Below are positions 1-64,000 of a DNA stretch of 64,000 nucleotides, in pieces. Origin of the DNA: Thermoleophilaceae bacterium (GTDB lineage: Bacteria; Actinomycetota; Thermoleophilia; Solirubrobacterales; Thermoleophilaceae). Made by a program: the position numbers and the translations under genes. The stretch's first letter is position 1; each line of letters begins with the position of its first letter. The DNA lies in the NCBI GenBank assembly GCA_040901445.1, contig JBBDYQ010000007.1:124001-188000 (forward strand). Reading direction: 5' to 3'. Under the pieces are notes generated by a model that had not been told where the DNA came from, did no database searches, and saw nothing but the letters and a program-made list of their open reading frames with translations.

Positions 1-974
1 CCCTCCGTCTCGTGCGAGACCGCCTTGCCGATGTCGTGCAGCAGCGCCGCCCGCCGGGCCGTCTTCACGCTCGCGCCCAGCTCGGCCGCGATCATGGCCG
101 CGAGGTGCGCGCACTCCACGGAGTGGGCCAGCACGTTCTGGCCGTAGCTGGTGCGGTAGCGCAGCCGGCCCAGGAGCTTGGTGAGCTCGGGATGGAGCGC
201 CCCCACGTTGGCCTCAAAACAGGCCTGCCCACCGACCTCGGCGATGTGGTTGTCGATCTCGGACTTCGCCTGGAAGTAGCACTCCTCGATGCGGGCCGGG
301 TGGATGCGCCCGTCCTGGAGGAGCTTGTCGAGGGTGAGGCGGGCGATCTCGCGGCGGACGCCGTCGAACCCGCTCAGGACCACCGCCGAGGGTGTGTCGT
401 CGATGATGAAGTCGATCCCGGTCAGGGTCTCGAGCGAGCGGATGTTGCGGCCCTCCCGCCCGATGATGCGGCCCTTCAGGTCGTCCGAGCGGAGCTCGAC
501 GACCGACACGGTGGTCTCGGCGGCGTGACCGCTCGCGATGCGCTGCATGACGGTCGTGAGGATGCTGCGCGCGCGCCGCTCGGCGTCGTGGCGGGCCTTC
601 TCCTCCTCCTGGCGGATGAGCCGGGCCCGATCGTGGCGCAGGTCGTCCTCGAGCTCGCGCAGCAGGATCTGCTTGGCCTGGCCGGCGCTGAGCCCGGCGA
701 TGCGCTCGAGCTCTCGCAGCTGGCGGGCGTGCCCCACCTCGAGCTCCTCGGCCCGCTGCCCGAGGTGCTGCTCCCGTCGCTCGAGATCGCCGGCACGGGC
801 GGCCAGGGACTCCTCCTGGCGCAGCACCCGCTCCTCGAGCCGGGCGATCTCGCCGCGGCGCTCCTCCAGCCCGCCGTGGCCCGCGGCCGGCGCCCCGCCG
901 CGACCGCGGACTCCCACGACGACGATCGCCGCGGCGACCGCCGCCGCCACCAACGCCGCCAGCACGATCTCCAT
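1..974 (-). CDS. rny: Ribonuclease Y, 3' end missing (window edge)
   Basis: Membrane-anchored endoribonuclease that initiates mRNA decay. The first 324 residues are visible, read leftward from ATG at 974, and the gene runs off the left edge. Residues 1-24 are a hydrophobic anchor. About 35-140 is a charged coiled coil. The KH domain holds GREGRNIR at 172-179, and the HD domain begins with LLHDIGK at 311-317. The family is usually about 520 residues, so roughly 200 are outside the window. A GAGAGGAAAG Shine-Dalgarno lies just upstream of the ATG, which fixes the start. With rnj, pnp, rnz and nrnA nearby, the window is rich in RNA-decay enzymes. Confidence 0.95.
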
Positions 975-1381
975 CGTCTTTCCTCTCCCCGCTCCGGCGC
1001 CGCTGCGCCGGGCGTTCGCTCGCTTGTCGAGCGGCGGGCTTCCTACCCGCGAGATCCGGAATGCCTCAGCTGTTGAGGCCGCCGGCCGCTACCACGCAGC
1101 GGCGCGACTGCGCTCGGGCGCTATGGACGCCTGTGTCTGCTCCTCTCGCGGCCGTCCATGGATCGTTGGGTGACGTGTTCGGATCCTCGTCATCGCCGGC
1201 TCGCGGCCGGCGCCTGGTTCATGTTCCTGGTGGCAATTCTCGGTCTCGCGGGCGCTCGCTGCCGCCGTGCCGACAGGGTAGCGCTGGGTGGGCGGGGGGT
1301 GCAAGGGTGCGGGCCGAGCGGTGGTTCTGCCGTCACGCCTTTCGGTAGACGTGAACGACTCTCCCCGCTGGGAATCTTGTC
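975..1381. other. Intergenic stretch without a recognisable gene
   Basis: About 400 bases between the rny start and a decayed reductase fragment. Neither strand gives a reading frame with recognisable motifs. The promoter of rny should lie here, but I could not pick one with confidence. The adjoining fragments suggest the whole 1.0-1.8 kb stretch is decaying sequence. Confidence 0.5.
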
Positions 1382-1519
1382 GGCCGACCGCCTAATCTCC
1401 GCGAAGTCCCGGATCACCCCCTGCGGCTCGTCATCCGGAGCCGCCCAGTCGAACTTCCCCGCTGCGTCCTCGACATACCCGTCAAGCGACGTGATCGCCG
1501 AATAGATCAGCCTGGCCAT
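1382..1519 (-). pseudogene. Remnant of a RibD_C/dihydrofolate-reductase-like gene
   Basis: From ATG at 1519 the frame reads MARLIYSAITSLDGYVED followed by GKFDWAAPDDE. This is the typical N-terminus of RibD C-terminal-domain (DHFR-like) reductases. Similarity fades after about 45 residues, into arginine- and proline-rich sequence that looks like chance coding, and the other two thirds of the family's usual length (about 180 residues) are absent. I therefore read it as a 5' remnant. The frame stays open to 1190, but nothing in that extension supports a functional enzyme. Confidence 0.6.
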
Positions 1520-1534
1520 ATCGATTCCATAGGA

Positions 1535-1690
1535 TCAGCCGCGGAACGAGAGACCGCGCTCATCAAGCGCGGCGCGCAGGGTCGCCACCCCCGTCGGCCC
1601 ATGCCATGCAGTTTCTTGAGCTCGGATTCGGAGACCTCGGCCAGCTGCGTCACGCTCCTGGAGCCCCCGGCTCGACGGATCAAAAGAGAT
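1535..1690 (-). pseudogene. Remnant of a small helix-hairpin-helix DNA-binding protein, frameshifted
   Basis: One frame gives SVTQLAEVSESELKKLHGM. A second frame continues with GPTGVATLRAALDERGLSF and a stop at 1535-1537. Joined, these match the C-terminal helix-hairpin-helix motif of small actinobacterial DNA-binding proteins (LHGxGPxAxxxLRxAL). The two halves are out of register by one base near 1600, consistent with a single-base deletion. No start codon or upstream domain is recognisable. The gene is probably dead. Confidence 0.6.
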
Positions 1691-1701
1691 CGCCTGGCAA
1701 T

Positions 1702-1717
1702 GCGGTTCCGCGGAACC
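1702..1717. repeat. Short palindrome, first of two copies
   Basis: GCGGTTCCGCGGAAC(C), a near-perfect palindrome. A second copy is at 3548-3562, on the other side of the sulfotransferase/aminotransferase pair. A small hairpin (CTACCC..GGGTAG) lies just beyond at about 1724-1740. Confidence 0.5.
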
Positions 1718-1814
1718 CTCTGGCTACCCGAAAGGGGTAGGCGAGGAAGCCACGAGCTCGAGCGGACGAAGAAGTTTCGCGACGTGGCCCGGACGGGGCA
1801 AGCCGCGATCGTAA

Positions 1815-2546
1815 TCACACGCGCACCCGTCGGGCATGCAGTTCCGCGTAGACCGGGCGGCACGACTCGGCGACGGCGAGGTCGTGGTCGGAGAGGCCCG
1901 TCTGCCGCGGGCGCCGGGGCTCGAATCCCATGGAGGACCAGACGGCGGCGTACCAGTGCGGCGCCCAGACACCGTCGGACGCCCGCGGGCCCGGCGGCCA
2001 GGACAGCATCTTGTCGGTGAACGGGATGCCCAGCCACTCGCAGAGCCAGCGCAGGTGCGCCTCGGGCGCGCGCAGGAAGTCGCTCGCGTCGAGGATCGGC
2101 ACCTCGGTGTCATGCTCGTCCCACAGCTTCAGCAGCCATCCCTGCTGGGGGAGCCCGATGTCGTCGGGCTCGCAATTCTCCCGGGCGCGCACGTAGGAGG
2201 CGACGACCTCGACCGGGTCTCTGATGAGCAACACGTTGCGGAAGCGCAACGTCCAGCGCAGGTCCATGTCGCGGGAGACGTGGTGCGCCATGTGCTTGGC
2301 GTAGTGGATGCGGCGGCCCGACGGCAGCGGCGCGCCGAGGTCGGCAACGGCCGTCGCGAGGTCGGTGGGCTGGGAGGCGATGACCGCATCGCGCGCCGGG
2401 TGGCCGATGCCGGTGCGGGCGAGGTAGGCGGCGTACAGCGGCTCGTCTACGACGACCGTGTCGCGGCGGTTCTCGAACGCGCGCATCATGGCCGTGGAGA
2501 TGGTCCGCGGACCGGACCACATGGCCACGCGTATGACGTCGCTCAT
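1815..2546 (-). CDS. Sulfotransferase family protein
   Basis: 243 residues, predicted cytosolic, likely to transfer sulfate from PAPS to an unknown acceptor. The N-terminal SGPRTISTAMM (11-21) matches the 5'-phosphosulfate-binding loop. LLIRDPVEVVASY (107-119) matches the 3'-phosphate region of the sulfotransferase fold. The start ATG at 2546 overlaps the stop of the upstream aminotransferase by four bases (ATGA), so the two are translationally coupled. The pairing suggests one small-molecule pathway, but the substrate cannot be read from sequence. Related proteins are often annotated only as hypothetical sulfotransferase-like. Confidence 0.8.
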   Translation of the reverse strand: MSDVIRVAMWSGPRTISTAMMRAFENRRDTVVVDEPLYAAYLARTGIGHPARDAVIASQPTDLATAVADLGAPLPSGRRIHYAKHMAHHVSRDMDLRWTLRFRNVLLIRDPVEVVASYVRARENCEPDDIGLPQQGWLLKLWDEHDTEVPILDASDFLRAPEAHLRWLCEWLGIPFTDKMLSWPPGPRASDGVWAPHWYAAVWSSMGFEPRRPRQTGLSDHDLAVAESCRPVYAELHARRVRV

Positions 2547-3481
2547 GGCGCAACGCGTGCGGTCACGTCCGCGTCGACGAGCTCGCGGTAGAGCGCCTGA
2601 AGGCGGTCGACCATCGGCCCGCGGCGACCGTCGCCAATCGTGCGCCCGTCCACGGACCGGACGGGCACGACGCCGGCGAACGTGCCGGTGACGAACGCCT
2701 CGCGGGCGGCGTAGACGTCGGTGAGGCTGAACGTGGTCTCGCGCGCCGGGATGCCGTTGGCGCGGCAGACCTCCAGCACGTTGGCGCGCGTGATCCCCGC
2801 GAGGCAGTAGCGCCCGTCGGAGGTCAGGACATGGGGCGCGTCGTCGGGGCCGGCGACGACGAAGAAGTGCGTCGAGTTGCACGTCGCCACGAAGCCATGT
2901 GGGTCGAGCATCAGCGCCTCGTCGGCGCCGGCGGTGTAGGCCTGGATGCAGGCGCTGATGTCGTTCAGCTTGGAGTGCGCGTTGAGCTTCGGGTCGAGCG
3001 TGTCCGGCGCGGCTCGACGCACGTGCGTCGTGAACAGCGTGATGCCCTCGGTCACGGTCGCCGGCAGCGGCTCCTTGTGCTCGGCGATGATCACGATTGT
3101 CGCGGGCCCGATCGTCACGCGCGGATCCTGGTACGGCGTGCGCTTGACGCCGCGGGTGACCATCAGCCGCACGTGCACGCCGTCGGTCATGTCGTTGGCC
3201 CGCAGCGTCGAGTAGATCGCCTCGGTCAGCTCGCGGCGGCTGCGACCGACATCGAGCATGATGGCCTTCGCGCCCTCGAACAGGCGGTCGAGATGGCGCT
3301 CGAGGAACGCCGGATGGCCCGCCCGCACGCGCAGCCCCTCCCAGACGCCGTCACCGAGGACGAAGCCCGCGTCGAACACCGACACGACCGCCCGCTCGCG
3401 CGGCACGAGCTCGCCGTTGACCCAGATGAGGATGCGTTCGTTGCGAGCGTCATCCTCGAAGTCGTGGGTGCCGTGCGCCAT
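2543..3481 (-). CDS. Class IV (branched-chain type) aminotransferase
   Basis: 312 residues, PLP-dependent fold-type IV transaminase (IlvE / D-amino-acid transaminase / aminodeoxychorismate lyase family). The PLP lysine is K171 in PKLNAHSKLND. The N-terminal VSVFDAGFVLGDGVWEGLRV and C-terminal EAFVTGTFAGVVPV blocks are typical. I give no ilvE symbol because the class also contains D-amino-acid transaminases and 4-amino-4-deoxychorismate lyases, and the coupled sulfotransferase is not a branched-chain pathway gene. A TAGGCT box ends 9 nt before the ATG, with no Shine-Dalgarno, suggesting a leaderless message. Confidence 0.85.
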   Translation of the reverse strand: MAHGTHDFEDDARNERILIWVNGELVPRERAVVSVFDAGFVLGDGVWEGLRVRAGHPAFLERHLDRLFEGAKAIMLDVGRSRRELTEAIYSTLRANDMTDGVHVRLMVTRGVKRTPYQDPRVTIGPATIVIIAEHKEPLPATVTEGITLFTTHVRRAAPDTLDPKLNAHSKLNDISACIQAYTAGADEALMLDPHGFVATCNSTHFFVVAGPDDAPHVLTSDGRYCLAGITRANVLEVCRANGIPARETTFSLTDVYAAREAFVTGTFAGVVPVRSVDGRTIGDGRRGPMVDRLQALYRELVDADVTARVAP

Positions 3482-3490
3482 TGGCGCAAG

Positions 3491-3496
3491 AGCCTA
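3491..3496 (-). promoter_or_regulatory. -10 box of the aminotransferase gene
   Basis: TAGGCT on the minus strand, 9 nt before the ATG at 3481. The position fits transcription starting at or next to the start codon. Confidence 0.5.
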
Positions 3497-3534
3497 TGGA
3501 ACGCCGGGGGCCGGCACGAACGCCGCGGTGCGAC

Positions 3535-3570
3535 GCCCCGACGCGGGGCGGTTCCGCGGAACACCCCGCC
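3535..3570 (-). terminator. GC-rich hairpin after recX, containing the second palindrome copy
   Basis: GGGGCGG and CCGCCCC arms enclose the palindrome GCGGTTCCGCGGAAC (3548-3562). It lies between the recX stop and the next gene on the same strand, so a terminator role for recA-recX is plausible. No T-run follows, so intrinsic termination is uncertain. Confidence 0.4.
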
Positions 3571-3608
3571 CCTGGCTTCCCTGGCGCTACCGGTCCGAGG
3601 CGCGCTGG

Positions 3609-4109
3609 TCACTCACCCCGCGCATGCGCACGCACCGCCTCGTAGGCCAGCTCGGGCGCGTAGCCGCGGCGTACGAGCAGGCGCCAGGCACGATCGCGCT
3701 CGCGGTCGTCGGGCAGGCCGGCGCGGAAGCGCTCCGCGAGCAGCTCCACGGCGGCGGCCCGCTCGTCACCCGCGTCCTGTGCCGCGACGGCCGGCGCGAC
3801 CAGCTCGGCCGCCACGCCGCGGCGCAGCAGGTCGCGCTCAATCCGCTCGCGCCCCCAGCGCTCGATCGAGCGCTTGTCCTCGGCGAAGCGCTGGGCGTAG
3901 CGGGCGTCGTCGACGTAGCCGGCCTCGCGCAGCTCCTCGATGGCCGCCTCGATGGCGTCCGGCTCGGCGCGCTTGCGCTCGAGGAAGGCCCGCAACTCGG
4001 CCTCCGTGCGGTCGCGCGAGGCCAGCGCCTTGTAGGCGAGGTCCACAGCACGCCGAAGCTCCTCCTCGAGCGCGCCGGCGCCCGCGACCGCTTCGCGTTC
4101 GGGTTCCAT
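3609..4109 (-). CDS. recX: Regulatory protein RecX
   Basis: 166 residues. RecX binds RecA filaments and limits their extension. The three-helix repeats are visible: ALASRDRTEAELRAFL, then GYVDDARYAQRFAEDKR, then GRERIERDLLRRGV, followed by a C-terminal repeat. Length and repeats are normal for the family. It follows recA by 24 bases on the same strand, the usual actinobacterial recA-recX arrangement, and is presumably cotranscribed. Confidence 0.93.
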   Translation of the reverse strand: MEPEREAVAGAGALEEELRRAVDLAYKALASRDRTEAELRAFLERKRAEPDAIEAAIEELREAGYVDDARYAQRFAEDKRSIERWGRERIERDLLRRGVAAELVAPAVAAQDAGDERAAAVELLAERFRAGLPDDRERDRAWRLLVRRGYAPELAYEAVRAHARGE

Positions 4110-4133
4110 CCCGCCGCGGGCCGCCCGGCCCGC

Positions 4134-6338
4134 CTAGGCGGCCTTTTCCTCGGGCTGGCCGGTCCCGGACTCGGCCTCGCCGCCCTCCGCCTGAGCCTCA
4201 GGGGCGTCCACCACCGCAGCGACGGGCGCGCGGCCGGCCGGCTCCATGTCGAGCGCCTCGTAGATCTTGCGCTCGATCTCCTGCGCCACGGCCGGGTTCT
4301 CGCGCAGGTAGCCCTTGACGTTGTTGCGCCCCTGGCCCATGCGCTCGTCGCCGTAGGAGAAGAACGAGCCCGACTTCTGGACGATGTCGTGCTCGAGCCC
4401 GAGGTCGACGAGGCAGCCCTCCGACGAGATGCCGTGACCGAACTCGATGTCGAACTCGGCCTGGCGGAACGGCGCCGCCACCTTGTTCTTGACGACCTTG
4501 ACCCGGACGCGGTTGCCGACGGCCTCGGTGCCCTCCTTGAGCGTCTCGATCCGGCGGATGTCGAGCCGCTGCGACGAGTAGAACTTGAGCGCCCGCCCGC
4601 CCGGCTGGGTCTCGGGCGAGTTGTGAACCACTACATGGTCGACGAGGTAGGTGTGGTTGTCCTCGATCTGTAGGTCGAAGCGATCGCGCTTTCGCGGGGT
4701 CGGCGGCTTGCGGTACTTGCGCAGCACCTTCATCGGAGTAGGCCGCAGGCCGGTCCGCGACTTGAGCCGCGTGCCGTTGAGGTGCGCATCGCTCGAATCG
4801 GGATGCCATGCGAATCGCCCGCGAAGGTCCGGGTGGAGCTTGTAGGCAAGCGAGGGGTGGACGTACGGCGCGATCTTCTCCTGGAACATGCGCGCCCGCT
4901 CGCCACTGAAGAGCAACTCTCGGTCCCGAACGGTCGGACGGCCCATGCCGAGCCGCTCGCAGTGAGCGGCAAGTCGCTCCTTGTCGTCTGCCGACAGCGA
5001 ACTGCAGTAGATGACCGGCTTGCCGTGCCCCCAGCGCTTGTAGCTCCCGGAGAAGCTGCCGTCGTCGCAGTACCAGGCCGCGATGGCACGTTCATCGAGT
5101 TGTTCGATCAGCTCGTCGCTCACCGTCCTGCCGCCGGTCTTGGCGTAGACGGCCTCGTGCAGCCACGCGAGCTGGTTCATCGGGATCGTGTCGAACCCGA
5201 TCCCGTTGCCGGTGGGGGCGATCTTGTTGGCAAACGGCGCCAGCATCTCGTGCTTCCATTCGAGGTATTCGCGCTGCTCTACGCCATGCCCGACGCGGAA
5301 GTGCGCGTTGTGATCGGAAGCGAAACGCAGCGATCCGTCTCCGAGCAGGCTGCCGAGCATCAGCTTGAGCTGATCCTCGTGCACGTCGTACTGCTTGACG
5401 GCGACGAGAACCTGCTCGCCCTCCTCGATCTCCTCCGCGGACTTCTCGCCCTCGGGAGTGAAGATCAGGTGGTTCGGCGTGCAGGCGAACTTGCGCTTGC
5501 CCGAGCCGCCGGCGGCCGCGACTTCGAACTGCAGCCAGTCGTCGGTCTCGCCGTTGTTGTAGTAGTCGACGATCCGCTTCGGCGCGATCACGCCCGTCCC
5601 AGGGTCCATCGACATGACCTCGACCGGCATGCGCTGGTTGACGATCTTGCCGATCTTCTCGGTGCTTCCATCCGCGAGGACGACGCGAGCGTCGTAATGG
5701 AAGCAGCCGAACATCACCCCGACCTTCTCGCGGATCTGGTTCGTGAACAGGCAGAGCGTGTTGGCGCGGTTGAGGTTGCCGGCCAGCTTGCGCATGGCCT
5801 GGCTCATCATGCGCGCCTGAAGGCCGACGGTCTGATCCCCCATCTGGCCCTCGAGCTCGGCCTTGGGGGTGAGCGCCGCCACCGAGTCGAGCGCCACCAC
5901 ATCGACCGCGCCGGAGCGCACCAGCAGGTCGGCGATCTCGAGCGCCTGCTCGCCGTGGTCGGGCTGGGAGACGAGCAGCTCGTCCACGTCCAGCCCGATG
6001 GCCTTGGCGTACATCGGGTCCATGGCGTGCTCGGCGTCGATGAACGCGCAGATGCCGCCGAGCTTCTGAGCCTCGGCGAGCATGTGGTAGACGAGCGTGG
6101 TCTTGCCCGAGGACTCAGGCCCGAAGATCTCGACGATCCGGCCGCGCGGGACGCCGCCCACGCCGAGCGCGATGTCGAGCGACAGCGCGCCCGTGGGGAT
6201 GGCGGCGCAGCGCACGGCCGCCGCCTCGTCCCCCATCCGCATGATCGACCCCTTGCCGAACTGCCGCTCGATCTGGCTGAGCGCTCCGTTCAACGCCGAG
6301 TCGCGCGCCTTCGCGGCCTTCTCTTGTTCCTTGTCCAT
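4134..6338 (-). CDS. recA: Recombinase RecA precursor with internal intein
   Basis: Precursor of 734 residues; after splicing RecA would be 372 residues. It forms ATP-dependent filaments for homologous recombination. Walker A GPESSGKT is at 73-80, and the DNA-binding loop region precedes VGVMFG at 206-211. An intein occupies residues 212-573, and the RecA sequence resumes with [13 protein letters not shown]. The start ATG at 6338 is chosen because [11 protein letters not shown] matches RecA N-termini and a GGAG Shine-Dalgarno lies 8 nt upstream. A TACTTT box at 6372-6377 is a possible -10. I saw no LexA (SOS) palindrome upstream. The C-terminus is acidic, as in other RecA proteins. Confidence 0.97.
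4620..5705 (-). other. RecA intein with LAGLIDADG endonuclease domain
   Basis: A 362-residue in-frame protein intron. It begins with C1 (block [15 protein letters not shown]), has TPNHLIF as block B at about 76-82, and ends ..DHVVVHN before Ser+1. All nucleophiles for protein splicing are present (C1, block-B His, penultimate His, terminal Asn, Ser+1). Two LAGLIDADG-like helices are visible: [14 protein letters not shown] (113-126) and [13 protein letters not shown] (208-220), each with an acidic residue, so the homing endonuclease may be active. From memory, the insertion point MFG/SPET is the site used by the M. leprae RecA intein, not the later VVKN site of M. tuberculosis, which is uninterrupted here. 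Confidence 0.95.
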
Positions 6339-6431
6339 CGCTGAAGCTCCTGATCGTCGCCGGAATTCCACAAAGTAGAGGCGGGATCGGACGGGACTTC
6401 GCCCCCCGGCCGCGCTAGCGTGGGCGCGAAG

Positions 6432-7340
6432 GTGGGGCCCAGCCGACGCACCCGACTCGCGCGCATGCTCGCTGCGCTCGCCGCCGTCGGCGCGGCTGTG
6501 GCGATCGCGCTCGTGGCCGCAGACCGCCAATCCTCCTCCACCCTGGACGCGCCGGCCGGAGGCATTCCGGAGCCGCGCCCGGAGCTCGACATCGTCATCG
6601 ACGAGCCCACGGGCGGACGCGAGCCGCGCGGCCTGGTGTGGGTGCTCTGCTGCGGCGCCTGGCGGTCGGCGGCGGCCCACGGCGTCGACCTCGCCAGCCG
6701 CGCCGATCGCCGCGGTCTCGCCTCGCTCGACTGGACGCGCCGCGGCTACCGCGTGGCCACCTTCGCCTCCACGGGCGGCGCCGCGGCGGTCGAGGAGTCA
6801 CTCGCCGCCTTCGACCGGCTTCGCGAGGAGCATCCGGACCTGTCGATCTGCGCGTTCGGCGGTTCGGCCGCGGGCCACATGGCGCTCATGGTGGCCGCAC
6901 AGCGCCCGGAGCTGAGCTGCGTGATCGCCCACAGCTCCCCCTCGTCGCTCGCCGACCTCCCGGACGAGGCCATCCCCGGCGTACTGCCCGAGCCGCCGCT
7001 GAGCCTGGCCCGTGACGCCTTCGGCGCGGCGCGCATGGACGAGCTCAGCCCTCTGCGCCGCGCCGGCGACATCGCCGCGTCCGTTCGCCTCGTGGCCTGC
7101 TCGGAGGACCGCATCGTGCCGGTCGCCCAGTCGCGCCGGCTGGCCCGCGCGCTGCGCCGCCGCGACGGCGACGCCGCCGTGGAGCTCGCCGTGCTGCCCG
7201 GTGAGAGCGTGCGGCTCGGACGCCGCGCCCCGCGCGGCAGCCGCGAGGTGATCCACCGCTGCTTCGTGTCCGAGCGCCGCATCGCGCGTGCTGAAGCTGC
7301 CACCGCCGAGTTCGTGGAGCGCGCGCTAGCGGAGGACTAG
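6432..7340 (+). CDS. Predicted membrane-anchored or secreted alpha/beta hydrolase
   Basis: About 302 residues. An N-terminal hydrophobic segment ([19 protein letters not shown]) looks like a signal anchor. It is followed by a serine-hydrolase-like core with [12 protein letters not shown] as the nucleophile elbow (GxSxxG) and [11 protein letters not shown] as the acid loop. A C-terminal His candidate is in REVIHRCF. A dipeptidyl-peptidase-like or acyl-esterase role is possible; the substrate is unknown. A TAGCGT box lies at 6415-6420. The frame opens with GTG at 6420, inside that box, so I place the start at the next GTG, 6432. It is the only plus-strand gene between recA and thpR and converges on thpR with a 15-bp overlap. 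Confidence 0.7.
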
Positions 7341-7925
7341 CCGCGCGAGCGGCTCGTAGCGGGCGCCGCGGGGGGAGAGCAGCGAGCGGTAGAGCACCAC
7401 GTCCGCCGCGCTGAATGCCCCGGGCAGCTCGCCCGGCGCCTCGAGCGGGCCGGCCCGGCGGTCGCGCTTGACGCGCGCGAGCGTCACGTGCGGCCAGAAC
7501 TTCCGCTTCTCCGGCCTGTGGAAGCGCGCCGCCGCCAGCGCACCCTCGGCGTCGGCCTGCAGCGCGGCACAGGCGCCGCCGGCGTCCTCGAGGTCGAGCG
7601 CGAACAGCCGCGGGCGGCGCGGCGGCAGCGCCCGCACGCCCGCCGGGCGCAGCTCCAGCGGCCCGCGGCCGCGCAGCGGCTCGAAAGCCGCTTCCGCGAT
7701 CGCCTCGATCTCCTTCTCGGGGCGGTAGCCCAGGAACACGAGCGTCACGTGGAGCGCGCCCGGCGCCACCGGCCGGAGGTCGTCGCGGCCGGCGCAGAGC
7801 GAATCGCGCCAGGCGCCCAGCTCGTCTCGTACCGCCGCCGGCGGGTCCAGCGCCAGGAACAGGCGCGCCCGCGGCGAGCCCGGCCGCCGGCGCCCGGGGC
7901 GCTCAGATCGGGATGTCTTCTCCAC
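7326..7925 (-). CDS. thpR: RNA 2',3'-cyclic phosphodiesterase (2H phosphoesterase)
   Basis: 199 residues. Hydrolyses 2',3'-cyclic phosphate ends of RNA to 2'-phosphates (formerly LigT). The two catalytic HxT motifs are H59-V-T61 (LHVTLVFLG) and H146-V-T148 (WPHVTLARV). Length is normal. The GTG start at 7925 lies inside the end of cinA (23-bp overlap), so the two genes are coupled. An arginine-rich tract of about 20 residues precedes the first strand (ARLFLALDP), so a later start cannot be excluded. Confidence 0.9.
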
Positions 7926-9192
7926 GCAGCAGCCGGCGCAGCAGGTGCATGCCGACGGTGGTGGAACGGTCGCGCACCTCGGCGCGGTCGCCGGGCAGGC
8001 GGACGTCGCGCGCCAGCACGCCGCCGTCGGTGCGCTTGGTGCACCAGCACACGTAGCCGACCGGCTTCTGCTCGCTGCCCCCTCCCGGGCCGGCGACGCC
8101 GGTGATCGCGATCGCCGTGTCGGCGCCGAAGCGCGCCAGCGCGCCGTCGGCCATCGCCGACGCCACCTCGGGTGAGACGGCGCCGTGACGCTCGATGAGC
8201 GCGGGATCGACGCCGAGAAGCTCCGCCTTGGCCTCGTCCGAGTACGACACCACTCCCCCGGCCATGTAGTCCGAGGCGCCGATCATCTCGGTGAGCCGGG
8301 CGGCCATCAGCCCGCCGGTGCACGACTCCGCCACAGCCATCCGCCGGCCCGCGAGCAGCGCCGCCACCTGGTCGTCCACCAGCGATCCGTCGGTGGAGAA
8401 GAGCGTGTGCTCGTGGCGCTCCGCGATCAGCGCCGACAGCGCCCGCCACGGTTCCTCCGCCTTCGGCTCGTGGCGGACCACCACCTCCACCTCGCCGCGG
8501 CGCAGGCAGGTGGTGATCTCGAGCGCCTCGAGCTCCGGGATCTCGCGCTCGGCCACCCGCAGCGTCTCCGCGATCTCGGACTCGGGGATGCCGAACAGGC
8601 GCAGCATGTCCTGCTCGTACTCCGTGCGCCCCGCGATCGCCGCTCGAAACGGATCGCTCTCGACCGCCACGGGCCACATGGCGTGGAGCTCGCGCGGCGG
8701 CCCCGGCATGACGACCACGGTCGGGCCCGAACCGTCCAGCGGTGGCACCACGAGGCCGGGCGCGGTGCCGGCCGGATCGATGACCACGGCGCCCTCGGGG
8801 ACCATCGCCTGCTTGCGGTTGGACTCGAGCACCGCCTCGGGGTCGAGGTGCTTCCAGCGCTTCATGAGCGGCGCGAGGATGCGCTCGATCTTCCCGAACA
8901 GCTCGTCGTCGTGGATGAGGGGGCGCCCGGCGAAGCGCGCCACCACCTCGATCGTGAGGTCGTCCGCGGTGGGGCCGAGACCGCCGCTCGTGACGATCAG
9001 GTCCACGCCCTGGTCCGCCATGAAGCGCAGCTGCGCCTGCACGTCCTCGGGGCGGTCGCCGCAGATCGTGATGTGGGCGAGCTCCACTCCGAGCTCGAGC
9101 AGCCGGTCCGACAGCCACGGGCCGTTGCGGTCGCGCACACGTCCGGTGAGGACCTCCGTGCCGGTGACGACGACTCCCGCCCGCGCGCTCAC
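7903..9192 (-). CDS. cinA: CinA family protein (nicotinamide-nucleotide amidase domain)
   Basis: 429 residues. The N-terminal half is a MoaB/Mog-like domain ([15 protein letters not shown] and [10 protein letters not shown]). The C-terminal half is the PncC-type NMN deamidase domain ([18 protein letters not shown] and [17 protein letters not shown]). The protein recycles NMN in pyridine-nucleotide salvage. GTG at 9192 overlaps the stop of the upstream gene (GTGA). cinA next to recA is a classical arrangement; here thpR and an opposite-strand hydrolase gene separate them. Confidence 0.93.
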
Positions 9193-9986
9193 TGGCAGGG
9201 ACGCTCGCCGCTCGGGATCTCGCGGGGCTCCCGGCCGGCGCGGAAGTCGAAGCCGAAGGGGCCCGCGCCCTCCAGGTCCAGCCGCTCGCCGTCCACCGTC
9301 ACGGTGGCCGACGGGTTGCCGATGTTCAGCCGGATCCGGGGACCGCGGAAGGTACGCGCCTCGGCCAGCGCCGGCAGCTCGTTGCCCTCGTCGTCGGGCC
9401 CGCGGTCCCAGCACACGTAGATCGGGGCGGCGGGGCTGACCCGGACGCGAACCCGCTCGGGCTCCTCCTGCCGCTCCTCCTCGCCCTCCCGATCCTCCTC
9501 GCGCGCGGGCTCGCGCCGGCGCGGCTGCTCCTCGGGCTCCTGTGTGTCCGCCTGGCGGGCGCCCTCGCCCCCATCGCCCGGATCGTCCTCGTCACCTGTG
9601 AGCCCGAGGACGAGCAGGAAGGCGATCAGCGCCACGGCGAGCCCGGCGAACACCGCGCCGCGGCGGGGCGGTGGCGGCACGGGACGCCCGCCGCGCGGGT
9701 CCCGGCGGCGCTGCGGGCGGGGTGCAATCGGCTGCAGCTCCACCTCCTCGCGTGGCTCGTGCCGGGAGCGGTACTCCTCGAGCAGCCGGTGGGCGTCGAG
9801 CCCGAGGTACTGGGCGTAGGTGCGCAGGAACGACCGCACGAAGGTGCCGCCGTGCAGCAGCTCGAACTCCTCGTTCTCGAGCGCCCGCAGGTACTTGGCA
9901 CGGATCTTCGTGGCCGTCTCGACATCGGTGATGTCGATCTTCTGGCGCATCCGCGCCTCCCTGAGCGTTTCCCCTATGCCAGGCAC
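9189..9986 (-). CDS. RodZ-like helix-turn-helix membrane protein
   Basis: 265 residues. Residues 1-70 are a HTH_25 helix-turn-helix ([19 protein letters not shown], then [15 protein letters not shown]). A transmembrane helix is at about 109-131 ([19 protein letters not shown]). An acidic, arginine-rich linker leads to a C-terminal DUF4115-type beta domain ([17 protein letters not shown]). This architecture is RodZ, a bitopic protein linking cell shape to the cytoskeleton. Its place between ftsK and cinA is common in Gram-positives. Start is GTG at 9986; no good Shine-Dalgarno is visible. Confidence 0.85.
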
Positions 9987-10028
9987 GGCGGCGCCTATTC
10001 AATCGGAACGCCGGTGCGGGCGGCCCGC

Positions 10029-10181
10029 CTACGCGAGATCGCGCGCCCAGCGCTTGGCCCAGGCGTCCACCGGCTGGAGCAGCTGGAGCAGCTCGCGCCC
10101 GCGCGTGGTGAGCGCGTAGCCCGCGTCGCCGCGCTCGGCCACGCCCGCCTCCACGAGCTCGCGCAGGCGCTGGAGTGGGCG
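10029..10181 (-). pseudogene. 3' remnant of a winged-helix (HxlR-like) regulator
   Basis: A 50-codon stretch ending in a stop at 10029-10031. It contains RLRELVEAGVAERG, then YALTTRGRELLQLL and DAWAKRWARDL. This is the third helix, wing and C-terminal helix of HxlR-type winged-helix repressors. It has no start and begins directly after the ftsK stop codon, in the ftsK reading frame, so nothing translates it except possible readthrough. The N-terminal part of a normal 100-120 residue regulator is missing. Confidence 0.6.
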
Positions 10182-12569
10182 CTACGCCCGGTCGTCCGTA
10201 GCCGCGGCGCCGACCGGCTCGTCCAGCGCGGCCAGCACGCGTGGCAGATCGCCCTCGGCCACGAGCACCTGGCGCGCTTTCGAGCCCTCGTAGCCCGAGA
10301 TCACGCCGCGCCGCTCCATCATGTCGATGAGGCGGCCCGCGCGCGTGTAGCCCACGCGCAGGCGGCGCTGGAGCATCGAGGTGGAGGCCGTGCCCATCTG
10401 CACCACGGTCGAGATCGCCTCGGGCAGCAGGTCGTCCTCGTCCGGGTGGAAGTCGTCGGGACCGCCGTCGTCGTCGCGCTCCACCGCCTCGAGCAGCTCC
10501 TCGTGCAGCTCGGGCTCGCCCTGGCGGCGCCAGTGGTCGGTGAGCTTGAGGATCTCGTCCTCGGTGATGAACGCGCCCTGGATGCGCGCGGGACGCGACT
10601 CGGTGGCCGGCCGGAAGAGCATGTCGCCCTGGCCCAGGAGGGACTCCGCGCCGTTCTGGTCGAGGATCACGCGCGAGTCGGTCTGCGACGAGACCGCGAA
10701 GGCGATCCGCGCCGGCACGTTCGCCTTGATCATGCCGGTGATGATGTCCGCGCTCGGCCGCTGGGTGGCCAGCAGCAGGTGGATGCCCACGGCGCGGGAC
10801 TTCTGCGCCAGCCGGATGATCGAGTCCTCCACCTCCCCCGGAGCCACCATCATCAGGTCGGCCAGCTCGTCGATCACGCAGAGGATGTAGGGCAGCGGCT
10901 TCTGGCCCTTGGCCGTGCGGATCTTGTTGAGCTCGACGATGTTGCGCGTGCGCGCGAGGCTCATGATCGAGTAGCGCTCCTCCATCTCCCTGATCAGGTT
11001 CTGGAGGGCGTTGGCGGCCAGCCGCGGGCTGGTGATGACGGGAGTGAGCAGGTGCGGGATCGACTCGTAGTGGTTGAGCTCCACCTGCTTGGGGTCCACC
11101 AGCACGAGCCGGACGTCGTTGGGCGTGGCGCGCATGAGGATCGAGCAGAGCATCCCGTTCACGCAGACCGACTTGCCCGAGCCGGTGGTGCCGGCCACCA
11201 GCAGGTGCGGCTGCTTGGCGATGTCGGTGCCGATGGCCCGGCCGGCGATGTCCTTGCCCAGCCACACCGTGAGCGGCGACCAGCCCTTGGGCGAGTCGAG
11301 GAAGACGTCTCCGAGCGTCACGTCCTGACGTACGCTGTTGGGCACCTCCACCCCCACGGCCTGCTTGCCGGGGATCGGGGCGAGGATGCGGACGTCGCGC
11401 GAGGCCAGGGCGTAGGCGAGGTCGTCCCTGAGGTTCGCGACCTTCGACATCTTGGTGCCGGGGGACAGCCGCAGCTCGTAACGGGTGACGTGCGGGCCGC
11501 TCACCGTGCCCACGAGCCGCGCCTCAACGCCGAAGTGCCCGAGCGCCTCCACGAGCTGGCCGCCCGTGCGCTGGCGGCCGGCCGGGTCGTCCTTGGGGCC
11601 GCTCTTGGCGCGCTTGAGCAGATTGGGGCGGGGCTGCGTGTATACGAAGTCGTCGGCCTCGGTGATCGAGCCCCGCAGGCGACCCTGCGGGGTCAGGTCG
11701 GCCGGGTCGATCTCCGCCGGCGCCTCGCCGGGCTCGGGATCGGCGGGCAGCTCGGCCTCCGGCTCGGACTCGGGCTCGTCGTAGTCCTCGAAGTCGGGCT
11801 CGGGCTCGTCGCCGGCCTCGACACCGTCGCCGAACAGGTCGGGATAGCGGCGCTCCGCGTCCAGCGCCGGTGCCTCCACGTGGGTGGCCCGGACGACCGG
11901 CTCCACCTCCGGGGGCGCGTCTTCGGGGACGGCCACCGTGACGGGCTCCTCCGCCTGTGGCCGCCTCGAGAGCACTGCCGCAAACTCGTGGGTGGACTGA
12001 CGCATGCGCCGCTTGGTCTGCGCCACGCTCTCGTGCGTGGCGCGCGCGATGCCCGCCACCGAGGCGCCGGTCACGAGCAGCAGGCCGGTGAGCAGCAGGA
12101 ACAGGAAGAGGATGTGCGTGCCCACGTCCTGGATCAGCGTCTTCGTGGTCCAGTAGAGCGCGTCGCCCGCGATTCCCGCCCGTTCCTCGGGGGTGCCCTC
12201 GCCCCCGAGGCCGAACGAGCCGGCTGCGAGCCCGAGCAGCAGCGCGAGGAAGAGGCACACGCCGCCGGAGCGGAACGGCCGCACCGCCGGGAGCACGGGG
12301 CGAAGCACGAGCACGGCCCCGATCCCGAACAGCGCGACGGGGACGAGGTAGGCCACCCCGCCGAAGAGCTCGCGCAGCCCATCGGCCGCCGCCTCCCCCA
12401 CCTTGCCGCCCTCCCAGCCGAGGTAGAAGACGAAGGCGAGGAACGCCCCGAGCGCCACCAGCCCGAGCCCGATCAGGTCGAAGTGGCGCTGCTCCAGCAC
12501 GGGCAGGCGCGGCAAAGCGAACGACGAGCGTCGCGCGCGGCGCTTGGGCTTCCGGCGGCTCTTGGCCAT
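10182..12569 (-). CDS. ftsK: DNA translocase FtsK/SpoIIIE
   Basis: 795 residues. Septal ATP-driven DNA pump for chromosome segregation. There are four N-terminal membrane helices within about 30-185, then an acidic proline/glutamate-rich linker. The RecA-like motor has Walker A AGTTGSGKSVCVN and Walker B YILCVIDELADLMM. The C-terminal gamma winged helix is present (MLQRRLRVGYTRAGRLIDMME). The start at 12569 gives MAKSRRKPKRRARRSS; an upstream in-frame ATG at 12620 would fall in the repeat element and is less likely. Confidence 0.95.
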   Translation of the reverse strand: MAKSRRKPKRRARRSSFALPRLPVLEQRHFDLIGLGLVALGAFLAFVFYLGWEGGKVGEAAADGLRELFGGVAYLVPVALFGIGAVLVLRPVLPAVRPFRSGGVCLFLALLLGLAAGSFGLGGEGTPEERAGIAGDALYWTTKTLIQDVGTHILFLFLLLTGLLLVTGASVAGIARATHESVAQTKRRMRQSTHEFAAVLSRRPQAEEPVTVAVPEDAPPEVEPVVRATHVEAPALDAERRYPDLFGDGVEAGDEPEPDFEDYDEPESEPEAELPADPEPGEAPAEIDPADLTPQGRLRGSITEADDFVYTQPRPNLLKRAKSGPKDDPAGRQRTGGQLVEALGHFGVEARLVGTVSGPHVTRYELRLSPGTKMSKVANLRDDLAYALASRDVRILAPIPGKQAVGVEVPNSVRQDVTLGDVFLDSPKGWSPLTVWLGKDIAGRAIGTDIAKQPHLLVAGTTGSGKSVCVNGMLCSILMRATPNDVRLVLVDPKQVELNHYESIPHLLTPVITSPRLAANALQNLIREMEERYSIMSLARTRNIVELNKIRTAKGQKPLPYILCVIDELADLMMVAPGEVEDSIIRLAQKSRAVGIHLLLATQRPSADIITGMIKANVPARIAFAVSSQTDSRVILDQNGAESLLGQGDMLFRPATESRPARIQGAFITEDEILKLTDHWRRQGEPELHEELLEAVERDDDGGPDDFHPDEDDLLPEAISTVVQMGTASTSMLQRRLRVGYTRAGRLIDMMERRGVISGYEGSKARQVLVAEGDLPRVLAALDEPVGAAATDDRA

Positions 12570-12620
12570 GCGCCGACCCTTTCGACACGCGAAGCCGCGA
12601 CCCTGCCCCTGCCATGCCAA

Positions 12621-12716
12621 GGGGTCAGGTCATGCCCTGCACCGGGAGCTTCGCTCGAGTTCCGTTGCAGGGCATGACCTGACCCCCCGACCGTCTGCAG
12701 GACATGACCTGACGCC
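12621..12716. repeat. REP-like hairpin element, copy 1, plus an extra arm
   Basis: A perfect 21-bp inverted repeat, left arm 12621-12641 (GGGGTCAGGTC...) and right arm 12666-12686, around a 24-nt loop CCGGGAGCTTCGC... A third, imperfect copy of the right arm lies at 12696-12716. The same architecture recurs at 18374-18439 with a different stem and a similar loop. It separates the minus-strand ftsK from the plus-strand regulatory cassette. Confidence 0.9.
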
Positions 12717-12773
12717 CTGGAGCATGAGCCCGGCCCTGGGCCGGCCCTTAAGGCACGCTTGAGGCGCCGCTCC

Positions 12774-12779
12774 TACCAT
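12774..12779 (+). promoter_or_regulatory. -10 box of the response-regulator operon
   Basis: TACCAT, 7 nt before GTG 12787, no Shine-Dalgarno. It fits leaderless transcription. Confidence 0.5.
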
Positions 12780-12786
12780 CTCTGGC

Positions 12787-13470
12787 GTGAGCGGCAAGGC
12801 ACGCGTGCTGGTCGTCGAGGACGACGCGGATATCGCCGAGGCGCTGCGGCGCTCGCTTCGCCTCGAGGGCTACGACGTGCGCCTCGCCGGCGACGGCGTG
12901 GCGGCGCTCGAGGAATCGTCCCTGTTCGAGCCCGACGCCGTGGTGCTCGACCTCGGCCTGCCCCGCCTCGACGGCGTCGAGGTGTGCCGCCGGCTGCGCG
13001 ACGACGGCGGCGACGTGCCCATCCTCATGCTCACCGCCCGCGACGGCGTGGACGAGCGCGTGGAGGGGCTCGACTCGGGCGCGGACGACTACCTGGTGAA
13101 GCCGTTCGAGCGCCAGGAGCTGCTGGCCCGCCTGAGGGCGCTGCTGCGGCGCCGCCCCCCGCGCGGCAGCGGCTTCCTCGTGGTGGGTGACCTGCGCCTC
13201 AACCCCGACACGCGCGAGGCCTTCCGCGCGAACCGGGCCGTGGAGCTCACCCAGCGCGAGTTCGAGCTGCTGGAGTACCTGATGCGCAACGAGCGCCTCG
13301 TGGTCTCGCGCCAGGCGCTGCTCGACGACGTGTGGGGCTACCACCCCTTCGCCGAGACCAACACGATCGACGTGTTCGTGTCGAACCTGCGGCGCAAGCT
13401 CGAGGCAGGCGGCGAGCCGCGCGTGCTCCACACGGTGCGCGGGGCCGGCTACACCGTCCGGGCGGAGTAG
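12787..13470 (+). CDS. OmpR/PhoB-family response regulator
   Basis: 227 residues. Receiver domain: acidic pocket VVEDDAD, phosphoacceptor D55 (VVLDLGLP), T83 and K105 (LVKPF). The C-terminal winged-helix DNA-binding domain includes ELTQREFELLEYLMRN and HTVRGAGYTV. It is the partner of the histidine kinase that starts on the very next base. MprA/TcrA-type regulators are the closest in style, but the target is unknown. Leaderless start GTG after the TACCAT box. Confidence 0.93.
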   Translation: MSGKARVLVVEDDADIAEALRRSLRLEGYDVRLAGDGVAALEESSLFEPDAVVLDLGLPRLDGVEVCRRLRDDGGDVPILMLTARDGVDERVEGLDSGADDYLVKPFERQELLARLRALLRRRPPRGSGFLVVGDLRLNPDTREAFRANRAVELTQREFELLEYLMRNERLVVSRQALLDDVWGYHPFAETNTIDVFVSNLRRKLEAGGEPRVLHTVRGAGYTVRAE

Positions 13471-14880
13471 ATGGACAAGCTGCTGGCCAAGCTCGACCGG
13501 GTGCCCATCCGCTGGCGGCTGGCCCTCACCTCCGCGGGGCTCACCGCCGTGATCCTCGCGCTGTTCGCGCTCACCTTCGGCCTGTTGATCACCAACCAGC
13601 TGCGCAGCAGCTTCGACGAGAACCTGGAGGACACGGTCGAGAACCTGGGCGACAAGCTCCCTCAGACAGTGCGCGGCGAGCTGCCCTCCGACGTGTTCGA
13701 GCGCATCCTCACCGGCGACGCCGCCTTCCGGCTGCTCGCGCCCGACGGCACCGCTCTCGGTCCGGTGAACGCGCCGGATCTCGGGCCGCCGACCGATCGG
13801 ATTCACGAATCCGGCGGCTACCGCGTGGCCACCGACCCCGTGCTCCTGGACGGTGGCCGGTTCCAGGCCCACTTCCTCCAGTACGGCGAGCCCGTCTCGC
13901 GCCTCCACGCCAACATCGCCCGGGTCCGGCTGCTGCTCGTGCTCGGCGTGCTCGGCGGCACCGCGCTCGCGCTGCTCGCAGGGCTGGCGGTGGCGCGGCG
14001 CGCGATGGCGCCGATCGCGGCGCTGACCAACGCCGCCAAGGGCGTGGCCCGCACCCGCGACCCCGGCGTGCGGCTGCCCAAGCCGGTGGCCGACGACGAG
14101 GTGGCCGACCTCGCGCGCACCCTCGAGCAGATGCTGATGGCGCTCGACCAGTCGCGCACCGAGACCGAGTCCGCGCTGGCGCGCCAGCGCGAGTTCGTGG
14201 CCGACGCGTCACACGAGCTGCGGACGCCGCTCACGAGCGTGCTCGCCAACCTCGAGCTGCTGGAGGCCGCGCTCGCGGGTGAGGACGCGGAGATCGCCTC
14301 CTCGGCGCTGCGCTCGTCGCGCCGCATGCGCCGGCTGGTGGCCGACCTGCTGCTGCTCGCCCGCGCCGACGCCGGCCGCCGGGCCCCGCGCCGGCTCACC
14401 GACCTCGCCGGCGTGGCGCGCGACGCCGCCGCCGAGGTGGCACCGCTGGCCGAGGAGCACGACCTCGAGCTCGACGTGGAGCCCGGCGCGGTCGTGGACG
14501 GCACACCCGACGACCTCCACCGCCTGGCGCTGAACCTGCTCGAGAACGCCGTGCGCCACACCCCGCCCGGCACCGCGGTCCGCGGCTCGGTGCGGCGCGA
14601 CGGAGAGGCCGCCGTGCTCGTGGTCGAGGACGAGGGGCCGGGCATCCCGCCCGACCAGCGCCCGCGGGTGTTCGAGCGCTTCGTGCGCGGGCCGGGGGAT
14701 GCGGGCCCGGGCGGCAGCGGGCTGGGCCTGGCGATCGTGCGAGCCGTCGCGGAGTCCCACGGCGGCGAGGTGGCGCTCGCGGACGGGCCGGGTGGCCGCG
14801 GCGCGCGCTTCACGGTGCGCCTGCCCGCATCCGACGCCAGCCCGTCCCAGGAGCCGTCGGGCGCAAGGGTGGCGGGGTGA
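13471..14880 (+). CDS. Sensor histidine kinase
   Basis: 469 residues. Transmembrane helices at about 18-40 and 152-174 flank a roughly 110-residue extracytoplasmic sensor with no recognised fold. HAMP follows at about 175-230. The phosphoacceptor is H248 in ADASHELRTPLTS. ATPase boxes are the N box NLLENAVRH, G1 VEDEGPGIPP and G2 GSGLGLAIV. The ATG follows the regulator's stop codon with no gap, so the two are a coupled pair. Confidence 0.93.
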   Translation: MDKLLAKLDRVPIRWRLALTSAGLTAVILALFALTFGLLITNQLRSSFDENLEDTVENLGDKLPQTVRGELPSDVFERILTGDAAFRLLAPDGTALGPVNAPDLGPPTDRIHESGGYRVATDPVLLDGGRFQAHFLQYGEPVSRLHANIARVRLLLVLGVLGGTALALLAGLAVARRAMAPIAALTNAAKGVARTRDPGVRLPKPVADDEVADLARTLEQMLMALDQSRTETESALARQREFVADASHELRTPLTSVLANLELLEAALAGEDAEIASSALRSSRRMRRLVADLLLLARADAGRRAPRRLTDLAGVARDAAAEVAPLAEEHDLELDVEPGAVVDGTPDDLHRLALNLLENAVRHTPPGTAVRGSVRRDGEAAVLVVEDEGPGIPPDQRPRVFERFVRGPGDAGPGGSGLGLAIVRAVAESHGGEVALADGPGGRGARFTVRLPASDASPSQEPSGARVAG

Positions 14881-14944
14881 CCCCTCCCACGGGTAAAGCT
14901 GGCGTACCCCACTGCCGATCACCCCGCTCGGAGGAGGTAGTCCC

Positions 14945-15604
14945 GTGTCCCCCATCATCGTGTGCATCGTCGGGCTGGCGGCTGGCGCCGTCGGCGCGAT
15001 CACATCGCTCCTGCTCGCCCGGCGCGCCCTGTCCACACAGCGCGCGCAGCTGGATGAGCTGCGAGGCCAGGCGCGCACGGACACGCTCACCGGGCTCGCC
15101 AACCGGCGCACCTGGGAGGAGGAGCTTCCCCGCGAGCTGGCCCGGGCACGTCGCAGCGGCCGCCCCGTGTCGATCGTGGTGGCCGACCTCGACGGCTTCA
15201 AGGCCGTCAACGACACCGAGGGCCACCAGGCGGGCGACCGCCTGCTCAAGACCGTTGCCGCGGCGTTCCGCGGCTGCCTCCGCGAGGTGGACGTCGTCGC
15301 CCGCTTCGGCGGCGACGAGTTCGGCTTCGTGCTGCCCGACTGCCGCGAGGGCGAGGCGCTCAAGGTGGCCGGGCGGCTGCGCAGGGCCGCCCCCGCCGGG
15401 GTCACCTGCTCCCTGGGCGTGGCAGGCTGGGACGGCGCCGAGCCCGCGAGCATGCTCTTCGAGCGCGCCGACCAGGCGCTCTACGACGCCAAGCACGCCG
15501 GCCGTAACCGCGTCGGGGCGTCAGGGCTCGAGCTGCGACCCGCCCCGTTCCCGCGGCCGTGGCGGGACGTCGGATTGCAAGACCTGACCCCAGCGCCGGT
15601 CTAG
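14945..15604 (+). CDS. Membrane-anchored GGDEF diguanylate cyclase
   Basis: 219 residues. An N-terminal hydrophobic helix (4-26) is followed directly by a GGDEF domain with RFGGDEF (GGDEF at 122-126) and a product-inhibition I-site R113-E-V-D116 five residues before it. Both catalytic and allosteric sites are intact, so it should make cyclic di-GMP. GTG 14945 has a very strong GGAGGAGG leader. It lies 64 bp after the kinase and is probably controlled with it. The last residues (GLQDLTPAPV) are encoded by a REP-like arm, so the C-terminus has been extended or replaced. It overlaps the rnj stop by 4 bp. Confidence 0.9.
   Translation: MSPIIVCIVGLAAGAVGAITSLLLARRALSTQRAQLDELRGQARTDTLTGLANRRTWEEELPRELARARRSGRPVSIVVADLDGFKAVNDTEGHQAGDRLLKTVAAAFRGCLREVDVVARFGGDEFGFVLPDCREGEALKVAGRLRRAAPAGVTCSLGVAGWDGAEPASMLFERADQALYDAKHAGRNRVGASGLELRPAPFPRPWRDVGLQDLTPAPV
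15575..15591 (+). repeat. Single REP-like arm inside the cyclase 3' end
   Basis: TTGCAAGACCTGACCCC resembles the right arm of the elements at 12621 and 18374. No matching left arm is nearby. It lies within the coding end of the diguanylate cyclase. Confidence 0.6.
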
Positions 15605-17268
15605 ACCTCGACCACGACGGGCAGCACCATCGGCCGCCGGCGCAGGCGGTCGTAGACGAACGCCGCCACGTCGTCGTGCAGATGGGTCTGGAGCAGGTCG
15701 ATCTCCCTGATCTCCTCCTCGGCGGAGCGCGCCAGCGAGTCCTCCACGGCCGTGCGGATCTCGTCGACCACGCCGTCCGCGTCGTCGATGAAGGGCACGC
15801 CGCGGAAGATGATCTCGGGCGGGGTGACCGACAGTCCGTCCTGCTCGGAGATCGTGGCCACCACGATGAAGATGCCGTCGGCCGACAGCATCCGGCGGTC
15901 GCGCAGCGCGACGTCCTCGATGTCCCCCACGTCGACGCCGTCCACGAAGATCATGCCCGCCTGCTCGCGCTCGCCGAAGCGCGCGCCCTTGGCATCGACC
16001 TCCAGCGGGCGGCCGTTCTCGCCGAGGTAGACGTCCTCGGGGTCGATGCCCACGGCCTCGGCCAGCTCCCCGTGCAGCCGCAGGCGCTTGAAGTCGCCGT
16101 GGACCGGGAACACGTGGCGCGGCTTGGTGAGGTTGAGCATCAGCTTGAGCTCCTCGGCGTAGCCGTGGCCCGAGGCGTGGATCGGGGCGTCTGCGGCGGT
16201 GATGACGTCCGCCCCGAGCCGGTAGATGCGGTCGATGGTCTCGTTCACCGCGCGCTCGTTGCCCGGGATCGGCGTGGCGGAGAAGACCACGGTGTCGCCC
16301 GCGTGCAGCGACACCTGCGGGTGGTCGCCGTGCGCCATCCGGCGCAGCGCCGAGAGCGGCTCCCCCTGGCTGCCGGTGGAGATGACCACGACCTTGTGGT
16401 CCGGGAAGCTCTCGATCTCCTTGGGTCCCACGAGCATGCCCTCCGGCACCTCGATGTGGCCGAGCTGGCGCCCGATGTTCACGTTCTTGCGCATCGAGCG
16501 CCCGACGAGGGCGACCTTGCGACCGAGCGCCTCCGCGGCGTCCACCACCTGCTGCACGCGGTGGATGTTCGACGCGAACGAGGTCACGATCACGCGCCCG
16601 TCGCAACGGGAGAAGGCGTGCTCGAGATGCGGCCCCACGCTGGACTCGGACACCGCGATCCCGGCGCGGTCGGAGTTGGTGGAGTCCCCGCACAGCAGCA
16701 GCAGCCCCTCGCGGCCGAGCTCGGCCAGGCGCGACACGTCCGCCGGGATGCCGTCCACCGGCGTCTGGTCGAACTTGTAGTCCCCGGTCATGAGCGTGGT
16801 GCCCAGCTCACAGGTGATCGCGTAGGCGAAGGCGTCCGGGATCGAGTGGGCCATCTTCACCGGCTCCACCGTGAAGGGGCCGGCCTCCACCTCGTCGCCG
16901 GGGCCGACCTCCTCCAGCGGCACGTCGCGCAGCTTGTGCTCGTCGAGCTTGGACCGGACCATCGCGATGGTGAGCGGCCCCCCGTAGATGGCCGGCACGG
17001 TGGTGGCGCCGATCTCGCGCAGCACGAACGGGAGCGCCCCCACATGATCCTCGTGACCGTGCGTGAGGAAGATCGCGTCGATGTCGGCGGCGCGCTCGCG
17101 CAGGTAGCTGAAGTCGGGCAGCACGAGGTCGATGCCGAGCTGGTCGGGCGTGGGGAACATCAGCCCCGTGTCCACCACGCAGATGCGGCCCTCGTACTCG
17201 AGGACCATCATGTTCTTGCCGATCTCGCCCAGCCCGCCGAGGGGGAGGACGCGCAGGGTGGAGCTCAA
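15601..17268 (-). CDS. rnj: Ribonuclease J
   Basis: 555 residues. Metallo-beta-lactamase/beta-CASP RNase with 5'-exonuclease and endonuclease activity. Metal ligands are in THGHEDH (H70, H72, D74, H75), SIPDAF and TGDYKFD. beta-CASP motifs include STGSQGEP and IHASGHGYAEEL, with PVHGDFKRL near the C-terminal part. It starts with TTG at 17268, overlapping the dapA stop (TTGA), so it is coupled to dapA, a common actinobacterial pair. The 3' end meets the plus-strand cyclase. Confidence 0.95.
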   Translation of the reverse strand: MSSTLRVLPLGGLGEIGKNMMVLEYEGRICVVDTGLMFPTPDQLGIDLVLPDFSYLRERAADIDAIFLTHGHEDHVGALPFVLREIGATTVPAIYGGPLTIAMVRSKLDEHKLRDVPLEEVGPGDEVEAGPFTVEPVKMAHSIPDAFAYAITCELGTTLMTGDYKFDQTPVDGIPADVSRLAELGREGLLLLCGDSTNSDRAGIAVSESSVGPHLEHAFSRCDGRVIVTSFASNIHRVQQVVDAAEALGRKVALVGRSMRKNVNIGRQLGHIEVPEGMLVGPKEIESFPDHKVVVISTGSQGEPLSALRRMAHGDHPQVSLHAGDTVVFSATPIPGNERAVNETIDRIYRLGADVITAADAPIHASGHGYAEELKLMLNLTKPRHVFPVHGDFKRLRLHGELAEAVGIDPEDVYLGENGRPLEVDAKGARFGEREQAGMIFVDGVDVGDIEDVALRDRRMLSADGIFIVVATISEQDGLSVTPPEIIFRGVPFIDDADGVVDEIRTAVEDSLARSAEEEIREIDLLQTHLHDDVAAFVYDRLRRRPMVLPVVVEV

Positions 17269-18113
17269 ACCGTGCTCAGGAGGCCGTGGCGGTCGAGCAT
17301 CGCGCGGATCTCGGCCCGCTCGTCGTCGGAGGCCTCGACCATCGGCAGGCGCAGCCCGCCCACCTCGTGGCCGAGCATGTTGAGCGCCGCCTTGACCGGG
17401 GTCGGGTTGGACGTGATCGTGAGCGCCTCATACACGTCGGCGAGCGACTCGTGGATCTCCCGCCGCCGCCCGGGCTCGTCGATCATCCGCCGCATCTCCT
17501 CCCCCACGAGGTGCGAGGCCACGAGGATCCCGCCCGTGCCCCCGGCGTCGAGCGTGGCGGCGAAGGTGTCGTCGTTGCCGGCCAGCAGGTCCATGCCCTC
17601 GATCGGCTCGATGTGCTCCATCCGCGCCTGCTTGACCGCGCTGATGTTGACGGTCTGGGCGAGCTCGCGCAGCAGGTCGTTGGGAATGTCCACCACGCAG
17701 CGGGAGGGGATGTTGTAGATCACCACCGGGCGGTCCGTGGCGCGGGCCACCGCCGTGAAATGGGCACGGATGCCCCGCTCGTTGGGCTTGTTGTAGTAGG
17801 GCGTGACCACGAGCACGGCATCCACGCCGGCCTCGGTGGCGCGCTCGGTGAGGTGGATCGAGTGGGCGGTGTCGTTGGTACCGGTGCCCGCGATGACGGG
17901 TGCCCCGCCCGCCTCCGCCACGGCCAGCTCCCAGAGGCGCCCCTTCTCGGCGTCGGACAGGGTGGGGCTCTCCCCGGTGGTGCCGGCCACGACGACCCCG
18001 TCCGAGCCGTGCTCGAGCAGGTGGTGGAGCAGGCGCACGAAGCCGTCCTCGTCGACGCGCCCCTGCGCGTCGAACGGGGTGACCATCGCTGTGAGGACGC
18101 CGCCGAGGGTCAT
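17265..18113 (-). CDS. dapA: 4-hydroxy-tetrahydrodipicolinate synthase
   Basis: 282 residues. Condenses pyruvate with aspartate semialdehyde in lysine/diaminopimelate synthesis. Schiff-base lysine K161 (ISAVKQA), tyrosine Y133 (VIYNIPSR) and the GTTGESPTL loop are present. The start ATG 18113 follows a GATAAT box at 18124-18129 by 10 nt with no Shine-Dalgarno. It shares a pathway with dapB about 1.9 kb away; the two are separated by an inserted cassette. Confidence 0.95.
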   Translation of the reverse strand: MTLGGVLTAMVTPFDAQGRVDEDGFVRLLHHLLEHGSDGVVVAGTTGESPTLSDAEKGRLWELAVAEAGGAPVIAGTGTNDTAHSIHLTERATEAGVDAVLVVTPYYNKPNERGIRAHFTAVARATDRPVVIYNIPSRCVVDIPNDLLRELAQTVNISAVKQARMEHIEPIEGMDLLAGNDDTFAATLDAGGTGGILVASHLVGEEMRRMIDEPGRRREIHESLADVYEALTITSNPTPVKAALNMLGHEVGGLRLPMVEASDDERAEIRAMLDRHGLLSTV

Positions 18114-18123
18114 TCGGCGACCG

Positions 18124-18129
18124 ATTATC
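18124..18129 (-). promoter_or_regulatory. -10 box of the dapA-rnj operon
   Basis: GATAAT on the minus strand, 10 nt before the dapA ATG. Confidence 0.5.
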
Positions 18130-18159
18130 CCAGCCGGGCGTGCCGCCGGCTGCCCGGGG

Positions 18160-18555
18160 TCAGGATCCGAGCGGCTTGAACGGGTCCGGGTTGGCGTTGC
18201 GGCCCTCGGCCGGACGCTCGGCGTCGGGCGGCGCGGCGTCGGGCGCGCCGCTCTCCTCCCCACTCGCCGGCGCAGCAGGCGAACCCGGCTCGGCCCGCTC
18301 CTCCCCACCTTGCGGCGCAGCGGACGAACCCTGCTCGGCAGGAATGGGACGCCCATGTTGGTCGAACTGCTGAGGGGTCCGGTCAGGTCCCGCAGCGGAA
18401 CTCGAGCCTGGCTCCCGATGCGGGACCTGACCGGACCCCACACCACCACCGCCACTACCACCACCAGACTGGCGCTCGTTGAACTGCTTCTGCGCCTCCT
18501 CGAGCTTCTGCTGCGCCTGCTCGGCCGCCTTCTTCGCCTTGTCCATGAAGCTCAT
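18160..18555 (-). CDS. Hypothetical low-complexity protein with N-terminal helix
   Basis: 131 residues, function unknown. The N-terminus MSFMDKAKKAAEQAQQKLEEAQKQ is an amphipathic helix. The rest is Gly/Ser, then Pro/Glu/Ala-rich and probably disordered. ATG 18555 is chosen because of a GGAGGAGG Shine-Dalgarno just upstream. A full REP-like hairpin (18374-18439) lies inside the coding frame and encodes about 22 of its residues, so either the gene tolerates insertion or this tract is nonfunctional. Similar short helix-plus-disordered proteins occur in Thermoleophilia, as I recall. Confidence 0.65.
   Translation of the reverse strand: MSFMDKAKKAAEQAQQKLEEAQKQFNERQSGGGSGGGGVGSGQVPHREPGSSSAAGPDRTPQQFDQHGRPIPAEQGSSAAPQGGEERAEPGSPAAPASGEESGAPDAAPPDAERPAEGRNANPDPFKPLGS
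18374..18439. repeat. REP-like hairpin element, copy 2
   Basis: Perfect 21-bp arms 18374-18394 and 18419-18439 around a 24-nt loop (18395-18418). Size is identical to copy 1. Read on the minus strand, the loop matches copy 1 at 19 of 24 positions. Each arm differs from copy 1 at four positions, and all four are compensated in the other arm, so pairing is kept. Confidence 0.9.
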
Positions 18556-18628
18556 GCGATCCTCCTCCGTGCTGGGGTTGCCCGGACGATATACCCCGGT
18601 CGGGCCGGGCCGTCCCCGGCGGCATGCA

Positions 18629-18634
18629 TACTGT
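18629..18634 (+). promoter_or_regulatory. -10 box of the DUF3052 gene
   Basis: TACTGT, 9 nt before ATG 18644; no Shine-Dalgarno. Confidence 0.45.
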
Positions 18635-18643
18635 CTTGGGCTC

Positions 18644-19048
18644 ATGGCGCAGCGTGCCGACTACAGCCATCGCAGCGCCGTGCAGAAGCTCGGCGTGAAG
18701 CCCGATCAGCGGATCGAGGTGGCGGGCGACGTGGGCCTCGGGCTCCGCAAGGAGGTCAAGGAATCCATCGGCCGTGGGCTCGTCAAGGCCGGCGAGCTCG
18801 ACGGGGCCATCGTGCTGGTCGAGTCGCTGGAGGAGGCGGAGGAGATCCTCGACGCCTACCGCAGGCGGCTGCGCGACACCGGGTTCCTGTGGCTCATCAC
18901 CCGCAAGCGCGGCCACGAGCGCTACGTCAACCAGATGCTGCTCGTGCCGCTGGCCAAGCGCCGCGGGCTGATCGACAACAAGACCAGCTCGATCGACGGC
19001 GGCCGCTCCGGCATCAGGTTCGTGGTGCCGCGCGCACTCCGCGGCTGA
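18644..19048 (+). CDS. DUF3052 family protein
   Basis: 134 residues. Matches the conserved actinobacterial DUF3052 family: YSHRSAVQKLGVKPDQRIEV at the start and a central DGAIVLVESLEEAEEILDAY. Function unknown. No signal peptide or membrane segment. A TACTGT box precedes the ATG by 9 nt. With the following lipoprotein gene it forms a plus-strand cassette between dapA and dapB. Confidence 0.75.
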   Translation: MAQRADYSHRSAVQKLGVKPDQRIEVAGDVGLGLRKEVKESIGRGLVKAGELDGAIVLVESLEEAEEILDAYRRRLRDTGFLWLITRKRGHERYVNQMLLVPLAKRRGLIDNKTSSIDGGRSGIRFVVPRALRG

Positions 19049-19161
19049 CTGGCACTGCAAACCCTCGGCTGCCCGCGTCATCGGCCCGCTCGCGTGCGCA
19101 GCAGGCGTCGCGCACCTCTTCCTCGGCATCCTCGGTTTTCGCTGCCAGTAACCTGCCGCGC

Positions 19162-19902
19162 GTGCTCCGCCGGCTCGCGCTCCTCGCCCTGACACCGCTC
19201 CTGATGGTCCCCACCGGCTGCGGCGGCGACGATCCGCCGCCGTCCGGCCCGCCCCGGGAGCGCTTCGGGCCCGAGGCCGTCGAGGGCGTGTTCGCGGTGG
19301 AGACCATCCGGGCGCGGCTCGTGCCCGTCAGCGACCTGGTGGGTCTCGGCCGTCACGAGGAGGCCGCGGTGCATCTGCGCCACGCCCGGCGGCTCTGGTC
19401 CGAGGTCTCGGCCATGATCCGCCGAGGCGATCCCGTGCTCGAGCGCGAGGTCTCCGCCGCATTCGCCAGGGTCGAGTCCGCGATCGCCCGCGAGGGCACC
19501 TTCGACGCGGTGCGCGACGTCGTCTCCCCTCTCGGCGCCCAGCTCCTCGGCGGCGTCCGCGAGGAGCTGGTGGAGAAGGAGGCGCGGTTGGACCCGGGCG
19601 TCAACGCCGCGGTGCTCATCGGGCTGCTCGACCGCATGGAGGACGCTTACGCCACAGGCGACCGCCCCGCGCTTCAGCACGCGTTCGGCATCATCGATCG
19701 CTCCCAGTCGGTGGCGCGTGACATCGCCGGTGACCTGGGCCCACAGCGCGACGCGGTGATCGAGGGGCTCAAGGCGCTGCGCAAGGAGGCGTTTCCGGAA
19801 GGCATCGTCCTGCCCGACGAGCAGGCGCCGCTCGCCGAGATCGAGCGCCGCGCCGAGGACATCCGCGCCGCGCTGCGCGAGCGCTTCGACCTGGCGGGGT
19901 AG
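19162..19902 (+). CDS. Predicted lipoprotein of unknown function
   Basis: 246 residues from GTG 19162. A short signal peptide (LRRLALLALTPLLMV) ends in PTGC, a lipobox, so the protein should be lipid-anchored outside the membrane. The mature part is helical, with alternating charged and hydrophobic residues (LVGLGRHEEAAVHLRHARRL), reminiscent of four-helix periplasmic domains. No catalytic motif is seen. A TAACCT box (19149-19154) lies 7 nt before the start, which supports this GTG over upstream possibilities. Confidence 0.65.
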   Translation: MLRRLALLALTPLLMVPTGCGGDDPPPSGPPRERFGPEAVEGVFAVETIRARLVPVSDLVGLGRHEEAAVHLRHARRLWSEVSAMIRRGDPVLEREVSAAFARVESAIAREGTFDAVRDVVSPLGAQLLGGVREELVEKEARLDPGVNAAVLIGLLDRMEDAYATGDRPALQHAFGIIDRSQSVARDIAGDLGPQRDAVIEGLKALRKEAFPEGIVLPDEQAPLAEIERRAEDIRAALRERFDLAG

Positions 19903-19911
19903 ATCTCTCAA

Positions 19912-19952
19912 CCGTCCTGCCCTGGGCCGCGCCGAGCAGCCTCAGGCAGGAC
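19912..19952. terminator. Hairpin between convergent genes
   Basis: CCGTCCTGCCCTGGG...CCTCAGGCAGGAC forms a long stem between the lipoprotein stop (19902) and the dapB stop (19994). It is suited to act as a bidirectional terminator. Its first bases (CCGTCCTGC) equal the start of the dispersed repeats at 24346 and 43331. No T-run. Confidence 0.5.
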
Positions 19953-19993
19953 AGCGGGGCTGAAACCGCGAGGGCCCGGGCGTCGTGGCCCGG

Positions 19994-20650
19994 CTAGAGC
20001 AGGTTTTCGAGCCCGATCACGGGCGAGTCCTCCAGATCGCCCACGCGGCGCACGGCCAGCAGCACCCCGGGCATGAACGACTCGCGGTCCACGGAGTCGT
20101 GGCGGATCGTGAGCGTCTGGCCCAGCCCGCCGAACACCACCTCCTGGTGCGCCACCAGCCCCGGCAGGCGGACGGAGTGGATGGGCTCGTGCACGTTGCC
20201 GCCGGCCTCGCGGATGAGCTCCGCCGTGCGCAGCGCGGTGCCCGAGGGCGCGTCGAGCTTGCGGTCGTGGTGCAGCTCCACGATCTCGCACTCGGGCATG
20301 TGCCTGGCGGCGAGCTTGGCGGCCTCCATCATGAGCACCGCGCCGATGGCGAAGTTGGGGCCGAAGAAGAGGTTGGCGTCTCCCACGCCCGCCAGCGAGG
20401 AGTAGTCCGTGCCCGTCGTGCCGGTCACGCAGTGCACCCCGGCCTCGAGGCAGGAACGGGCGTTCGCGAGCGCCGTCTCGGGCGTGGTGAACTCCACCAC
20501 CACGTCGGCGTCGCCCAGCACGTCGGCGAGCGCCACGCCCAGCTGAGGGTCGGCGCGGCCGACGAGCGCCATGTCGTCGGCGCCCTCCACCGCGGTGCAC
20601 ACGGTGGCCCCCATGCGCCCGGCCGCGCCGGACACCGCGACGTTGATCAC
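19994..20650 (-). CDS. dapB: 4-hydroxy-tetrahydrodipicolinate reductase
   Basis: 218 residues, somewhat short for DapB (usually about 245-270). Reduces the DapA product with NAD(P)H. Nucleotide-binding VAVSGAAGRMG is at the N-terminus; TGTTGTD and FGPNFAIGAVLM follow. The catalytic/substrate motif ELHHDRKLDAPSGTA is intact. GTG 20650 overlaps the stop of the M16 peptidase gene (GTGA). The shortness comes from compact loops, not from an obvious truncation. Confidence 0.93.
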   Translation of the reverse strand: MINVAVSGAAGRMGATVCTAVEGADDMALVGRADPQLGVALADVLGDADVVVEFTTPETALANARSCLEAGVHCVTGTTGTDYSSLAGVGDANLFFGPNFAIGAVLMMEAAKLAARHMPECEIVELHHDRKLDAPSGTALRTAELIREAGGNVHEPIHSVRLPGLVAHQEVVFGGLGQTLTIRHDSVDRESFMPGVLLAVRRVGDLEDSPVIGLENLL

Positions 20651-21924
20651 GCGGCGCGCGCGAGCTCGGGGTTCAAGGGTTCCACGGCCTTGCGGAAGAC
20701 ATCCTCGCTGGCCCCCACCGCCGCCGCCGACAGCCGCTCCGGGGCGAACAGCTCGCGCGCCAGCGCCGAGACGTGACCTGCGTCCACCGCGTCGATGCGG
20801 GCCAGGGTCTCGTCCAGCGTCAGCAGCGGAACCCCCATCAGCAGGGAGCTGCCCAGCCTGTTCATGCGCGCGAGGGTGGACTCCATGCCGAGCACGGTGC
20901 GCCCCTTGAGGTTCTCCTTGGCCCGCTCGAGCTCCTCCGCCGACACCGCCTCGCCCTGCAGGCGGTGCAGCTCCCCGGCGATGACGCTCATGGCCTCCGG
21001 CACGTTCTCCGGCCGCGTGCCCACGTACACGGCCACCTGGCCGGTGTCCACGTACTGGCTCGGGTAGGAGAAGACGGAGTAGGCCAGCCCGCGCTTCTCG
21101 CGCACCTCCTGGAACAGGCGCGAGGAGCTCGAGCCGCCGAGGATCGTGTCGAGCACGCGCAGCGCCCAGCGCCGCTCGTCGCCGCGCGCGAGGCCGCGGC
21201 CGCCCACGCACAGGTGGTACTGCTCGGTGTCCTTCTCGTGGAAGCAGACGCGCGGCCCGGCGTCCTCGGGGGCGGCCTCGAAGCCACCGGGATCGCCCGG
21301 CTCGGTCTCGCACGCCTCGCGCACGAGCTGCACGAGCCTGTCGTGGTCCACGCTGCCCGCGGCCGACACCACGAGGTTGCCCCCCACGTACCGCGCGTCG
21401 TGGTAGGCGGCGATCTCGGGCACCGGCACGTTGCCCACCACGTCGGCGGTGCCGATGATCGGGCGTCCCAGCGGGTGGTCGCCGAAGACGGCGCGCGCCA
21501 GCACGTCGTGCACCTTGTCCGAGGGCTCGTCCTCGTACATCGCGATCTCCTCGATCACCACCTGGCGCTCGGAGTCGATGTCCGGGTAGGACGGCCGCAG
21601 CACCATGTCGGCCATCACGTCGAACGCGCGCTCGAGATGGCGGTCGAGCATGCGCGAGTAGACCGATGTGGTCTCCCTGCCGGTGCCGGCGTTGATCTCG
21701 GCGCCCATGCCGTCGAAGAGCTCGTCGATCTCCGTCGAGGAGAACCGTTCCGTGCCCTTGAAAAGCAGATGCTCGAGGAAGTGGGAGAGGCCCGCCTGGG
21801 CGGGCGTCTCCGCACGCGACCCCGTCCGTATCCAGAGCCCGAGGGCGACCGAGCGGACCGAGGGCATCACCTCGGTCGCAACTCGGACCCCGGAATCGAG
21901 CTCTGTCAGACGGTGGCCGGGCAC
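20647..21924 (-). CDS. M16 family zinc metallopeptidase (PepR/processing-peptidase-like)
   Basis: 425 residues. Inverted zinc motif H48-F-L-E51-H52 (AGLSHFLEHLLFKGT) and a downstream glutamate in VVIEEIAMYEDEPSD, so it is likely active. Both M16 half-domains are present. It lies between pnp (12-bp gap) and dapB (4-bp overlap), as in many Gram-positives where the neighbour is named PepR or YmxG. Substrate unknown. Confidence 0.9.
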   Translation of the reverse strand: MPGHRLTELDSGVRVATEVMPSVRSVALGLWIRTGSRAETPAQAGLSHFLEHLLFKGTERFSSTEIDELFDGMGAEINAGTGRETTSVYSRMLDRHLERAFDVMADMVLRPSYPDIDSERQVVIEEIAMYEDEPSDKVHDVLARAVFGDHPLGRPIIGTADVVGNVPVPEIAAYHDARYVGGNLVVSAAGSVDHDRLVQLVREACETEPGDPGGFEAAPEDAGPRVCFHEKDTEQYHLCVGGRGLARGDERRWALRVLDTILGGSSSSRLFQEVREKRGLAYSVFSYPSQYVDTGQVAVYVGTRPENVPEAMSVIAGELHRLQGEAVSAEELERAKENLKGRTVLGMESTLARMNRLGSSLLMGVPLLTLDETLARIDAVDAGHVSALARELFAPERLSAAAVGASEDVFRKAVEPLNPELARAA

Positions 21925-21936
21925 TGCCGAAGGGCG

Positions 21937-24207
<2,271 letters not shown>

Positions 24208-24221
24208 CTGTGTTCCTTTCG

Positions 24222-24240
24222 GCCGCCTCCGGTTGGCGGC
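24222..24240 (-). promoter_or_regulatory. Leader hairpin upstream of pnp
   Basis: GCCGCC and GGCGGC with a 7-nt loop, 14 nt before the pnp ATG. pnp leaders in other bacteria carry processing stems used for autocontrol; here the role is only inferred from position. Confidence 0.35.
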
Positions 24241-24345
24241 TATGGCTATTGATCTCTCGGTAAGAGTCCGGAGGATGCTAGCAGCGGCTTTCTGAGCGGA
24301 GAGTGCGGCGGCCGCGGCCCGTCGAGCGAGGCCGCCCGAGGGCCA

Positions 24346-24399
24346 CCGTCCTGCTTTGGGGGTGGCGGCTTCAGGCGGATACGACCCCCAGCGCAGGAC
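24346..24399. repeat. Dispersed repeat family 2, copy A; main content of the 24208-24514 gap
   Basis: CCGTCCTGCTTTGGGGG, then GGCGGCTTCAGGCGG, then CCCCCAGCGCAGGA. Nearly the same element is at 43331-43387. The ends can pair (TCCTGC with GCAGGA, GGGGG with CCCCC), so it folds into a long hairpin. It lies downstream of the minus-strand gene at 24515-24748 and upstream of pnp. The rest of this 300-bp gap holds the pnp leader and no gene. Confidence 0.8.
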
Positions 24400-24514
24400 G
24401 CTGACTGCTTCGCTGGTCCCGCTCGGCGCCTCGGCCGCCTCAGCGGCGCCGCGCACGCCTCCGCTCAGCCGGGGGGGCGAAGGGCACGTACTCGCGAGCG
24501 GCAACGGCCGACCG

Positions 24515-24748
24515 TCAGACCGCCATGCGATCCTGCTGATCGTCCGCCTCGGGGACGGCGAAGTACGTGCGCTGGGTCAGGCGGCGGCCGAGCGCCTCCA
24601 TCTGCTGATCCGCTTCCTCGAGCGCGGCCACCAGATGCGGCTCTGCCCCGTCTCGCGACAGCGCCTTGGCGGCGCGGGCGGTGCGCCTGCGGGCGTCGGA
24701 GATGTGAAGCAGCGCGCGCTCGATCTCGTTGAAATGGGCTTCGTTCAC
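24515..24748 (-). CDS. Small helical hypothetical protein
   Basis: 77 residues from GTG 24748. The frame is open further upstream, but an AGGAAGGA Shine-Dalgarno sits before this GTG and a TAGGAT box lies at 24780-24785. The sequence is mostly helical (NEIERALLHISDARRRTARAAKAL, then VAALEEADQQMEALGRRL), like a coiled-coil or antiparallel bundle. No motif recognised. Confidence 0.55.
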   Translation of the reverse strand: MNEAHFNEIERALLHISDARRRTARAAKALSRDGAEPHLVAALEEADQQMEALGRRLTQRTYFAVPEADDQQDRMAV

Positions 24749-24831
24749 CGGTCTGAATCCTTCCTGGGCAGGTGGGTCGATCCTAGACGCCGATCCCGAC
24801 GGCACAGTCCGTTCGCAACGTCCTGTCCCGG

Positions 24832-25377
24832 TTAAGGCCGCTCGCTGCGGCTTTCAGCCCCCAGCCGCGCCAGCAGCGCCGCGTCGGGCACGCCGCGGAA
24901 GGGCTCGCCGTCCACGAACAGCGTCGGGGTGCTCACCACGCCCGCGCGGATGCCGGAGCGGAAGTCGCGCTCCACGCGCCCGGCCACGGCGTCGGAGCGG
25001 CGGTCGGCCTCGAAGCGGTCCAGGTCCAGGCCCAGGCGCTCGACCCGCTGCCACAGGTGGGGGTCGTCGAGGTGGCCCTGGTCCGCATAGAGCGAGTCGT
25101 GCATCTCCCAGAAGCGGCCCTGCAGGGCGGCCGCCTCCGCGGCGGCCGCCAGCACACGGGCGCGGGGATGCTTGGAGACCACGGGGAAGTGGCGGAAGAC
25201 CCGCCGCACGCCCGCCCCGGCCAGCAGCGCGTCGGTGCGCGCGCAGAACGGGCACTCGTAGTCGCCGTACTCGACGACCAGCGGGCCGGCATCGCCGCGG
25301 ACATGGTCGAGCTCGTCGGGGGCCGGCGGCCCCGAGCTCGTGAGGTCAGGCGACTCGGGCCTCGTCGAGCGCGTCAA
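24832..25377 (-). CDS. DsbA/thioredoxin-fold protein
   Basis: 181 residues. The redox motif C42-P-F-C45 sits in VVEYGDYECPFC, and the cis-proline loop STPTLFVDGEP is present, so this is a DsbA_4-type thioredoxin-fold oxidoreductase. No signal peptide, hence probably cytosolic. The only start I find is TTG 25377, overlapping the peroxiredoxin end by 32 bp; this is uncertain. Proximity to the peroxiredoxin suggests the pair serves thiol redox balance. Confidence 0.75.
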   Translation of the reverse strand: MTRSTRPESPDLTSSGPPAPDELDHVRGDAGPLVVEYGDYECPFCARTDALLAGAGVRRVFRHFPVVSKHPRARVLAAAAEAAALQGRFWEMHDSLYADQGHLDDPHLWQRVERLGLDLDRFEADRRSDAVAGRVERDFRSGIRAGVVSTPTLFVDGEPFRGVPDAALLARLGAESRSERP

Positions 25378-25810
25378 AGATGAGGTTCGCCCCCGGAATC
25401 TCGAGCGGCGACGGCGAGCGGTGGGACCACTGCACGACGCCGTCGGGCCCGATCATCACCAGCGCCCGTGCGGCCACGCCGTAGTCCTCGACATAGACGC
25501 CGAAGCGCTTGGCAACCTCGCCCTTGGGGTGGAAGTCCGACAGCAGCGGGAAGGTGATGCCGAGATGGGCCCGGAACGCCTTGTGCACCCACGAGGAGTC
25601 CACCGAGATGCCATACAGCGCCACCCCGCGCGACTCGAGCTCGCCCAGGACCTCCTGGTAGACGTTGAGCTGGTCCGTGCAGACGGGGCTGAAGTCCTGC
25701 GGGTAGAAGACGAGGACCGTGGTGGCGCCCGCGAGGTCCGCCGACGAGACCTCGTTGCCGTCCTGGTCCGGCAGCGTGAAGTCCGGCGCCGGAGTGCCGG
25801 GCTCGATCAT
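25346..25810 (-). CDS. Peroxiredoxin (AhpC/TSA family)
   Basis: 154 residues. Reduces peroxides through the peroxidatic cysteine C44 ([13 protein letters not shown]). This is the only cysteine in the protein, so the resolving thiol must come from another protein, perhaps the adjacent CxxC protein. ATG 25810 overlaps the rpsO stop (ATGA). Confidence 0.88.
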
Positions 25811-26076
25811 CGGCGCAGGCCGAGCTCCGCGATGAGCGAGCGGTAGCGGTCCAGGTCCTTCCTCTGGAGGTACTGGAGGAACCGCCGGCGCTGGCCGACC
25901 AGCATGAGCAGCCCGCGACGGCTGTAGTGGTCCTTCTTGTGGTCGCGGAGATGCTCGGTGAGGTGGTTGATCCGCTCGGTGAGCAGGGCGATCTGGACCT
26001 CGGTCGAGCCGGTGTCCCTGTCGTCCCTGCCGAAGCGCTGGACGATCTCCTGCTTCTTCTCCGCGGTGACGCTCAT
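25807..26076 (-). CDS. rpsO: 30S ribosomal protein S15
   Basis: 89 residues, the normal length. The diagnostic sequence [16 protein letters not shown] is present, with [21 protein letters not shown]. Overlaps the ribF stop by four bases. The usual ribF-rpsO-pnp order is kept, but a peroxiredoxin/DsbA pair and a small gene separate rpsO from pnp. Confidence 0.97.
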
Positions 26077-26960
26077 CGGCCGGGAACCGTAGCAGCTGTG
26101 ATCTCGCGCGCCCGGGCCACATCTCGCCCCATCTGGTCCACCAGGAGGTCCACGGACTCGAAGCGGCGCTCGCCCCGCATCCGCTCCACGAACGCCACCC
26201 GCAGGGTCTGTCCGTAGAGGTCGCCGGAGAAGTCCAGCAGGTAGGCCTCGACCAGCAGGCCGCGCCCCGTCTCGAACATCGGGCGCACCCCCACGTTCAC
26301 GGCCGCGGGATGGCCGTGGGCCCAGGCCGCATACACGCCGTGCCCCGGCACCACAAGGCGGTCGTCCGGGACGATGTTGGCGGTGGGGAAGCCCAGCTCG
26401 CGCCCGCGCTTGTCGCCTTCCGCCACCTCGCCCTCGAGCAGGAACGGCCCGCCGAGGAAGTCCGCGGCGTTGCGGACGGCGCCCGCCGCCACGAGGCCGC
26501 GGATGTGGCTGGAGGAGACCGTCTCCCCCGCCGCCTCCACGAGCGGCACGACACGGGTGTCGAAGGCGTCCTGCGCGCGCAGCAGCTCGGCGTCGCCCTT
26601 GGCCCTGTGGCCGAAGCGGAAGTTCTCCCCCACCGACACGTGCGTGGCCCGCAGGGAGTCCACGAGCACGTGCTGGACGAACTCCTCGGCCGAGCGTGAT
26701 GCGAAGTCGCGGTCGAACGGGATCACCACGAGCTCCTGCACGTCGAGCCCGGCGATCAGGTCGCGCTTGATCGGGAAGGAGGCGAGCAGCTTGGGTGGCT
26801 GGTGGTCGGGACTCACCACCTGCTGGGGGTGGGGGTCGAAGGTGAGGACGGTGTCGCAGCCGCGGATGACCTCCCGGTGGCCCAGATGCACGCCGTCGAA
26901 GGTGCCCACGGCCACCCGCCGTGGCCGCGGCTCCGCCTCGGCGAGCGGCGTGACCTTCAC
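26073..26960 (-). CDS. ribF: Bifunctional riboflavin kinase/FAD synthetase
   Basis: 295 residues. Makes FMN and FAD. The N-terminal FAD synthetase has [17 protein letters not shown], and SSSHIRGLV closes the domain. The C-terminal riboflavin kinase has [11 protein letters not shown] and the acidic [10 protein letters not shown]. Overlaps truB by four bases. Confidence 0.95.
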
Positions 26961-27757
26961 GGCGCCAGCACGACCGTGGGCTTGAGCTGGTCGCCGCGCG
27001 GCTCCGCGATCGCCACGAGCCGCTCGCCGTGCGTGAGCCGGACGAAGGCGAAGCCGTTCACGGCGCCCAGGGCGGCCACGGCCACGCCGTGCGAGACGCG
27101 CTCCGCGTCGCCCGCGTCGAGCGGGTGCTCGGGTAGGAACGCCAGCGCCTGGGCCAGCGGCACTATCCGCTCCTCATGGGCGTCCTCGAGCCGGAACGGG
27201 CCGATGGCGGTGCGCTCGAGCTCGTCGCAGTAGGCGTCGCCCAGATCCGCCACGAGCTGGCGGATGTAGGTGCCGGCCGAGCACTCCACCTCCAGCCCGG
27301 CGCGGTCGTCCTCGCGCCACAGCAGCTCGAAGCGGTGGACGACCACAGGCCGCGCCTCCCCCTCCACCGCCTCCCCGCGGCGGGCCTTCTCATACAGCCG
27401 CTCGCCCCCCACCTTCACGGCCGAGTACGCGGGCGGACGCTGCATGAGCGCTCCGGTGGGCAGCACGAGCTCGGCCGGCACGCGGCCGGTGTGCTCCAGC
27501 GTGCCGTCGCGGTCACCGGTGTCGGAGCGCCAGCCCAGCCGCGCCACCGCGCGGTAGGCCTTGGGCAGCGCCATCAGGAAGCGCTGCACGCGGGTGGCCC
27601 GCGCGACCAGCACGAGCAGCAGCCCGGTGGCGAACGGGTCCAGCGTGCCGGCGTGCCCCACCTTCACGCCCTTGCCGAGCCGGCGCCGCACCTGCGCCAC
27701 CACGTCGTGGGACGTGATGCCGGCGGGCTTCGGGTAGAGGATGACCCCGGCGTTCAT
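26957..27757 (-). CDS. truB: tRNA pseudouridine(55) synthase
   Basis: 266 residues. Converts U55 of tRNAs to pseudouridine. Catalytic D40 is in [20 protein letters not shown] and [15 protein letters not shown] are family motifs. A short PUA-like C-terminal segment is present. First gene of truB-ribF-rpsO-peroxiredoxin-DsbA. TAATCT at 27765-27770 is 7 nt before the ATG, so the operon start appears leaderless. Confidence 0.95.
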
Positions 27758-27764
27758 GCGCCGG

Positions 27765-27770
27765 AGATTA
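27765..27770 (-). promoter_or_regulatory. -10 box of the truB operon
   Basis: TAATCT, 7 nt before the truB ATG; no Shine-Dalgarno in between. Confidence 0.5.
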
Positions 27771-27855
27771 CTTCCGCGGGCCATCCTGGCCCGCGTCCTG
27801 ATGACGACTCGGCCTCCGGCCTCGCGTGACCGGCCCGGCTTCGCCGGCCCTCCTC

Positions 27856-29187
27856 TCAATCGCCGGAGACCTCGAAGTCCTTCTCGTTGCGGCTGTCGAA
27901 GCCCGTCGGGCTCTTGGCGGTCATCACGAGGCGGTAGTCGCCGGCGGGCGGGAGCGGCCAGGGGATCACGTGCGTGCCGCGCGAGAGGGCGAGGTTGTGG
28001 CTGCGGATGGCCCGGTCGCCGCGAAACAATGTGAGCCGGCCACTGCCGCGCTTGGAGGTCCAGACGCGCACCGTCAGGCGGTCGTCGCGCGTGGAGGTGC
28101 GCAGCCGCCCGATGCGCACGGGCCGTTTCTCGTAGGCCGCGAAGCTGGTCTCGAGCGAGCAGAAGACGTCGTCGGCCGTGCGCTCGCACAGCCGGCCCAG
28201 GAAGGTGGTGAACAGGCGGTGGTAGTGAAGGCTGGACTCGCGGCCGTCGTCGGTGCCCGCGCGGCGGTAGTAGAGCGACCAGGCGCCGGTGTCGAACTCG
28301 CGCATCGTGCTGCGCGCCCGGCTGAGCCCGGCCTCGAGCAGGTCGCGCCCCTCCCCCGTGATCTCCGCGTAGTCGTGGAGCCCCACCAGCGCCTGCGCGA
28401 AGCCGTTGCCCACGAGCAGCGTCGGGGCCTGGCTGTAGAGCAGGAAGTGCGGCCCCTCGCCGTGCTCGGACACCTGCACGCCGTTGGGCGGCTCGTCGCG
28501 CATCAGGTCGAGCATCGGGCGCGTGGCCTCGAGGTAGCGCTGGTCGCCCGTCGCCTTCCAGAGCCGCGCGAGCGCCTGCAGGCCGGTGGCCTGCGCCATT
28601 CCCGACACCCACCCCGGGCCGCCGCCCGAGAACGGGAAGTAGTACTCCAGCGCGAGGTCGCCGCCACGGCTGACCGAGAGGTTGAGCAGATCGTCGGCGA
28701 GCGTGCGCGCCTCCTCCACCTCCACCCGCCTGCCGGTGAGCAGGGCGTTGAGGTGGCCGAAGTTGGCGAGTGCCTGCAGCTGCCAGCCCTGGCCCGAGTA
28801 GAACTGGAAGATCACCCGCGAGCCTTCGAACATCACGCGGTCGCCCGACCTGGGCACGCTCTTGCGCGCCGCCCAGAACCACTCCCAGTTGCGGCGCAGG
28901 ATCAGGAACGTCGGCCGCAGGCGCCCGTCCAGGCGCCGCTCGTCGGCCAGGTCCCGCACGTTGTCCAGCGCGCCGTCCAGCGCCGCCTTCGGCCCGCCCT
29001 CCAGCCGCCGCAGCGCGCTGCGCACCCGGCGGTAGACCGCGTGGTACTCGCGGTGCTCGGACTCGCTGATGCGGCCGCGCTCGAGGTCTGTGTCAAGCGT
29101 CTCCCCGAGCGTCGGGCCGTCGGCTTGCGCCGCCGCGGGGGCGGCGAACGCGACCAGCGCGATCAGCAGCAGCGCGGCGCGGCGCAC
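27856..29187 (-). CDS. Secreted D-glucuronyl C5-epimerase-like protein
   Basis: 443 residues. Signal peptide LLLIALVAFAAPAAAQA. The body contains FYSGQGWQLQALANFGHLNAL, FPFSGGGPGWVSGMAQATGL and SEHGEGPHFLLYS, which resemble the catalytic (alpha/alpha) domain of D-glucuronyl C5-epimerases. A C-terminal beta domain follows. By family it would act on uronic acids in an extracellular polymer; no substrate is known here. GTG 29187 is 2 nt after the stop of the propeller gene, so the two are coupled. Confidence 0.72.
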   Translation of the reverse strand: MRRAALLLIALVAFAAPAAAQADGPTLGETLDTDLERGRISESEHREYHAVYRRVRSALRRLEGGPKAALDGALDNVRDLADERRLDGRLRPTFLILRRNWEWFWAARKSVPRSGDRVMFEGSRVIFQFYSGQGWQLQALANFGHLNALLTGRRVEVEEARTLADDLLNLSVSRGGDLALEYYFPFSGGGPGWVSGMAQATGLQALARLWKATGDQRYLEATRPMLDLMRDEPPNGVQVSEHGEGPHFLLYSQAPTLLVGNGFAQALVGLHDYAEITGEGRDLLEAGLSRARSTMREFDTGAWSLYYRRAGTDDGRESSLHYHRLFTTFLGRLCERTADDVFCSLETSFAAYEKRPVRIGRLRTSTRDDRLTVRVWTSKRGSGRLTLFRGDRAIRSHNLALSRGTHVIPWPLPPAGDYRLVMTAKSPTGFDSRNEKDFEVSGD

Positions 29188-29189
29188 CC

Positions 29190-30569
29190 CTAGCGACCCC
29201 CGAGGAAGCGAACGAAGATGTCCGCCACGCCGGGTGCGCTCTGGGAGCCGGCGACACCGGCGGCGCTGGTCCAGCCGATGTAGTTGGCCTTGTTGGAGAT
29301 GGCCGGAGTACCCACGGGGGCCGGCCACGGCTGGCCCGTGCCACGGTCCTCGTTCGTGCGGCTCTCACGCGAGACCGCGCCTGTCTTGCGCCCGCGCGGG
29401 AAGTTCCAGTAGAAGACGTCGGGCTGGGTCCCGTTCGGGTCGGTCGTGCGGGCCTTGATGCCCCTCGACTCACGCAGGTTCGTGGCCTCGGACACGAACA
29501 CGACGTTCTCCCCGGCACCGCTCATGGCGGGGCTGTGCGAGTCACCGTTGCCCTGGGCGCGCACCGGATAGGAGTAGCTCACCATCTGCATCCGGTCACG
29601 CGTGGGCGCGCGGCGCGAGATCGTACGCCGGAAGACGTCGCGCGTGCGGCCGTTGCGGTCCCCGGACACGCCGCGGCACGTGCGGGTGCAGAGGCTGGTG
29701 GCGGTGGAGTCGAAGGCGACGTAGTAGCCGTTGTCGTCGGCCGAGGGGTTGGCGCTGGTCCCGTTGCCCCGCCTGCCGCTGCGGCTGGCGCTCACCAGCA
29801 GCTCGCGGCCACGGCGGCTCAGCTGCTTGATGCGGCGGCCGGAGCGCGTGCGCCGGGTCACGCGCTCGAAGCGGCGGTGGTAGACCTGGCTCCCGCGCTC
29901 GTACGCCACGCCCTTGCCGTTGGTCTGCTGGTCGGGGTTGCCCCCCCTGCCGATGCTGAGCGTCACGTTGCGCTTCAGGTCGCGCGCGTACACGCGCCCG
30001 CGCGACTCGAAGGTCACGGTCTCGCACCTGCCGTCGACCACGCCGTTGTGGGCGTCGCGGCGCCCAGGGCTCACCAGCGTGGTGCGGTTGCCCCGGCGCA
30101 CGTACACGTCCCAGTCGGGCGAGGTGTCGCGGCGGTCGAGGTTCGTCGCCCGCGACTCGAAGACCACGCAGCGCGAGGGCCGGCGCGTATCCCCGCCCAG
30201 GGACGGGTTGCGCGACTCGCCGTTGGCCTCGGCGCCGCTCCTGCCGGTCCTGGCCGAGAGGCGCTCCACCCGGCCGTCCAGCTTGCCCAGCCGGGAGCCG
30301 CGATGCACGACGAACACGTCGCTCACGCCGTTGGTGTCGCCGGGCACGAGGTTCGACGCGAGCGAGTCGAACGCCATCTTGCGGGCCTTGCGCTCGTCGC
30401 CGGAGAAGGTCAGGTTGTCCGACGACGCGTTCGCGGGCGCCCCGTTCTCGGGCGGCGGACTGGCGACGCGGGTGGTGCGCTCGGTGGCGGTGATCGCGAG
30501 GGCGCTGCCGCCGCCCGCGATCGTGGCGGCCAAGGCCAATGTTGCGCTGCGGGCGAGTCCGGTGCGCAT
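29190..30569 (-). CDS. Secreted TolB-like beta-propeller protein
   Basis: 459 residues with an N-terminal signal peptide (LALAATIAGGGSALA). At least four blade-like repeats of the form NPS..D...VFES.ATNL..RDTSPDWDVYVRR are visible, for example VVFESRATNLDRRD, VAFDSTATSLCTRT and VVFVSEATNLRESR. These match WD40-like TolB propellers. ATG 30569 has a GGGAG Shine-Dalgarno. Coupled to the epimerase gene; the pair is an insertion between nrnA and truB. Confidence 0.72.
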   Translation of the reverse strand: MRTGLARSATLALAATIAGGGSALAITATERTTRVASPPPENGAPANASSDNLTFSGDERKARKMAFDSLASNLVPGDTNGVSDVFVVHRGSRLGKLDGRVERLSARTGRSGAEANGESRNPSLGGDTRRPSRCVVFESRATNLDRRDTSPDWDVYVRRGNRTTLVSPGRRDAHNGVVDGRCETVTFESRGRVYARDLKRNVTLSIGRGGNPDQQTNGKGVAYERGSQVYHRRFERVTRRTRSGRRIKQLSRRGRELLVSASRSGRRGNGTSANPSADDNGYYVAFDSTATSLCTRTCRGVSGDRNGRTRDVFRRTISRRAPTRDRMQMVSYSYPVRAQGNGDSHSPAMSGAGENVVFVSEATNLRESRGIKARTTDPNGTQPDVFYWNFPRGRKTGAVSRESRTNEDRGTGQPWPAPVGTPAISNKANYIGWTSAAGVAGSQSAPGVADIFVRFLGGR

Positions 30570-30644
30570 GGAAAGGCTCCCTTCGGGGACGAGTTCGTGT
30601 GACTCATAACACCCTAAGGGGTATTTCGATGCGCGGCTGGGGTA

Positions 30645-31634
30645 TTAGACCTGCTCGCCGATCTCGGCGCGCAGGCGCTCCACCAGGTCCACGATCGAGA
30701 GCTCGGTGGAGAAGCCGGCCGCCTGGCGGTGCCCGCCGCCGCCGTGGCCGCGGGCGATGCGCGACACGTCCACCTGCTCGTCGGCGGCGCGCAGGCTGAC
30801 CTTGCTCACGCCCACCCGGTCCTCGGCCAGCAGCTCGCGCACGAGCACCGCCACCTTGGTGCCCTCGACGGAGCGGAGGTGGTCCACGATCCCCTCGGAA
30901 TCCGACTCCACGGCGCCGCTGGCGGCGTAGTCGTCCTTCGTGAGGTTCGTGAGGGTGATGGCGCCGCCGTCGTGGCGGCCGACGCGGGCGAGCGCGCGGG
31001 CGAGCAGCCGCAGGCGCCCGTAGGGCATGTTCTCGTAGATCTGGCGGGCGACCGCGTGCGGTTCCGCGCCGGCCTCGATGAGCTCGGCCGCCATGCGGTG
31101 GGCCTTGGCCGAGGTGTTCGTGTACTGGAACTTGCCCGTGTCGGTGACCAGGCCGATGTAGAGCGACTCGGCCATTCGCTGCGTGAGCTCCACACCGAGC
31201 TCGTGCGCGAGCTCCCAGACGATCTCCGCCGTGCACGAAGCGTGCGGGACCACCAGGTTGACGGTCCCGAAGCGGGTGTTGTCGTGGTGGTGGTCGATGT
31301 TGACGATGTGGCTGCCCTCGGTGCGGAGGAAGTCCACCGGCATGCGGTCGATGTTGCCGCAGTCCAGGAAGACGACCACGCGCTCGCCGACGTCGTCCGG
31401 CGGCGCGTGGATGACGTCCTCGAACTGCATGTGGCGGTACTCGTGAGGCAGCGGGAACTCGTACGCCGCCATGAACATCACGGAGTCCTTGCCGAGCTCC
31501 TTCAAGAGCTCGTGCATGCCGAGCAGCGACCCCAGCGCGTCGCCATCTGGGTTCTCGTGTGTGGTGAGGAGGAGCTTGTCCGCTTCCTGCAGCTCACCGA
31601 CGACCTCGTCGACGGGGATGGCCACGCCGCTCAT
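30645..31634 (-). CDS. nrnA: DHH/DHHA1 phosphoesterase, oligoribonuclease NrnA
   Basis: 329 residues. Degrades nanoRNA and dephosphorylates pAp. The N-terminal DHH domain has THENPDGDALGS and D114-H-H (VNIDHHHDN). The C-terminal DHHA1 motif is GHGGGGHRQAAG. ATG 31634 overlaps the rbfA stop (ATGA). rbfA-nrnA-truB order is standard, though here truB is displaced by the secreted pair. Confidence 0.95.
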   Translation of the reverse strand: MSGVAIPVDEVVGELQEADKLLLTTHENPDGDALGSLLGMHELLKELGKDSVMFMAAYEFPLPHEYRHMQFEDVIHAPPDDVGERVVVFLDCGNIDRMPVDFLRTEGSHIVNIDHHHDNTRFGTVNLVVPHASCTAEIVWELAHELGVELTQRMAESLYIGLVTDTGKFQYTNTSAKAHRMAAELIEAGAEPHAVARQIYENMPYGRLRLLARALARVGRHDGGAITLTNLTKDDYAASGAVESDSEGIVDHLRSVEGTKVAVLVRELLAEDRVGVSKVSLRAADEQVDVSRIARGHGGGGHRQAAGFSTELSIVDLVERLRAEIGEQV

Positions 31635-31972
31635 CGGTCCTCGCCGTCGAGCAGCTGGCTGATCCTCATACCCGTCTCTATCGACTCGTCATAGGCGAAC
31701 TCCAGCGTGGGCGTGCGCTTGAGGCGCAGCTCGGCCGCGATGCGCTGCTGCAGGTAGCCGTGCGACGCCTGCAGCCCGTCGAGCGTGCGCTCGCGCTCCT
31801 CGGCGGAGCCGAGCACGCTGACGTACACGCGCGCGTGGCGGAGATCGGGGCTGGTGTCGACGGCGGTCACGGTGACGAATCCGATGCGTGGGTCCTTGAG
31901 GCCTTCGGCCAGGCGAGCCGAGAGCACCTCCCTCACGGCTTCGTTGACCCGCCTCATGCGGGCGCCAGGCAT
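31631..31972 (-). CDS. rbfA: 30S ribosome-binding factor A
   Basis: 113 residues. Late 16S maturation/cold-adaptation factor with a KH fold. RMRRVNEAVREVLS, LKDPRIGFVTVTAVDTSPDLRHA and RTPTLEFAYDESIETG are typical. The start at 31972 lies one base after the DUF503 stop; a second ATG five codons in (31957) is possible. Confidence 0.94.
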   Translation of the reverse strand: MPGARMRRVNEAVREVLSARLAEGLKDPRIGFVTVTAVDTSPDLRHARVYVSVLGSAEERERTLDGLQASHGYLQQRIAAELRLKRTPTLEFAYDESIETGMRISQLLDGEDR

Positions 31973-31973
31973 C

Positions 31974-32279
31974 CTAGCTTCCCAGCACTTCGTCGGAAGA
32001 GACGATCCCGCGGTCGATCCGCACCCCGTCGGGGAACTGCGACTCCACGTAGCGCGCGAGCTTGGCGCCCGCGTCGTCCACCGCGCCGGCGCTGCGCCCG
32101 ACGAGCGCGGCCGACAGCGTGGCGCGCTGCCAGACATCGTGGTGATCGGTCTCCGAGACCGCCGCTCCGAAGCGCCGCTGCAGCTGCGCCTTCAGGGACA
32201 GCAGCTCCCTGCGCTTCCCCTTGAGGCTCCCGTTCTCGGGGAAGTGCAGGTGGATCTCGAGGAGGCAGACGAACGCCAT
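31974..32279 (-). CDS. DUF503 (YlxP-like) protein
   Basis: 101 residues. LLEIHLHFPENGSLKGKRREL and FGAAVSETDHHDVWQRA identify the DUF503/YlxP family, which always sits between infB and rbfA and has been linked to ribosome assembly. ATG 32279 is 7 nt after the infB stop. Confidence 0.88.
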   Translation of the reverse strand: MAFVCLLEIHLHFPENGSLKGKRRELLSLKAQLQRRFGAAVSETDHHDVWQRATLSAALVGRSAGAVDDAGAKLARYVESQFPDGVRIDRGIVSSDEVLGS

Positions 32280-32286
32280 GAGCCCA

Positions 32287-34614
32287 TCAGAGCTCGCGTT
32301 CCACCTGCCGCGTCTCGTATACCTCGATGACGTCGCCCTGCTTGATGTCCGCGTAGTTCTCGAGCACGATGCCGCACTCGTACCCGGACTCGACCTCGCG
32401 AACATCGTCCTTGAAACGGCGCAGGGAGCCGATGGTCCCGTCGTACACGATAGTGCCGTCGCGCACGAGCCGTGACTTGGCGCCGCGACGGACGGTGCCG
32501 TCGGTCACGTACGAGCCGGCGATGGTGCCCACGCGGGAGGCCTTGAAGACCTCGCGCACCTCGACGGTGGCCACGGTCTGCTCGACCTCCTCGGGCTCGA
32601 GCATGCCCTCCATCGCGGCGCGCAGCTCCTCGACCATCCGGTAGATGACCGTGTAGGTGCGGATCTCCACGCCCTCGCGGGCGGCCACCTGCGCGGCGGC
32701 CTGCACCGGGCGCACGTTGAAGCCGATGACCACGGCGTCTGACGCGGACGCCAGCATGACGTCGGACTCGTTGATCCCGCCCACGCCGTCGTGGATGGGG
32801 TCGACCGTGACCTGGTCCTGCGGCAGCTTGGCGATCTCGTCCAGCAGCGCCTCGAGCGAGCCCGCGACGTCCGCCTTGACGACGAGGTTGAGCTCCTTGA
32901 GCTCGCCCTTCTGCGCGCGGGCGAAGATGTCCTCGAGCGAGACCTTGACGCCGGCGCGGCGGGCGAGCGCCTCGGTCTTGAGGCGGTTGGCCCGCTCGGC
33001 GGCCTGGCTGCGGGCCACGCGCTCGTTGTCCACCACGCCGACGCGCTCGCCGGCCTCCGGGACGCCGTCGAAGCCGAGCACCTCCACGGGGTCTCCGGGG
33101 CGCGCTTGGCGCATCTTCTCGCCCCGGTAGTCGTGCATGGCACGGACGCGCCCCCAGTGAGCGCCCGCCACGAGGGCGTCGCCGACGCTGAGCGTGCCGC
33201 GCTCCACGAGCACCGAGACCACCGGGCCGCGGCCCGGGTCGAGGCGCGACTCGATGACGTGCCCGGACGCCTCCGCGTTCGGGTTGGCCTTCAGCTCCTC
33301 TATCTCGGCGAGGGTGACGATGTCGCCGAGCAGGTCCTCGAGACCGTCCCTGGTCTTGGCGGAGACGTCGCGGAACTCGGTGTCGCCACCCCAGTCCGCC
33401 GGGGTGAGGCCCTGCTGGGCCAGCTCGCCGCGGACGCGGTTGGGGTCGGCCCCCTCGAGGTCGATCTTGTTGACGGCGATCATGATCGGCACTTCCGCCG
33501 CCTTGGCGTGGTCGATGGCCTCCACGGTCTGGGGCATCACGCCGTCATCGGCCGCGACCACGATCACGGCGATGTCGGTGACGCTGGCGCCGCGGGCGCG
33601 CATGGCCGTGAACGCCTCATGGCCCGGGGTGTCGAGGAAGGTGATCGTGCGGCCGTCGTGGCGCACCTGGTACGCGCCGATGTGCTGGGTGATGCCGCCG
33701 GCCTCGCCCGCGGCCACCTCGGTCTGGCGGATGGCGTCGAGCAGCGACGTCTTGCCGTGGTCGACATGGCCCATGATGGTGACCACCGGCGGACGCTCGA
33801 CGAGCTCGGTGTCGGCGTCGTCGAACACCGGCTCCTCCTCGATCTCCTCGTCCGCGTGGACGATGTTGATCTTCTTCTCGAAGCCGTCGGCCAGCACCGC
33901 GACGGCGTCGTCGGGGAGGGTCTGGGTGAGCGTGGCCATCTCCCCCAGCTCCATGAGCTTCTTGATGACCTCGGGGGCCGGGATGCCCAGCGACTCCGCG
34001 ACCTCCTTGACGGTGGCGCCGGACTTGATCTCGGTGATCGGGTCCTCCTTGACGACCGGCTCCTGCTGGGGCTGGTCCTCCAGGTCCACCCACGGGGTGC
34101 GGCGCCTGCGCCCGCGGCCGCGGCGCGGCGGCTGCTGCTGCGGGGGCGGCCCGCCCGGCGTGCGCCGCGAGGCCTGCGAGTCGATGACCACGCGGCGCCG
34201 TCCGCCGCCGCCACCACCACCGGGGCGCCGCGTGGGGCGCCCGCCGCCGGCCCCGCCGCCCTGCTGGGCCGGGCGGCCACCCTGGGACCCGCCCTGGCGG
34301 GCCTGGCCACCGCCGCCGCCCGGGCGCGCCTGGGCGCCGCGATCGCCGCGCGGGGCTGCATCCTGATCGCCGGCCGGAGCCTCACGGGCCGGCTCCTGGG
34401 TGGGCGCGGCCGCCTGCGGCGGGGCGCCGTCCTTGGCGGCACCCGCGCCGTTGCCCTGGTCCTTGGGCCCGTCGAATGCCCGGGCGACCTCGGCCTCGTC
34501 GACGCTCGACGCGGCGACCTTGACGTCCAGGCCGGCGGCCTGCAGCACGCGGATCACCTCCTTGGAGGGGATGCCGCGCTCCTTCGCTATCTCGTGGACT
34601 CGCTTCTTTGCCAT
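32287..34614 (-). CDS. infB: Translation initiation factor IF-2
   Basis: 775 residues. Places initiator tRNA on the 30S subunit. The N-terminal IF2_N helix ([19 protein letters not shown]) is followed by a long Gly/Arg/Pro-rich linker (about 60-180) and a second IF2_N. The G domain has GHVDHGKT (282-289), DTPGHEAF and NKIDL. C1/C2 domains end the protein. Overlaps ylxR by 28 bp. Confidence 0.97.
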
Positions 34615-34856
34615 TCGCGGATGAAGTCTATTGTGGGTTCGGGAATCGATACTGCCGCGCGGAGCGCGCGGCGAAAGCCATTGCGCTGGAGGGCCGTCTC
34701 GGCACATGCCGGGTCCCGGCAGAGATAGGCCCCCCGGCCCTCCGCACGGGTGTCCGGATCCGGGACGACCTCGTCACCCCGCCGGACGAAGCGCAGCAGC
34801 TCCCCCTTCGGCATCGCCCGCCGGCAGGAGACGCAGCTGCGCCGCGGGCGCGCTAC
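34587..34856 (-). CDS. ylxR: YlxR family RNA-binding protein with no canonical start codon
   Basis: About 89 residues. RSCVSCRRAMPKGELLRFV and GRGAYLCRDPACAETAL are the two conserved blocks of YlxR (DUF448). No ATG, GTG or TTG exists between any plausible upstream point and the CVSC motif; the first ATG (34814) would delete CxxC. The codon in the register of a normal start/stop overlap is GTA (34856-34854), overlapping the nusA stop as GTAG. Starting there gives [11 protein letters not shown], the expected N-terminus. nusA-ylxR-infB order is universal in Gram-positives. Confidence 0.8.
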   Translation of the reverse strand, partial: VARPRRSCVSCRRAMPKGELLRFVRRGDEVVPDPDTRAEGRGAYLCRDPACAETALQRNGFRRALRAAVSIPEPTIDFIREWQRSESTR

Positions 34857-36445
34857 GACGCCCGGTCCTCCGCTTCCGCCGGAACCTCCGCCTCGGCGGC
34901 GGCCTCCGGCTCCGGCTCCTGCTCGGCCTCGGGCACGGCTTCGGCCTCGGCTTCGGCTTCGGCCTCGGGCACGGCTTCGGCCTCGGCTTCGGCTTCGGCC
35001 TCGGGCACGGCTTCGGCCTCGGGCACCGTGGTGGGCGCTTCGGGATCGAACTGCGGCTCCTCCGCAGCGGCCTCCTCGGCGGCGGCCGGCTCCGCCTCCG
35101 GCTGGCCGTCGGCCTGGGGCTCGCCCTCGGCCTCCGGCTCGGGCGCCGGCTCGGCCCCGCCCTCGGCCTCCGGCTCGGGCGCCGGCTCGGCCCCGCCGAC
35201 CCGATCGGTGTCCTTGCCCTCGAGCTCCTGATGGGAGGACAGGCCGCAGTAGCGCGAGCCCGGCAGGGTGGCGTTGGGGCAGCGCTTGCCGTTGGAGAGG
35301 ACGGCGGCGCACTTGCCGGCGACGTCCTCCTCCTCGTAGCCCATCGTGGCCTCCTCCTCCGCGAACTCGGTCTCCGAGCGGATGTCCACCCGCCAGCCGG
35401 TGAGGCGGGCGGCGAGGCGGGCGTTCTGGCCGTCCTTGCCGATGGCGAGCGAGAGCTGGTCGTCGGGCACGATGACCGTGGCCTGCATGTTCTCGTCGTC
35501 CACGAGCACCTCGCGCACGCGCGCGGGCGAGAGCGCCTTGGCCACGAAGCGGGCCGGCTCCTCGTTGAAGGGGATGATGTCGATCTTCTCGCCGCGCAGC
35601 TCCGACACCACCATGCGCACGCGTGAGCCGCGCGGCCCGACGCAGGCGCCGACGGGATCCACGCCGCTGGCGTGCGAGACCACCGCGATCTTCGAGCGGT
35701 AGCCGGGCTCGCGCGCGACGTTCTGGATCTCCACCAGGCCGTCGGCGATCTCGGGCACCTCGAGCTCGAACAGGGCGCGGATGAGCTCGGGCGACCGGCG
35801 CGAGACGATGATGCTCGGGCCCTTGGCCTGGTTGGAGACCTCGGTGATGATGGCCTTGATGCGCTGGCCGTGGTCGTAGCGCTCCTGGTACACCTGCTCC
35901 GACTTGGGCAGCAGCGCCTCGACCCGCTCGCGCAGCTGGACGAGCGTGTAGCGCGAGTCGGTCTGCTGGACGATGCCCGTGATGAGCTCGCCGACGCGAT
36001 CCTGGTACTCGTCGAACATCATGTCCCGCTCGGCCTCGCGGATGCGCTGGAGGATGACCTGCTTGGCCGTCTGCGCGGCGATGCGCCCGAAGTTCTCGGG
36101 CGTGACGTCGCGCTCGTCGATCTGGTCGCGGTACTCGGCCAGCATCTCCGGGTCGAGCTCGGGATCCTCCGGCTCGCGCAGCTCGCCGGTCTCGGGATCG
36201 ACCGTGGGCTCCTCCACCTCGACCTCGGCGAGCAGCTTCTCCTCCAGGTCCTCGGGCACGAGCAGCTCGAATACGCGGAACTCGCCGCTGTCGTGATCGA
36301 TCTCCACGCGGGCGTACTTGGCCGCCCCGGGCGTCTTCTTGTAGGCGGACAGGAGGGCGTCCTCGAGCGCCAGGGTCAGCCGCTCGGCCGAGATGCCCTT
36401 CTCGCGCTCGAGCATGACCATCGCTTCGACGATTTCCTTGGACAT
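34853..36445 (-). CDS. nusA: Transcription factor NusA with extended C-terminus
   Basis: 530 residues; actinobacterial NusA is usually about 330-370. The N-terminal domain is followed by S1 ([20 protein letters not shown]), KH1 ([19 protein letters not shown]) and KH2 ([18 protein letters not shown]). After 370 comes an extra segment C379-x9-C389-x10-C400-x4-H405 ([21 protein letters not shown]), like a small zinc-binding domain. A tail of about 120 residues rich in Glu/Ala/Pro follows, including 12-residue repeats. Function of the extension unknown. Confidence 0.95.
34926..35020 (-). repeat. 36-bp tandem repeat in the nusA tail
   Basis: Units start at 34926, 34962 and 34998 (the last one partial). 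Each encodes [12 protein letters not shown]. Identical unit sequence points to recent slippage expansion. Confidence 0.85.
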
Positions 36446-36449
36446 GCGC

Positions 36450-36872
36450 TCAGCCCTCCAGCAGATTGGAACGGTTGATCTCGGCGTACGGGATGCTCAC
36501 GACGCCCGAGTCGGCGGCCACCGTGACCTCGCGGTCCGAGGCCCCGACGAGCTCTCCCGTGAAGCTCTTGCGGCCGTCGCGCGGCTCGCGAGTCTTGACC
36601 CGCGCGCGGCGGCCGACGTAACGGCGGAAGTGGTCGGGCTTGCTGAGCGGGCGCTGTGGGCCGGGAGACGAGACCTCGAGGCCGGTCTCCGTGAGGAGCT
36701 CGCGCAGGTGCCGCGTGATCCGCTCGCAGACCTCCAGGCTGACCCCGTCCGGATGATCCACGACGATCCGCACCCGCTCGGCGGACGCGCGTTCCACGAG
36801 CAGCACCTCCGCCTGCGGCTCGAAGTCCGCCAGCGTGCGCTCGATGTCGTCCTGGATGTTGTCGGTGTTCAT
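36450..36872 (-). CDS. rimP: Ribosome maturation factor RimP
   Basis: 140 residues. Needed for 30S maturation. The N-terminal domain has VEVCERITRHL-like sequence (VSLEVCERITRHLREL) and EVSSPGPQRPLSKPDHFRRYVG, the most conserved RimP block. The C-terminal Sm-like domain is FTGELVGASDREVTV. First gene of the nusA operon, preceded by a structured leader. Confidence 0.93.
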   Translation of the reverse strand: MNTDNIQDDIERTLADFEPQAEVLLVERASAERVRIVVDHPDGVSLEVCERITRHLRELLTETGLEVSSPGPQRPLSKPDHFRRYVGRRARVKTREPRDGRKSFTGELVGASDREVTVAADSGVVSIPYAEINRSNLLEG

Positions 36873-36894
36873 TGGATGAATGCCCTATAGACGC

Positions 36895-36920
36895 AAAAAA
36901 GGTGGGCCGCGACGCCCACC
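36895..36920 (-). terminator. Intrinsic terminator in the rimP-nusA leader
   Basis: On the minus strand GGTGGGC-GTCGCG-GCCCACC is followed by six T. It lies 23 nt before the rimP ATG and downstream of a promoter, so it can act as an attenuator. A 7-nt segment of its stem (GCGGCCC in RNA, 36904-36910) can instead pair with GGGCCGC from 36928-36934, which would break it. It might alternatively end the collagen-like operon. Confidence 0.8.
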
Positions 36921-36966
36921 TCCAGGTGCGGCCCGGGGCCGCAGATGAAAGCTCCTTACGAGGGTG

Positions 36967-36994
36967 AGTATAGCCGCGGGAGGGCGCTTGCCAA
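36967..36994 (-). promoter_or_regulatory. Promoter of the rimP-nusA operon
   Basis: -35 TTGGCA (36989-36994), 16-bp spacer, -10 TATACT (36967-36972), reading leftward. It is the best housekeeping-type promoter in the window and gives a leader of about 85 nt before rimP. Confidence 0.75.
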
Positions 36995-37056
36995 ACGTGC
37001 GGGCGGGGCCGCCGAGGCCCCGCCCACGCGCCCCGCGACGCCACAGGTGCGAGCCC

Positions 37057-37980
37057 CTAGGCCGGGGTCGCCCAGACGATCAGGTCCCCATCCGTGAAGA
37101 CCGTGGTCCCGGCAATGCCGCCGCATCTGAGGCGCATCGTGTACGTGCCGGCGGGCTTCTCGACCGATCCGGCAACCGGGACGCCGACGGTGTCGCTTGC
37201 GGCATCCGGAATGCTGACCGTGACGCGACTGCCGATCTGGGGATCGGTGCCGGGGTCGATGAAGCAGTAGACCTCGTCGTCGCCCCCTCCGTCGCCGTCG
37301 ACCTCGGCCACGCCGGTGGCGAGGATCCGCCCGGCGAAGGGAAGGGTGATCGTGGTCTGGGCGACAGTCGTCTCGATGCCGGAGAGCGTCACGTTCGTCC
37401 CGGTTGAGATCTCCGCCGACACCGTGGGCCCTGGCGGACCCGTGGCTCCCGCGGGACCGGCGGGCCCCTGTGGCCCTGCCGATCCCTGCGGCCCCGTCTG
37501 GCCCTGGAGCTGGCTCGCGTCGAGGCCGTCGACCTTGTCGGCGTTGAGGTTCGTGACGAGGCCGGTGGCGTTGGTGGTGAACGGCGCCCCCGCGGGGTTG
37601 CCGAGGTCGAAGTGGCCCACCGTCGGGCCCTCCTGCGAGCGGAACAGGAACGCCTTGCCGCCGCGCAGGTTGTCCGCATACAGGCACGCCACGTTGTCGC
37701 CAGGAGGCGCGTCCGGAGCCCGGCAGCCATACACCGCGCCGCCGCCGCCGCCCTCCTGCGTGTTCGACAGCCGCAGCGAGTAGCCGTCGCTGGCCGTCAC
37801 CAGGCCCGTCTCCCCGCGCGAGCGGTTGCGCAACTCGATCTCCACCGGCTCCCCGCGCGCGTTCCCGGCCGTGACCGCCCCACCGCCGTCGCCCAGCGCG
37901 GCATACCCGGTGCCCGCACTCGCCATGACGAGCGCGATGAGCGAGAGCACCAGTGATGGGTTCAGATGACGTGGGTTCAC
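37057..37980 (-). CDS. Secreted collagen-like protein A
   Basis: 307 residues. Signal peptide SLVLSLIALVMASAGTGYAA. An N-terminal domain of about 150 residues (GEPVEIELRNRSRGETGLVTA...) is followed by a short collagen-like Gly-X-Y tract (GPQGSAGPQGPAGPAG) and a C-terminal beta-type domain ending with PAGTYTMRLRC. The N-terminal half is almost identical to protein B. GTG 37980 overlaps the small upstream gene (GTGA). Probably a surface or exported protein. Confidence 0.75.
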   Translation of the reverse strand: MNPRHLNPSLVLSLIALVMASAGTGYAALGDGGGAVTAGNARGEPVEIELRNRSRGETGLVTASDGYSLRLSNTQEGGGGGAVYGCRAPDAPPGDNVACLYADNLRGGKAFLFRSQEGPTVGHFDLGNPAGAPFTTNATGLVTNLNADKVDGLDASQLQGQTGPQGSAGPQGPAGPAGATGPPGPTVSAEISTGTNVTLSGIETTVAQTTITLPFAGRILATGVAEVDGDGGGDDEVYCFIDPGTDPQIGSRVTVSIPDAASDTVGVPVAGSVEKPAGTYTMRLRCGGIAGTTVFTDGDLIVWATPA

Positions 37981-38180
37981 TTTCGGCTCTCTTCGGAAAT
38001 CGGGGGGGTGGACTGCGGTTGCGCGGTGACGCTCGCGGCTCCGCCGCGGGCTGCCTCGAGCGCCCGGGCGAGGTCGAGCCAGCCCTCGAAGTCGAGGGCC
38101 GGCTCGCCGATCCGCCCCCGGATCGGCTCGGCGTCGAGCTCGAGCTCGACGACCACCCGCACGTGGCGCGGAGCGGGCAT
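37977..38180 (-). CDS. Small conserved-looking protein between the collagen-like genes
   Basis: 67 residues: HVRVVVELELDAEPIRGRIG, then ALDFEGWLDLARALEAARG. It reads as a beta-beta-alpha unit. It starts 3 nt after the stop of gene B and ends in a GTGA overlap with gene A, which argues for real translation. I recall similar small acidic proteins in Thermoleophilia, but assign no function. Confidence 0.6.
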   Translation of the reverse strand: MPAPRHVRVVVELELDAEPIRGRIGEPALDFEGWLDLARALEAARGGAASVTAQPQSTPPISEESRK

Positions 38181-38183
38181 GGG

Positions 38184-39113
38184 CTACGTGGCGACGGCGA
38201 TCAGCGTGATGTCGCCGGCGTCGAACGTCGGGGAGCCGCTGTTGGCCGCGCATTCGAGGCGCACGGTGTAGGTGCCGGCCGGCTTGAGGGCCGCGCCGGT
38301 GAAGGACGCCGAGGTTCCGCCGAGAGCGGGTGTCGAGTTCTCCGGCACGTACACCTGGTAGTCCTGGCTGATGTCCTCCGTCGCGGGGGCATCGAGCTCC
38401 AGCTTGCAGGGGAACTGATCATCGATCGTGTCCTCGCTCGCGTTGAAGCTCGCCGACGCGTTCGCGACGATCCGGCTCTCCACCGTCGTCGTGATCGTCG
38501 CCTGGACGAGCGTCGTCGGCCCACCGAAGGCCTGATTGGTGTCCGACGAGCCGTAAGCCGACGCGGTCGGCCCCGCCGGTCCCTGCACTCCGGTCGCTCC
38601 GGTCGGGCCTGCGGGCCCCTGCGGACCCGTCGCGCCCTGCAGCTGCGCGGCGTCGAGCCCGTCGACCTTGTCGGCGTTCAGGTTCGTGACGACGCCGGTG
38701 GCGTTGGTGGTGAACGGCGCCCCCGCGGGGTTGCCGAGGTCGAAGTGGCCCACCGTCGGGCCCTCCTGCGAGCGGAACAGGAACGCCTTGCCGCCGCGCA
38801 GGTTGTCCGCATACAGGCACGCCACGTTGTCGCCAGGAGGCGCGTCCGGAGCCCGGCAGCCATACACCGCGCCGCCGCCGCCGCCCTCCTGCGTGTTCGA
38901 CAGCCGCAGCGAGTAGCCGTCGCTGGCCGTCACCAGGCCCGTCTCCCCGCGCGAGCGGTTGCGCAGCTCGATCTCCACCGGCTCCCCGCGCGCGTTCCCG
39001 GCCGTGACCGCCCCGCCGCTGTCGCCCAGGGCCGCGTAGCCGGTGCCCGCGCTGGCCATCACCAGCGCGATCAGGGACAGGACGAACGACGGGCTCGGGT
39101 GCCGTGATCTCAT
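38184..39113 (-). CDS. Secreted collagen-like protein B
   Basis: 309 residues, paralogue of A with the same signal peptide and N-terminal domain, a collagen tract (GPQGPAGPTGATG) and a divergent C-terminal domain ending with PAGTYTVRLEC. ATG 39113 has an AAGGAGG Shine-Dalgarno, the strongest start of the three-gene unit, so B is the lead gene. It diverges from the LuxR regulator. Confidence 0.78.
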   Translation of the reverse strand: MRSRHPSPSFVLSLIALVMASAGTGYAALGDSGGAVTAGNARGEPVEIELRNRSRGETGLVTASDGYSLRLSNTQEGGGGGAVYGCRAPDAPPGDNVACLYADNLRGGKAFLFRSQEGPTVGHFDLGNPAGAPFTTNATGVVTNLNADKVDGLDAAQLQGATGPQGPAGPTGATGVQGPAGPTASAYGSSDTNQAFGGPTTLVQATITTTVESRIVANASASFNASEDTIDDQFPCKLELDAPATEDISQDYQVYVPENSTPALGGTSASFTGAALKPAGTYTVRLECAANSGSPTFDAGDITLIAVAT

Positions 39114-39167
39114 TTTCGACCTCCTTCGGGCGTGGACCGAGCCTCGCGTCCGCGGCGTCCCACCGCA

Positions 39168-39184
39168 TTGGGGGCGCACCCCAA
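39168..39184. promoter_or_regulatory. Candidate operator in the LuxR/collagen-like divergent region
   Basis: TTGGGG-GCGCA-CCCCAA, a perfect 6-5-6 inverted repeat located between the two divergent genes and 17 nt before the TAGCGT box of the LuxR gene. Candidate binding site for the adjacent regulator. Confidence 0.5.
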
Positions 39185-39200
39185 ACTTTTCGGGGGGCGC

Positions 39201-39206
39201 TAGCGT
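39201..39206 (+). promoter_or_regulatory. -10 box of the LuxR-type regulator
   Basis: TAGCGT, 7 nt before ATG 39214; leaderless pattern. Confidence 0.5.
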
Positions 39207-39213
39207 TGCGGCC

Positions 39214-42021
39214 ATGGCCCTCCTCGAGCGCGAAACCGAGCTCGAGATCCTCGCCGGCGCGATCGGAGCGGCCGCCGACGGGGACGGATCGTGCGTCGTC
39301 GTGCAGGGCCCCGCCGGGATAGGCAAGACGCGTCTCGTCGCCGCCGCCCGTGAGCAGGCCGCCCGGTCCGGGGTCCGCGCGCTCGCGGCGAGGGGAGGCG
39401 AGCTGGAGCGCGACTTCGCGTTCGGCGTGGTGCGCCGGCTCTTCGAGCCGGTGGTGCGAGAGGGCCGGGACGCGACCTTCGACGGCGCGGCCTCTCTCGC
39501 CGCCCCGGTCCTCGGAACGGGCAAGGCCGGCCCGCTCGACGCGGATCCGTCCGCGGCCCTGCTCCACGGCCTCTACTGGGCGCTCGCGAATGCGGCAGCC
39601 GAGGAGCCGCTGCTCGTGGCCGTCGATGACGCACACTGGGCCGACCCGGCGTCCCTGCGCTGGCTCGCCTACGTGATGAACCGGCTCGAGGAGCTTCCGG
39701 TCGCGGTCCTCGTCGCCGCGCGCACCGACGAGCCCGAAGCGGCGCCGGCACCGCTCGCGATGCTCTCCTCGGGGTCGGGCACCCGCCTCGTCTCCCCCGC
39801 GCCGCTCACTGCCGGCGCCGTCGCGTCGATCGTGCGAGCGCGGGTGGAGAAGCAAGCCGACGACGAGTTCTGCGAGGCCTGCCACACGGCGACCGCCGGG
39901 AACCCGTTCATGCTCGGTGCGCTGCTCGACGCCGTCGAGTCCGACCAGGTCGCTACGGACGCGAGCGGCGCGGCACGGGTTGAGGCGCTCGGGCCGGAGT
40001 CGATCGCGCGGGCGATCCTGCCCCGGCTCGCCCGCCTCTCCGAGGAGGCCGGCGCCCTGGCGGAGGCGGTGGCTGTGCTGGGGGTCGCGGCGCCGCTGCG
40101 GCACGCGGCGGCGGTGGCGGGCGTGGAGCTCGACGCCGCGGGCGACGCCGCCGACGCGCTCGCCGACGCGGGCGTCCTCACGCCCGGGCGCCCGCTCGAC
40201 TTCGTGCACCCGGTGGTGCGCGCCTCGATCCACGCCGAGCTGCGCCCGGCACAGCGCACCCGCGGTCACCGCGCCGCGGCGGAGCTGCTCGCCGCGGAGG
40301 GCGAGGACGAGGATCGGATCGCCGCGCACCTGCTCCACACAGAGGCCGGAAGCGACCCCTGGGTGGTCGAGATGCTGCGGTCGGCGGCGGGCGGCGCGCT
40401 GGCGAGCGGGGCGGCCGACGCCGCTGTGGCCCACCTGCGCCGCGCGCTCGCCGAGCCGCCGCCGGCGGAGCTGCGCGGCGCCTTGCTCGCGGAGCTCGGC
40501 AGCGCCGAGGCGCGCGTGCCCGACCCCGCCGCCGAGAAGCACCTGCGGCAGGCGGTCGAGCTGCTGGAGGAGCCGCTGCCGCGGGCTGCCGCGGAGCATG
40601 AGCTGGGCCGCGCGCTGATGCTCGGCGGGCGGCTTCCCGACGCGGTGGAGGTGCTCGATCGCGCGATCGAGAAGCTCGGGGACCCGGATGCGGAGCTGTC
40701 GATGACGCTCGAGGCCGAGCTGCTGAACGCGGCGCGGCTCGACCTCTCCACGCGCCCGCTGGCCGCCCGGCGGGTGGCCGCGACGGTGACGCGCGCCGAG
40801 CGCGGCGGCTCACCCGGCGAACGGCTGCTGCTGGCCAACCTGGCGTACGAGACCGCCCTCACCGGCCACTCCGCCGAGCGGGCGGCGCGGCTCGCCGAGC
40901 GGGCGCTGGGCAACGGGGCGCTGCTCGAGGAGGCGGGGCCGGGAGGAGCGCCGTTCATCGGAGCGGCGAACGCCCTGGCGCTCTGCGAGCGGCTGGACCT
41001 CGCCCGCCAGGCCTTCGACGACGCCCTCGACGCGGCGCGGGCGCGCGGTTCCGCGCTCGGGCACTCGATCGCCTCGTGCTTCCGCTCGCAGGTCGCGTAC
41101 CGCCTGGGCGACCTGCGCGAGGCCGAGGCCGACGCCCGCGGCTCGCTGGAGGTCGCGGGGCTCCACGGCTGGGCGCTGGGTCTGCCCGCCTCACTCGCAT
41201 TCCTCATCGACGTGCTGATCGAGCGCGGCGAGCTGGAGCAGGCGGCCGCCGCGCTCGAGCGCAGCGGCCTGGGTGAGGAGATCCCCGACTCGGTGATGTT
41301 CACCCCGCTGGTGGACAGCCGCGGGCGGCTGCGGATCGCCCAGAGCCGGCTGGAGGAGGGGATCGAGGACCTTCTGCTGTGCGGTCGTCGCCAGGAGGAG
41401 TGGGGCTCCCCGAACCCGTCCGTGATCCCGTGGCGCTCGCACGCGGCGGTCGCCTGCGTCCGGCTTGGCCGCAGCGAGGACGCCACGCGCCTCGCGCGCG
41501 AGGAGGTGGAGCTGGCCCGGGCCTTCGGGGCGCCCCGCGCGCTGGGCATGGCGCTCCGCGCCGCCGGCATCGCCGAGGGTGGGGACACGGGCCTCGCGCT
41601 GCTGCGCGAGACGGTTGAGACCCTCGCGGGCTCCATGGGGCGCCTCGAGCACGCCCGCGCGCTCGTGGCGCTCGGCTCGGCGCTGCGCCGCGCCGGCGAG
41701 CGCGCGGCCGCCCGCGACCCGCTGCGCCAGGGCCTGGACCTCGCACGGCGCTGCGGCGCCGGCGCGCTCGCCGAGGAGGCGCGGGAGGAGCTCGCAGCCA
41801 CGGGCGCCCGGCTGCGGCGAGAGGCTCTCAGCGGCGTGGATTCCCTCACCCCGAGCGAGCGCCGGGTGGCCACCATGGCCGCACAGAGCATGTCCAACCG
41901 GGAGATCGCCCAGGCGCTGTTCGTGACGATCAAGACCGTCGAGGTCCACCTCGGCCACACGTACGGGAAGCTCGAGATCTCCTCGCGCGGCGAGCTTCCC
42001 GAAGCACTTCGCGGGGGGTGA
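39214..42021 (+). CDS. Large LuxR-type (LAL) transcriptional regulator
   Basis: 935 residues. N-terminal AAA ATPase with Walker A GPAGIGKT (32-39) and Walker B LLVAVDDAHWAD. A long TPR-like helical middle follows. The C-terminal LuxR helix-turn-helix is LTPSERRVATMAAQSMSNREIAQALF with VKTVEVHLGH-like recognition helix (TIKTVEVHLGHTYGKL). MalT-type signal-integrating activator. Diverges from the collagen-like operon, its likeliest target. Confidence 0.92.
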   Translation: MALLERETELEILAGAIGAAADGDGSCVVVQGPAGIGKTRLVAAAREQAARSGVRALAARGGELERDFAFGVVRRLFEPVVREGRDATFDGAASLAAPVLGTGKAGPLDADPSAALLHGLYWALANAAAEEPLLVAVDDAHWADPASLRWLAYVMNRLEELPVAVLVAARTDEPEAAPAPLAMLSSGSGTRLVSPAPLTAGAVASIVRARVEKQADDEFCEACHTATAGNPFMLGALLDAVESDQVATDASGAARVEALGPESIARAILPRLARLSEEAGALAEAVAVLGVAAPLRHAAAVAGVELDAAGDAADALADAGVLTPGRPLDFVHPVVRASIHAELRPAQRTRGHRAAAELLAAEGEDEDRIAAHLLHTEAGSDPWVVEMLRSAAGGALASGAADAAVAHLRRALAEPPPAELRGALLAELGSAEARVPDPAAEKHLRQAVELLEEPLPRAAAEHELGRALMLGGRLPDAVEVLDRAIEKLGDPDAELSMTLEAELLNAARLDLSTRPLAARRVAATVTRAERGGSPGERLLLANLAYETALTGHSAERAARLAERALGNGALLEEAGPGGAPFIGAANALALCERLDLARQAFDDALDAARARGSALGHSIASCFRSQVAYRLGDLREAEADARGSLEVAGLHGWALGLPASLAFLIDVLIERGELEQAAAALERSGLGEEIPDSVMFTPLVDSRGRLRIAQSRLEEGIEDLLLCGRRQEEWGSPNPSVIPWRSHAAVACVRLGRSEDATRLAREEVELARAFGAPRALGMALRAAGIAEGGDTGLALLRETVETLAGSMGRLEHARALVALGSALRRAGERAAARDPLRQGLDLARRCGAGALAEEAREELAATGARLRREALSGVDSLTPSERRVATMAAQSMSNREIAQALFVTIKTVEVHLGHTYGKLEISSRGELPEALRGG

Positions 42022-42022
42022 G

Positions 42023-42448
42023 CTACTCAACCTCCACGATCACCGTCACGGGCCCGTCGTTGACCAGCTCCACGGCCATGCGCGCGCCAAACCGCCCGCC
42101 CTGCGCCCCGAGGGTCTCGCGCACCCGCTCGTACAGCGGCTCGGCCTGCTCGGGCGGCGCCGCGTCCACGAAGCTCGGGCGATTGCCTTTCCCGGTGTCG
42201 CCGTAGAGCGTGAACTGGCTGACGCAGAGGACCTCGCCGCCGGACTCGGTGACCGAGCGGTTCATGCGCCCGTCCTCGTCCTCGAACACGCGCAGCGCGA
42301 GCAGCTTGCGGGCGAGGCGATCGGCCTGGTCGGGGACGTCGCCGCGGCGGATGCCGAGCAGCACGAGCAGCCCGGGGCCGATCTCGGCCACCCGCTCTCC
42401 ATCCACGGTCACCGAGGCCGAGCTCACGCGTTGGACGAGGGCGCGCAC
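42023..42448 (-). CDS. dtd: D-aminoacyl-tRNA deacylase
   Basis: 141 residues. Removes D-amino acids from tRNA. Diagnostic motifs SQFTLYGDT and VNDGPVTVIVE (the Gly-cisPro region is NDGPVT). Normal length. Converges on the LuxR gene with one base between the stops. Confidence 0.95.
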   Translation of the reverse strand: MRALVQRVSSASVTVDGERVAEIGPGLLVLLGIRRGDVPDQADRLARKLLALRVFEDEDGRMNRSVTESGGEVLCVSQFTLYGDTGKGNRPSFVDAAPPEQAEPLYERVRETLGAQGGRFGARMAVELVNDGPVTVIVEVE

Positions 42449-42474
42449 GGACGGGCACCGTACCCTCTCCCGCC

Positions 42475-42909
42475 ATGGCCGCCGTGGACGTCATCGACTC
42501 CTACCTGGGTGCCCTGCCGGGCGGGTCGCGCCGGCTAGCCCCTGGTGAATGGGGCTTGACGCTGCCACCGGAGGCCGCGGGCGGCTGGCCTCTGGAGATC
42601 GGGCTGCGGGTGGCCGACGAGCTGCTGCGCGTGCAGGCGTTCGCCGCCCCCGCCGACGACGCCTACGACCCGTGGGGCTTCCTGTTCGTGAACCGCTCCA
42701 CGCGCCTCGTGCGCTTCGGTTGCACCGGCGCGGGCGACATCTGGGTGCACGGCGACGTGCCGGTGGCGGCGGTCGACGACCGGATGGTGGACCGCCTGCT
42801 GGGCCTCGTGGTCGAGGCCGCGGTGCTCGCGCGCAGCTACGCGGCCTCGGCGCGCGGCGAGGAGCCGCCGGCGGCCGCGGACGCGGGCTCGTGGCTCACG
42901 CCGCGTTGA
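42475..42909 (+). CDS. YbjN-like/T3S-chaperone-fold protein
   Basis: 144 residues. The pattern of short strands and helices with LEIGLRVADELLRVQAFAAP and TRLVRFGCTGAGDIWVHGDVPV resembles YbjN/type-III-chaperone-like domains common in actinobacteria. No catalytic motif. TACCCT at 42461-42466 is 8 nt before ATG. Function unknown. Confidence 0.55.
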   Translation: MAAVDVIDSYLGALPGGSRRLAPGEWGLTLPPEAAGGWPLEIGLRVADELLRVQAFAAPADDAYDPWGFLFVNRSTRLVRFGCTGAGDIWVHGDVPVAAVDDRMVDRLLGLVVEAAVLARSYAASARGEEPPAAADAGSWLTPR

Positions 42910-43255
42910 GGCGGTCCCGGTAGCGCCGGTAGTCGGCGCGGTCCGGGCGCATGCCGGCGGCAAGCGTGAGGTGGCGCCTGGCCTCGCGGCGACGGCCGGT
43001 CTTCTCCAGGGAGCGGCCGAGGCAGAAGTGGGCGAAGTCGTTGGTGGGGTGGCGCTCGACCACGGCGGCGAACTCCTCGCGGGCGGCGTCATAGCGGCCG
43101 GAACGGAAGTACGCCCGTCCCAGCGCCTCGCGGATGGAGCTCTTGTCCGGCTCGGCGGACCGCGCCCGCTCCAGCGAGATGGCCGCGGCGGCGAAGTCAC
43201 CCGCCTCCAGGAGGGCGCTCCCGCGCTTGAAGAGGTCGTACACGTGCTCAGCCAT
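42896..43255 (-). CDS. TPR-repeat protein
   Basis: 119 residues with three TPR-like units: AGDFAAAAISLERARSAEPD, GRAYFRSGRYDAAREEFAAV and GRSLEKTGRRREARRHLTLA. Cytosolic; probably a scaffold. Overlaps the YbjN-like gene end by 14 bp (convergent). A TACCCT box lies 13 nt before the ATG. Confidence 0.75.
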   Translation of the reverse strand: MAEHVYDLFKRGSALLEAGDFAAAAISLERARSAEPDKSSIREALGRAYFRSGRYDAAREEFAAVVERHPTNDFAHFCLGRSLEKTGRRREARRHLTLAAGMRPDRADYRRYRDRLNAA

Positions 43256-43330
43256 GCGTCCTCGATCGAGGGTAGCGGCAGCCGCCGGGGGCGCAAGCGG
43301 CTCGGACGGATGAGCGATCTACCTCACCAC

Positions 43331-43387
43331 CGTCCTGCTTTGGGGGGCGGCGGCTTCAGGCGGTCGTATAGGCCCCCAGGGCAGGAA
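43331..43387. repeat. Dispersed repeat family 2, copy B
   Basis: Same element as 24346-24399: CCGTCCTGCTTTGGGGG, GGCGGCTTCAGGCGG and CCCCCAGGGCAGGA. It lies downstream of the minus-strand coaBC gene, in the same relation as copy A to its neighbour, so it may end transcription of the gmk operon. No T-run. Confidence 0.8.
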
Positions 43388-43407
43388 GCTTGCCCGCGGA
43401 GATGCCG

Positions 43408-44682
43408 CTAGTCGGCGGGCGCGGCCGGCGCGTGGGGCGCCTGCGCCCGCAGCGTCTCGACGGCGTCGAGGATCGCGCGGGCCACCTCGGCCTTCGAGCC
43501 GAACGGCACCGGCTGCACCCCACCCGGCGTGACGATCGAGACCTCGTTCTCCTCACTGTCGAAGCCGATGTCGGCGCGCGAGATGTCGTTGACCACCACC
43601 GCGTCGAGGCGCTTGCGCTCGAGCTTGCCCGCGGCTCGCTCGGCGGCGCCCTCGCCGTGCTCCGCCGCGAAGCCCACCAGCGTCTGGCCCTGCCGGCGCT
43701 CGCCCGAGAGGGCAGCGAGCACGTCGGTGGTGGCCTCGAGCGCCAGCGCCAGGCCGTCGCGGCCCGCCTTCTTGATCTTGTCGTCCTCGCGCGCCGCCGG
43801 GCGGAAGTCGGCCACGGCGGCGGCCATGACGAGGACGTCGCAGCCGGCGAACTCGGTGCGCGCGGCGGCCTCGAGCTCCGCCGCGGTCTCGACGTCCACG
43901 AAGCGGACGCCGTCGGGACGCGGGAGCGCGACGTTCGCGGCGATCACGCAGACGTCGGCGCCGCGGCGGGCGGCCTCCTCCGCCACGGCCAGGCCCATGC
44001 GGCCCGACGAGCGGTTGCCCACGTAGCGCACGCTGTCGATGGGCTCGCGGGTGCCGCCCGCCGTGACGAGCACCCGCAGGCCGTCGAGGGAACGTGGCGC
44101 GAAGCCGCCCCCGCCGACTGCCGCCTCCGCCGCGGCGAGGATCTCGGGGGGCTCGGCGAGGCGGCCCACGCCCCACTCCCCCTTCGAGGCCAGCGACCCG
44201 ACGCCGGGCGGCACGAGGTGCGCCCCGCGTGCCTCGAGCAGCTGCACGCCGGCGCGGGTGGCGGGGTGCTCCCACATCGCATCGTTCATCGCGGGCGCCA
44301 GCACGAGCGGGGCTCGGCAGGCAAGCGCCGCGCTGGTCAAGAGGTTGTCGGCCAAGCCGTGCGCCAGCTTGGCGAGCGTGTTGGCCGAGGCGGGCGCGAT
44401 CACGAACGCGTCGGCGCGGCGGACCAGCTCGAGGTGGGAGATCGGATCGTGGCTCGGCGCGGGGTCGCCCGGGAACGCGCCCCGCGCGGGATCCGGCTCG
44501 AACTCGTCCACGAGCACGGGAGCGCCGGTGATGCCCTCGAAGGTGGCGCGCCCCACGAACTCGAGGCTCGCGGGCGTCTGAACCACGCGCACCGCGTGGC
44601 CGGCCCTGCCCGCCAGGCGCACGAGCTCCACCGCCTTGTAGGCGGCGATCCCCCCGGATACTCCGACGAGCAGCCTGGCCAT
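43408..44682 (-). CDS. coaBC: Phosphopantothenoylcysteine decarboxylase/synthetase
   Basis: 424 residues. Two coenzyme-A steps. CoaC half: GVSGGIAAYKAVELVR, ASANTLAKLAHGLADN and PAMNDAMW. CoaB half: VTAGGTREPIDSVRYVGN, KIKKAG and VVNDISRADIGFDSEENEV. Follows rpoZ by 8 bp, the conserved actinobacterial order. Confidence 0.95.
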   Translation of the reverse strand: MARLLVGVSGGIAAYKAVELVRLAGRAGHAVRVVQTPASLEFVGRATFEGITGAPVLVDEFEPDPARGAFPGDPAPSHDPISHLELVRRADAFVIAPASANTLAKLAHGLADNLLTSAALACRAPLVLAPAMNDAMWEHPATRAGVQLLEARGAHLVPPGVGSLASKGEWGVGRLAEPPEILAAAEAAVGGGGFAPRSLDGLRVLVTAGGTREPIDSVRYVGNRSSGRMGLAVAEEAARRGADVCVIAANVALPRPDGVRFVDVETAAELEAAARTEFAGCDVLVMAAAVADFRPAAREDDKIKKAGRDGLALALEATTDVLAALSGERRQGQTLVGFAAEHGEGAAERAAGKLERKRLDAVVVNDISRADIGFDSEENEVSIVTPGGVQPVPFGSKAEVARAILDAVETLRAQAPHAPAAPAD

Positions 44683-44690
44683 GCGGATGC

Positions 44691-44921
44691 CTACTGGCGG
44701 TAGCGGTACTTGATCTTGTCGGCCGCGATCTCCTCGAGCGCGATCTTGAGGTAGTTCTTCGACTCCGTCTCGACCATCGGCGGCGGGTACTCGTCGAACG
44801 TCCCCTCGCCGAGGTTGTGGTAGTAGGAGTTGATCTGCCGGGCGCGCTTGGCGGACATGATGACGGTCGCGTAGTGCGAGTCGGCGCGCTCCAGCAGGGT
44901 GTCGAGGCGTGGCTTGATCAT
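44691..44921 (-). CDS. rpoZ: RNA polymerase omega subunit
   Basis: 76 residues. KPRLDTLLERADSHYATVIMSAKRARQIN and NYLKIALEEIAADKIKYRY are typical. ATG 44921 overlaps the gmk stop (ATGA); an in-frame GTG two codons earlier is the alternative. Confidence 0.92.
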   Translation of the reverse strand: MIKPRLDTLLERADSHYATVIMSAKRARQINSYYHNLGEGTFDEYPPPMVETESKNYLKIALEEIAADKIKYRYRQ

Positions 44922-45475
44922 GGCCACAGCGTAGCGATGAGCCGCGTGAGCTCCGCCACAGCCTGCTCCAGATCGTCGTTGACGAGCTTGTGCTCGAACT
45001 CCTCCCGGGCCCGCAGCTCCCGCTCCGCGACCGCGAGGCGGGCGGCGATCCGGTCGGGCGACTCGGTGCCCCTGCCCTCCAGCCGCTCGCGCAGAGTGGC
45101 GATCGAGGGGGGCTCCACAAACACGCGCACCGCGTCCGGCAGCGTCTCCTTCACCTGCCGGGCGCCCTCGAGCTCGATCTCGAGCACCAGCGCGCGGCAG
45201 TCGCGCTCGAGCTCGGAGCGCGGGGTCCCATACCAGTTGCCGGCGTAGCTGGCGTGTTCGAGGAACTCCCCGGCGGCGAGGCGCCCCTCGAACTCCTCGC
45301 GCGTGAGGAAGTGGTAGTCGCCGCCGTCCACCTCGCCCGGGCGCGCCTCGCGGGTGGTGGCCGAGACCGACAGGCAGAGCCCCGGCATCCGCGCCATCAG
45401 CTCCCGGATCAGCGTGCCCTTCCCGACTCCGGAGGGGCCGGTGACGACCAGGACGCGTGCGGGCTGCTCAGCTAT
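44918..45475 (-). CDS. gmk: Guanylate kinase with no canonical start codon
   Basis: 185 residues if initiated at ATA 45475. Phosphorylates GMP. P-loop VTGPSGVGKGT, SVSATTREARPGEVDGGDYHFLT and EIELEGARQV are intact. No ATG, GTG or TTG lies in frame within about 20 codons before the P-loop; the nearest ATG is deep inside mihF and would add about 25 unrelated residues. The codon overlapping the mihF stop in the ATGA-like register is ATA (ATAG). Starting there gives AEQPARVLVVTGPSG, exactly the expected N-terminus. Confidence 0.85.
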   Translation of the reverse strand: MAEQPARVLVVTGPSGVGKGTLIRELMARMPGLCLSVSATTREARPGEVDGGDYHFLTREEFEGRLAAGEFLEHASYAGNWYGTPRSELERDCRALVLEIELEGARQVKETLPDAVRVFVEPPSIATLRERLEGRGTESPDRIAARLAVAERELRAREEFEHKLVNDDLEQAVAELTRLIATLWP

Positions 45476-45816
45476 CGCCGGAGGTGCGAGACGAGCTCGG
45501 CCCGCTGGCGCTCGGACAGGCCGCCGATGGTCTTGCTGGGCGAGATCCGGCATTGCGTGAGGATCCGGTTGGCCTTGACGCGCCCGTACTTGGGCACTGC
45601 GAGCAGGATGTCGAACACCTTGGCCGACTCGATGTACCTCGGCGGGTCCAGCAGGAGCCCGTGGATCTGGACCCTGCCCCCCTTGAGATCGCGCTTGAGG
45701 CGGGCCCTCTGCGTGCGGATGTCGTTGGCGCGTTTGAGGGCGTCGAGCCGCTGCGCCAGCGATCGCTCGGGGGCCGCACCGGTCGTGGACTTCGGCGGCG
45801 ACTGGGCGGGCGGCAT
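45472..45816 (-). CDS. mihF: Actinobacterial integration host factor (mIHF/sIHF type)
   Basis: 114 residues. Nucleoid-associated DNA-binding protein. LAVPKYGRVKANRILTQ and GLSERQRAEL match the H2TH-like core of mIHF (PKVGKVKAxxIM, GLGxRQR). The mihF-gmk-rpoZ-coaBC order is as in Mycobacterium. Start ATG 45816 preceded by a TAGACT box at 8 nt. Confidence 0.9.
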   Translation of the reverse strand: MPPAQSPPKSTTGAAPERSLAQRLDALKRANDIRTQRARLKRDLKGGRVQIHGLLLDPPRYIESAKVFDILLAVPKYGRVKANRILTQCRISPSKTIGGLSERQRAELVSHLRR

Positions 45817-45824
45817 GGGCGGCG

Positions 45825-45852
45825 AGTCTACACAGATCGGGCTGCCTGTCAG
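45825..45852 (-). promoter_or_regulatory. Promoter of the mihF-gmk-rpoZ-coaBC operon
   Basis: -10 TAGACT (45825-45830) and, after a 16-bp spacer, CTGACA (45847-45852) as -35. The -10 is 8 nt from the ATG, so the message is leaderless. The remaining bases to 45983 are relatively AT-rich and hold no gene. Confidence 0.6.
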
Positions 45853-45983
45853 CCGCGATTCCGCAAAATCTCGGTGAATTCACCTGGACCTCGACCTGAG
45901 GTGGAGGTTGCTTTGGGCTGGTTGACTGTTTTCCCTTCGTTTGCAGGGTTTTTCAACCTGACCCAGAGCACGTGTGTGACCAC

Positions 45984-46892
45984 CTATCTGGGGTCAATCG
46001 GCACAGCCGTGACCCCCGAAAAGCCCCGCTCCTGCCGCAAAATGACGCGCAGTTCATCAGCGATGCGCGACCCCGCCGCGGGGTCCCGGAAGCTCTCCGT
46101 ACCGACCGCCACGACGGTGGCTCCGGCGTCCAGGAAGTCGCGGGCGTGGGCTCCACTTGTGATCCCTCCCATACCTACCACCGGGATTCCCACGCGCCCC
46201 GCGACAGCGTGCACCTGCTCGAGCGCGACCGCGCGGATGGCCGGTCCCGAGACTCCGCCGGCCCCCCCGCCGAGCCAGGGCTCCCGCGTGCGCGGGTGCA
46301 GTGCCATCCCCTTGAGGGTGTTCACCAGCGAGACGGCGTCGGCCCCTGCCGACTCGGCGGCGGCGGCCACGCCGGCCGGATCGGTGGCGTTGGGCGTGAG
46401 CTTGACGATCACCGGCTTGTCCGTGACGGGTCGGACGGCCTCCACGGCGCGGGCCGTCTCGGCAGGATCGGACCCCATGATCAGCCCGCTCGCGACGTTC
46501 GGGCAGGACACGTTGAGCTCCAGCGCCTCCACCTCGTCCCGCGGGGCCACGCCGCGCACCAGCGCGGCCAGCTCGTCCGGCCCGTAGCCCATCACGGAGA
46601 CGACGAGCGGCACGGGCAGCCGGCGCAGCTGCGGCAGGTCGCCCTCGAGGAAGCCCTCGAGCCCCTTGTTGGGCAGGCCGATGGAGTTGATCAGCCCCGC
46701 CGGGGTCTCCCACAGCCGCGGCGGCGGGTTGCCCTGGCGGGGCAGCACCGTGATGGTCTTGGTGACGAAGGCGTCGAACGGGAACGCGTCCCAGAGGGCG
46801 TCGCCGAAGGTGCGCTGCGCCGCGATCGCGTCGAAGGTGCCCGAGCCGTTGAGCACGGGACCGGAGAGCGAGAGGCCGCAGAAATCCGTCAA
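45984..46892 (-). CDS. pyrD: Dihydroorotate dehydrogenase, class 1B catalytic subunit
   Basis: 302 residues. Oxidises dihydroorotate. NGSGTFDA, RQGNPPPRLWETPAGLINSIGLPN, ELNVSCPNV and VGMGGITSG are class 1B signatures. Start TTG 46892 overlaps the pyrK stop (TTGA). Pairing with pyrK (electron transfer subunit) supports an NAD-dependent 1B enzyme. Last gene of the operon here; pyrF does not follow. Confidence 0.94.
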   Translation of the reverse strand: MTDFCGLSLSGPVLNGSGTFDAIAAQRTFGDALWDAFPFDAFVTKTITVLPRQGNPPPRLWETPAGLINSIGLPNKGLEGFLEGDLPQLRRLPVPLVVSVMGYGPDELAALVRGVAPRDEVEALELNVSCPNVASGLIMGSDPAETARAVEAVRPVTDKPVIVKLTPNATDPAGVAAAAESAGADAVSLVNTLKGMALHPRTREPWLGGGAGGVSGPAIRAVALEQVHAVAGRVGIPVVGMGGITSGAHARDFLDAGATVVAVGTESFRDPAAGSRIADELRVILRQERGFSGVTAVPIDPR

Positions 46893-47695
46893 GCGACCAC
46901 CTCCAAGGCCGCTCCGGCGAGCACCGGGCCGTCCACGCACAGTCGCACGTAGCCCTCCCGGGTGGGGACGACGCAGCCGAAGCAGGCCCCGTAGCCGCAC
47001 GCCATTCCCGATTCGAGCGCCAGCTGGCACGGCACACTGCGCCCGGCGCAGAGCACGCGAACCGCCTCCAGCATCGCAGGCGGGCCACATGCGTAGACCG
47101 TGGCACGCGCATCGGTGTCGAGCTCTTCGGCCAGCAGGTCCGTGACCAGGCCGTGCCGGCCGGCGGACCCGTCGTCGGTGGCCAGTCGCGGCTCGCCCGC
47201 GAACAGGCCCGCGGCCTCCGCGTGCTGCGCGGAGCGAAAGCCAACCAGCACCTCCGCGTCGCGGCCGAGCCGGTCCTGCCAGCACAGCAGCGGGGCGACG
47301 CCGATCCCGCCCCCCACCAGCAGCGGGCGGCCGTGCTCCGGCTCGGCGAAGCCGATGCCCAGCGGGCCGGTGAGCCACAGGCCTTCCCCCTCTCCGAGCG
47401 CGATCAGCCGCTCGGTGCCCGGGCCCACGTCCTCCATGAGGAAGTCGAGCGCCGCGCCGCCGCCGGGCCTGGGCCAGGCGCGGGCGAACGAGAACGCGCG
47501 GGGCAGGAACGGGCGCTCGTCCGCGCCGGCCCCCCAGCGCTCGGCCGCGGCGACCATGTAGAACTGGCCGGGCGCCGGATCGGCGGGCCCGTCGGCGTCC
47601 AGGGCGCACAGCAGCGCGTAGGCGCCGATGCGCTCGACCGCCGTGACCTCGGCCAGCCGGCGGCCGAACGGGGCGAGCGTGCGCGCCCCGCTCAC
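46889..47695 (-). CDS. pyrK: Dihydroorotate dehydrogenase electron transfer subunit
   Basis: 268 residues. FAD and [2Fe-2S] protein passing electrons from PyrD to NAD. FAD-binding FLPRAFSFA, nucleotide-binding [13 protein letters not shown], and the cluster cysteines in CGYGACFGC and LCVDGPV. GTG 47695 overlaps the carB stop. Confidence 0.94.
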
Positions 47696-50600
47696 GTGCG
47701 CGCCTCGGAGCGCGCGCGGTGCAGCTCCTGCAGCGAGCGCACCGCCGGCCGGCCCTCGCGCAGGGCACGGATCGCGCGCTGCGCCGCGCTGGCGCCCGTC
47801 ATCGTCGTGATGCAGGGGATTCCGCGCGCCACCGCCGCGCGCCGGATCTCGTAGCCGTCCGCGCGCGCTCCGGAGCCCGTGGGGGTGTTGATCACGAGAT
47901 CCACCCCGTGCGCCTCGATTCGCTCCACCACGTTCGGCGAGCCCTCGCTGAGCTTGCGGATGCGCTCCACCGGCACGCCCATCCGGCGGATGGCCTGCGC
48001 GGTGCCGCCGGTGGCGAGCACGCAGAAGCCCATGTCGTGGAAGGCGCCGGCGAGCTGGGTGGCCGACGGCTTGTCCGTGTCGGTGACGCTGATGAAGACC
48101 GTGCCGGCGGCCGGGAGCTCGGCCCCGGCCGCGGCCTGCGCCTTGCCGAAGGCCGCCGGGTAGTCGTCGGCCACGCCCATGACCTCGCCCGTGGACTTCA
48201 TCTCGGGGCCGAGCCGCGCGTCCGCGCGCGGGAAGCGGCCGAACGGCATGACGGCCTCCTTCACCGACACGTGGTCGGGGAAGCGGGGGATGTCGAGCTC
48301 CATCTCCGCCAGGCGCTCGCCGAGCATCAGGCGGCAGGCGAGCTTGGCCAGCGGCACGCCCACGGCCTTGGACACGAACGGCACGGTGCGCGACGCCCGG
48401 GGGTTGGCCTCGATCACGTAGAGCTCGTCGTCGCCGTGGACGGCGAACTGGATGTTGATGAGACCGATCGTGCCGAGACGCAGGGCGATGGCGCGCGTGG
48501 CCTCCTCCACCTGGGCGAGCATCTCCGGGCCCAGCGACATGGCCGGGATCACGCAGGCAGAGTCGCCCGAGTGCACGCCCGCCTCCTCGACGTGCTGCAT
48601 GAGCCCGCCGATCACGACGTCGTGGCCGTCGCAGAGCGCGTCCACGTCAATCTCGATGGCGTTCTCGAGGAAGCGGTCGAGAAAGATCGTGCCCTCGGGA
48701 GCGGCCCGGTCGAGGTACTCGGAGAGCCCCTCCGCGGAGTAGCAGATCTGCATGGCCCGGCCGCCGAGCACGTAGCTGGGGCGCACCAGCAGCGGATAGC
48801 CCACCTGCTCGGCGGCGGCCAGCGCGTGGCCCCCGGAGGAGGCGGCGGCCCACGGCGGGCTCTTGAGCCCCAGCTCGTCGAGCACGCCGCCGAAGCTGGG
48901 GCGGTCCTCGGCCAGGTGGATCGACTCCACGGGCGTGCCGAGCAGCGGGACGCCCGCGTCCACGAGCCCCTGGGCGAGCTTGAGGGGGGTCTGGCCGCCG
49001 AACTGGACGATGACGCCCTCGGGCCGCTCCAGCTCGACCACCCCCAGCACGTCCTCGAGGGTGAGCGGCTCGAAGTAGAGCCTGTCGGAGGTGTCGTAGT
49101 CGGTGGAGACCGTCTCCGGGTTGCAGTTGACCATCACCGCGTCGCGCCCGGATGCGCGCACGGTCATGGCAGCGTGAACGCAGCAGTAGTCGAACTCGAT
49201 CCCCTGGCCGATGCGGTTGGGCCCGGCGCCGAGGATGACCACCGACGCGCGGTCGCCGCGCTCCACCTCGTGCCGAGGCCCGTCGGGCCCGGGGCGCTCC
49301 CAGCCCGAGTAGAAGTACGGCGTGGACGCCTCGAACTCGGCGGCGCAGGTGTCCACGGACTTGAACGTGCGCACGAGCCCGGCCTCGGGATCCTCCCCCC
49401 GCGCGAGCGCGGCCATCTCCGCGATGAACCAGGGGTCGATGCCCGTGGCCGCGTGCAGATCGCGCTCGGACGCGCCGCGGCGGACCGCCTCGAAGAGGAA
49501 CTCGAAGCGGTCGTGCGAGGGCGTCTCCAGGCGGGCTAGCAGCTCGCCGGTGTCCGCCGGCGGCTCCGGCGTGACGTCGAGCTCACGCGAGCGCATGGCC
49601 TTCACGAACGCCTGCTTGAAGGTGCGGCCGATGGCCATCGCCTCGCCGACCGACTGCATGTACGTGGAGAGCGTGCCATCCGCGCCGGGGAACTTCTCGA
49701 ACGCGAAGCGCGGCCACTTCACCACCACGTAGTCGATCGTGGGCTCGAAGCTGGCCGGCGTGGCGCGGGTGATGTCGTTCTCGATCTCCTCGAGCGCATA
49801 GCCCACGGCCAGGCGCGCCGCGATCTTCGCGATCGGGAAGCCCGTGGCCTTGGACGCGAGCGCCGAGGACCGCGAGACGCGCGGGTTCATCTCGATGACC
49901 ACGATCTCGTCCGTCTGCGGGTTGACCGCGAACTGGATGTTGGAGCCGCCCGTCTCCACGCCCACGGCGCGGATGACCGTGATTGCCTGGTCGCGCATGG
50001 CCTGGTACTGGCGGTCGGTGAGCGTCTGCTGCGGCGCCACCGTGACGGAGTCGCCCGTGTGAACGCCCATCGGGTCGACGTTCTCGATCGAGCAGACGAT
50101 GACGACGTTGTCGTTGCGGTCGCGCATCACCTCGAGCTCGAACTCGCCCCACCCGATCACCGACTCCTCCACCAGCACCTGCCCGATCGGGCTGGCGGCC
50201 AGCCCCTCGCCCACCACCTGGCGGTACTCGGGCTCGGTGCGCCCCACCCCGCCGCCCTCGCCGCCCATCGTGAAGCCGGGCCGCACGATCGCGGGCAGCC
50301 CGATCTGCTCGAGCGCGCGCTCGGCCTCGGCCATGCTCGTGACGACCTGCGACCTGGGCACGCGCAGGCCTGCGGCCTCCATCGTCTGCCGGAACAGCTC
50401 GCGGTCCTCGGCGCGCTGGATGGCCTCGTAGTCGGCACCGATCAGCTCGACATCGCAGCGCTCGAGCGTGCCGTCCTCGCTCAGCAACCGCGCCAGATTG
50501 AGAGCTGTCCCTCCACCGAGTGTCGGGAGCAGCGCATCCGGGCGCTCGCGCTCGATGATCGCCGCGACCGAGGGCGGGGTGAGCGGCTCGATGTAGGTCG

Positions 50601-50787
50601 AGGTGGCGAACTCCGGGTCGGTCATGATCGTGGCCGGGTTGGAGTTCACGAGCACGACCTCGTAGCCCTCCTCCAGCAGCACCTTGCAGGCCTGGGCGCC
50701 CGAGTAGTCGAACTCGGCCGCCTGGCCGATCACGATCGGGCCGGAGCCGATCACGAGGATCTTGGAGATGTCGTCGCGCCTCGGCAT
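47692..50787 (-). CDS. carB: Carbamoyl phosphate synthase large subunit
   Basis: 1031 residues, slightly short of the typical 1060-1080. Two homologous ATP-grasp halves ([12 protein letters not shown]; then [12 protein letters not shown]). The C-terminal allosteric domain has [16 protein letters not shown]. Overlaps carA by one base. Confidence 0.97.
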
Positions 50788-51902
50788 CAGGCGGCCTCGA
50801 GCTTGCGGATGAAGTCGTCGAAGAGGTAGCGGGCGTCGTGCGGGCCCGGCCCGGCCTCGGGGTGGTACTGGACGGTGGAGCCCGACACGTCGCGCAGGAT
50901 CAGGCCCTCCACCGTGCGGTCATAGAGGTTGATGTGCGACAGCTCGGCCACCCCGAAGTCCGTGTCCCAGCGCACGGGCTCGTCGGCGTCGATCGTGCGC
51001 CGCCCGTCGGGGCCCAGCACCGCGAAGCCGTGGTTCTGGCTGGTGATGTCGATGCGGCCGGAGTGCAGGTCCTTGACCGGATGGTTGGCCCCCCGGTGGC
51101 CGAAGGGCAGCTTGAAGGTCTCCAGGCCCACCGCGCGGCACAGCAGCTGGTGGCCCATGCAGATCCCGAACACCGGCACCTTGCCCACCACGCCGCGCAC
51201 TGTCTCGACCACGTGGTCGAGGGCGGCGGGATCGCCGGGGCCGTTGGCCAGGAAGACCGCGTCCGGATCGCGGGCCAGCAGGTCCTCGGGCGAGGCCGAG
51301 CAGGGATGGAGCTCGACGTGCGCGCCCCGCAGGCGCAGCTGCTCGACGATGGAGTCCTTGATGCCGGTGTCGATGGCCACCACCCGCGGCCCGTCGCCCT
51401 CGAGGATCACCGGCTGGGCGGGGGTGACCTCGCGGGCGAAGTCGCGGCCGTCCATGGGCGGCTCGGCGATGACCGCCTCGCGGGCGGCCTCGGGCGGCAT
51501 ATCGGCGGGGAAGATCCCGCCGCGCATCGCGCCCTTGTCGCGGATGTGGCGGACAATGGCGCGCGTGTCCACGCCGCTGAGCGCCGGGATGCCGCAGTCC
51601 GAGAGCCAGGTGCACCAGCCGCCCTCGGCGCCGGGGGCGTCCTCGCGGTCCACGCCCTCGCGCATGACCACGGCGCGCGCGTGGATGCCGTCGGACTCCA
51701 TGGCCTCCTTCGACACGCCGTAGTTGCCGATCAGCGGGTAGGTGAAGACGATGATCTGCCCGCGGTAGCTGGGGTCGGTGACGGACTCCTGGTAGCCCGA
51801 CATGGCGGTGTTGAACACCACCTCGCCGGTGGCGGGCGCGTCCGCTCCGGCGGCGATGCCGTCGAAGCGCGTGCCGTCCTCCAACAGCAGGAAGGCGCTC
51901 AC
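50787..51902 (-). CDS. carA: Carbamoyl phosphate synthase small subunit
   Basis: 371 residues. Glutamine amidotransferase supplying ammonia to CarB. The class I triad is visible: Cys in [11 protein letters not shown], and the His-Glu pair in [11 protein letters not shown]-terminal DGTRFDG and [10 protein letters not shown] are typical. GTG 51902 overlaps the isochorismatase stop. Confidence 0.97.
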
Positions 51903-52438
51903 TTGACGAGCCTCTGCACCTGCTTGAACTCGTCCGTGCCGGCGGCGCCGACCAGCTCGAACAGCGCGGCCTCGACGCTCGTGAGGATCGCGCCCGAACC
52001 CTCCATCTTGTGCAGCCCCAGCTCGCGGTTCTCGGCGGTGCGCGAGCTCACCGCGTCACCCACCACGTGCACCTCCACCCCGCGGTCGAGCAGATCGTGG
52101 GCGGTCTGGGACACGCAGACGTGGGTCTCGATCCCGCACACGAGCGCCTGGTCGCGCCCGGCGAGGTCGAACCCGTCCGCCGCGGCGGCGGAGAAGCACA
52201 CCTTCTCGATCGGCTCGATGCCCTCGAGTGGCTCGTCCAGCTCTCCCACCGTGCGGCCGAGGCCCTTGGGGTACTGCTCGGAGACCACGATCGGCAGCCC
52301 GAGCGCCCGGGCGCCTAGGGCCAGCGTCGCCACGGCGGCTGTCGTGCGCTCGAAGTCGAGCACCGCCGGGCGGAACGCCTCCTGAAGGTCCACCACCACC
52401 AGCGCGGTGCGATCGCGATCGAGCAGCCGGGACGGCAC
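51899..52438 (-). CDS. Isochorismatase-family hydrolase
   Basis: 179 residues. Cysteine hydrolase fold: catalytic D17 (VVVDLQEAF), lysine in SEQYPKGLG and cysteine in GIETHVCVSQTAHDL. YcaC-like subgroup; substrate unknown. It sits within the pyrimidine operon, 4 bp after pyrC and overlapping carA, so it is cotranscribed. Whether it acts on a pyrimidine intermediate (for example a carbamoyl compound) is inference. Confidence 0.85.
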   Translation of the reverse strand: MPSRLLDRDRTALVVVDLQEAFRPAVLDFERTTAAVATLALGARALGLPIVVSEQYPKGLGRTVGELDEPLEGIEPIEKVCFSAAAADGFDLAGRDQALVCGIETHVCVSQTAHDLLDRGVEVHVVGDAVSSRTAENRELGLHKMEGSGAILTSVEAALFELVGAAGTDEFKQVQRLVK

Positions 52439-52441
52439 GGC

Positions 52442-53785
52442 CTACGCGACCCCCTGGATGGCGAAGCTGCGCTCGCGATAGGCCACGGCGCCGCCGGCCA
52501 CGGTCATCCGCACGCGGCCCGTGAGCGTGCGGCCGTCGAAGGCGCAGTTGGCCGACCGGCTCTCGTAGCCGGCATCGCCCACCTGCCACGCGGCTGACAG
52601 GTCCACGAGGCAGAGGTTGGCGGCCGCGCCCCGCTCGAGGCGCGGCGCGGGGATGCCGAAGGGCTCGCCGCCGGCGGTCATGCGCTCCACCACCAGCCGG
52701 AGCGGGAGCACGCCCGCCAGGACCAGCTCCGTGTGGAGCGCGGCGAACGCTGTCTCGAGCCCCGTGACACCCATCGGCGCGGTCTCGAACGGCTGCTCCT
52801 TCTCCTCGCGCGAGTGGGGCGCGTGGTCGGTGGCCACGCAGTCGACGATCCCCGAACGGAGGCCGTCGATGAGCGCCTGGCGGTCGTCCTCGCTGCGCAG
52901 CGGGGGGTTCATCTTGTAGCCCGTGTCGAGCGTGCGGCGCACCTCCTCGTCGGTGAGGCAGAGGTGGTGCGGGCTGGCTTCGGCCGTGATCTGCACTCCC
53001 TCGGCCTTCGCCTGCTCGACGGCCGCGACGGACTCGCGGGCGGACAGGTGCTGCACGTGGATCCGCCCGCCCTCGTAGCGGGCGATGGCGGCGTCGCGCG
53101 CGATCATCGTGGACTCGGAGATCGAGGGGATGCCGCTCATCCCGAGCAGCGCCGACACCGGGCCCTCGTGCATCACGCCGCCGGCCGACAGCGCCGGATC
53201 CTCCTCGTGGAGGGCGATCACGCCGCCGGACAGGCGCTGGTACCGGAGCGCCTGGCGCAGCACGCCGGCGCTGACCACCGGAAGGCCGTCGTCGGTGAAG
53301 CCGGGCGCGCCGGCGTCGGCGAGGTCGGCCATCTCGGTGAGCCCCTCCCCCTTCTGCCCAACGGTGATCGCCGCCATGAAGCCCACCGGCACCCGCGCCT
53401 GCTCGCGGGCGCGCTGGCGCAGGGAGCGGACGATCGAGGCGGAGTCCACCACCGGATCGGTGTTGGGCATGGCGAGGATCGCGCCGAAGCCGCCGGCAGC
53501 GGCGGCACGAGTGCCCGACTCGATGTCCTCCTCGTCCTCGCGCCCGGGTGTGCGCAGGTGCACGTGCGGGTCCACGAAGGCGGGCAGGGCGCAGAGCCCG
53601 GCGGCCTCCACCACCTCGCAGCCGTCGGGCCGCTCGAGGCCGTCGCCGATCTCGGCGATCTCGCCGCCGCGCACGAGCAGGTCGGCCTCGCCGTCGAGCC
53701 CCGTCCGCGGATCGAACAGCCGCGCACCCCGCACGAGCAGGTCCGCGGCGGGAGCGGGAGCGCGGTCGAGCTGCGCGCTGCTCAC
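52442..53785 (-). CDS. pyrC: Dihydroorotase
   Basis: 447 residues. Cyclises carbamoyl aspartate. Zinc ligands in DPHVHLRTPG, then HEEDPAL, ASPHHLCLTDE and ATDHAPHS. Type I (PyrC/AllB-like) enzyme. GTG 53785 overlaps the pyrB stop. Confidence 0.95.
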   Translation of the reverse strand: MSSAQLDRAPAPAADLLVRGARLFDPRTGLDGEADLLVRGGEIAEIGDGLERPDGCEVVEAAGLCALPAFVDPHVHLRTPGREDEEDIESGTRAAAAGGFGAILAMPNTDPVVDSASIVRSLRQRAREQARVPVGFMAAITVGQKGEGLTEMADLADAGAPGFTDDGLPVVSAGVLRQALRYQRLSGGVIALHEEDPALSAGGVMHEGPVSALLGMSGIPSISESTMIARDAAIARYEGGRIHVQHLSARESVAAVEQAKAEGVQITAEASPHHLCLTDEEVRRTLDTGYKMNPPLRSEDDRQALIDGLRSGIVDCVATDHAPHSREEKEQPFETAPMGVTGLETAFAALHTELVLAGVLPLRLVVERMTAGGEPFGIPAPRLERGAAANLCLVDLSAAWQVGDAGYESRSANCAFDGRTLTGRVRMTVAGGAVAYRERSFAIQGVA

Positions 53786-54744
53786 GCCACCGACTCCGGC
53801 CGGACGAGCGCGGGCGGAAGGGAGGACATCTCGTCGCCCGGGTCGCCCCCTCCGGCGAGCAGCTCGTAGAGGACGGCCATCCGCACCACCACGCCGGACT
53901 CCACCTGGGCCACGATGAGCGACTGGGGCGAGTCGATCACCTCGGCGGCCAGCTCCACGCCGCGGTTGACGGGGCCCGGGTGCATGAGCAGCTGGCCGGC
54001 TCCCAGCCGCCGGCCGTCGATCTGGAAGCGGGCGGCGTACTCGCGCAGCGATGGCACGAAGGCGCCCGTCATCCGCTCGTTCTGCATCCGCAGCGCGTAG
54101 ATGACGTCGGCCTTCTCGATGCCGTCGAGGGAGTAGGCCACGTGGCAGCCGAGCTCCTCCACTCCGCGCGGGATCAGGGTGGGCGGGCCGCAGACCGTGA
54201 CGTCACAGCCCATGCGCGTGAAGGCGAGGATGTTCGAGCGCGCCACGCGGCTGTGGAGCACGTCGCCCACGATCCAGATGCGCAGCCCCTCGAGGGCCCC
54301 GGCCCGCCGGCGCAGCGTGTAGAGGTCGAGCAGCGCCTGGGTGGGGTGCTCGTGCTTGCCGTCACCCGCGTTGATGACCGACGCCGCGGTCCAGCGCGCC
54401 ACGAGCCGGGCGGCGCCGACGTGCGGCGAGCGGATGACGATGGCCGTGGGGTCGTATGCCGAGAGCGTCTGGACGGTGTCCTTGAGGGACTCGCCCTTGT
54501 CCACCGCGGAGCCGGCCGACTTGACGTTGACCAGGTCCGCGGACAGGCGCTTGGCGGCGAGCTCGAAGCTCGAGCTCGTGCGCGTGGATGCCTCGTAGAA
54601 GAGGTTGATGACGGTGCGCCCGCGCAGCGTGGGCACCTTCTTGATCGTCCGCCCCGAGATCTCGGCGAAGCTCTGGGCCCGCCCCAGGATCCGCTCGATG
54701 TCGTCGCGCGTGAGGTCGTCGATCGACAGCAGGTGCTTGCGCAT
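53782..54744 (-). CDS. pyrB: Aspartate carbamoyltransferase catalytic subunit
   Basis: 320 residues. Carbamoyl phosphate-binding loop ASTRTSSSFE; HPTQALLDLYT and MHPGPVNRGVE are diagnostic. No pyrI is nearby. Overlaps pyrR by one base. Confidence 0.96.
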   Translation of the reverse strand: MRKHLLSIDDLTRDDIERILGRAQSFAEISGRTIKKVPTLRGRTVINLFYEASTRTSSSFELAAKRLSADLVNVKSAGSAVDKGESLKDTVQTLSAYDPTAIVIRSPHVGAARLVARWTAASVINAGDGKHEHPTQALLDLYTLRRRAGALEGLRIWIVGDVLHSRVARSNILAFTRMGCDVTVCGPPTLIPRGVEELGCHVAYSLDGIEKADVIYALRMQNERMTGAFVPSLREYAARFQIDGRRLGAGQLLMHPGPVNRGVELAAEVIDSPQSLIVAQVESGVVVRMAVLYELLAGGGDPGDEMSSLPPALVRPESVA

Positions 54745-55289
54745 CAGGCGGCCACCTCTTCTGCGATGGCGACCTGGTCGTCGCCGTCGAGCTCCTCCAC
54801 CCGCACGAACACCCGCTCGCTGCGCGCGGTGGGGAGGTTCTTGCCCACGTAGTCGGGGCGGATGGGCAGCTCGCGGTGGCCGCGGTCGGCCAGCACCGCG
54901 AGCTGCACGCGCGCGGGGCGCCCGTAGTCGAAGAGCGCCTCGATGGCCGCCCGCACGGTGCGGCCGGTGAAGAGGACGTCGTCCACCAGCACGACGGTCA
55001 TCCCCTCCAGCGGGAAGCCGATGTGCGAGGCGTGCACCACCGGGCTGTCGCCCGGGCTCCGCATGCCGACGTCGTCGCGGTAGAAGCTGATGTCGATGTT
55101 GCCGAGCGGGACCGGCTCGCCCGCGAGCTCGGCAACGAGGTCCCGCAGCCGGGTGGCGAGCAGCGCACCGCGGCGGTGGATGCCGACGATTGCGAGGGAG
55201 CGACCGCCTGCCTTCTCGACGATCTCGTGTGCGATTCGCACGAGCGTGCGCCGCATGTCCTCGGCGTCGAGGACGACCTTCTCACCCAT
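54744..55289 (-). CDS. pyrR: Pyrimidine operon regulator/uracil phosphoribosyltransferase
   Basis: 181 residues. Binds pyr mRNA when UMP is high, and has UPRTase activity. PRPP loop TVVLVDDVLFTGRTVRAA; IVGIHRRGALLATRL and NIDISFYRDD are typical. The first gene of the operon it should control; its leader carries a PyrR-type loop. Confidence 0.96.
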   Translation of the reverse strand: MGEKVVLDAEDMRRTLVRIAHEIVEKAGGRSLAIVGIHRRGALLATRLRDLVAELAGEPVPLGNIDISFYRDDVGMRSPGDSPVVHASHIGFPLEGMTVVLVDDVLFTGRTVRAAIEALFDYGRPARVQLAVLADRGHRELPIRPDYVGKNLPTARSERVFVRVEELDGDDQVAIAEEVAA

Positions 55290-55307
55290 CGTGCTCTGCC
55301 CCTTCCT

Positions 55308-55321
55308 GGCCTCTCGGGACC
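55308..55321 (-). promoter_or_regulatory. PyrR-binding loop in the pyr leader
   Basis: GGTCCCGAGAGGCC in the RNA fits the PyrR consensus ARUCCNGNGAGGYU at 12 of 14 positions. Flanking TTCCT and AGGAA pair, and AGGAAGG is the pyrR Shine-Dalgarno, so binding could hide it: translational repression as described for mycobacteria. Confidence 0.7.
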
Positions 55322-55344
55322 GGGTTAAAGGAACGACCGGAGCG

Positions 55345-55350
55345 AGACTA
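55345..55350 (-). promoter_or_regulatory. -10 box of the pyr operon
   Basis: TAGTCT, about 55 nt before the pyrR ATG. It gives a short leader that just contains the PyrR loop. Confidence 0.5.
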
Positions 55351-55406
55351 GCAGCGCGAGCGGGTGGAGCCTGGCGCGAACAGACGCCTTCGCGGCCGGC
55401 GGGCGG

Positions 55407-56390
55407 TCAGGGGGCGGCGGGCTCCGGCTCTGCGGTCCGGACGGGGGCGCGCCCGCCGCTGTCGCGGTGGTGCACCGGCTCCCCGCGCTCGGGGAACGGG
55501 ATCTCCACGCGGTCGAGGTCGCGCGGCACGATCGTGCGCTCGAACACGGCGCGACCCTCGTCGCGCAGCTCGCCGCCGCCGTAGCGAGGCGAGACGTGCG
55601 TGAGCGCCAGGAGCACGACGCCGGCGTCGGCCGCGAGCTGCGCCGCGCCGCGGGCGGTGGAGTGGGCCGTCTCCCGCGCCCGTTCCGCCTCCTCCTCCAT
55701 GAACGTGGCCTCGTGCACCAGCAGGTCGGCGCCCTGGGCCACCAGGCGCGTCATCTCACAGGGTGTCGAGTCGCCGGCCAGCACGACGCGGCGGCCGCGG
55801 CGCGCCTCCCCCACCACCTGCTCGGGCGCCACCACTCCGTCGGCGCCGGTCACGGGCTCGCCGCGCTGGAGGCGCCCGTAGTCGGGCCCGGGCGCCACCC
55901 CGAGCTCGCGCGCGCGGGCCTCGTCGAAGCGGCCGGGCCGGTCATCCTCGATCAGCGCGTAGCCGAGCGCGCGCACGCGATGGTCCACGCCGAAGGCGGC
56001 CACCCGGTAGCCGTCGCGCTCGAGCTCCTGCTTGGGCTCGAGCTCCACGAGCCGCAGGTCGTAGGTCTGGCGCCCGATCACCTGCTTCAGCGCATCGAAC
56101 AGCGCCCGCAGGCCTGCCGGCCCGTGCACCGTGAGAGGCCGCTCGCGCCCGCGCAGGCTGAACGTCTTGAGCATCCCCGGCAGGCCGAGGAAGTGGTCGG
56201 CGTGGAAGTGGGTGATGAACACCTCCTCGAGCTCGATCAACCCGACCGAGCGCAGCAGCTGGCGCTGGGTGCCCTCGCCGCAGTCGAACAGCAGGCGGTC
56301 GCCGCCGCGGCGCACGAGCGTGGCGGGGAGGGCGCGGCGGGCGGTGGGCGCCGAGCCGGCGGTGCCGATGAAGAGGACGTCGAGGTCCAC
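55407..56390 (-). CDS. rnz: Ribonuclease Z
   Basis: 327 residues. tRNA 3'-end processing endonuclease. Zinc motif THFHADHFLG (H61, H63, D65, H66), GTAGSAPTARR near the N-terminus, and LAGDSTPCEM, HEATFMEE and HVSPRYGG downstream. GTG start at 56390. The only tRNA in the window lacks an encoded CCA, so it needs this enzyme. Confidence 0.94.
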   Translation of the reverse strand: MDLDVLFIGTAGSAPTARRALPATLVRRGGDRLLFDCGEGTQRQLLRSVGLIELEEVFITHFHADHFLGLPGMLKTFSLRGRERPLTVHGPAGLRALFDALKQVIGRQTYDLRLVELEPKQELERDGYRVAAFGVDHRVRALGYALIEDDRPGRFDEARARELGVAPGPDYGRLQRGEPVTGADGVVAPEQVVGEARRGRRVVLAGDSTPCEMTRLVAQGADLLVHEATFMEEEAERARETAHSTARGAAQLAADAGVVLLALTHVSPRYGGGELRDEGRAVFERTIVPRDLDRVEIPFPERGEPVHHRDSGGRAPVRTAEPEPAAP

Positions 56391-56451
56391 GGGCCTATCT
56401 TGCCGTTTCCCCCGGCGCAGGACCCTCTCGCGGCCGCGCCGTCGAACAGCG

Positions 56452-56940
56452 TCAGTCGAGCTCGATCAGCTCGAACGCCACGTCTCCGCCCTCCACCGTG
56501 GCCATCCCCATCGTGTGGCGCGCCTGGCGGCGGCGGTCCGTGGGACTGCCCGGGTTGAAGATCTGGAAGCCGTCGCGCTCCTCGTGCAGCGGGATGTGCG
56601 AGTGGCCGAACACCACGGCGTCCGCGTCGGGGAAGCGGGCTCTCAGGCGGGCGAGCCGACCGCCCCGCGGGCCGCCGTCGTGCACCATCGCGATCCGCGC
56701 TCCGCCGGCCTGCACCACCCGCGCCATGGGCAGCCGCTCACGCAGCGAGGCGCTGTCCATGTTGCCGTGCACGGCCGCGACGGGCGGCCCGATCGCATCG
56801 ATCTGGGCAAGCACGTCCGCGGTCATCACGTCCCCCGCGTGAAGCACGAGATCGGCCCCGCCGATGACCTCGACACAGCGCTCCGGGAGCGCCCGGCGCC
56901 CGCGCGGCAGGTGCGTGTCGGCGATCACTGCGATCCGCAT
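56452..56940 (-). CDS. YfcE/MJ0936-type metallophosphoesterase
   Basis: 162 residues. Metal motifs D-T-H (VIADTHLPRG), HAGDVMT, VHGNMD, VHDG and GHSHIP form a complete calcineurin-like site. Likely a broad-specificity phosphodiesterase. TAGCCT at 56948-56953 is 7 nt before the ATG. Confidence 0.88.
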   Translation of the reverse strand: MRIAVIADTHLPRGRRALPERCVEVIGGADLVLHAGDVMTADVLAQIDAIGPPVAAVHGNMDSASLRERLPMARVVQAGGARIAMVHDGGPRGGRLARLRARFPDADAVVFGHSHIPLHEERDGFQIFNPGSPTDRRRQARHTMGMATVEGGDVAFELIELD

Positions 56941-56947
56941 CGACGGG

Positions 56948-56965
56948 AGGCTATGGGACTAGACT
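56948..56965. promoter_or_regulatory. Divergent -10 boxes of the phosphoesterase gene and tRNA-Arg
   Basis: Minus-strand TAGCCT (56948-56953) serves the phosphoesterase; plus-strand TAGACT (56960-56965) ends 9 nt before the tRNA 5' end. Confidence 0.55.
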
Positions 56966-56974
56966 CGGCCCCCG

Positions 56975-57047
56975 GCGCCCGTAGCTCAGTGGATAGAGCG
57001 TTCGCCTCCGGAGCGAAAGGCCGCAGGTTCGAATCCTGCCGGGCGCG
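56975..57047 (+). tRNA. tRNA-Arg (anticodon CCG)
   Basis: 73 nt. Acceptor arms GCGCCCG and CGGGCGC, D stem GCTC/GAGC, anticodon stem TTCGC/GCGAA with loop CTCCGGA (anticodon CCG), and T arm GCAGG-TTCGAAT-CCTGC. CCA is not encoded. It marks the left border of the polysaccharide gene cluster. Confidence 0.97.
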
Positions 57048-57149
57048 TAGTTCCGTGGCGCGACGGGCCTCCCTGCGCTAGCGTTGCGCCGGGGGCAGGG
57101 CTTGGAGGCGGGGTCGAGTCATGAGCCCACAGATCTTGGACCCCGCGTG

Positions 57150-57848
57150 ATGAGCGCGCCGGCAGGCCCTTCGCCACGGCCGCGCCTGCCCCGTCGCGCC
57201 GCCGGCAAGGTGCGGCGGATTCCACGGAAGATGCGGCGCATCCCCGTCTGGATCGGCTACGGCTGGGGGCCCAGGCTGATGTCGAACCTCCGGAAGTGGT
57301 GGGTGATCTTGCGCAACCCGCAGGCCACGATCCGCTTCGAGGGTCCCGTGTACCTCGGCCCCGGGTTCAGCCTCCACATGCCCCACGGCGGCACGTTCAT
57401 CGTCGGCCCGGGCGTGGAGTTCCGGCGCCGGTTCCGGGGCGAGCTCGGCCCCGACGGGCGCATCTCCATCGGCGAGGGCTCCTACCTGACCTACGACGTG
57501 ATCATCTCGTGCAACACCACGATCGACATCGGCAAGCGCTGCGGCCTCGCCCAATCGACGTACGTCGCCGACGGCAGCCACCGGTTCCGCGACCTCGACG
57601 TCCCCTTCCTCGCGCAGGGCTACGACTACCGCGCGATCGTGATCGAGGACGACGTGCAGATCCATGCGAAGTGCACGATCGTCAACAGCATCGGCACCCG
57701 CTCCGTGATCGGCGCGAACGCCGTGGTCTCCCAGCCGATCCCGCCCTACTGCCTGGCCTGCGGAGTGCCCGCCCGGGTGCTCGACTACTTCGGCCCCGAG
57801 GGCTCCGAGCCGCCCGCGCTCGCCGGCAGCTCGACCGGCTCCGACTGA
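57150..57848 (+). CDS. Hexapeptide-repeat acyltransferase
   Basis: 232 residues from ATG 57150 (GTG one codon before is possible). A left-handed beta-helix pattern is visible: FIVGPGVEFRRRF, GRISIGEGSYLTYDVIIS, TTIDIGKRCGL, then AIVIEDDVQIHAKCTIV and SVIGANAVVSQPIPPYCLACGVPARV. This is the end pattern of O-acetyltransferases of sugars. A TAGCGT box is 66 bp upstream. Overlaps the next gene's 3' end by 64 bp. Confidence 0.8.
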   Translation: MSAPAGPSPRPRLPRRAAGKVRRIPRKMRRIPVWIGYGWGPRLMSNLRKWWVILRNPQATIRFEGPVYLGPGFSLHMPHGGTFIVGPGVEFRRRFRGELGPDGRISIGEGSYLTYDVIISCNTTIDIGKRCGLAQSTYVADGSHRFRDLDVPFLAQGYDYRAIVIEDDVQIHAKCTIVNSIGTRSVIGANAVVSQPIPPYCLACGVPARVLDYFGPEGSEPPALAGSSTGSD

Positions 57849-58789
57849 GCCCGTCCCTCTCGCTCCAGCTCCTCCCACGCCGCGAGGAAGTACGGCGCGA
57901 GCTGCTGGGGGAAATAGACGTCGGCGCTGCCCCACACGAGCTTTCCGAGCAGTGGAACCTTCGGCGGCACGCGATGGGCGAGCCGCGCGAGACGGCCGCG
58001 TGCCGGGGGCAGCCGCGCCGCCTTGCTGAACATGTAGTGGAAGTGCGGAGTCAGCTCGGGGTGGATCTGCGAGAACGACCACTCCGCCCTCGCGAGCCGC
58101 GGCATCTTCGTCTTCCACCACTCCACGTTGGCGTCGTGGCGGACGTGGTCGACGATCGCGCGGCGCGCGTACAGCACGCGCAGGCCGTGCTTCTGTGCCC
58201 GGTAGCTCCAGTCGAGGTCGTCGTAGAGATAGGGCAGCCGGACCTCGTCCCAGTCGCCCACGCGCTCGATGAAGCCGCGCTTCATCGACGAGTTGGCCCC
58301 GTAGAGATGCGCCCAGCTCGCCTCGATGCCCTTGATGTGCGGGAAGCCGAACTGCGGGCCGTGGTCGAGCCAGGTCATGAACGGGCTCCTGCCCAGCTCC
58401 TTGGCCCAGCGCACGTGCCCGGCCACGGCCACCTCCTCCTCGCGATGGCGCCGGTGCCACGCGAGGTGCTCCGACACCAGCCCCGGCACCGGGATGGTGT
58501 CGTTGTCGGTGATGAGGATCAGCGGCGCGCGAGCCTCGCGCCAGCCGGTGTTGCGGTTGGCCGAGAGGCCGGCCATGCGACCGGTGATCCTGCGCACGGG
58601 ATAGGAGCGCTCCCCGATGGCGCGGTCCACGCGCTCGGGCTCGAGATCCGCCTTGTCCGCGACCACGATCAGCTCGAAGCTGCCGGGCTCCGCGTCCTGG
58701 CGGTCGTAGCCGTCGAGCACCCGCCGGAGCACGTCGTAGTTGCCGAGCGTGGACAGGATCACGCTGAGCTGAGGGTCCCTCCCCTGCAT
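57785..58789 (-). CDS. Family 2 glycosyltransferase
   Basis: 334 residues. GT-A fold: SVILSTLGNYDVLRRVLDGYD, nucleotide-sugar region LILITDNDTIP (DxD-like DND), SSMKRGFIERVGDWDE and YDDLDWSYRAQKHG (ED-like acceptor region). No membrane helices, so cytosolic or peripheral. TACGTT at 58797-58802 is 7 nt before the ATG. Confidence 0.85.
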   Translation of the reverse strand: MQGRDPQLSVILSTLGNYDVLRRVLDGYDRQDAEPGSFELIVVADKADLEPERVDRAIGERSYPVRRITGRMAGLSANRNTGWREARAPLILITDNDTIPVPGLVSEHLAWHRRHREEEVAVAGHVRWAKELGRSPFMTWLDHGPQFGFPHIKGIEASWAHLYGANSSMKRGFIERVGDWDEVRLPYLYDDLDWSYRAQKHGLRVLYARRAIVDHVRHDANVEWWKTKMPRLARAEWSFSQIHPELTPHFHYMFSKAARLPPARGRLARLAHRVPPKVPLLGKLVWGSADVYFPQQLAPYFLAAWEELEREGRAQSEPVELPASAGGSEPSGPK

Positions 58790-58796
58790 CGCGCCC

Positions 58797-58816
58797 AACG
58801 TAGCAGGCGATATCTT
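58797..58816. promoter_or_regulatory. Divergent -10 boxes between glycosyltransferase and methyltransferase
   Basis: Minus-strand TACGTT (58797-58802), 7 nt from its ATG; plus-strand TATCTT (58811-58816), 6 nt from GTG 58823. Only 33 bp separate the two coding regions. Confidence 0.5.
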
Positions 58817-58822
58817 GGCGCC

Positions 58823-59563
58823 GTGCCGCCCGCTCCCCCCCTCGAGCTGGACCCCGCGCGCGAGGAGTCGGAGCTGCGCGCGTATCTCGGCGACGACTAC
58901 GAGCGCGACCGCCTGGAGGGATACCAGGCGCAGCTCGACAGGGAGTTCGAGGAGGTCGGCGACGAGGATGCCTTCTACCGCACCTCCAACGGCTACCTCT
59001 ACAACCTCACGGCCTTCGCCATGACCGGCACGAAGCTCCCGTACCTGCGCGAGCTGACGCGCCGGCTCGAGCCGGGCGCGCGGATCCTGGACTACGGCTG
59101 CGGCATAGGCTCGGACGGGCTGCTGCTGCTCGAGGCCGGCTACCGGGTGGAGTTCGCGGACTTCGACAACCCGAGTGCCACCTACCTGCGCTGGCGGCTG
59201 GAGCACCGCGGCCTCGACGCGCCGGTGCACGATCTCGACAAGGACGTCCCCGGCGGCTTCGACGCCTCCTACGCCTTCGACGTGATCGAGCACGTCCCGG
59301 ACCCCTACGCCTTCCTGGCCGAGATGGAACGGCGGGCCCGCCTCGTGGAGGTCAACTTCCTCGAGCCCGAGCCCGACGACCAGGACCTCCACCACGACCT
59401 GCCCGTCAAGGACCTCGTGGGCCACGCCGCCCGGCTCGGGCTCCTGTACTACCGGGTGCTGCACGGCCGCTCGCACCTCGTGATCTACCGCTCGGAGCCC
59501 GGCGGGCCCGCGGCGCGGGTCGCCAGCCTCGGCCGCCTCGCGGCCGGTCGCATCCGCGGCTAG
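58823..59563 (+). CDS. Class I SAM-dependent methyltransferase
   Basis: 246 residues. Motif I ILDYGCGIGSDG, motif II VEFADFDNP and post-motif AFDVIEHVPDPY mark a Rossmann methyltransferase. N-terminal LRAYLGDDYERDRLEGYQAQLDREFEE is helical. Leaderless GTG start after TATCTT. Context suggests sugar or glycolipid methylation; the substrate is unknown. Confidence 0.85.
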   Translation: MPPAPPLELDPAREESELRAYLGDDYERDRLEGYQAQLDREFEEVGDEDAFYRTSNGYLYNLTAFAMTGTKLPYLRELTRRLEPGARILDYGCGIGSDGLLLLEAGYRVEFADFDNPSATYLRWRLEHRGLDAPVHDLDKDVPGGFDASYAFDVIEHVPDPYAFLAEMERRARLVEVNFLEPEPDDQDLHHDLPVKDLVGHAARLGLLYYRVLHGRSHLVIYRSEPGGPAARVASLGRLAAGRIRG

Positions 59564-59595
59564 TTCCGTCCACCCCCGTGCCTACGGTGGGCGCC

Positions 59596-59949
59596 GTGGG
59601 GATCGTCACGCGCACGCGGCCGAAGGCGATGGGGCTGTGGGAGTGCCCGCGCTGCCTCTCCCGCTACGTCCAGCCGGTCGAGTGGGAGGTGCTGGCCAGC
59701 GGCCGCGTGGCCCTCGACCTGCGCTGCCCCGAGTGCTTCACGTGGCGATCGGGCACCTTCGATGCCGAGCGCATCCGCGAGATGGACCGGGTGCTGGTCC
59801 GCGGCCGCTCCGAGTTGCGCGCCGTCTACGGGCGCACGGTGCGCGACAACATGTACCGCGAGCTCGACTGCTTCACCCAGGCGCTCGACCGCAATCTGAT
59901 CGGGCCTGACGACTTCGCCCCTCGCACTGGGCGCGCGAGAGCAAGCTGA
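59596..59949 (+). CDS. Small zinc-ribbon protein, possibly frameshifted at the C-terminus
   Basis: 117 residues. CPRC (WECPRCLSRY) and CPEC (LRCPECFTWR) about 30 residues apart form a zinc ribbon; the rest is helical with RVLVRGRSELRAVYGR. TACGGT at 59583-59588 lies 7 nt before GTG 59596. After DDFAPR the frame ends quickly, while a neighbouring frame continues for 41 codons, so the true C-terminus may be longer. Confidence 0.6.
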   Translation: MGIVTRTRPKAMGLWECPRCLSRYVQPVEWEVLASGRVALDLRCPECFTWRSGTFDAERIREMDRVLVRGRSELRAVYGRTVRDNMYRELDCFTQALDRNLIGPDDFAPRTGRARAS

Positions 59950-60050
59950 TCAAGGACGCAGGGGCGAAGCCTTGGTGGCCCAAGGCGAGCCCCGAGGACG
60001 CCGAGCAGCGCCGCTATCGCGCGCCCATGTGGCGCTGGTACCAGGCGTAG
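59925..60050 (+). pseudogene. Out-of-frame 3' coding remnant after the zinc-ribbon gene
   Basis: A 41-codon stretch, HWARESKLIKDAG then KPWWPKASPEDAEQRRYR then MWRWYQA, ending in TAG. It has coding-like codon choice and no start of its own. It overlaps the zinc-ribbon end in another frame and the dehydratase 3' end on the other strand. Either it is the original C-terminus of the zinc-ribbon protein displaced by a one-base deletion near 59923, or a remnant of another gene. Confidence 0.4.
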
Positions 60051-61006
60051 GCGTCAGCCAGACCGCGGTCCAGGTCCCACTCCGGCTTCCAGCCCAGCTC
60101 CTCGCGGATGGCGGTCGAGTCCAGCCACTGGCGGTCGATCTCGCCGTGGGGCGTGCCCTCTCCCTGGATGTCGGGCTCCACGTCGCTGCCCGAGACCGCG
60201 ATCATCCGCCGCACGATCTCGATCACGGCGACCGGCTCACCGGCGCCGGCGTTCCAGGCGCGGCCGCGGTTGGCCTCGAGGTCGAGTGACTCTGCCACGC
60301 GGAGGTAGGCACTGGCCGCGTCCTCGACGTGCATGTAGTCGCGCTGAGGCGAGCCGTCGGAGCGGATGACCGGCCGCTCCCCCTCCACGAGCGCGCGCGC
60401 GGTGTCGGGCACGATGCGCGAGAGGTTGAAGTCCCCGCCACCGTAGATGTTGGCGAAGCGCGTGACGGCGGTGGGCAGCCCGTAGGTGAGCGCGTAGGAG
60501 CGGGCGATCATGTCGGTGGCGGCCTTGGACACGTCGTAGGGGTACTCGGGCTGCAGCGCGAAGTCCTCCCTGTAGGGAAGCTGCTCGTGGCTGCCGTAGG
60601 CCTTGTCCGACGACGCGACCACCACGCGCTCCACCGGGTCGCCCACGACGCCGGCGACGCGGCATGCCTCGAGCACGTTGTAGGTGCCGCGGATGTTGGA
60701 CTCGAAGGTGGAGAGCGGCGAGCGGTTGGCGGTGCCGACGATGGTCTGGGCGGCGAGGTGGAAGACGGCCTTCACGCCGTGCTCGTTGACGATCCGCACG
60801 AGCCCGTCGAAGTCGAGCAGGTCGGCCTGCACGAGCGTGCAGCGCTCCTCGAGCCCGGAGATGCGGAAGTACGACTTCGCGGGCTCGTCGCGCCGTGGCA
60901 CGACGACCTCGGCACCCTGGTCGAGCAGCCGCTCGGCCAGACGCGAGCCGATGAAGCCGGTGGCGCCCGTCACCAGCACCGGGACGCCCTTGTAACGCTC
61001 ACTCAC
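60014..61006 (-). CDS. NAD-dependent nucleotide-sugar epimerase/dehydratase (CDP-glucose 4,6-dehydratase-like)
   Basis: 330 residues. Rossmann GATGFIG (14-20), HLAAQTIVGTANRSPLSTFE, VVASSDKAYG and YPYDVSKAATDM (YxxxK) are present. The AAQTIVGTANRSP block resembles CDP-glucose 4,6-dehydratases (RfbG), which start 3,6-dideoxyhexose synthesis. I leave the symbol blank because GDP-mannose dehydratases are close. GTG 61006; TAGGCT box 8 nt before it. Confidence 0.82.
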   Translation of the reverse strand: MSERYKGVPVLVTGATGFIGSRLAERLLDQGAEVVVPRRDEPAKSYFRISGLEERCTLVQADLLDFDGLVRIVNEHGVKAVFHLAAQTIVGTANRSPLSTFESNIRGTYNVLEACRVAGVVGDPVERVVVASSDKAYGSHEQLPYREDFALQPEYPYDVSKAATDMIARSYALTYGLPTAVTRFANIYGGGDFNLSRIVPDTARALVEGERPVIRSDGSPQRDYMHVEDAASAYLRVAESLDLEANRGRAWNAGAGEPVAVIEIVRRMIAVSGSDVEPDIQGEGTPHGEIDRQWLDSTAIREELGWKPEWDLDRGLADAYAWYQRHMGAR

Positions 61007-61014
61007 GGCGGGGC

Positions 61015-61049
61015 AGCCTAGCGGCGCCGGCGGGCGGCTGCGCTAGCGT
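61015..61049. promoter_or_regulatory. Divergent -10 boxes between dehydratase and methyltransferase
   Basis: Minus-strand TAGGCT (61015-61020) and plus-strand TAGCGT (61044-61049). The plus box covers an in-frame GTG at 61048, which argues for ATG 61060 as the real methyltransferase start. Confidence 0.5.
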
Positions 61050-61059
61050 GAGCGCGCCC

Positions 61060-61863
61060 ATGCCCGACCCCGCGCTCCGCGACCGCGTCGCGGCCACGAG
61101 CTGGTACCACTCGATCGAGCTCGAGCCGGGCCTCGTGACCCCCGGCTGGTTCGACACCCGGCCGCTGCCCCGGCGACTCCCCTTCCCCGCCTCGCTTGCG
61201 GACAGGCGCTGCCTGGACGTGGGCACGTTCGACGGCTTCTGGGCCTTCGAGATGGAGAAGCGCGGGGCCGCGGAGGTGGTGGCCGTGGACGTGCTCGACC
61301 CGCACCGCTGGGACTGGCCCGCCGGCAGTCCGCCGGAGGTGATCGAGGAGATGGAGAGCCGCAAGCGCGACAACCCGGGCTTCGCGATCGCCAAGGAGGC
61401 CCTCGGCTCGCAGGTGCGCCTCGTGGACGAGACCGTCTACGAGCTCGACCCGGACGAGCTCGGCCGCTTCGACTTCATCTTCTGCGGGAGCCTGCTGCTG
61501 CACCTGCGCGACCCTGTGCGAGGCGTGGAGAGCCTGCGCCGCCTCAGCGACGGCGAGGTCATGGTCACAGACGCCGTGGACCCGTTCCTGTCGCGGCTCT
61601 TCCGCGGACGTCCCGTGACCGAGCTCGACGGCCGGGGCCGCCCGTGGTGGTTCCACCAGACGGCCTCCAGCCTGAAGGCGCTCGTGGAGCGGGGCGGGTT
61701 CCGGGTGGTCGAGGGCCCCAGGCGCTACGCCATCCCGCGCGGGCCCGCGCAGCGGCGGCCGCCGCTGCGCCCCAAGGTCCTCCTGAGCCGCCATGGGCGC
61801 GAGCTGATGCGCGATGCCGTGCTGGGCTCTCCGCACGCGGTGGTCCGCGCCGTGCCCGCCTAG
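61060..61863 (+). CDS. DUF1698-like SAM methyltransferase, paralogue 1
   Basis: 267 residues. N-terminal WYHSIELEPGLVTPGWFD, motif I CLDVGTFDGFWAFEMEKRGA and FDFIFCGSLLLHLRDPVRG match CmoB/DUF1698-type methyltransferases, used elsewhere on tRNA but in such clusters more probably on sugars. Converges on its paralogue; the two stop codons share the palindrome CTAG. Confidence 0.78.
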   Translation: MPDPALRDRVAATSWYHSIELEPGLVTPGWFDTRPLPRRLPFPASLADRRCLDVGTFDGFWAFEMEKRGAAEVVAVDVLDPHRWDWPAGSPPEVIEEMESRKRDNPGFAIAKEALGSQVRLVDETVYELDPDELGRFDFIFCGSLLLHLRDPVRGVESLRRLSDGEVMVTDAVDPFLSRLFRGRPVTELDGRGRPWWFHQTASSLKALVERGGFRVVEGPRRYAIPRGPAQRRPPLRPKVLLSRHGRELMRDAVLGSPHAVVRAVPA

Positions 61864-62669
61864 TACGCCGGGCGGCAGACCGCCGCCGCGTGCGGCACGC
61901 CCACCCCGCCGGCGAGCACGCGCTGCAGCACGTCGCGAGCCATCTGCCGCGGCACCCGCGAGCGGCTCAGGTGCGTCTGCCCATAGCCCACGACGTAGGG
62001 GCGCGTGGTGCGCTCCACCGTGAAGCCGGCCGCCTCGAGCATGCGCCGGTGCGCCGCGGCGCTGGGCACCCACCAGTGCACCTCATGGCCCGGGCCCAGG
62101 CGCACGAGCGGGCGGCGAGGGGAGATGGCGGTGAGCGGCAGGTCGATGCACTCCGCGGACAGGAACACCCCGCCGCACACGCCACGGATGGCCTCCAGGG
62201 CCCGGATGGGGTCGCGCAGGTGCAGCATGAGGCTGCCGCAGACCACGACGTCGAAGCTGCCGAGCTCATCCGGGTCGAGGTCGTAGACGCTCACAGCGAC
62301 GCGCTCGACCCTCGACTCGAGCGCCGCCTTGGCGATGCGAAAGCCCGCTCCCTTCTCGGGTCCCGCGAGGGTGGCGAGGAACTCCGGGCCCTTGGCCCGC
62401 ATCTCGTACGGCCAGTCCCAGAGCGTGTGGTCGTCGATGTCCACGGCCACGACCTCCGCCGCGCCGCGCTTCTCCAGCTCGAAGGCGAGAAAGCCGTCAT
62501 AGGTGCCCACGTCGAGGCAGCGCTTGCCGCGCACGTCGGGCCAGGGCAGGCGGTCGACGGTCGGGCGGAGGTCGAAGACCCCCGGGGTGACCACTCCGTG
62601 CGCCAGCTCGATCGTGTGGTACCAGAGCGGATGGGCGGCGGCGGCCTCGCGGGCCTCGGCGGCGTTCAT
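61860..62669 (-). CDS. DUF1698-like SAM methyltransferase, paralogue 2
   Basis: 269 residues, with the same blocks as paralogue 1: WYHTIELAHGVVTPGVFD, CLDVGTYDGFLAFELEKRGA and VCGSLMLHLRDPIRA. The C-terminal parts diverge, so acceptors may differ. The 4-bp convergent overlap suggests an inverted duplication. No clear TANNNT box; CACACT at 7 nt is a weak candidate. Confidence 0.78.
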   Translation of the reverse strand: MNAAEAREAAAAHPLWYHTIELAHGVVTPGVFDLRPTVDRLPWPDVRGKRCLDVGTYDGFLAFELEKRGAAEVVAVDIDDHTLWDWPYEMRAKGPEFLATLAGPEKGAGFRIAKAALESRVERVAVSVYDLDPDELGSFDVVVCGSLMLHLRDPIRALEAIRGVCGGVFLSAECIDLPLTAISPRRPLVRLGPGHEVHWWVPSAAAHRRMLEAAGFTVERTTRPYVVGYGQTHLSRSRVPRQMARDVLQRVLAGGVGVPHAAAVCRPAY

Positions 62670-62710
62670 CGGCGCCAGTGTGCCAGGGATCCCGGTGGTA
62701 CCGTCGCCGC

Positions 62711-63637
62711 GTGTCGCGGATCAGCATCGTCATCCCGACGCTGAACCGGGCGGAGGTCCTGGCTCGCACCCTCGACCGGCTCGAGCGCCAGGCGGCGGCA
62801 CCGGAGAGCTTCGAGGTGGTGGTCGTGAGCGACCCGGCGGAGCGCGAGCCCGAGGCGCTCGAGCGGGCGCTCGGCGGCCGGCCGTTCGAGCTGCGCCACC
62901 GGGTGCGCCACGCCCCCGGCGTGTCGGCCGCGCGCAACGACGGCTGGCGTGACGCCCGCGCGCCGCTCGTGCTCTTCATGGGTGACGACATCCTCGCCTC
63001 CCCCGGCCTCGTGGCCGAGCATCTGGCATGGCATGAGCGCCACCCCGTCCGCGACGTCGGCGTGCTGGGGCCGGTGGGGTGGGCACGCGAGCTGCGGGTG
63101 ACACCGTTCATGCGCTGGCTGGAGGCCGGGGTCCAGTTCGACTTCCTCTCGATCGCGGGCGAGGAGGCGGGCTGGGGGCGCTTCTACACCTCCAACGCGT
63201 CGGTCAAGCACGCGCTGCTCGAGCAGGTGGGCGGGTTCGACGAGGCGTTCGAGTTCGCCTACGAGGACCTGGACCTCGCGAAGCGGATGGCCGATCAGGG
63301 CTTCCGGCTGCTGTTCGCCCGCGACGCGGCCGCCGAGCACCTGCACGCCCCGACCGTGGAGGAGTACCGGCGGCGAGTCGCCGCCATCGCCGTTGCCGAG
63401 AGCCGATTCGTGTCCAAGCACCACGACGTCGAGCCCTACTTCAAGCCCCTGTTCGGCCGCGCCGCCGGCTGGCCGTCGTCGCGCGGGCGCTGGGCCAGGC
63501 TGGCGGGCGTCGTCCCGCGCGACCTCCCCTGGCTGGGCGAGCGGGTGTGGACCAGCGCCGACCGCCACTTCACGGCGGAGCTGGCGCCCGCGTTCGAGCG
63601 GGCCTGGGACGAGGCTCAGAGCACCAGCGTCCGGTAG
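62711..63637 (+). CDS. Family 2 glycosyltransferase
   Basis: 308 residues. SIVIPTLNRAEVLARTLDRLE, VLFMGDDILASPG (DxD-like GDD), NASVKHALLEQVGGFDEAF and YEDLDLAKRMADQG give a complete GT2 catalytic core. Similar in length and layout to the glycosyltransferase at 57785-58789. Leaderless GTG after TACCGT (62699-62704). Confidence 0.87.
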   Translation: MSRISIVIPTLNRAEVLARTLDRLERQAAAPESFEVVVVSDPAEREPEALERALGGRPFELRHRVRHAPGVSAARNDGWRDARAPLVLFMGDDILASPGLVAEHLAWHERHPVRDVGVLGPVGWARELRVTPFMRWLEAGVQFDFLSIAGEEAGWGRFYTSNASVKHALLEQVGGFDEAFEFAYEDLDLAKRMADQGFRLLFARDAAAEHLHAPTVEEYRRRVAAIAVAESRFVSKHHDVEPYFKPLFGRAAGWPSSRGRWARLAGVVPRDLPWLGERVWTSADRHFTAELAPAFERAWDEAQSTSVR

Positions 63638-64000
63638 CGCACGCTGCCGCGCACCATCGCCGCGGTCTCGGCGCCGTCCACCAGCACGTGGCCGGGCATC
63701 GAGACCAGCGTGCCGGCGTAGCTGCCGTGCTGCGAGCGGTAGTAGGTGACATACGGCAGCGCGAGCAGCAGCGACAGGCCGCGGGTGCGGCGGGCGAGCG
63801 CCGGCCCGAGGGCCGCAAACGCGAGCCACTGGTGCGCCGGCTTCCAGAAGATCCGCATGCCGTAGTCCGCGCGGAGCTCCGGATAGCGCTTGACGCACAG
63901 CACCGTGTCCTCCCAGCGCCGCGCCGCACGCGCGATGCGCACGGCGCCCAGCGTGTGCACGGCATGCAGCACCCGCGCCCGCGTCTCGAAGCGCGTGGGC
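63616..64000 (-). CDS. Probable glycosyltransferase C-terminal part (window edge)
   Basis: The frame is open to the right edge; 127 codons are visible up to the stop at 63616. RFETRARVLHAVHTLGAVRIARAARRW and ELRADYGMRIFWKPAHQWLAF, then LLALPYVTYY, resemble the C-terminal segment of Thermoleophilia family 2 glycosyltransferases; the catalytic domain would be outside the window. Overlaps the previous gene end by 22 bp (convergent). Confidence 0.6.
   Translation of the reverse strand, partial: PTRFETRARVLHAVHTLGAVRIARAARRWEDTVLCVKRYPELRADYGMRIFWKPAHQWLAFAALGPALARRTRGLSLLLALPYVTYYRSQHGSYAGTLVSMPGHVLVDGAETAAMVRGSVRYRTLVL

What the first reader, a model, noticed from the sequence alone, without database searches (positions are those of the whole stretch)
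37561..38965. 272 bp identical between two tandem collagen-like genes
37561-37832 and 38694-38965 are identical by eye, third codon positions included, while the collagen and C-terminal parts have diverged. This is the pattern of gene conversion keeping one module uniform while the exposed C-terminal module diversifies.
Basis: partly seen in the sequence, partly recalled or inferred. Interest (0 to 1): 0.55.

Follow-up and report, generated by a model that had tools for sequence, protein, structure and literature searches.

The report
Recent gene conversion between collagen-like paralogues
Two neighbouring old genes for probably secreted collagen-like proteins share one 320-base stretch that seems to have been copied recently from one to the other, an ordinary recombination event seen in this one pair rather than a standing mechanism.

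Summary
The stretch lies inside two old paralogues. In it 106 of 107 same-residue codons are the same codon; in the conserved N-terminal flank 8 of 25 are (Fisher p 1.7e-14), and the C-terminal heads are 35% identical in protein. A third paralogue keeps 56 of 88 codons over the tract, so constraint on the DNA is not the cause. Best reading: one recent gene conversion of about 320-360 bp, perhaps from the upstream gene B into A. The wider claim, that conversion keeps the module uniform, is not supported: of 70 within-genome pairs in 22 genomes no other shares more than 60 bp, and the three other tandem pairs share 35, 29 and 20 bp. The proteins look like secreted collagen-like trimers: hydrophobic N-terminus, an unnamed module of about 110 residues matched in 61 of 232 genomes of the order, 8-9 Gly-X-Y triplets, and a head modelled as C1q/TNF-like (low confidence). 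Ordinary, though cleanly documented.

The parts
37057..37980 (-). Gene A: probably secreted collagen-like protein, 307 aa, GTG start
   Evidence: ORF and translation; paralogue search
38184..39113 (-). Gene B: probably secreted collagen-like protein, 309 aa, ATG start
   Evidence: ORF and translation; paralogue search
37561..37881 (-). Near-identical tract in A (320 of 321 bases; 272 exact at 37561-37832)
38694..39014 (-). Near-identical tract in B (same tract, offset 1133)
37882..37980 (-). A: hydrophobic N-terminal segment, 5' flank of the tract, silent sites diverged
   Evidence: 8 of 25 same-residue codons equal to B; third positions 42%
39015..39113 (-). B: hydrophobic N-terminal segment, 5' flank of the tract
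37423..37503 (-). A: nine Gly-X-Y triplets (aa 160-186)
   Evidence: weak Pfam Collagen PF01391, E 1.7e-4, below the gathering score
38565..38636 (-). B: eight Gly-X-Y triplets (aa 160-183)
   Evidence: weak Pfam Collagen, E 0.0017, below the gathering score
37060..37422 (-). A: C-terminal head, homologous to the head of B
   Evidence: 35% amino-acid identity to B; A and B tails form their own group of two
38187..38564 (-). B: C-terminal head, modelled as a C1q/TNF-like beta-sandwich
   Evidence: AlphaFold2 model, head blocks at pLDDT 50-78; PDB matches
37977..38180 (-). 67-aa ORF between B and A, stop overlapping the start of A (GTGA)
   Evidence: homologues in 8 of 101 genomes, own included

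Best explanation
A and B are old tandem paralogues that encode probably secreted, probably trimeric collagen-like proteins. One recent non-reciprocal homologous recombination (gene conversion) copied a tract of about 320 bp (up to about 360 bp if the two differences at 37546 and 37560 arose afterwards) from one gene into the other and reset the divergence of the N-terminal module; one silent change in the tract arose since or was left unconverted. The tract ends where similarity falls off: in the N-terminal hydrophobic codons on one side and at the linker before the Gly-X-Y run on the other. Shown: the tract, the diverged homologous flanks, and the freedom of silent sites in a third paralogue. 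Inferred: the recombination route (RecA-type repair from the neighbouring copy) and the direction B to A (weak).
For: Exact tract and its limits. Same codon given same residue, A against B: tract 106 of 107, 5' flank 8 of 25, 3' flank (37490-37560) 16 of 21. Against paralogue C10 the tract keeps 56 of 88, so silent sites there can change. Variable sites among A, B and C10: in the tract 58 of 59 group A with B (the other differs in all three); the 5' flank gives 10 A=B, 15 B=C10, 7 A=C10 and 3 three-way, so in the 5' flank A and B are no closer to each other than B is to C10. Longest run of A=B sites 52 of 112 variable sites; 0 of 100,000 shuffles reach it. DNA between and beyond the genes shows no matching repeat, so this is not a recent duplication of the whole unit. 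Direction: over the 5' flank B keeps 14 of 22 codons with C10, like the tract (56 of 88, p 1.0), while A keeps 7 of 24 (p 0.005).
Against: No second strain or species of the genus is held, so the state before conversion cannot be seen. Reads were not available, so a consensus error over the repeat cannot be formally excluded. In the 3' flank (37440-37560) the largest class is A=B (17 sites, against 14 A=C10, 7 B=C10, 7 three-way), so there A and B are somewhat closer to each other than to C10. The direction test compares different gene regions with few codons and fails if the N-terminal codons of A evolve faster; A against B in that flank gives only p 0.037.
Confidence: 0.86

Rival explanations
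1. Recurrent gene conversion keeps the N-terminal module uniform in this family (concerted evolution) while the head diversifies. (Not exclusive of the event itself.)
For: The tract lies within the module, and head domains do differ between paralogues.
Against: 69 of 70 within-genome pairs in 22 genomes lack such a tract; the next longest shared run is 60 bp, and the other three tandem pairs (C25 in this genome, G112:C105, G031:C1) share 35, 29 and 20 bp. Draft assemblies could hide further tandem pairs.
Confidence: 0.05
2. A recent duplication of the gene or module followed by replacement of the N-terminus and head from other genes.
For: C10 has the same N-terminal part with a different head, so heads have been exchanged in the family.
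Against: Needs several events instead of one. A and B heads are homologous and, among the tails compared, group only with each other; the two N-termini are aligned homologues with mostly the same residues and different codons, as expected of old paralogues left in place.
Confidence: 0.07
3. Assembly artefact: one module copied onto both genes by collapse of a repeat.
For: The genome is a 25-contig draft, and one of its contigs ends in a long poly-G run, which I take as a sign of short reads (recalled).
Against: The two copies lie in one contig with distinct flanks and keep one difference at 37833 inside the 321-bp tract. Collapse needs copies that are nearly identical already, and a repeat-unique piece-repeat layout has only one path through an assembly graph (general reasoning, not a tool result).
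Confidence: 0.04
4. Selection on the nucleotide sequence itself (RNA structure, overlapping antisense ORF, codon bias).
For: Antisense ORFs overlap the tract. In some other genomes codon bias keeps up to 90% of same-residue codons between paralogues.
Against: C10 differs in 32 of 88 same-residue codons over the tract; the C25 tandem pair of this genome keeps 67%.
Confidence: 0.01

Closest known systems
Gene conversion between tandem PE_PGRS17 and PE_PGRS18 of Mycobacterium tuberculosis (PMC1762029; abstract and passages seen)
   Same: A GC-rich tandem duplicate pair; a block of differences moves from one copy to its neighbour.
   Different: There many strains show the event, said to have occurred several times; here a single genome shows one tract.
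Gene conversion tracts in M. tuberculosis paralogues (PMC13061034, preprint; start of abstract in a listing and passages seen)
   Same: Short tracts between paralogues, median 101 bp (IQR 33-244); the tract here is of the same order, somewhat longer.
   Different: Found by comparing 151 complete genomes; here inferred from silent-site divergence within one genome.
tuf gene conversion in Salmonella (PMC5485169; abstract and passages seen)
   Same: Conversion between two paralogues of one chromosome, dependent on sequence identity.
   Different: There identity ends at the gene boundaries; here the tract ends inside the genes where similarity declines.
BclA-type collagen-like proteins of Bacillus
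   Same: N-terminal part, Gly-X-Y stretch and a C-terminal head of C1q/TNF kind (architecture recalled); BclA heads are among the PDB matches to the model.
   Different: Only a weak collagen match by sequence; 8-9 triplets; an N-terminal module without a Pfam or NCBIfam match; no evidence of a spore role.

Membership tests
Gene conversion tract between paralogues | A sharply bounded stretch of near-identity between paralogues | tested here: met
   320 of 321 bases, limits at 37560/37561 and 37881/37882
Gene conversion tract between paralogues | Homologous flanks on both sides that diverged earlier | tested here: met
   5' flank 8 of 25 same codons, 3' flank 16 of 21, head 35% protein identity
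Gene conversion tract between paralogues | Silent sites in the tract not constrained | tested here: met
   56 of 88 same codons against C10
Gene conversion tract between paralogues | Pre-conversion state seen in a related strain | not testable with these tools
   only one genome of the genus held
Concerted evolution of a gene family | Copies within a genome homogenised repeatedly, in many copies or genomes | tested here: not met
   1 of 70 pairs in 22 genomes
Bacterial collagen-like proteins with C1q/TNF-like head (BclA-like architecture) | Run of Gly-X-Y triplets | tested here: met
   9 and 8 triplets; Pfam Collagen match below the gathering score
Bacterial collagen-like proteins with C1q/TNF-like head (BclA-like architecture) | C-terminal jelly-roll head of the C1q/TNF kind | tested here: inconclusive
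   Model from two sequences, mean pLDDT 43, head blocks 50-78. Foldseek: 4 matches at E <= 0.001, all chains of antibody-complex entries, one titled CD40L (E 5.4e-4). VIA-align Z 8.5-11.8 in the 50 rows shown: Pgp3, PLTL and BC2L-C lectins, BxpB, C1q, BclA, but also viral capsid and phage spike jelly rolls
Bacterial collagen-like proteins with C1q/TNF-like head (BclA-like architecture) | Forms a trimeric triple helix at the cell surface | not testable with these tools
   needs purified protein

The most novel reading that the evidence does not exclude
The 272-bp direct repeats act as a recombination switch: crossing-over between them would delete 1133 bp and join the N-terminus and module of B to the head of A, or amplify the unit, so that conversion which renews the repeat keeps this head-switching possible.
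Probability: 0.04. Interest if true: 0.45.

Novelty: new member of a known kind. Interest (0 to 1): 0.2.

Why it matters
It is a clean single-genome example of how a gene conversion tract is recognised and where it stops, and a warning against reading one conversion event as a family-wide mechanism. The side result, an unnamed module with interchangeable heads that at E <= 1e-8 was matched only in one order of the class sampled, may help annotation.

Tried and rejected
Looked for the same pattern elsewhere: 70 within-genome pairs, none comparable. The second tandem pair of this genome (C25) has no tract. One pair in G056 shares 60 bp; not followed up. Copies were found at E <= 1e-8 with a first look that scores a limited number of candidates per genome (at most 19), so some copies may be missing. 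Viral origin: PHROGs matches (best E 1.2e-6; 11 of 19 families for B and 11 of 17 for A are tail families) lie mainly over the Gly-X-Y stretch; a viral-contig scan with the module found no relative. Genome contigs gave three distant matches, two in Nocardioides and one in a Peptococcaceae assembly, so parts of the layout (the LNADKVDG linker) occur outside the order. No Pfam or NCBIfam match to the module and no solved relative by sequence (best E 0.55). The structure model says nothing on the module (pLDDT 24-34); the second structure job was not used. Seven paper searches, judged from their listings, showed no paper on these proteins or on gene conversion in bacterial collagen-like genes; this speaks only of those searches. 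The order is probably Solirubrobacterales (recalled, not tested).

Full report
What is there. On the minus strand lie gene B (38184-39113), a 67-aa ORF (37977-38180) and gene A (37057-37980). A and B share a layout: hydrophobic N-terminus, a module of about 110 residues followed by NLNADKVDGLDA, 9 or 8 Gly-X-Y triplets, and a C-terminal head. Upstream of B a large ORF that looks like a LuxR-type ATPase regulator reads away; downstream of A lie ORFs that look like rimP, nusA and infB (these names are my reading of the translations, no family search was run on them).

The observation. Outside, identity falls: third positions agree in 42% of the first 33 codons, the linker is 85% identical, the Gly-X-Y part 68%, and protein identity of the heads is 35%.

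Is it conversion? The N-termini of A and B have mostly the same residues and mostly different codons (8 of 25 same), whereas in the tract 106 of 107 are the same (Fisher p 1.7e-14). A third paralogue (C10) has the same kind of module but keeps only 56 of 88 codons with the tract, so silent sites there do change. In the tract 58 of 59 variable sites join A with B; in the 5' flank the three genes are about equally far apart (10 A=B, 15 B=C10, 7 A=C10, 3 three-way). In the 3' flank (37440-37560) the counts are 17 A=B, 14 A=C10, 7 B=C10 and 7 three-way, so A and B are there somewhat closer to each other; beyond that the head of C10 is a different one and cannot be compared. The tract is therefore younger than the split of the two genes. 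DNA between and beyond the genes is not repeated. One conversion of about 320-360 bp explains this. The permutation test (0 of 100,000) used the sites that define the tract and is descriptive. Direction B to A is suggested by the 5' flank of B matching C10 as well as the tract does (14 of 22 against 56 of 88) while that of A does not (7 of 24, p 0.005); this is weak.

Is it a system? At E <= 1e-8 the module profile matches 61 of 232 genomes of the order and 44 of 399 of a class sample, all 44 in the same order. The 22 genomes with two or more matches were all compared, 70 pairs. A/B shares 272 bp; the next pair 60 bp (G056); the three other tandem pairs 35, 29 and 20 bp. So the module is not kept uniform in general. 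The tract lies where paralogues stay most alike anyway: against C10, A is identical at 68 of 96 sites in the 5' flank and B at 76 of 96, and the tract at 256 of 315 (from the counts). That conversion depends on sequence identity is stated in PMC5485169 (passages); short tracts between paralogues (median 101 bp) are reported for M. tuberculosis in PMC13061034 (passages), and conversion in a tandem pair of that species in PMC1762029 (abstract and passages).

What the proteins may be. The head of B is modelled as a beta-sandwich with low to moderate confidence and matches C1q/TNF-like folds, among them the bacterial lectin BC2L-C and Bacillus BclA and BxpB, and also other jelly rolls such as viral capsid and phage spike proteins; the model rests on two sequences and its mean pLDDT is 43. 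Of 82 distinct module genes in the loci in hand, 9 have a Gly-X-Y run of at least 5 triplets; their tails of at least 40 residues (79) fall into 11 similarity groups, two of them large (45 and 20). C10 has the A/B N-terminal part with another head. So the family joins one module to several heads, and collagen is a minority feature.

Limits. There is no second genome of the genus, no reads, and the assembly is a draft. Secretion, trimer formation and function are inferred from architecture alone.

Noticed in passing
window 37977-38180 (-): A 67-aa ORF overlaps the start of A (GTGA), suggesting translational coupling. Homologues occur in 8 of 101 genomes (own included); in three of the nine loci from other genomes that I scanned, an ORF with Gly-X-Y repeats lies near it.
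   Followed up: partly
L043 4593-7557: A second tandem pair of the same family in this genome, with different heads, lies downstream of a 1086-aa ORF that looks like a regulator (my reading).
   Followed up: partly
L042 end (G000:C10:176181): The contig that carries paralogue C10 ends in a long poly-G run close to the gene, probably a sequencing or assembly artefact.
   Followed up: no
G110:C43:70870-71160: A copy of the module in a related genome has an in-frame TGA and may be a pseudogene.
   Followed up: no
L065 and L018 (G056): Two module genes on different contigs share a run of 60 identical bases and 87% of codons at same-residue positions (n = 60) though only 55% identical in protein.
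   Followed up: no
window 34853-35231 (-): The C-terminal end of the ORF that looks like nusA is a long repetitive Glu/Ala/Pro tail.
   Followed up: no
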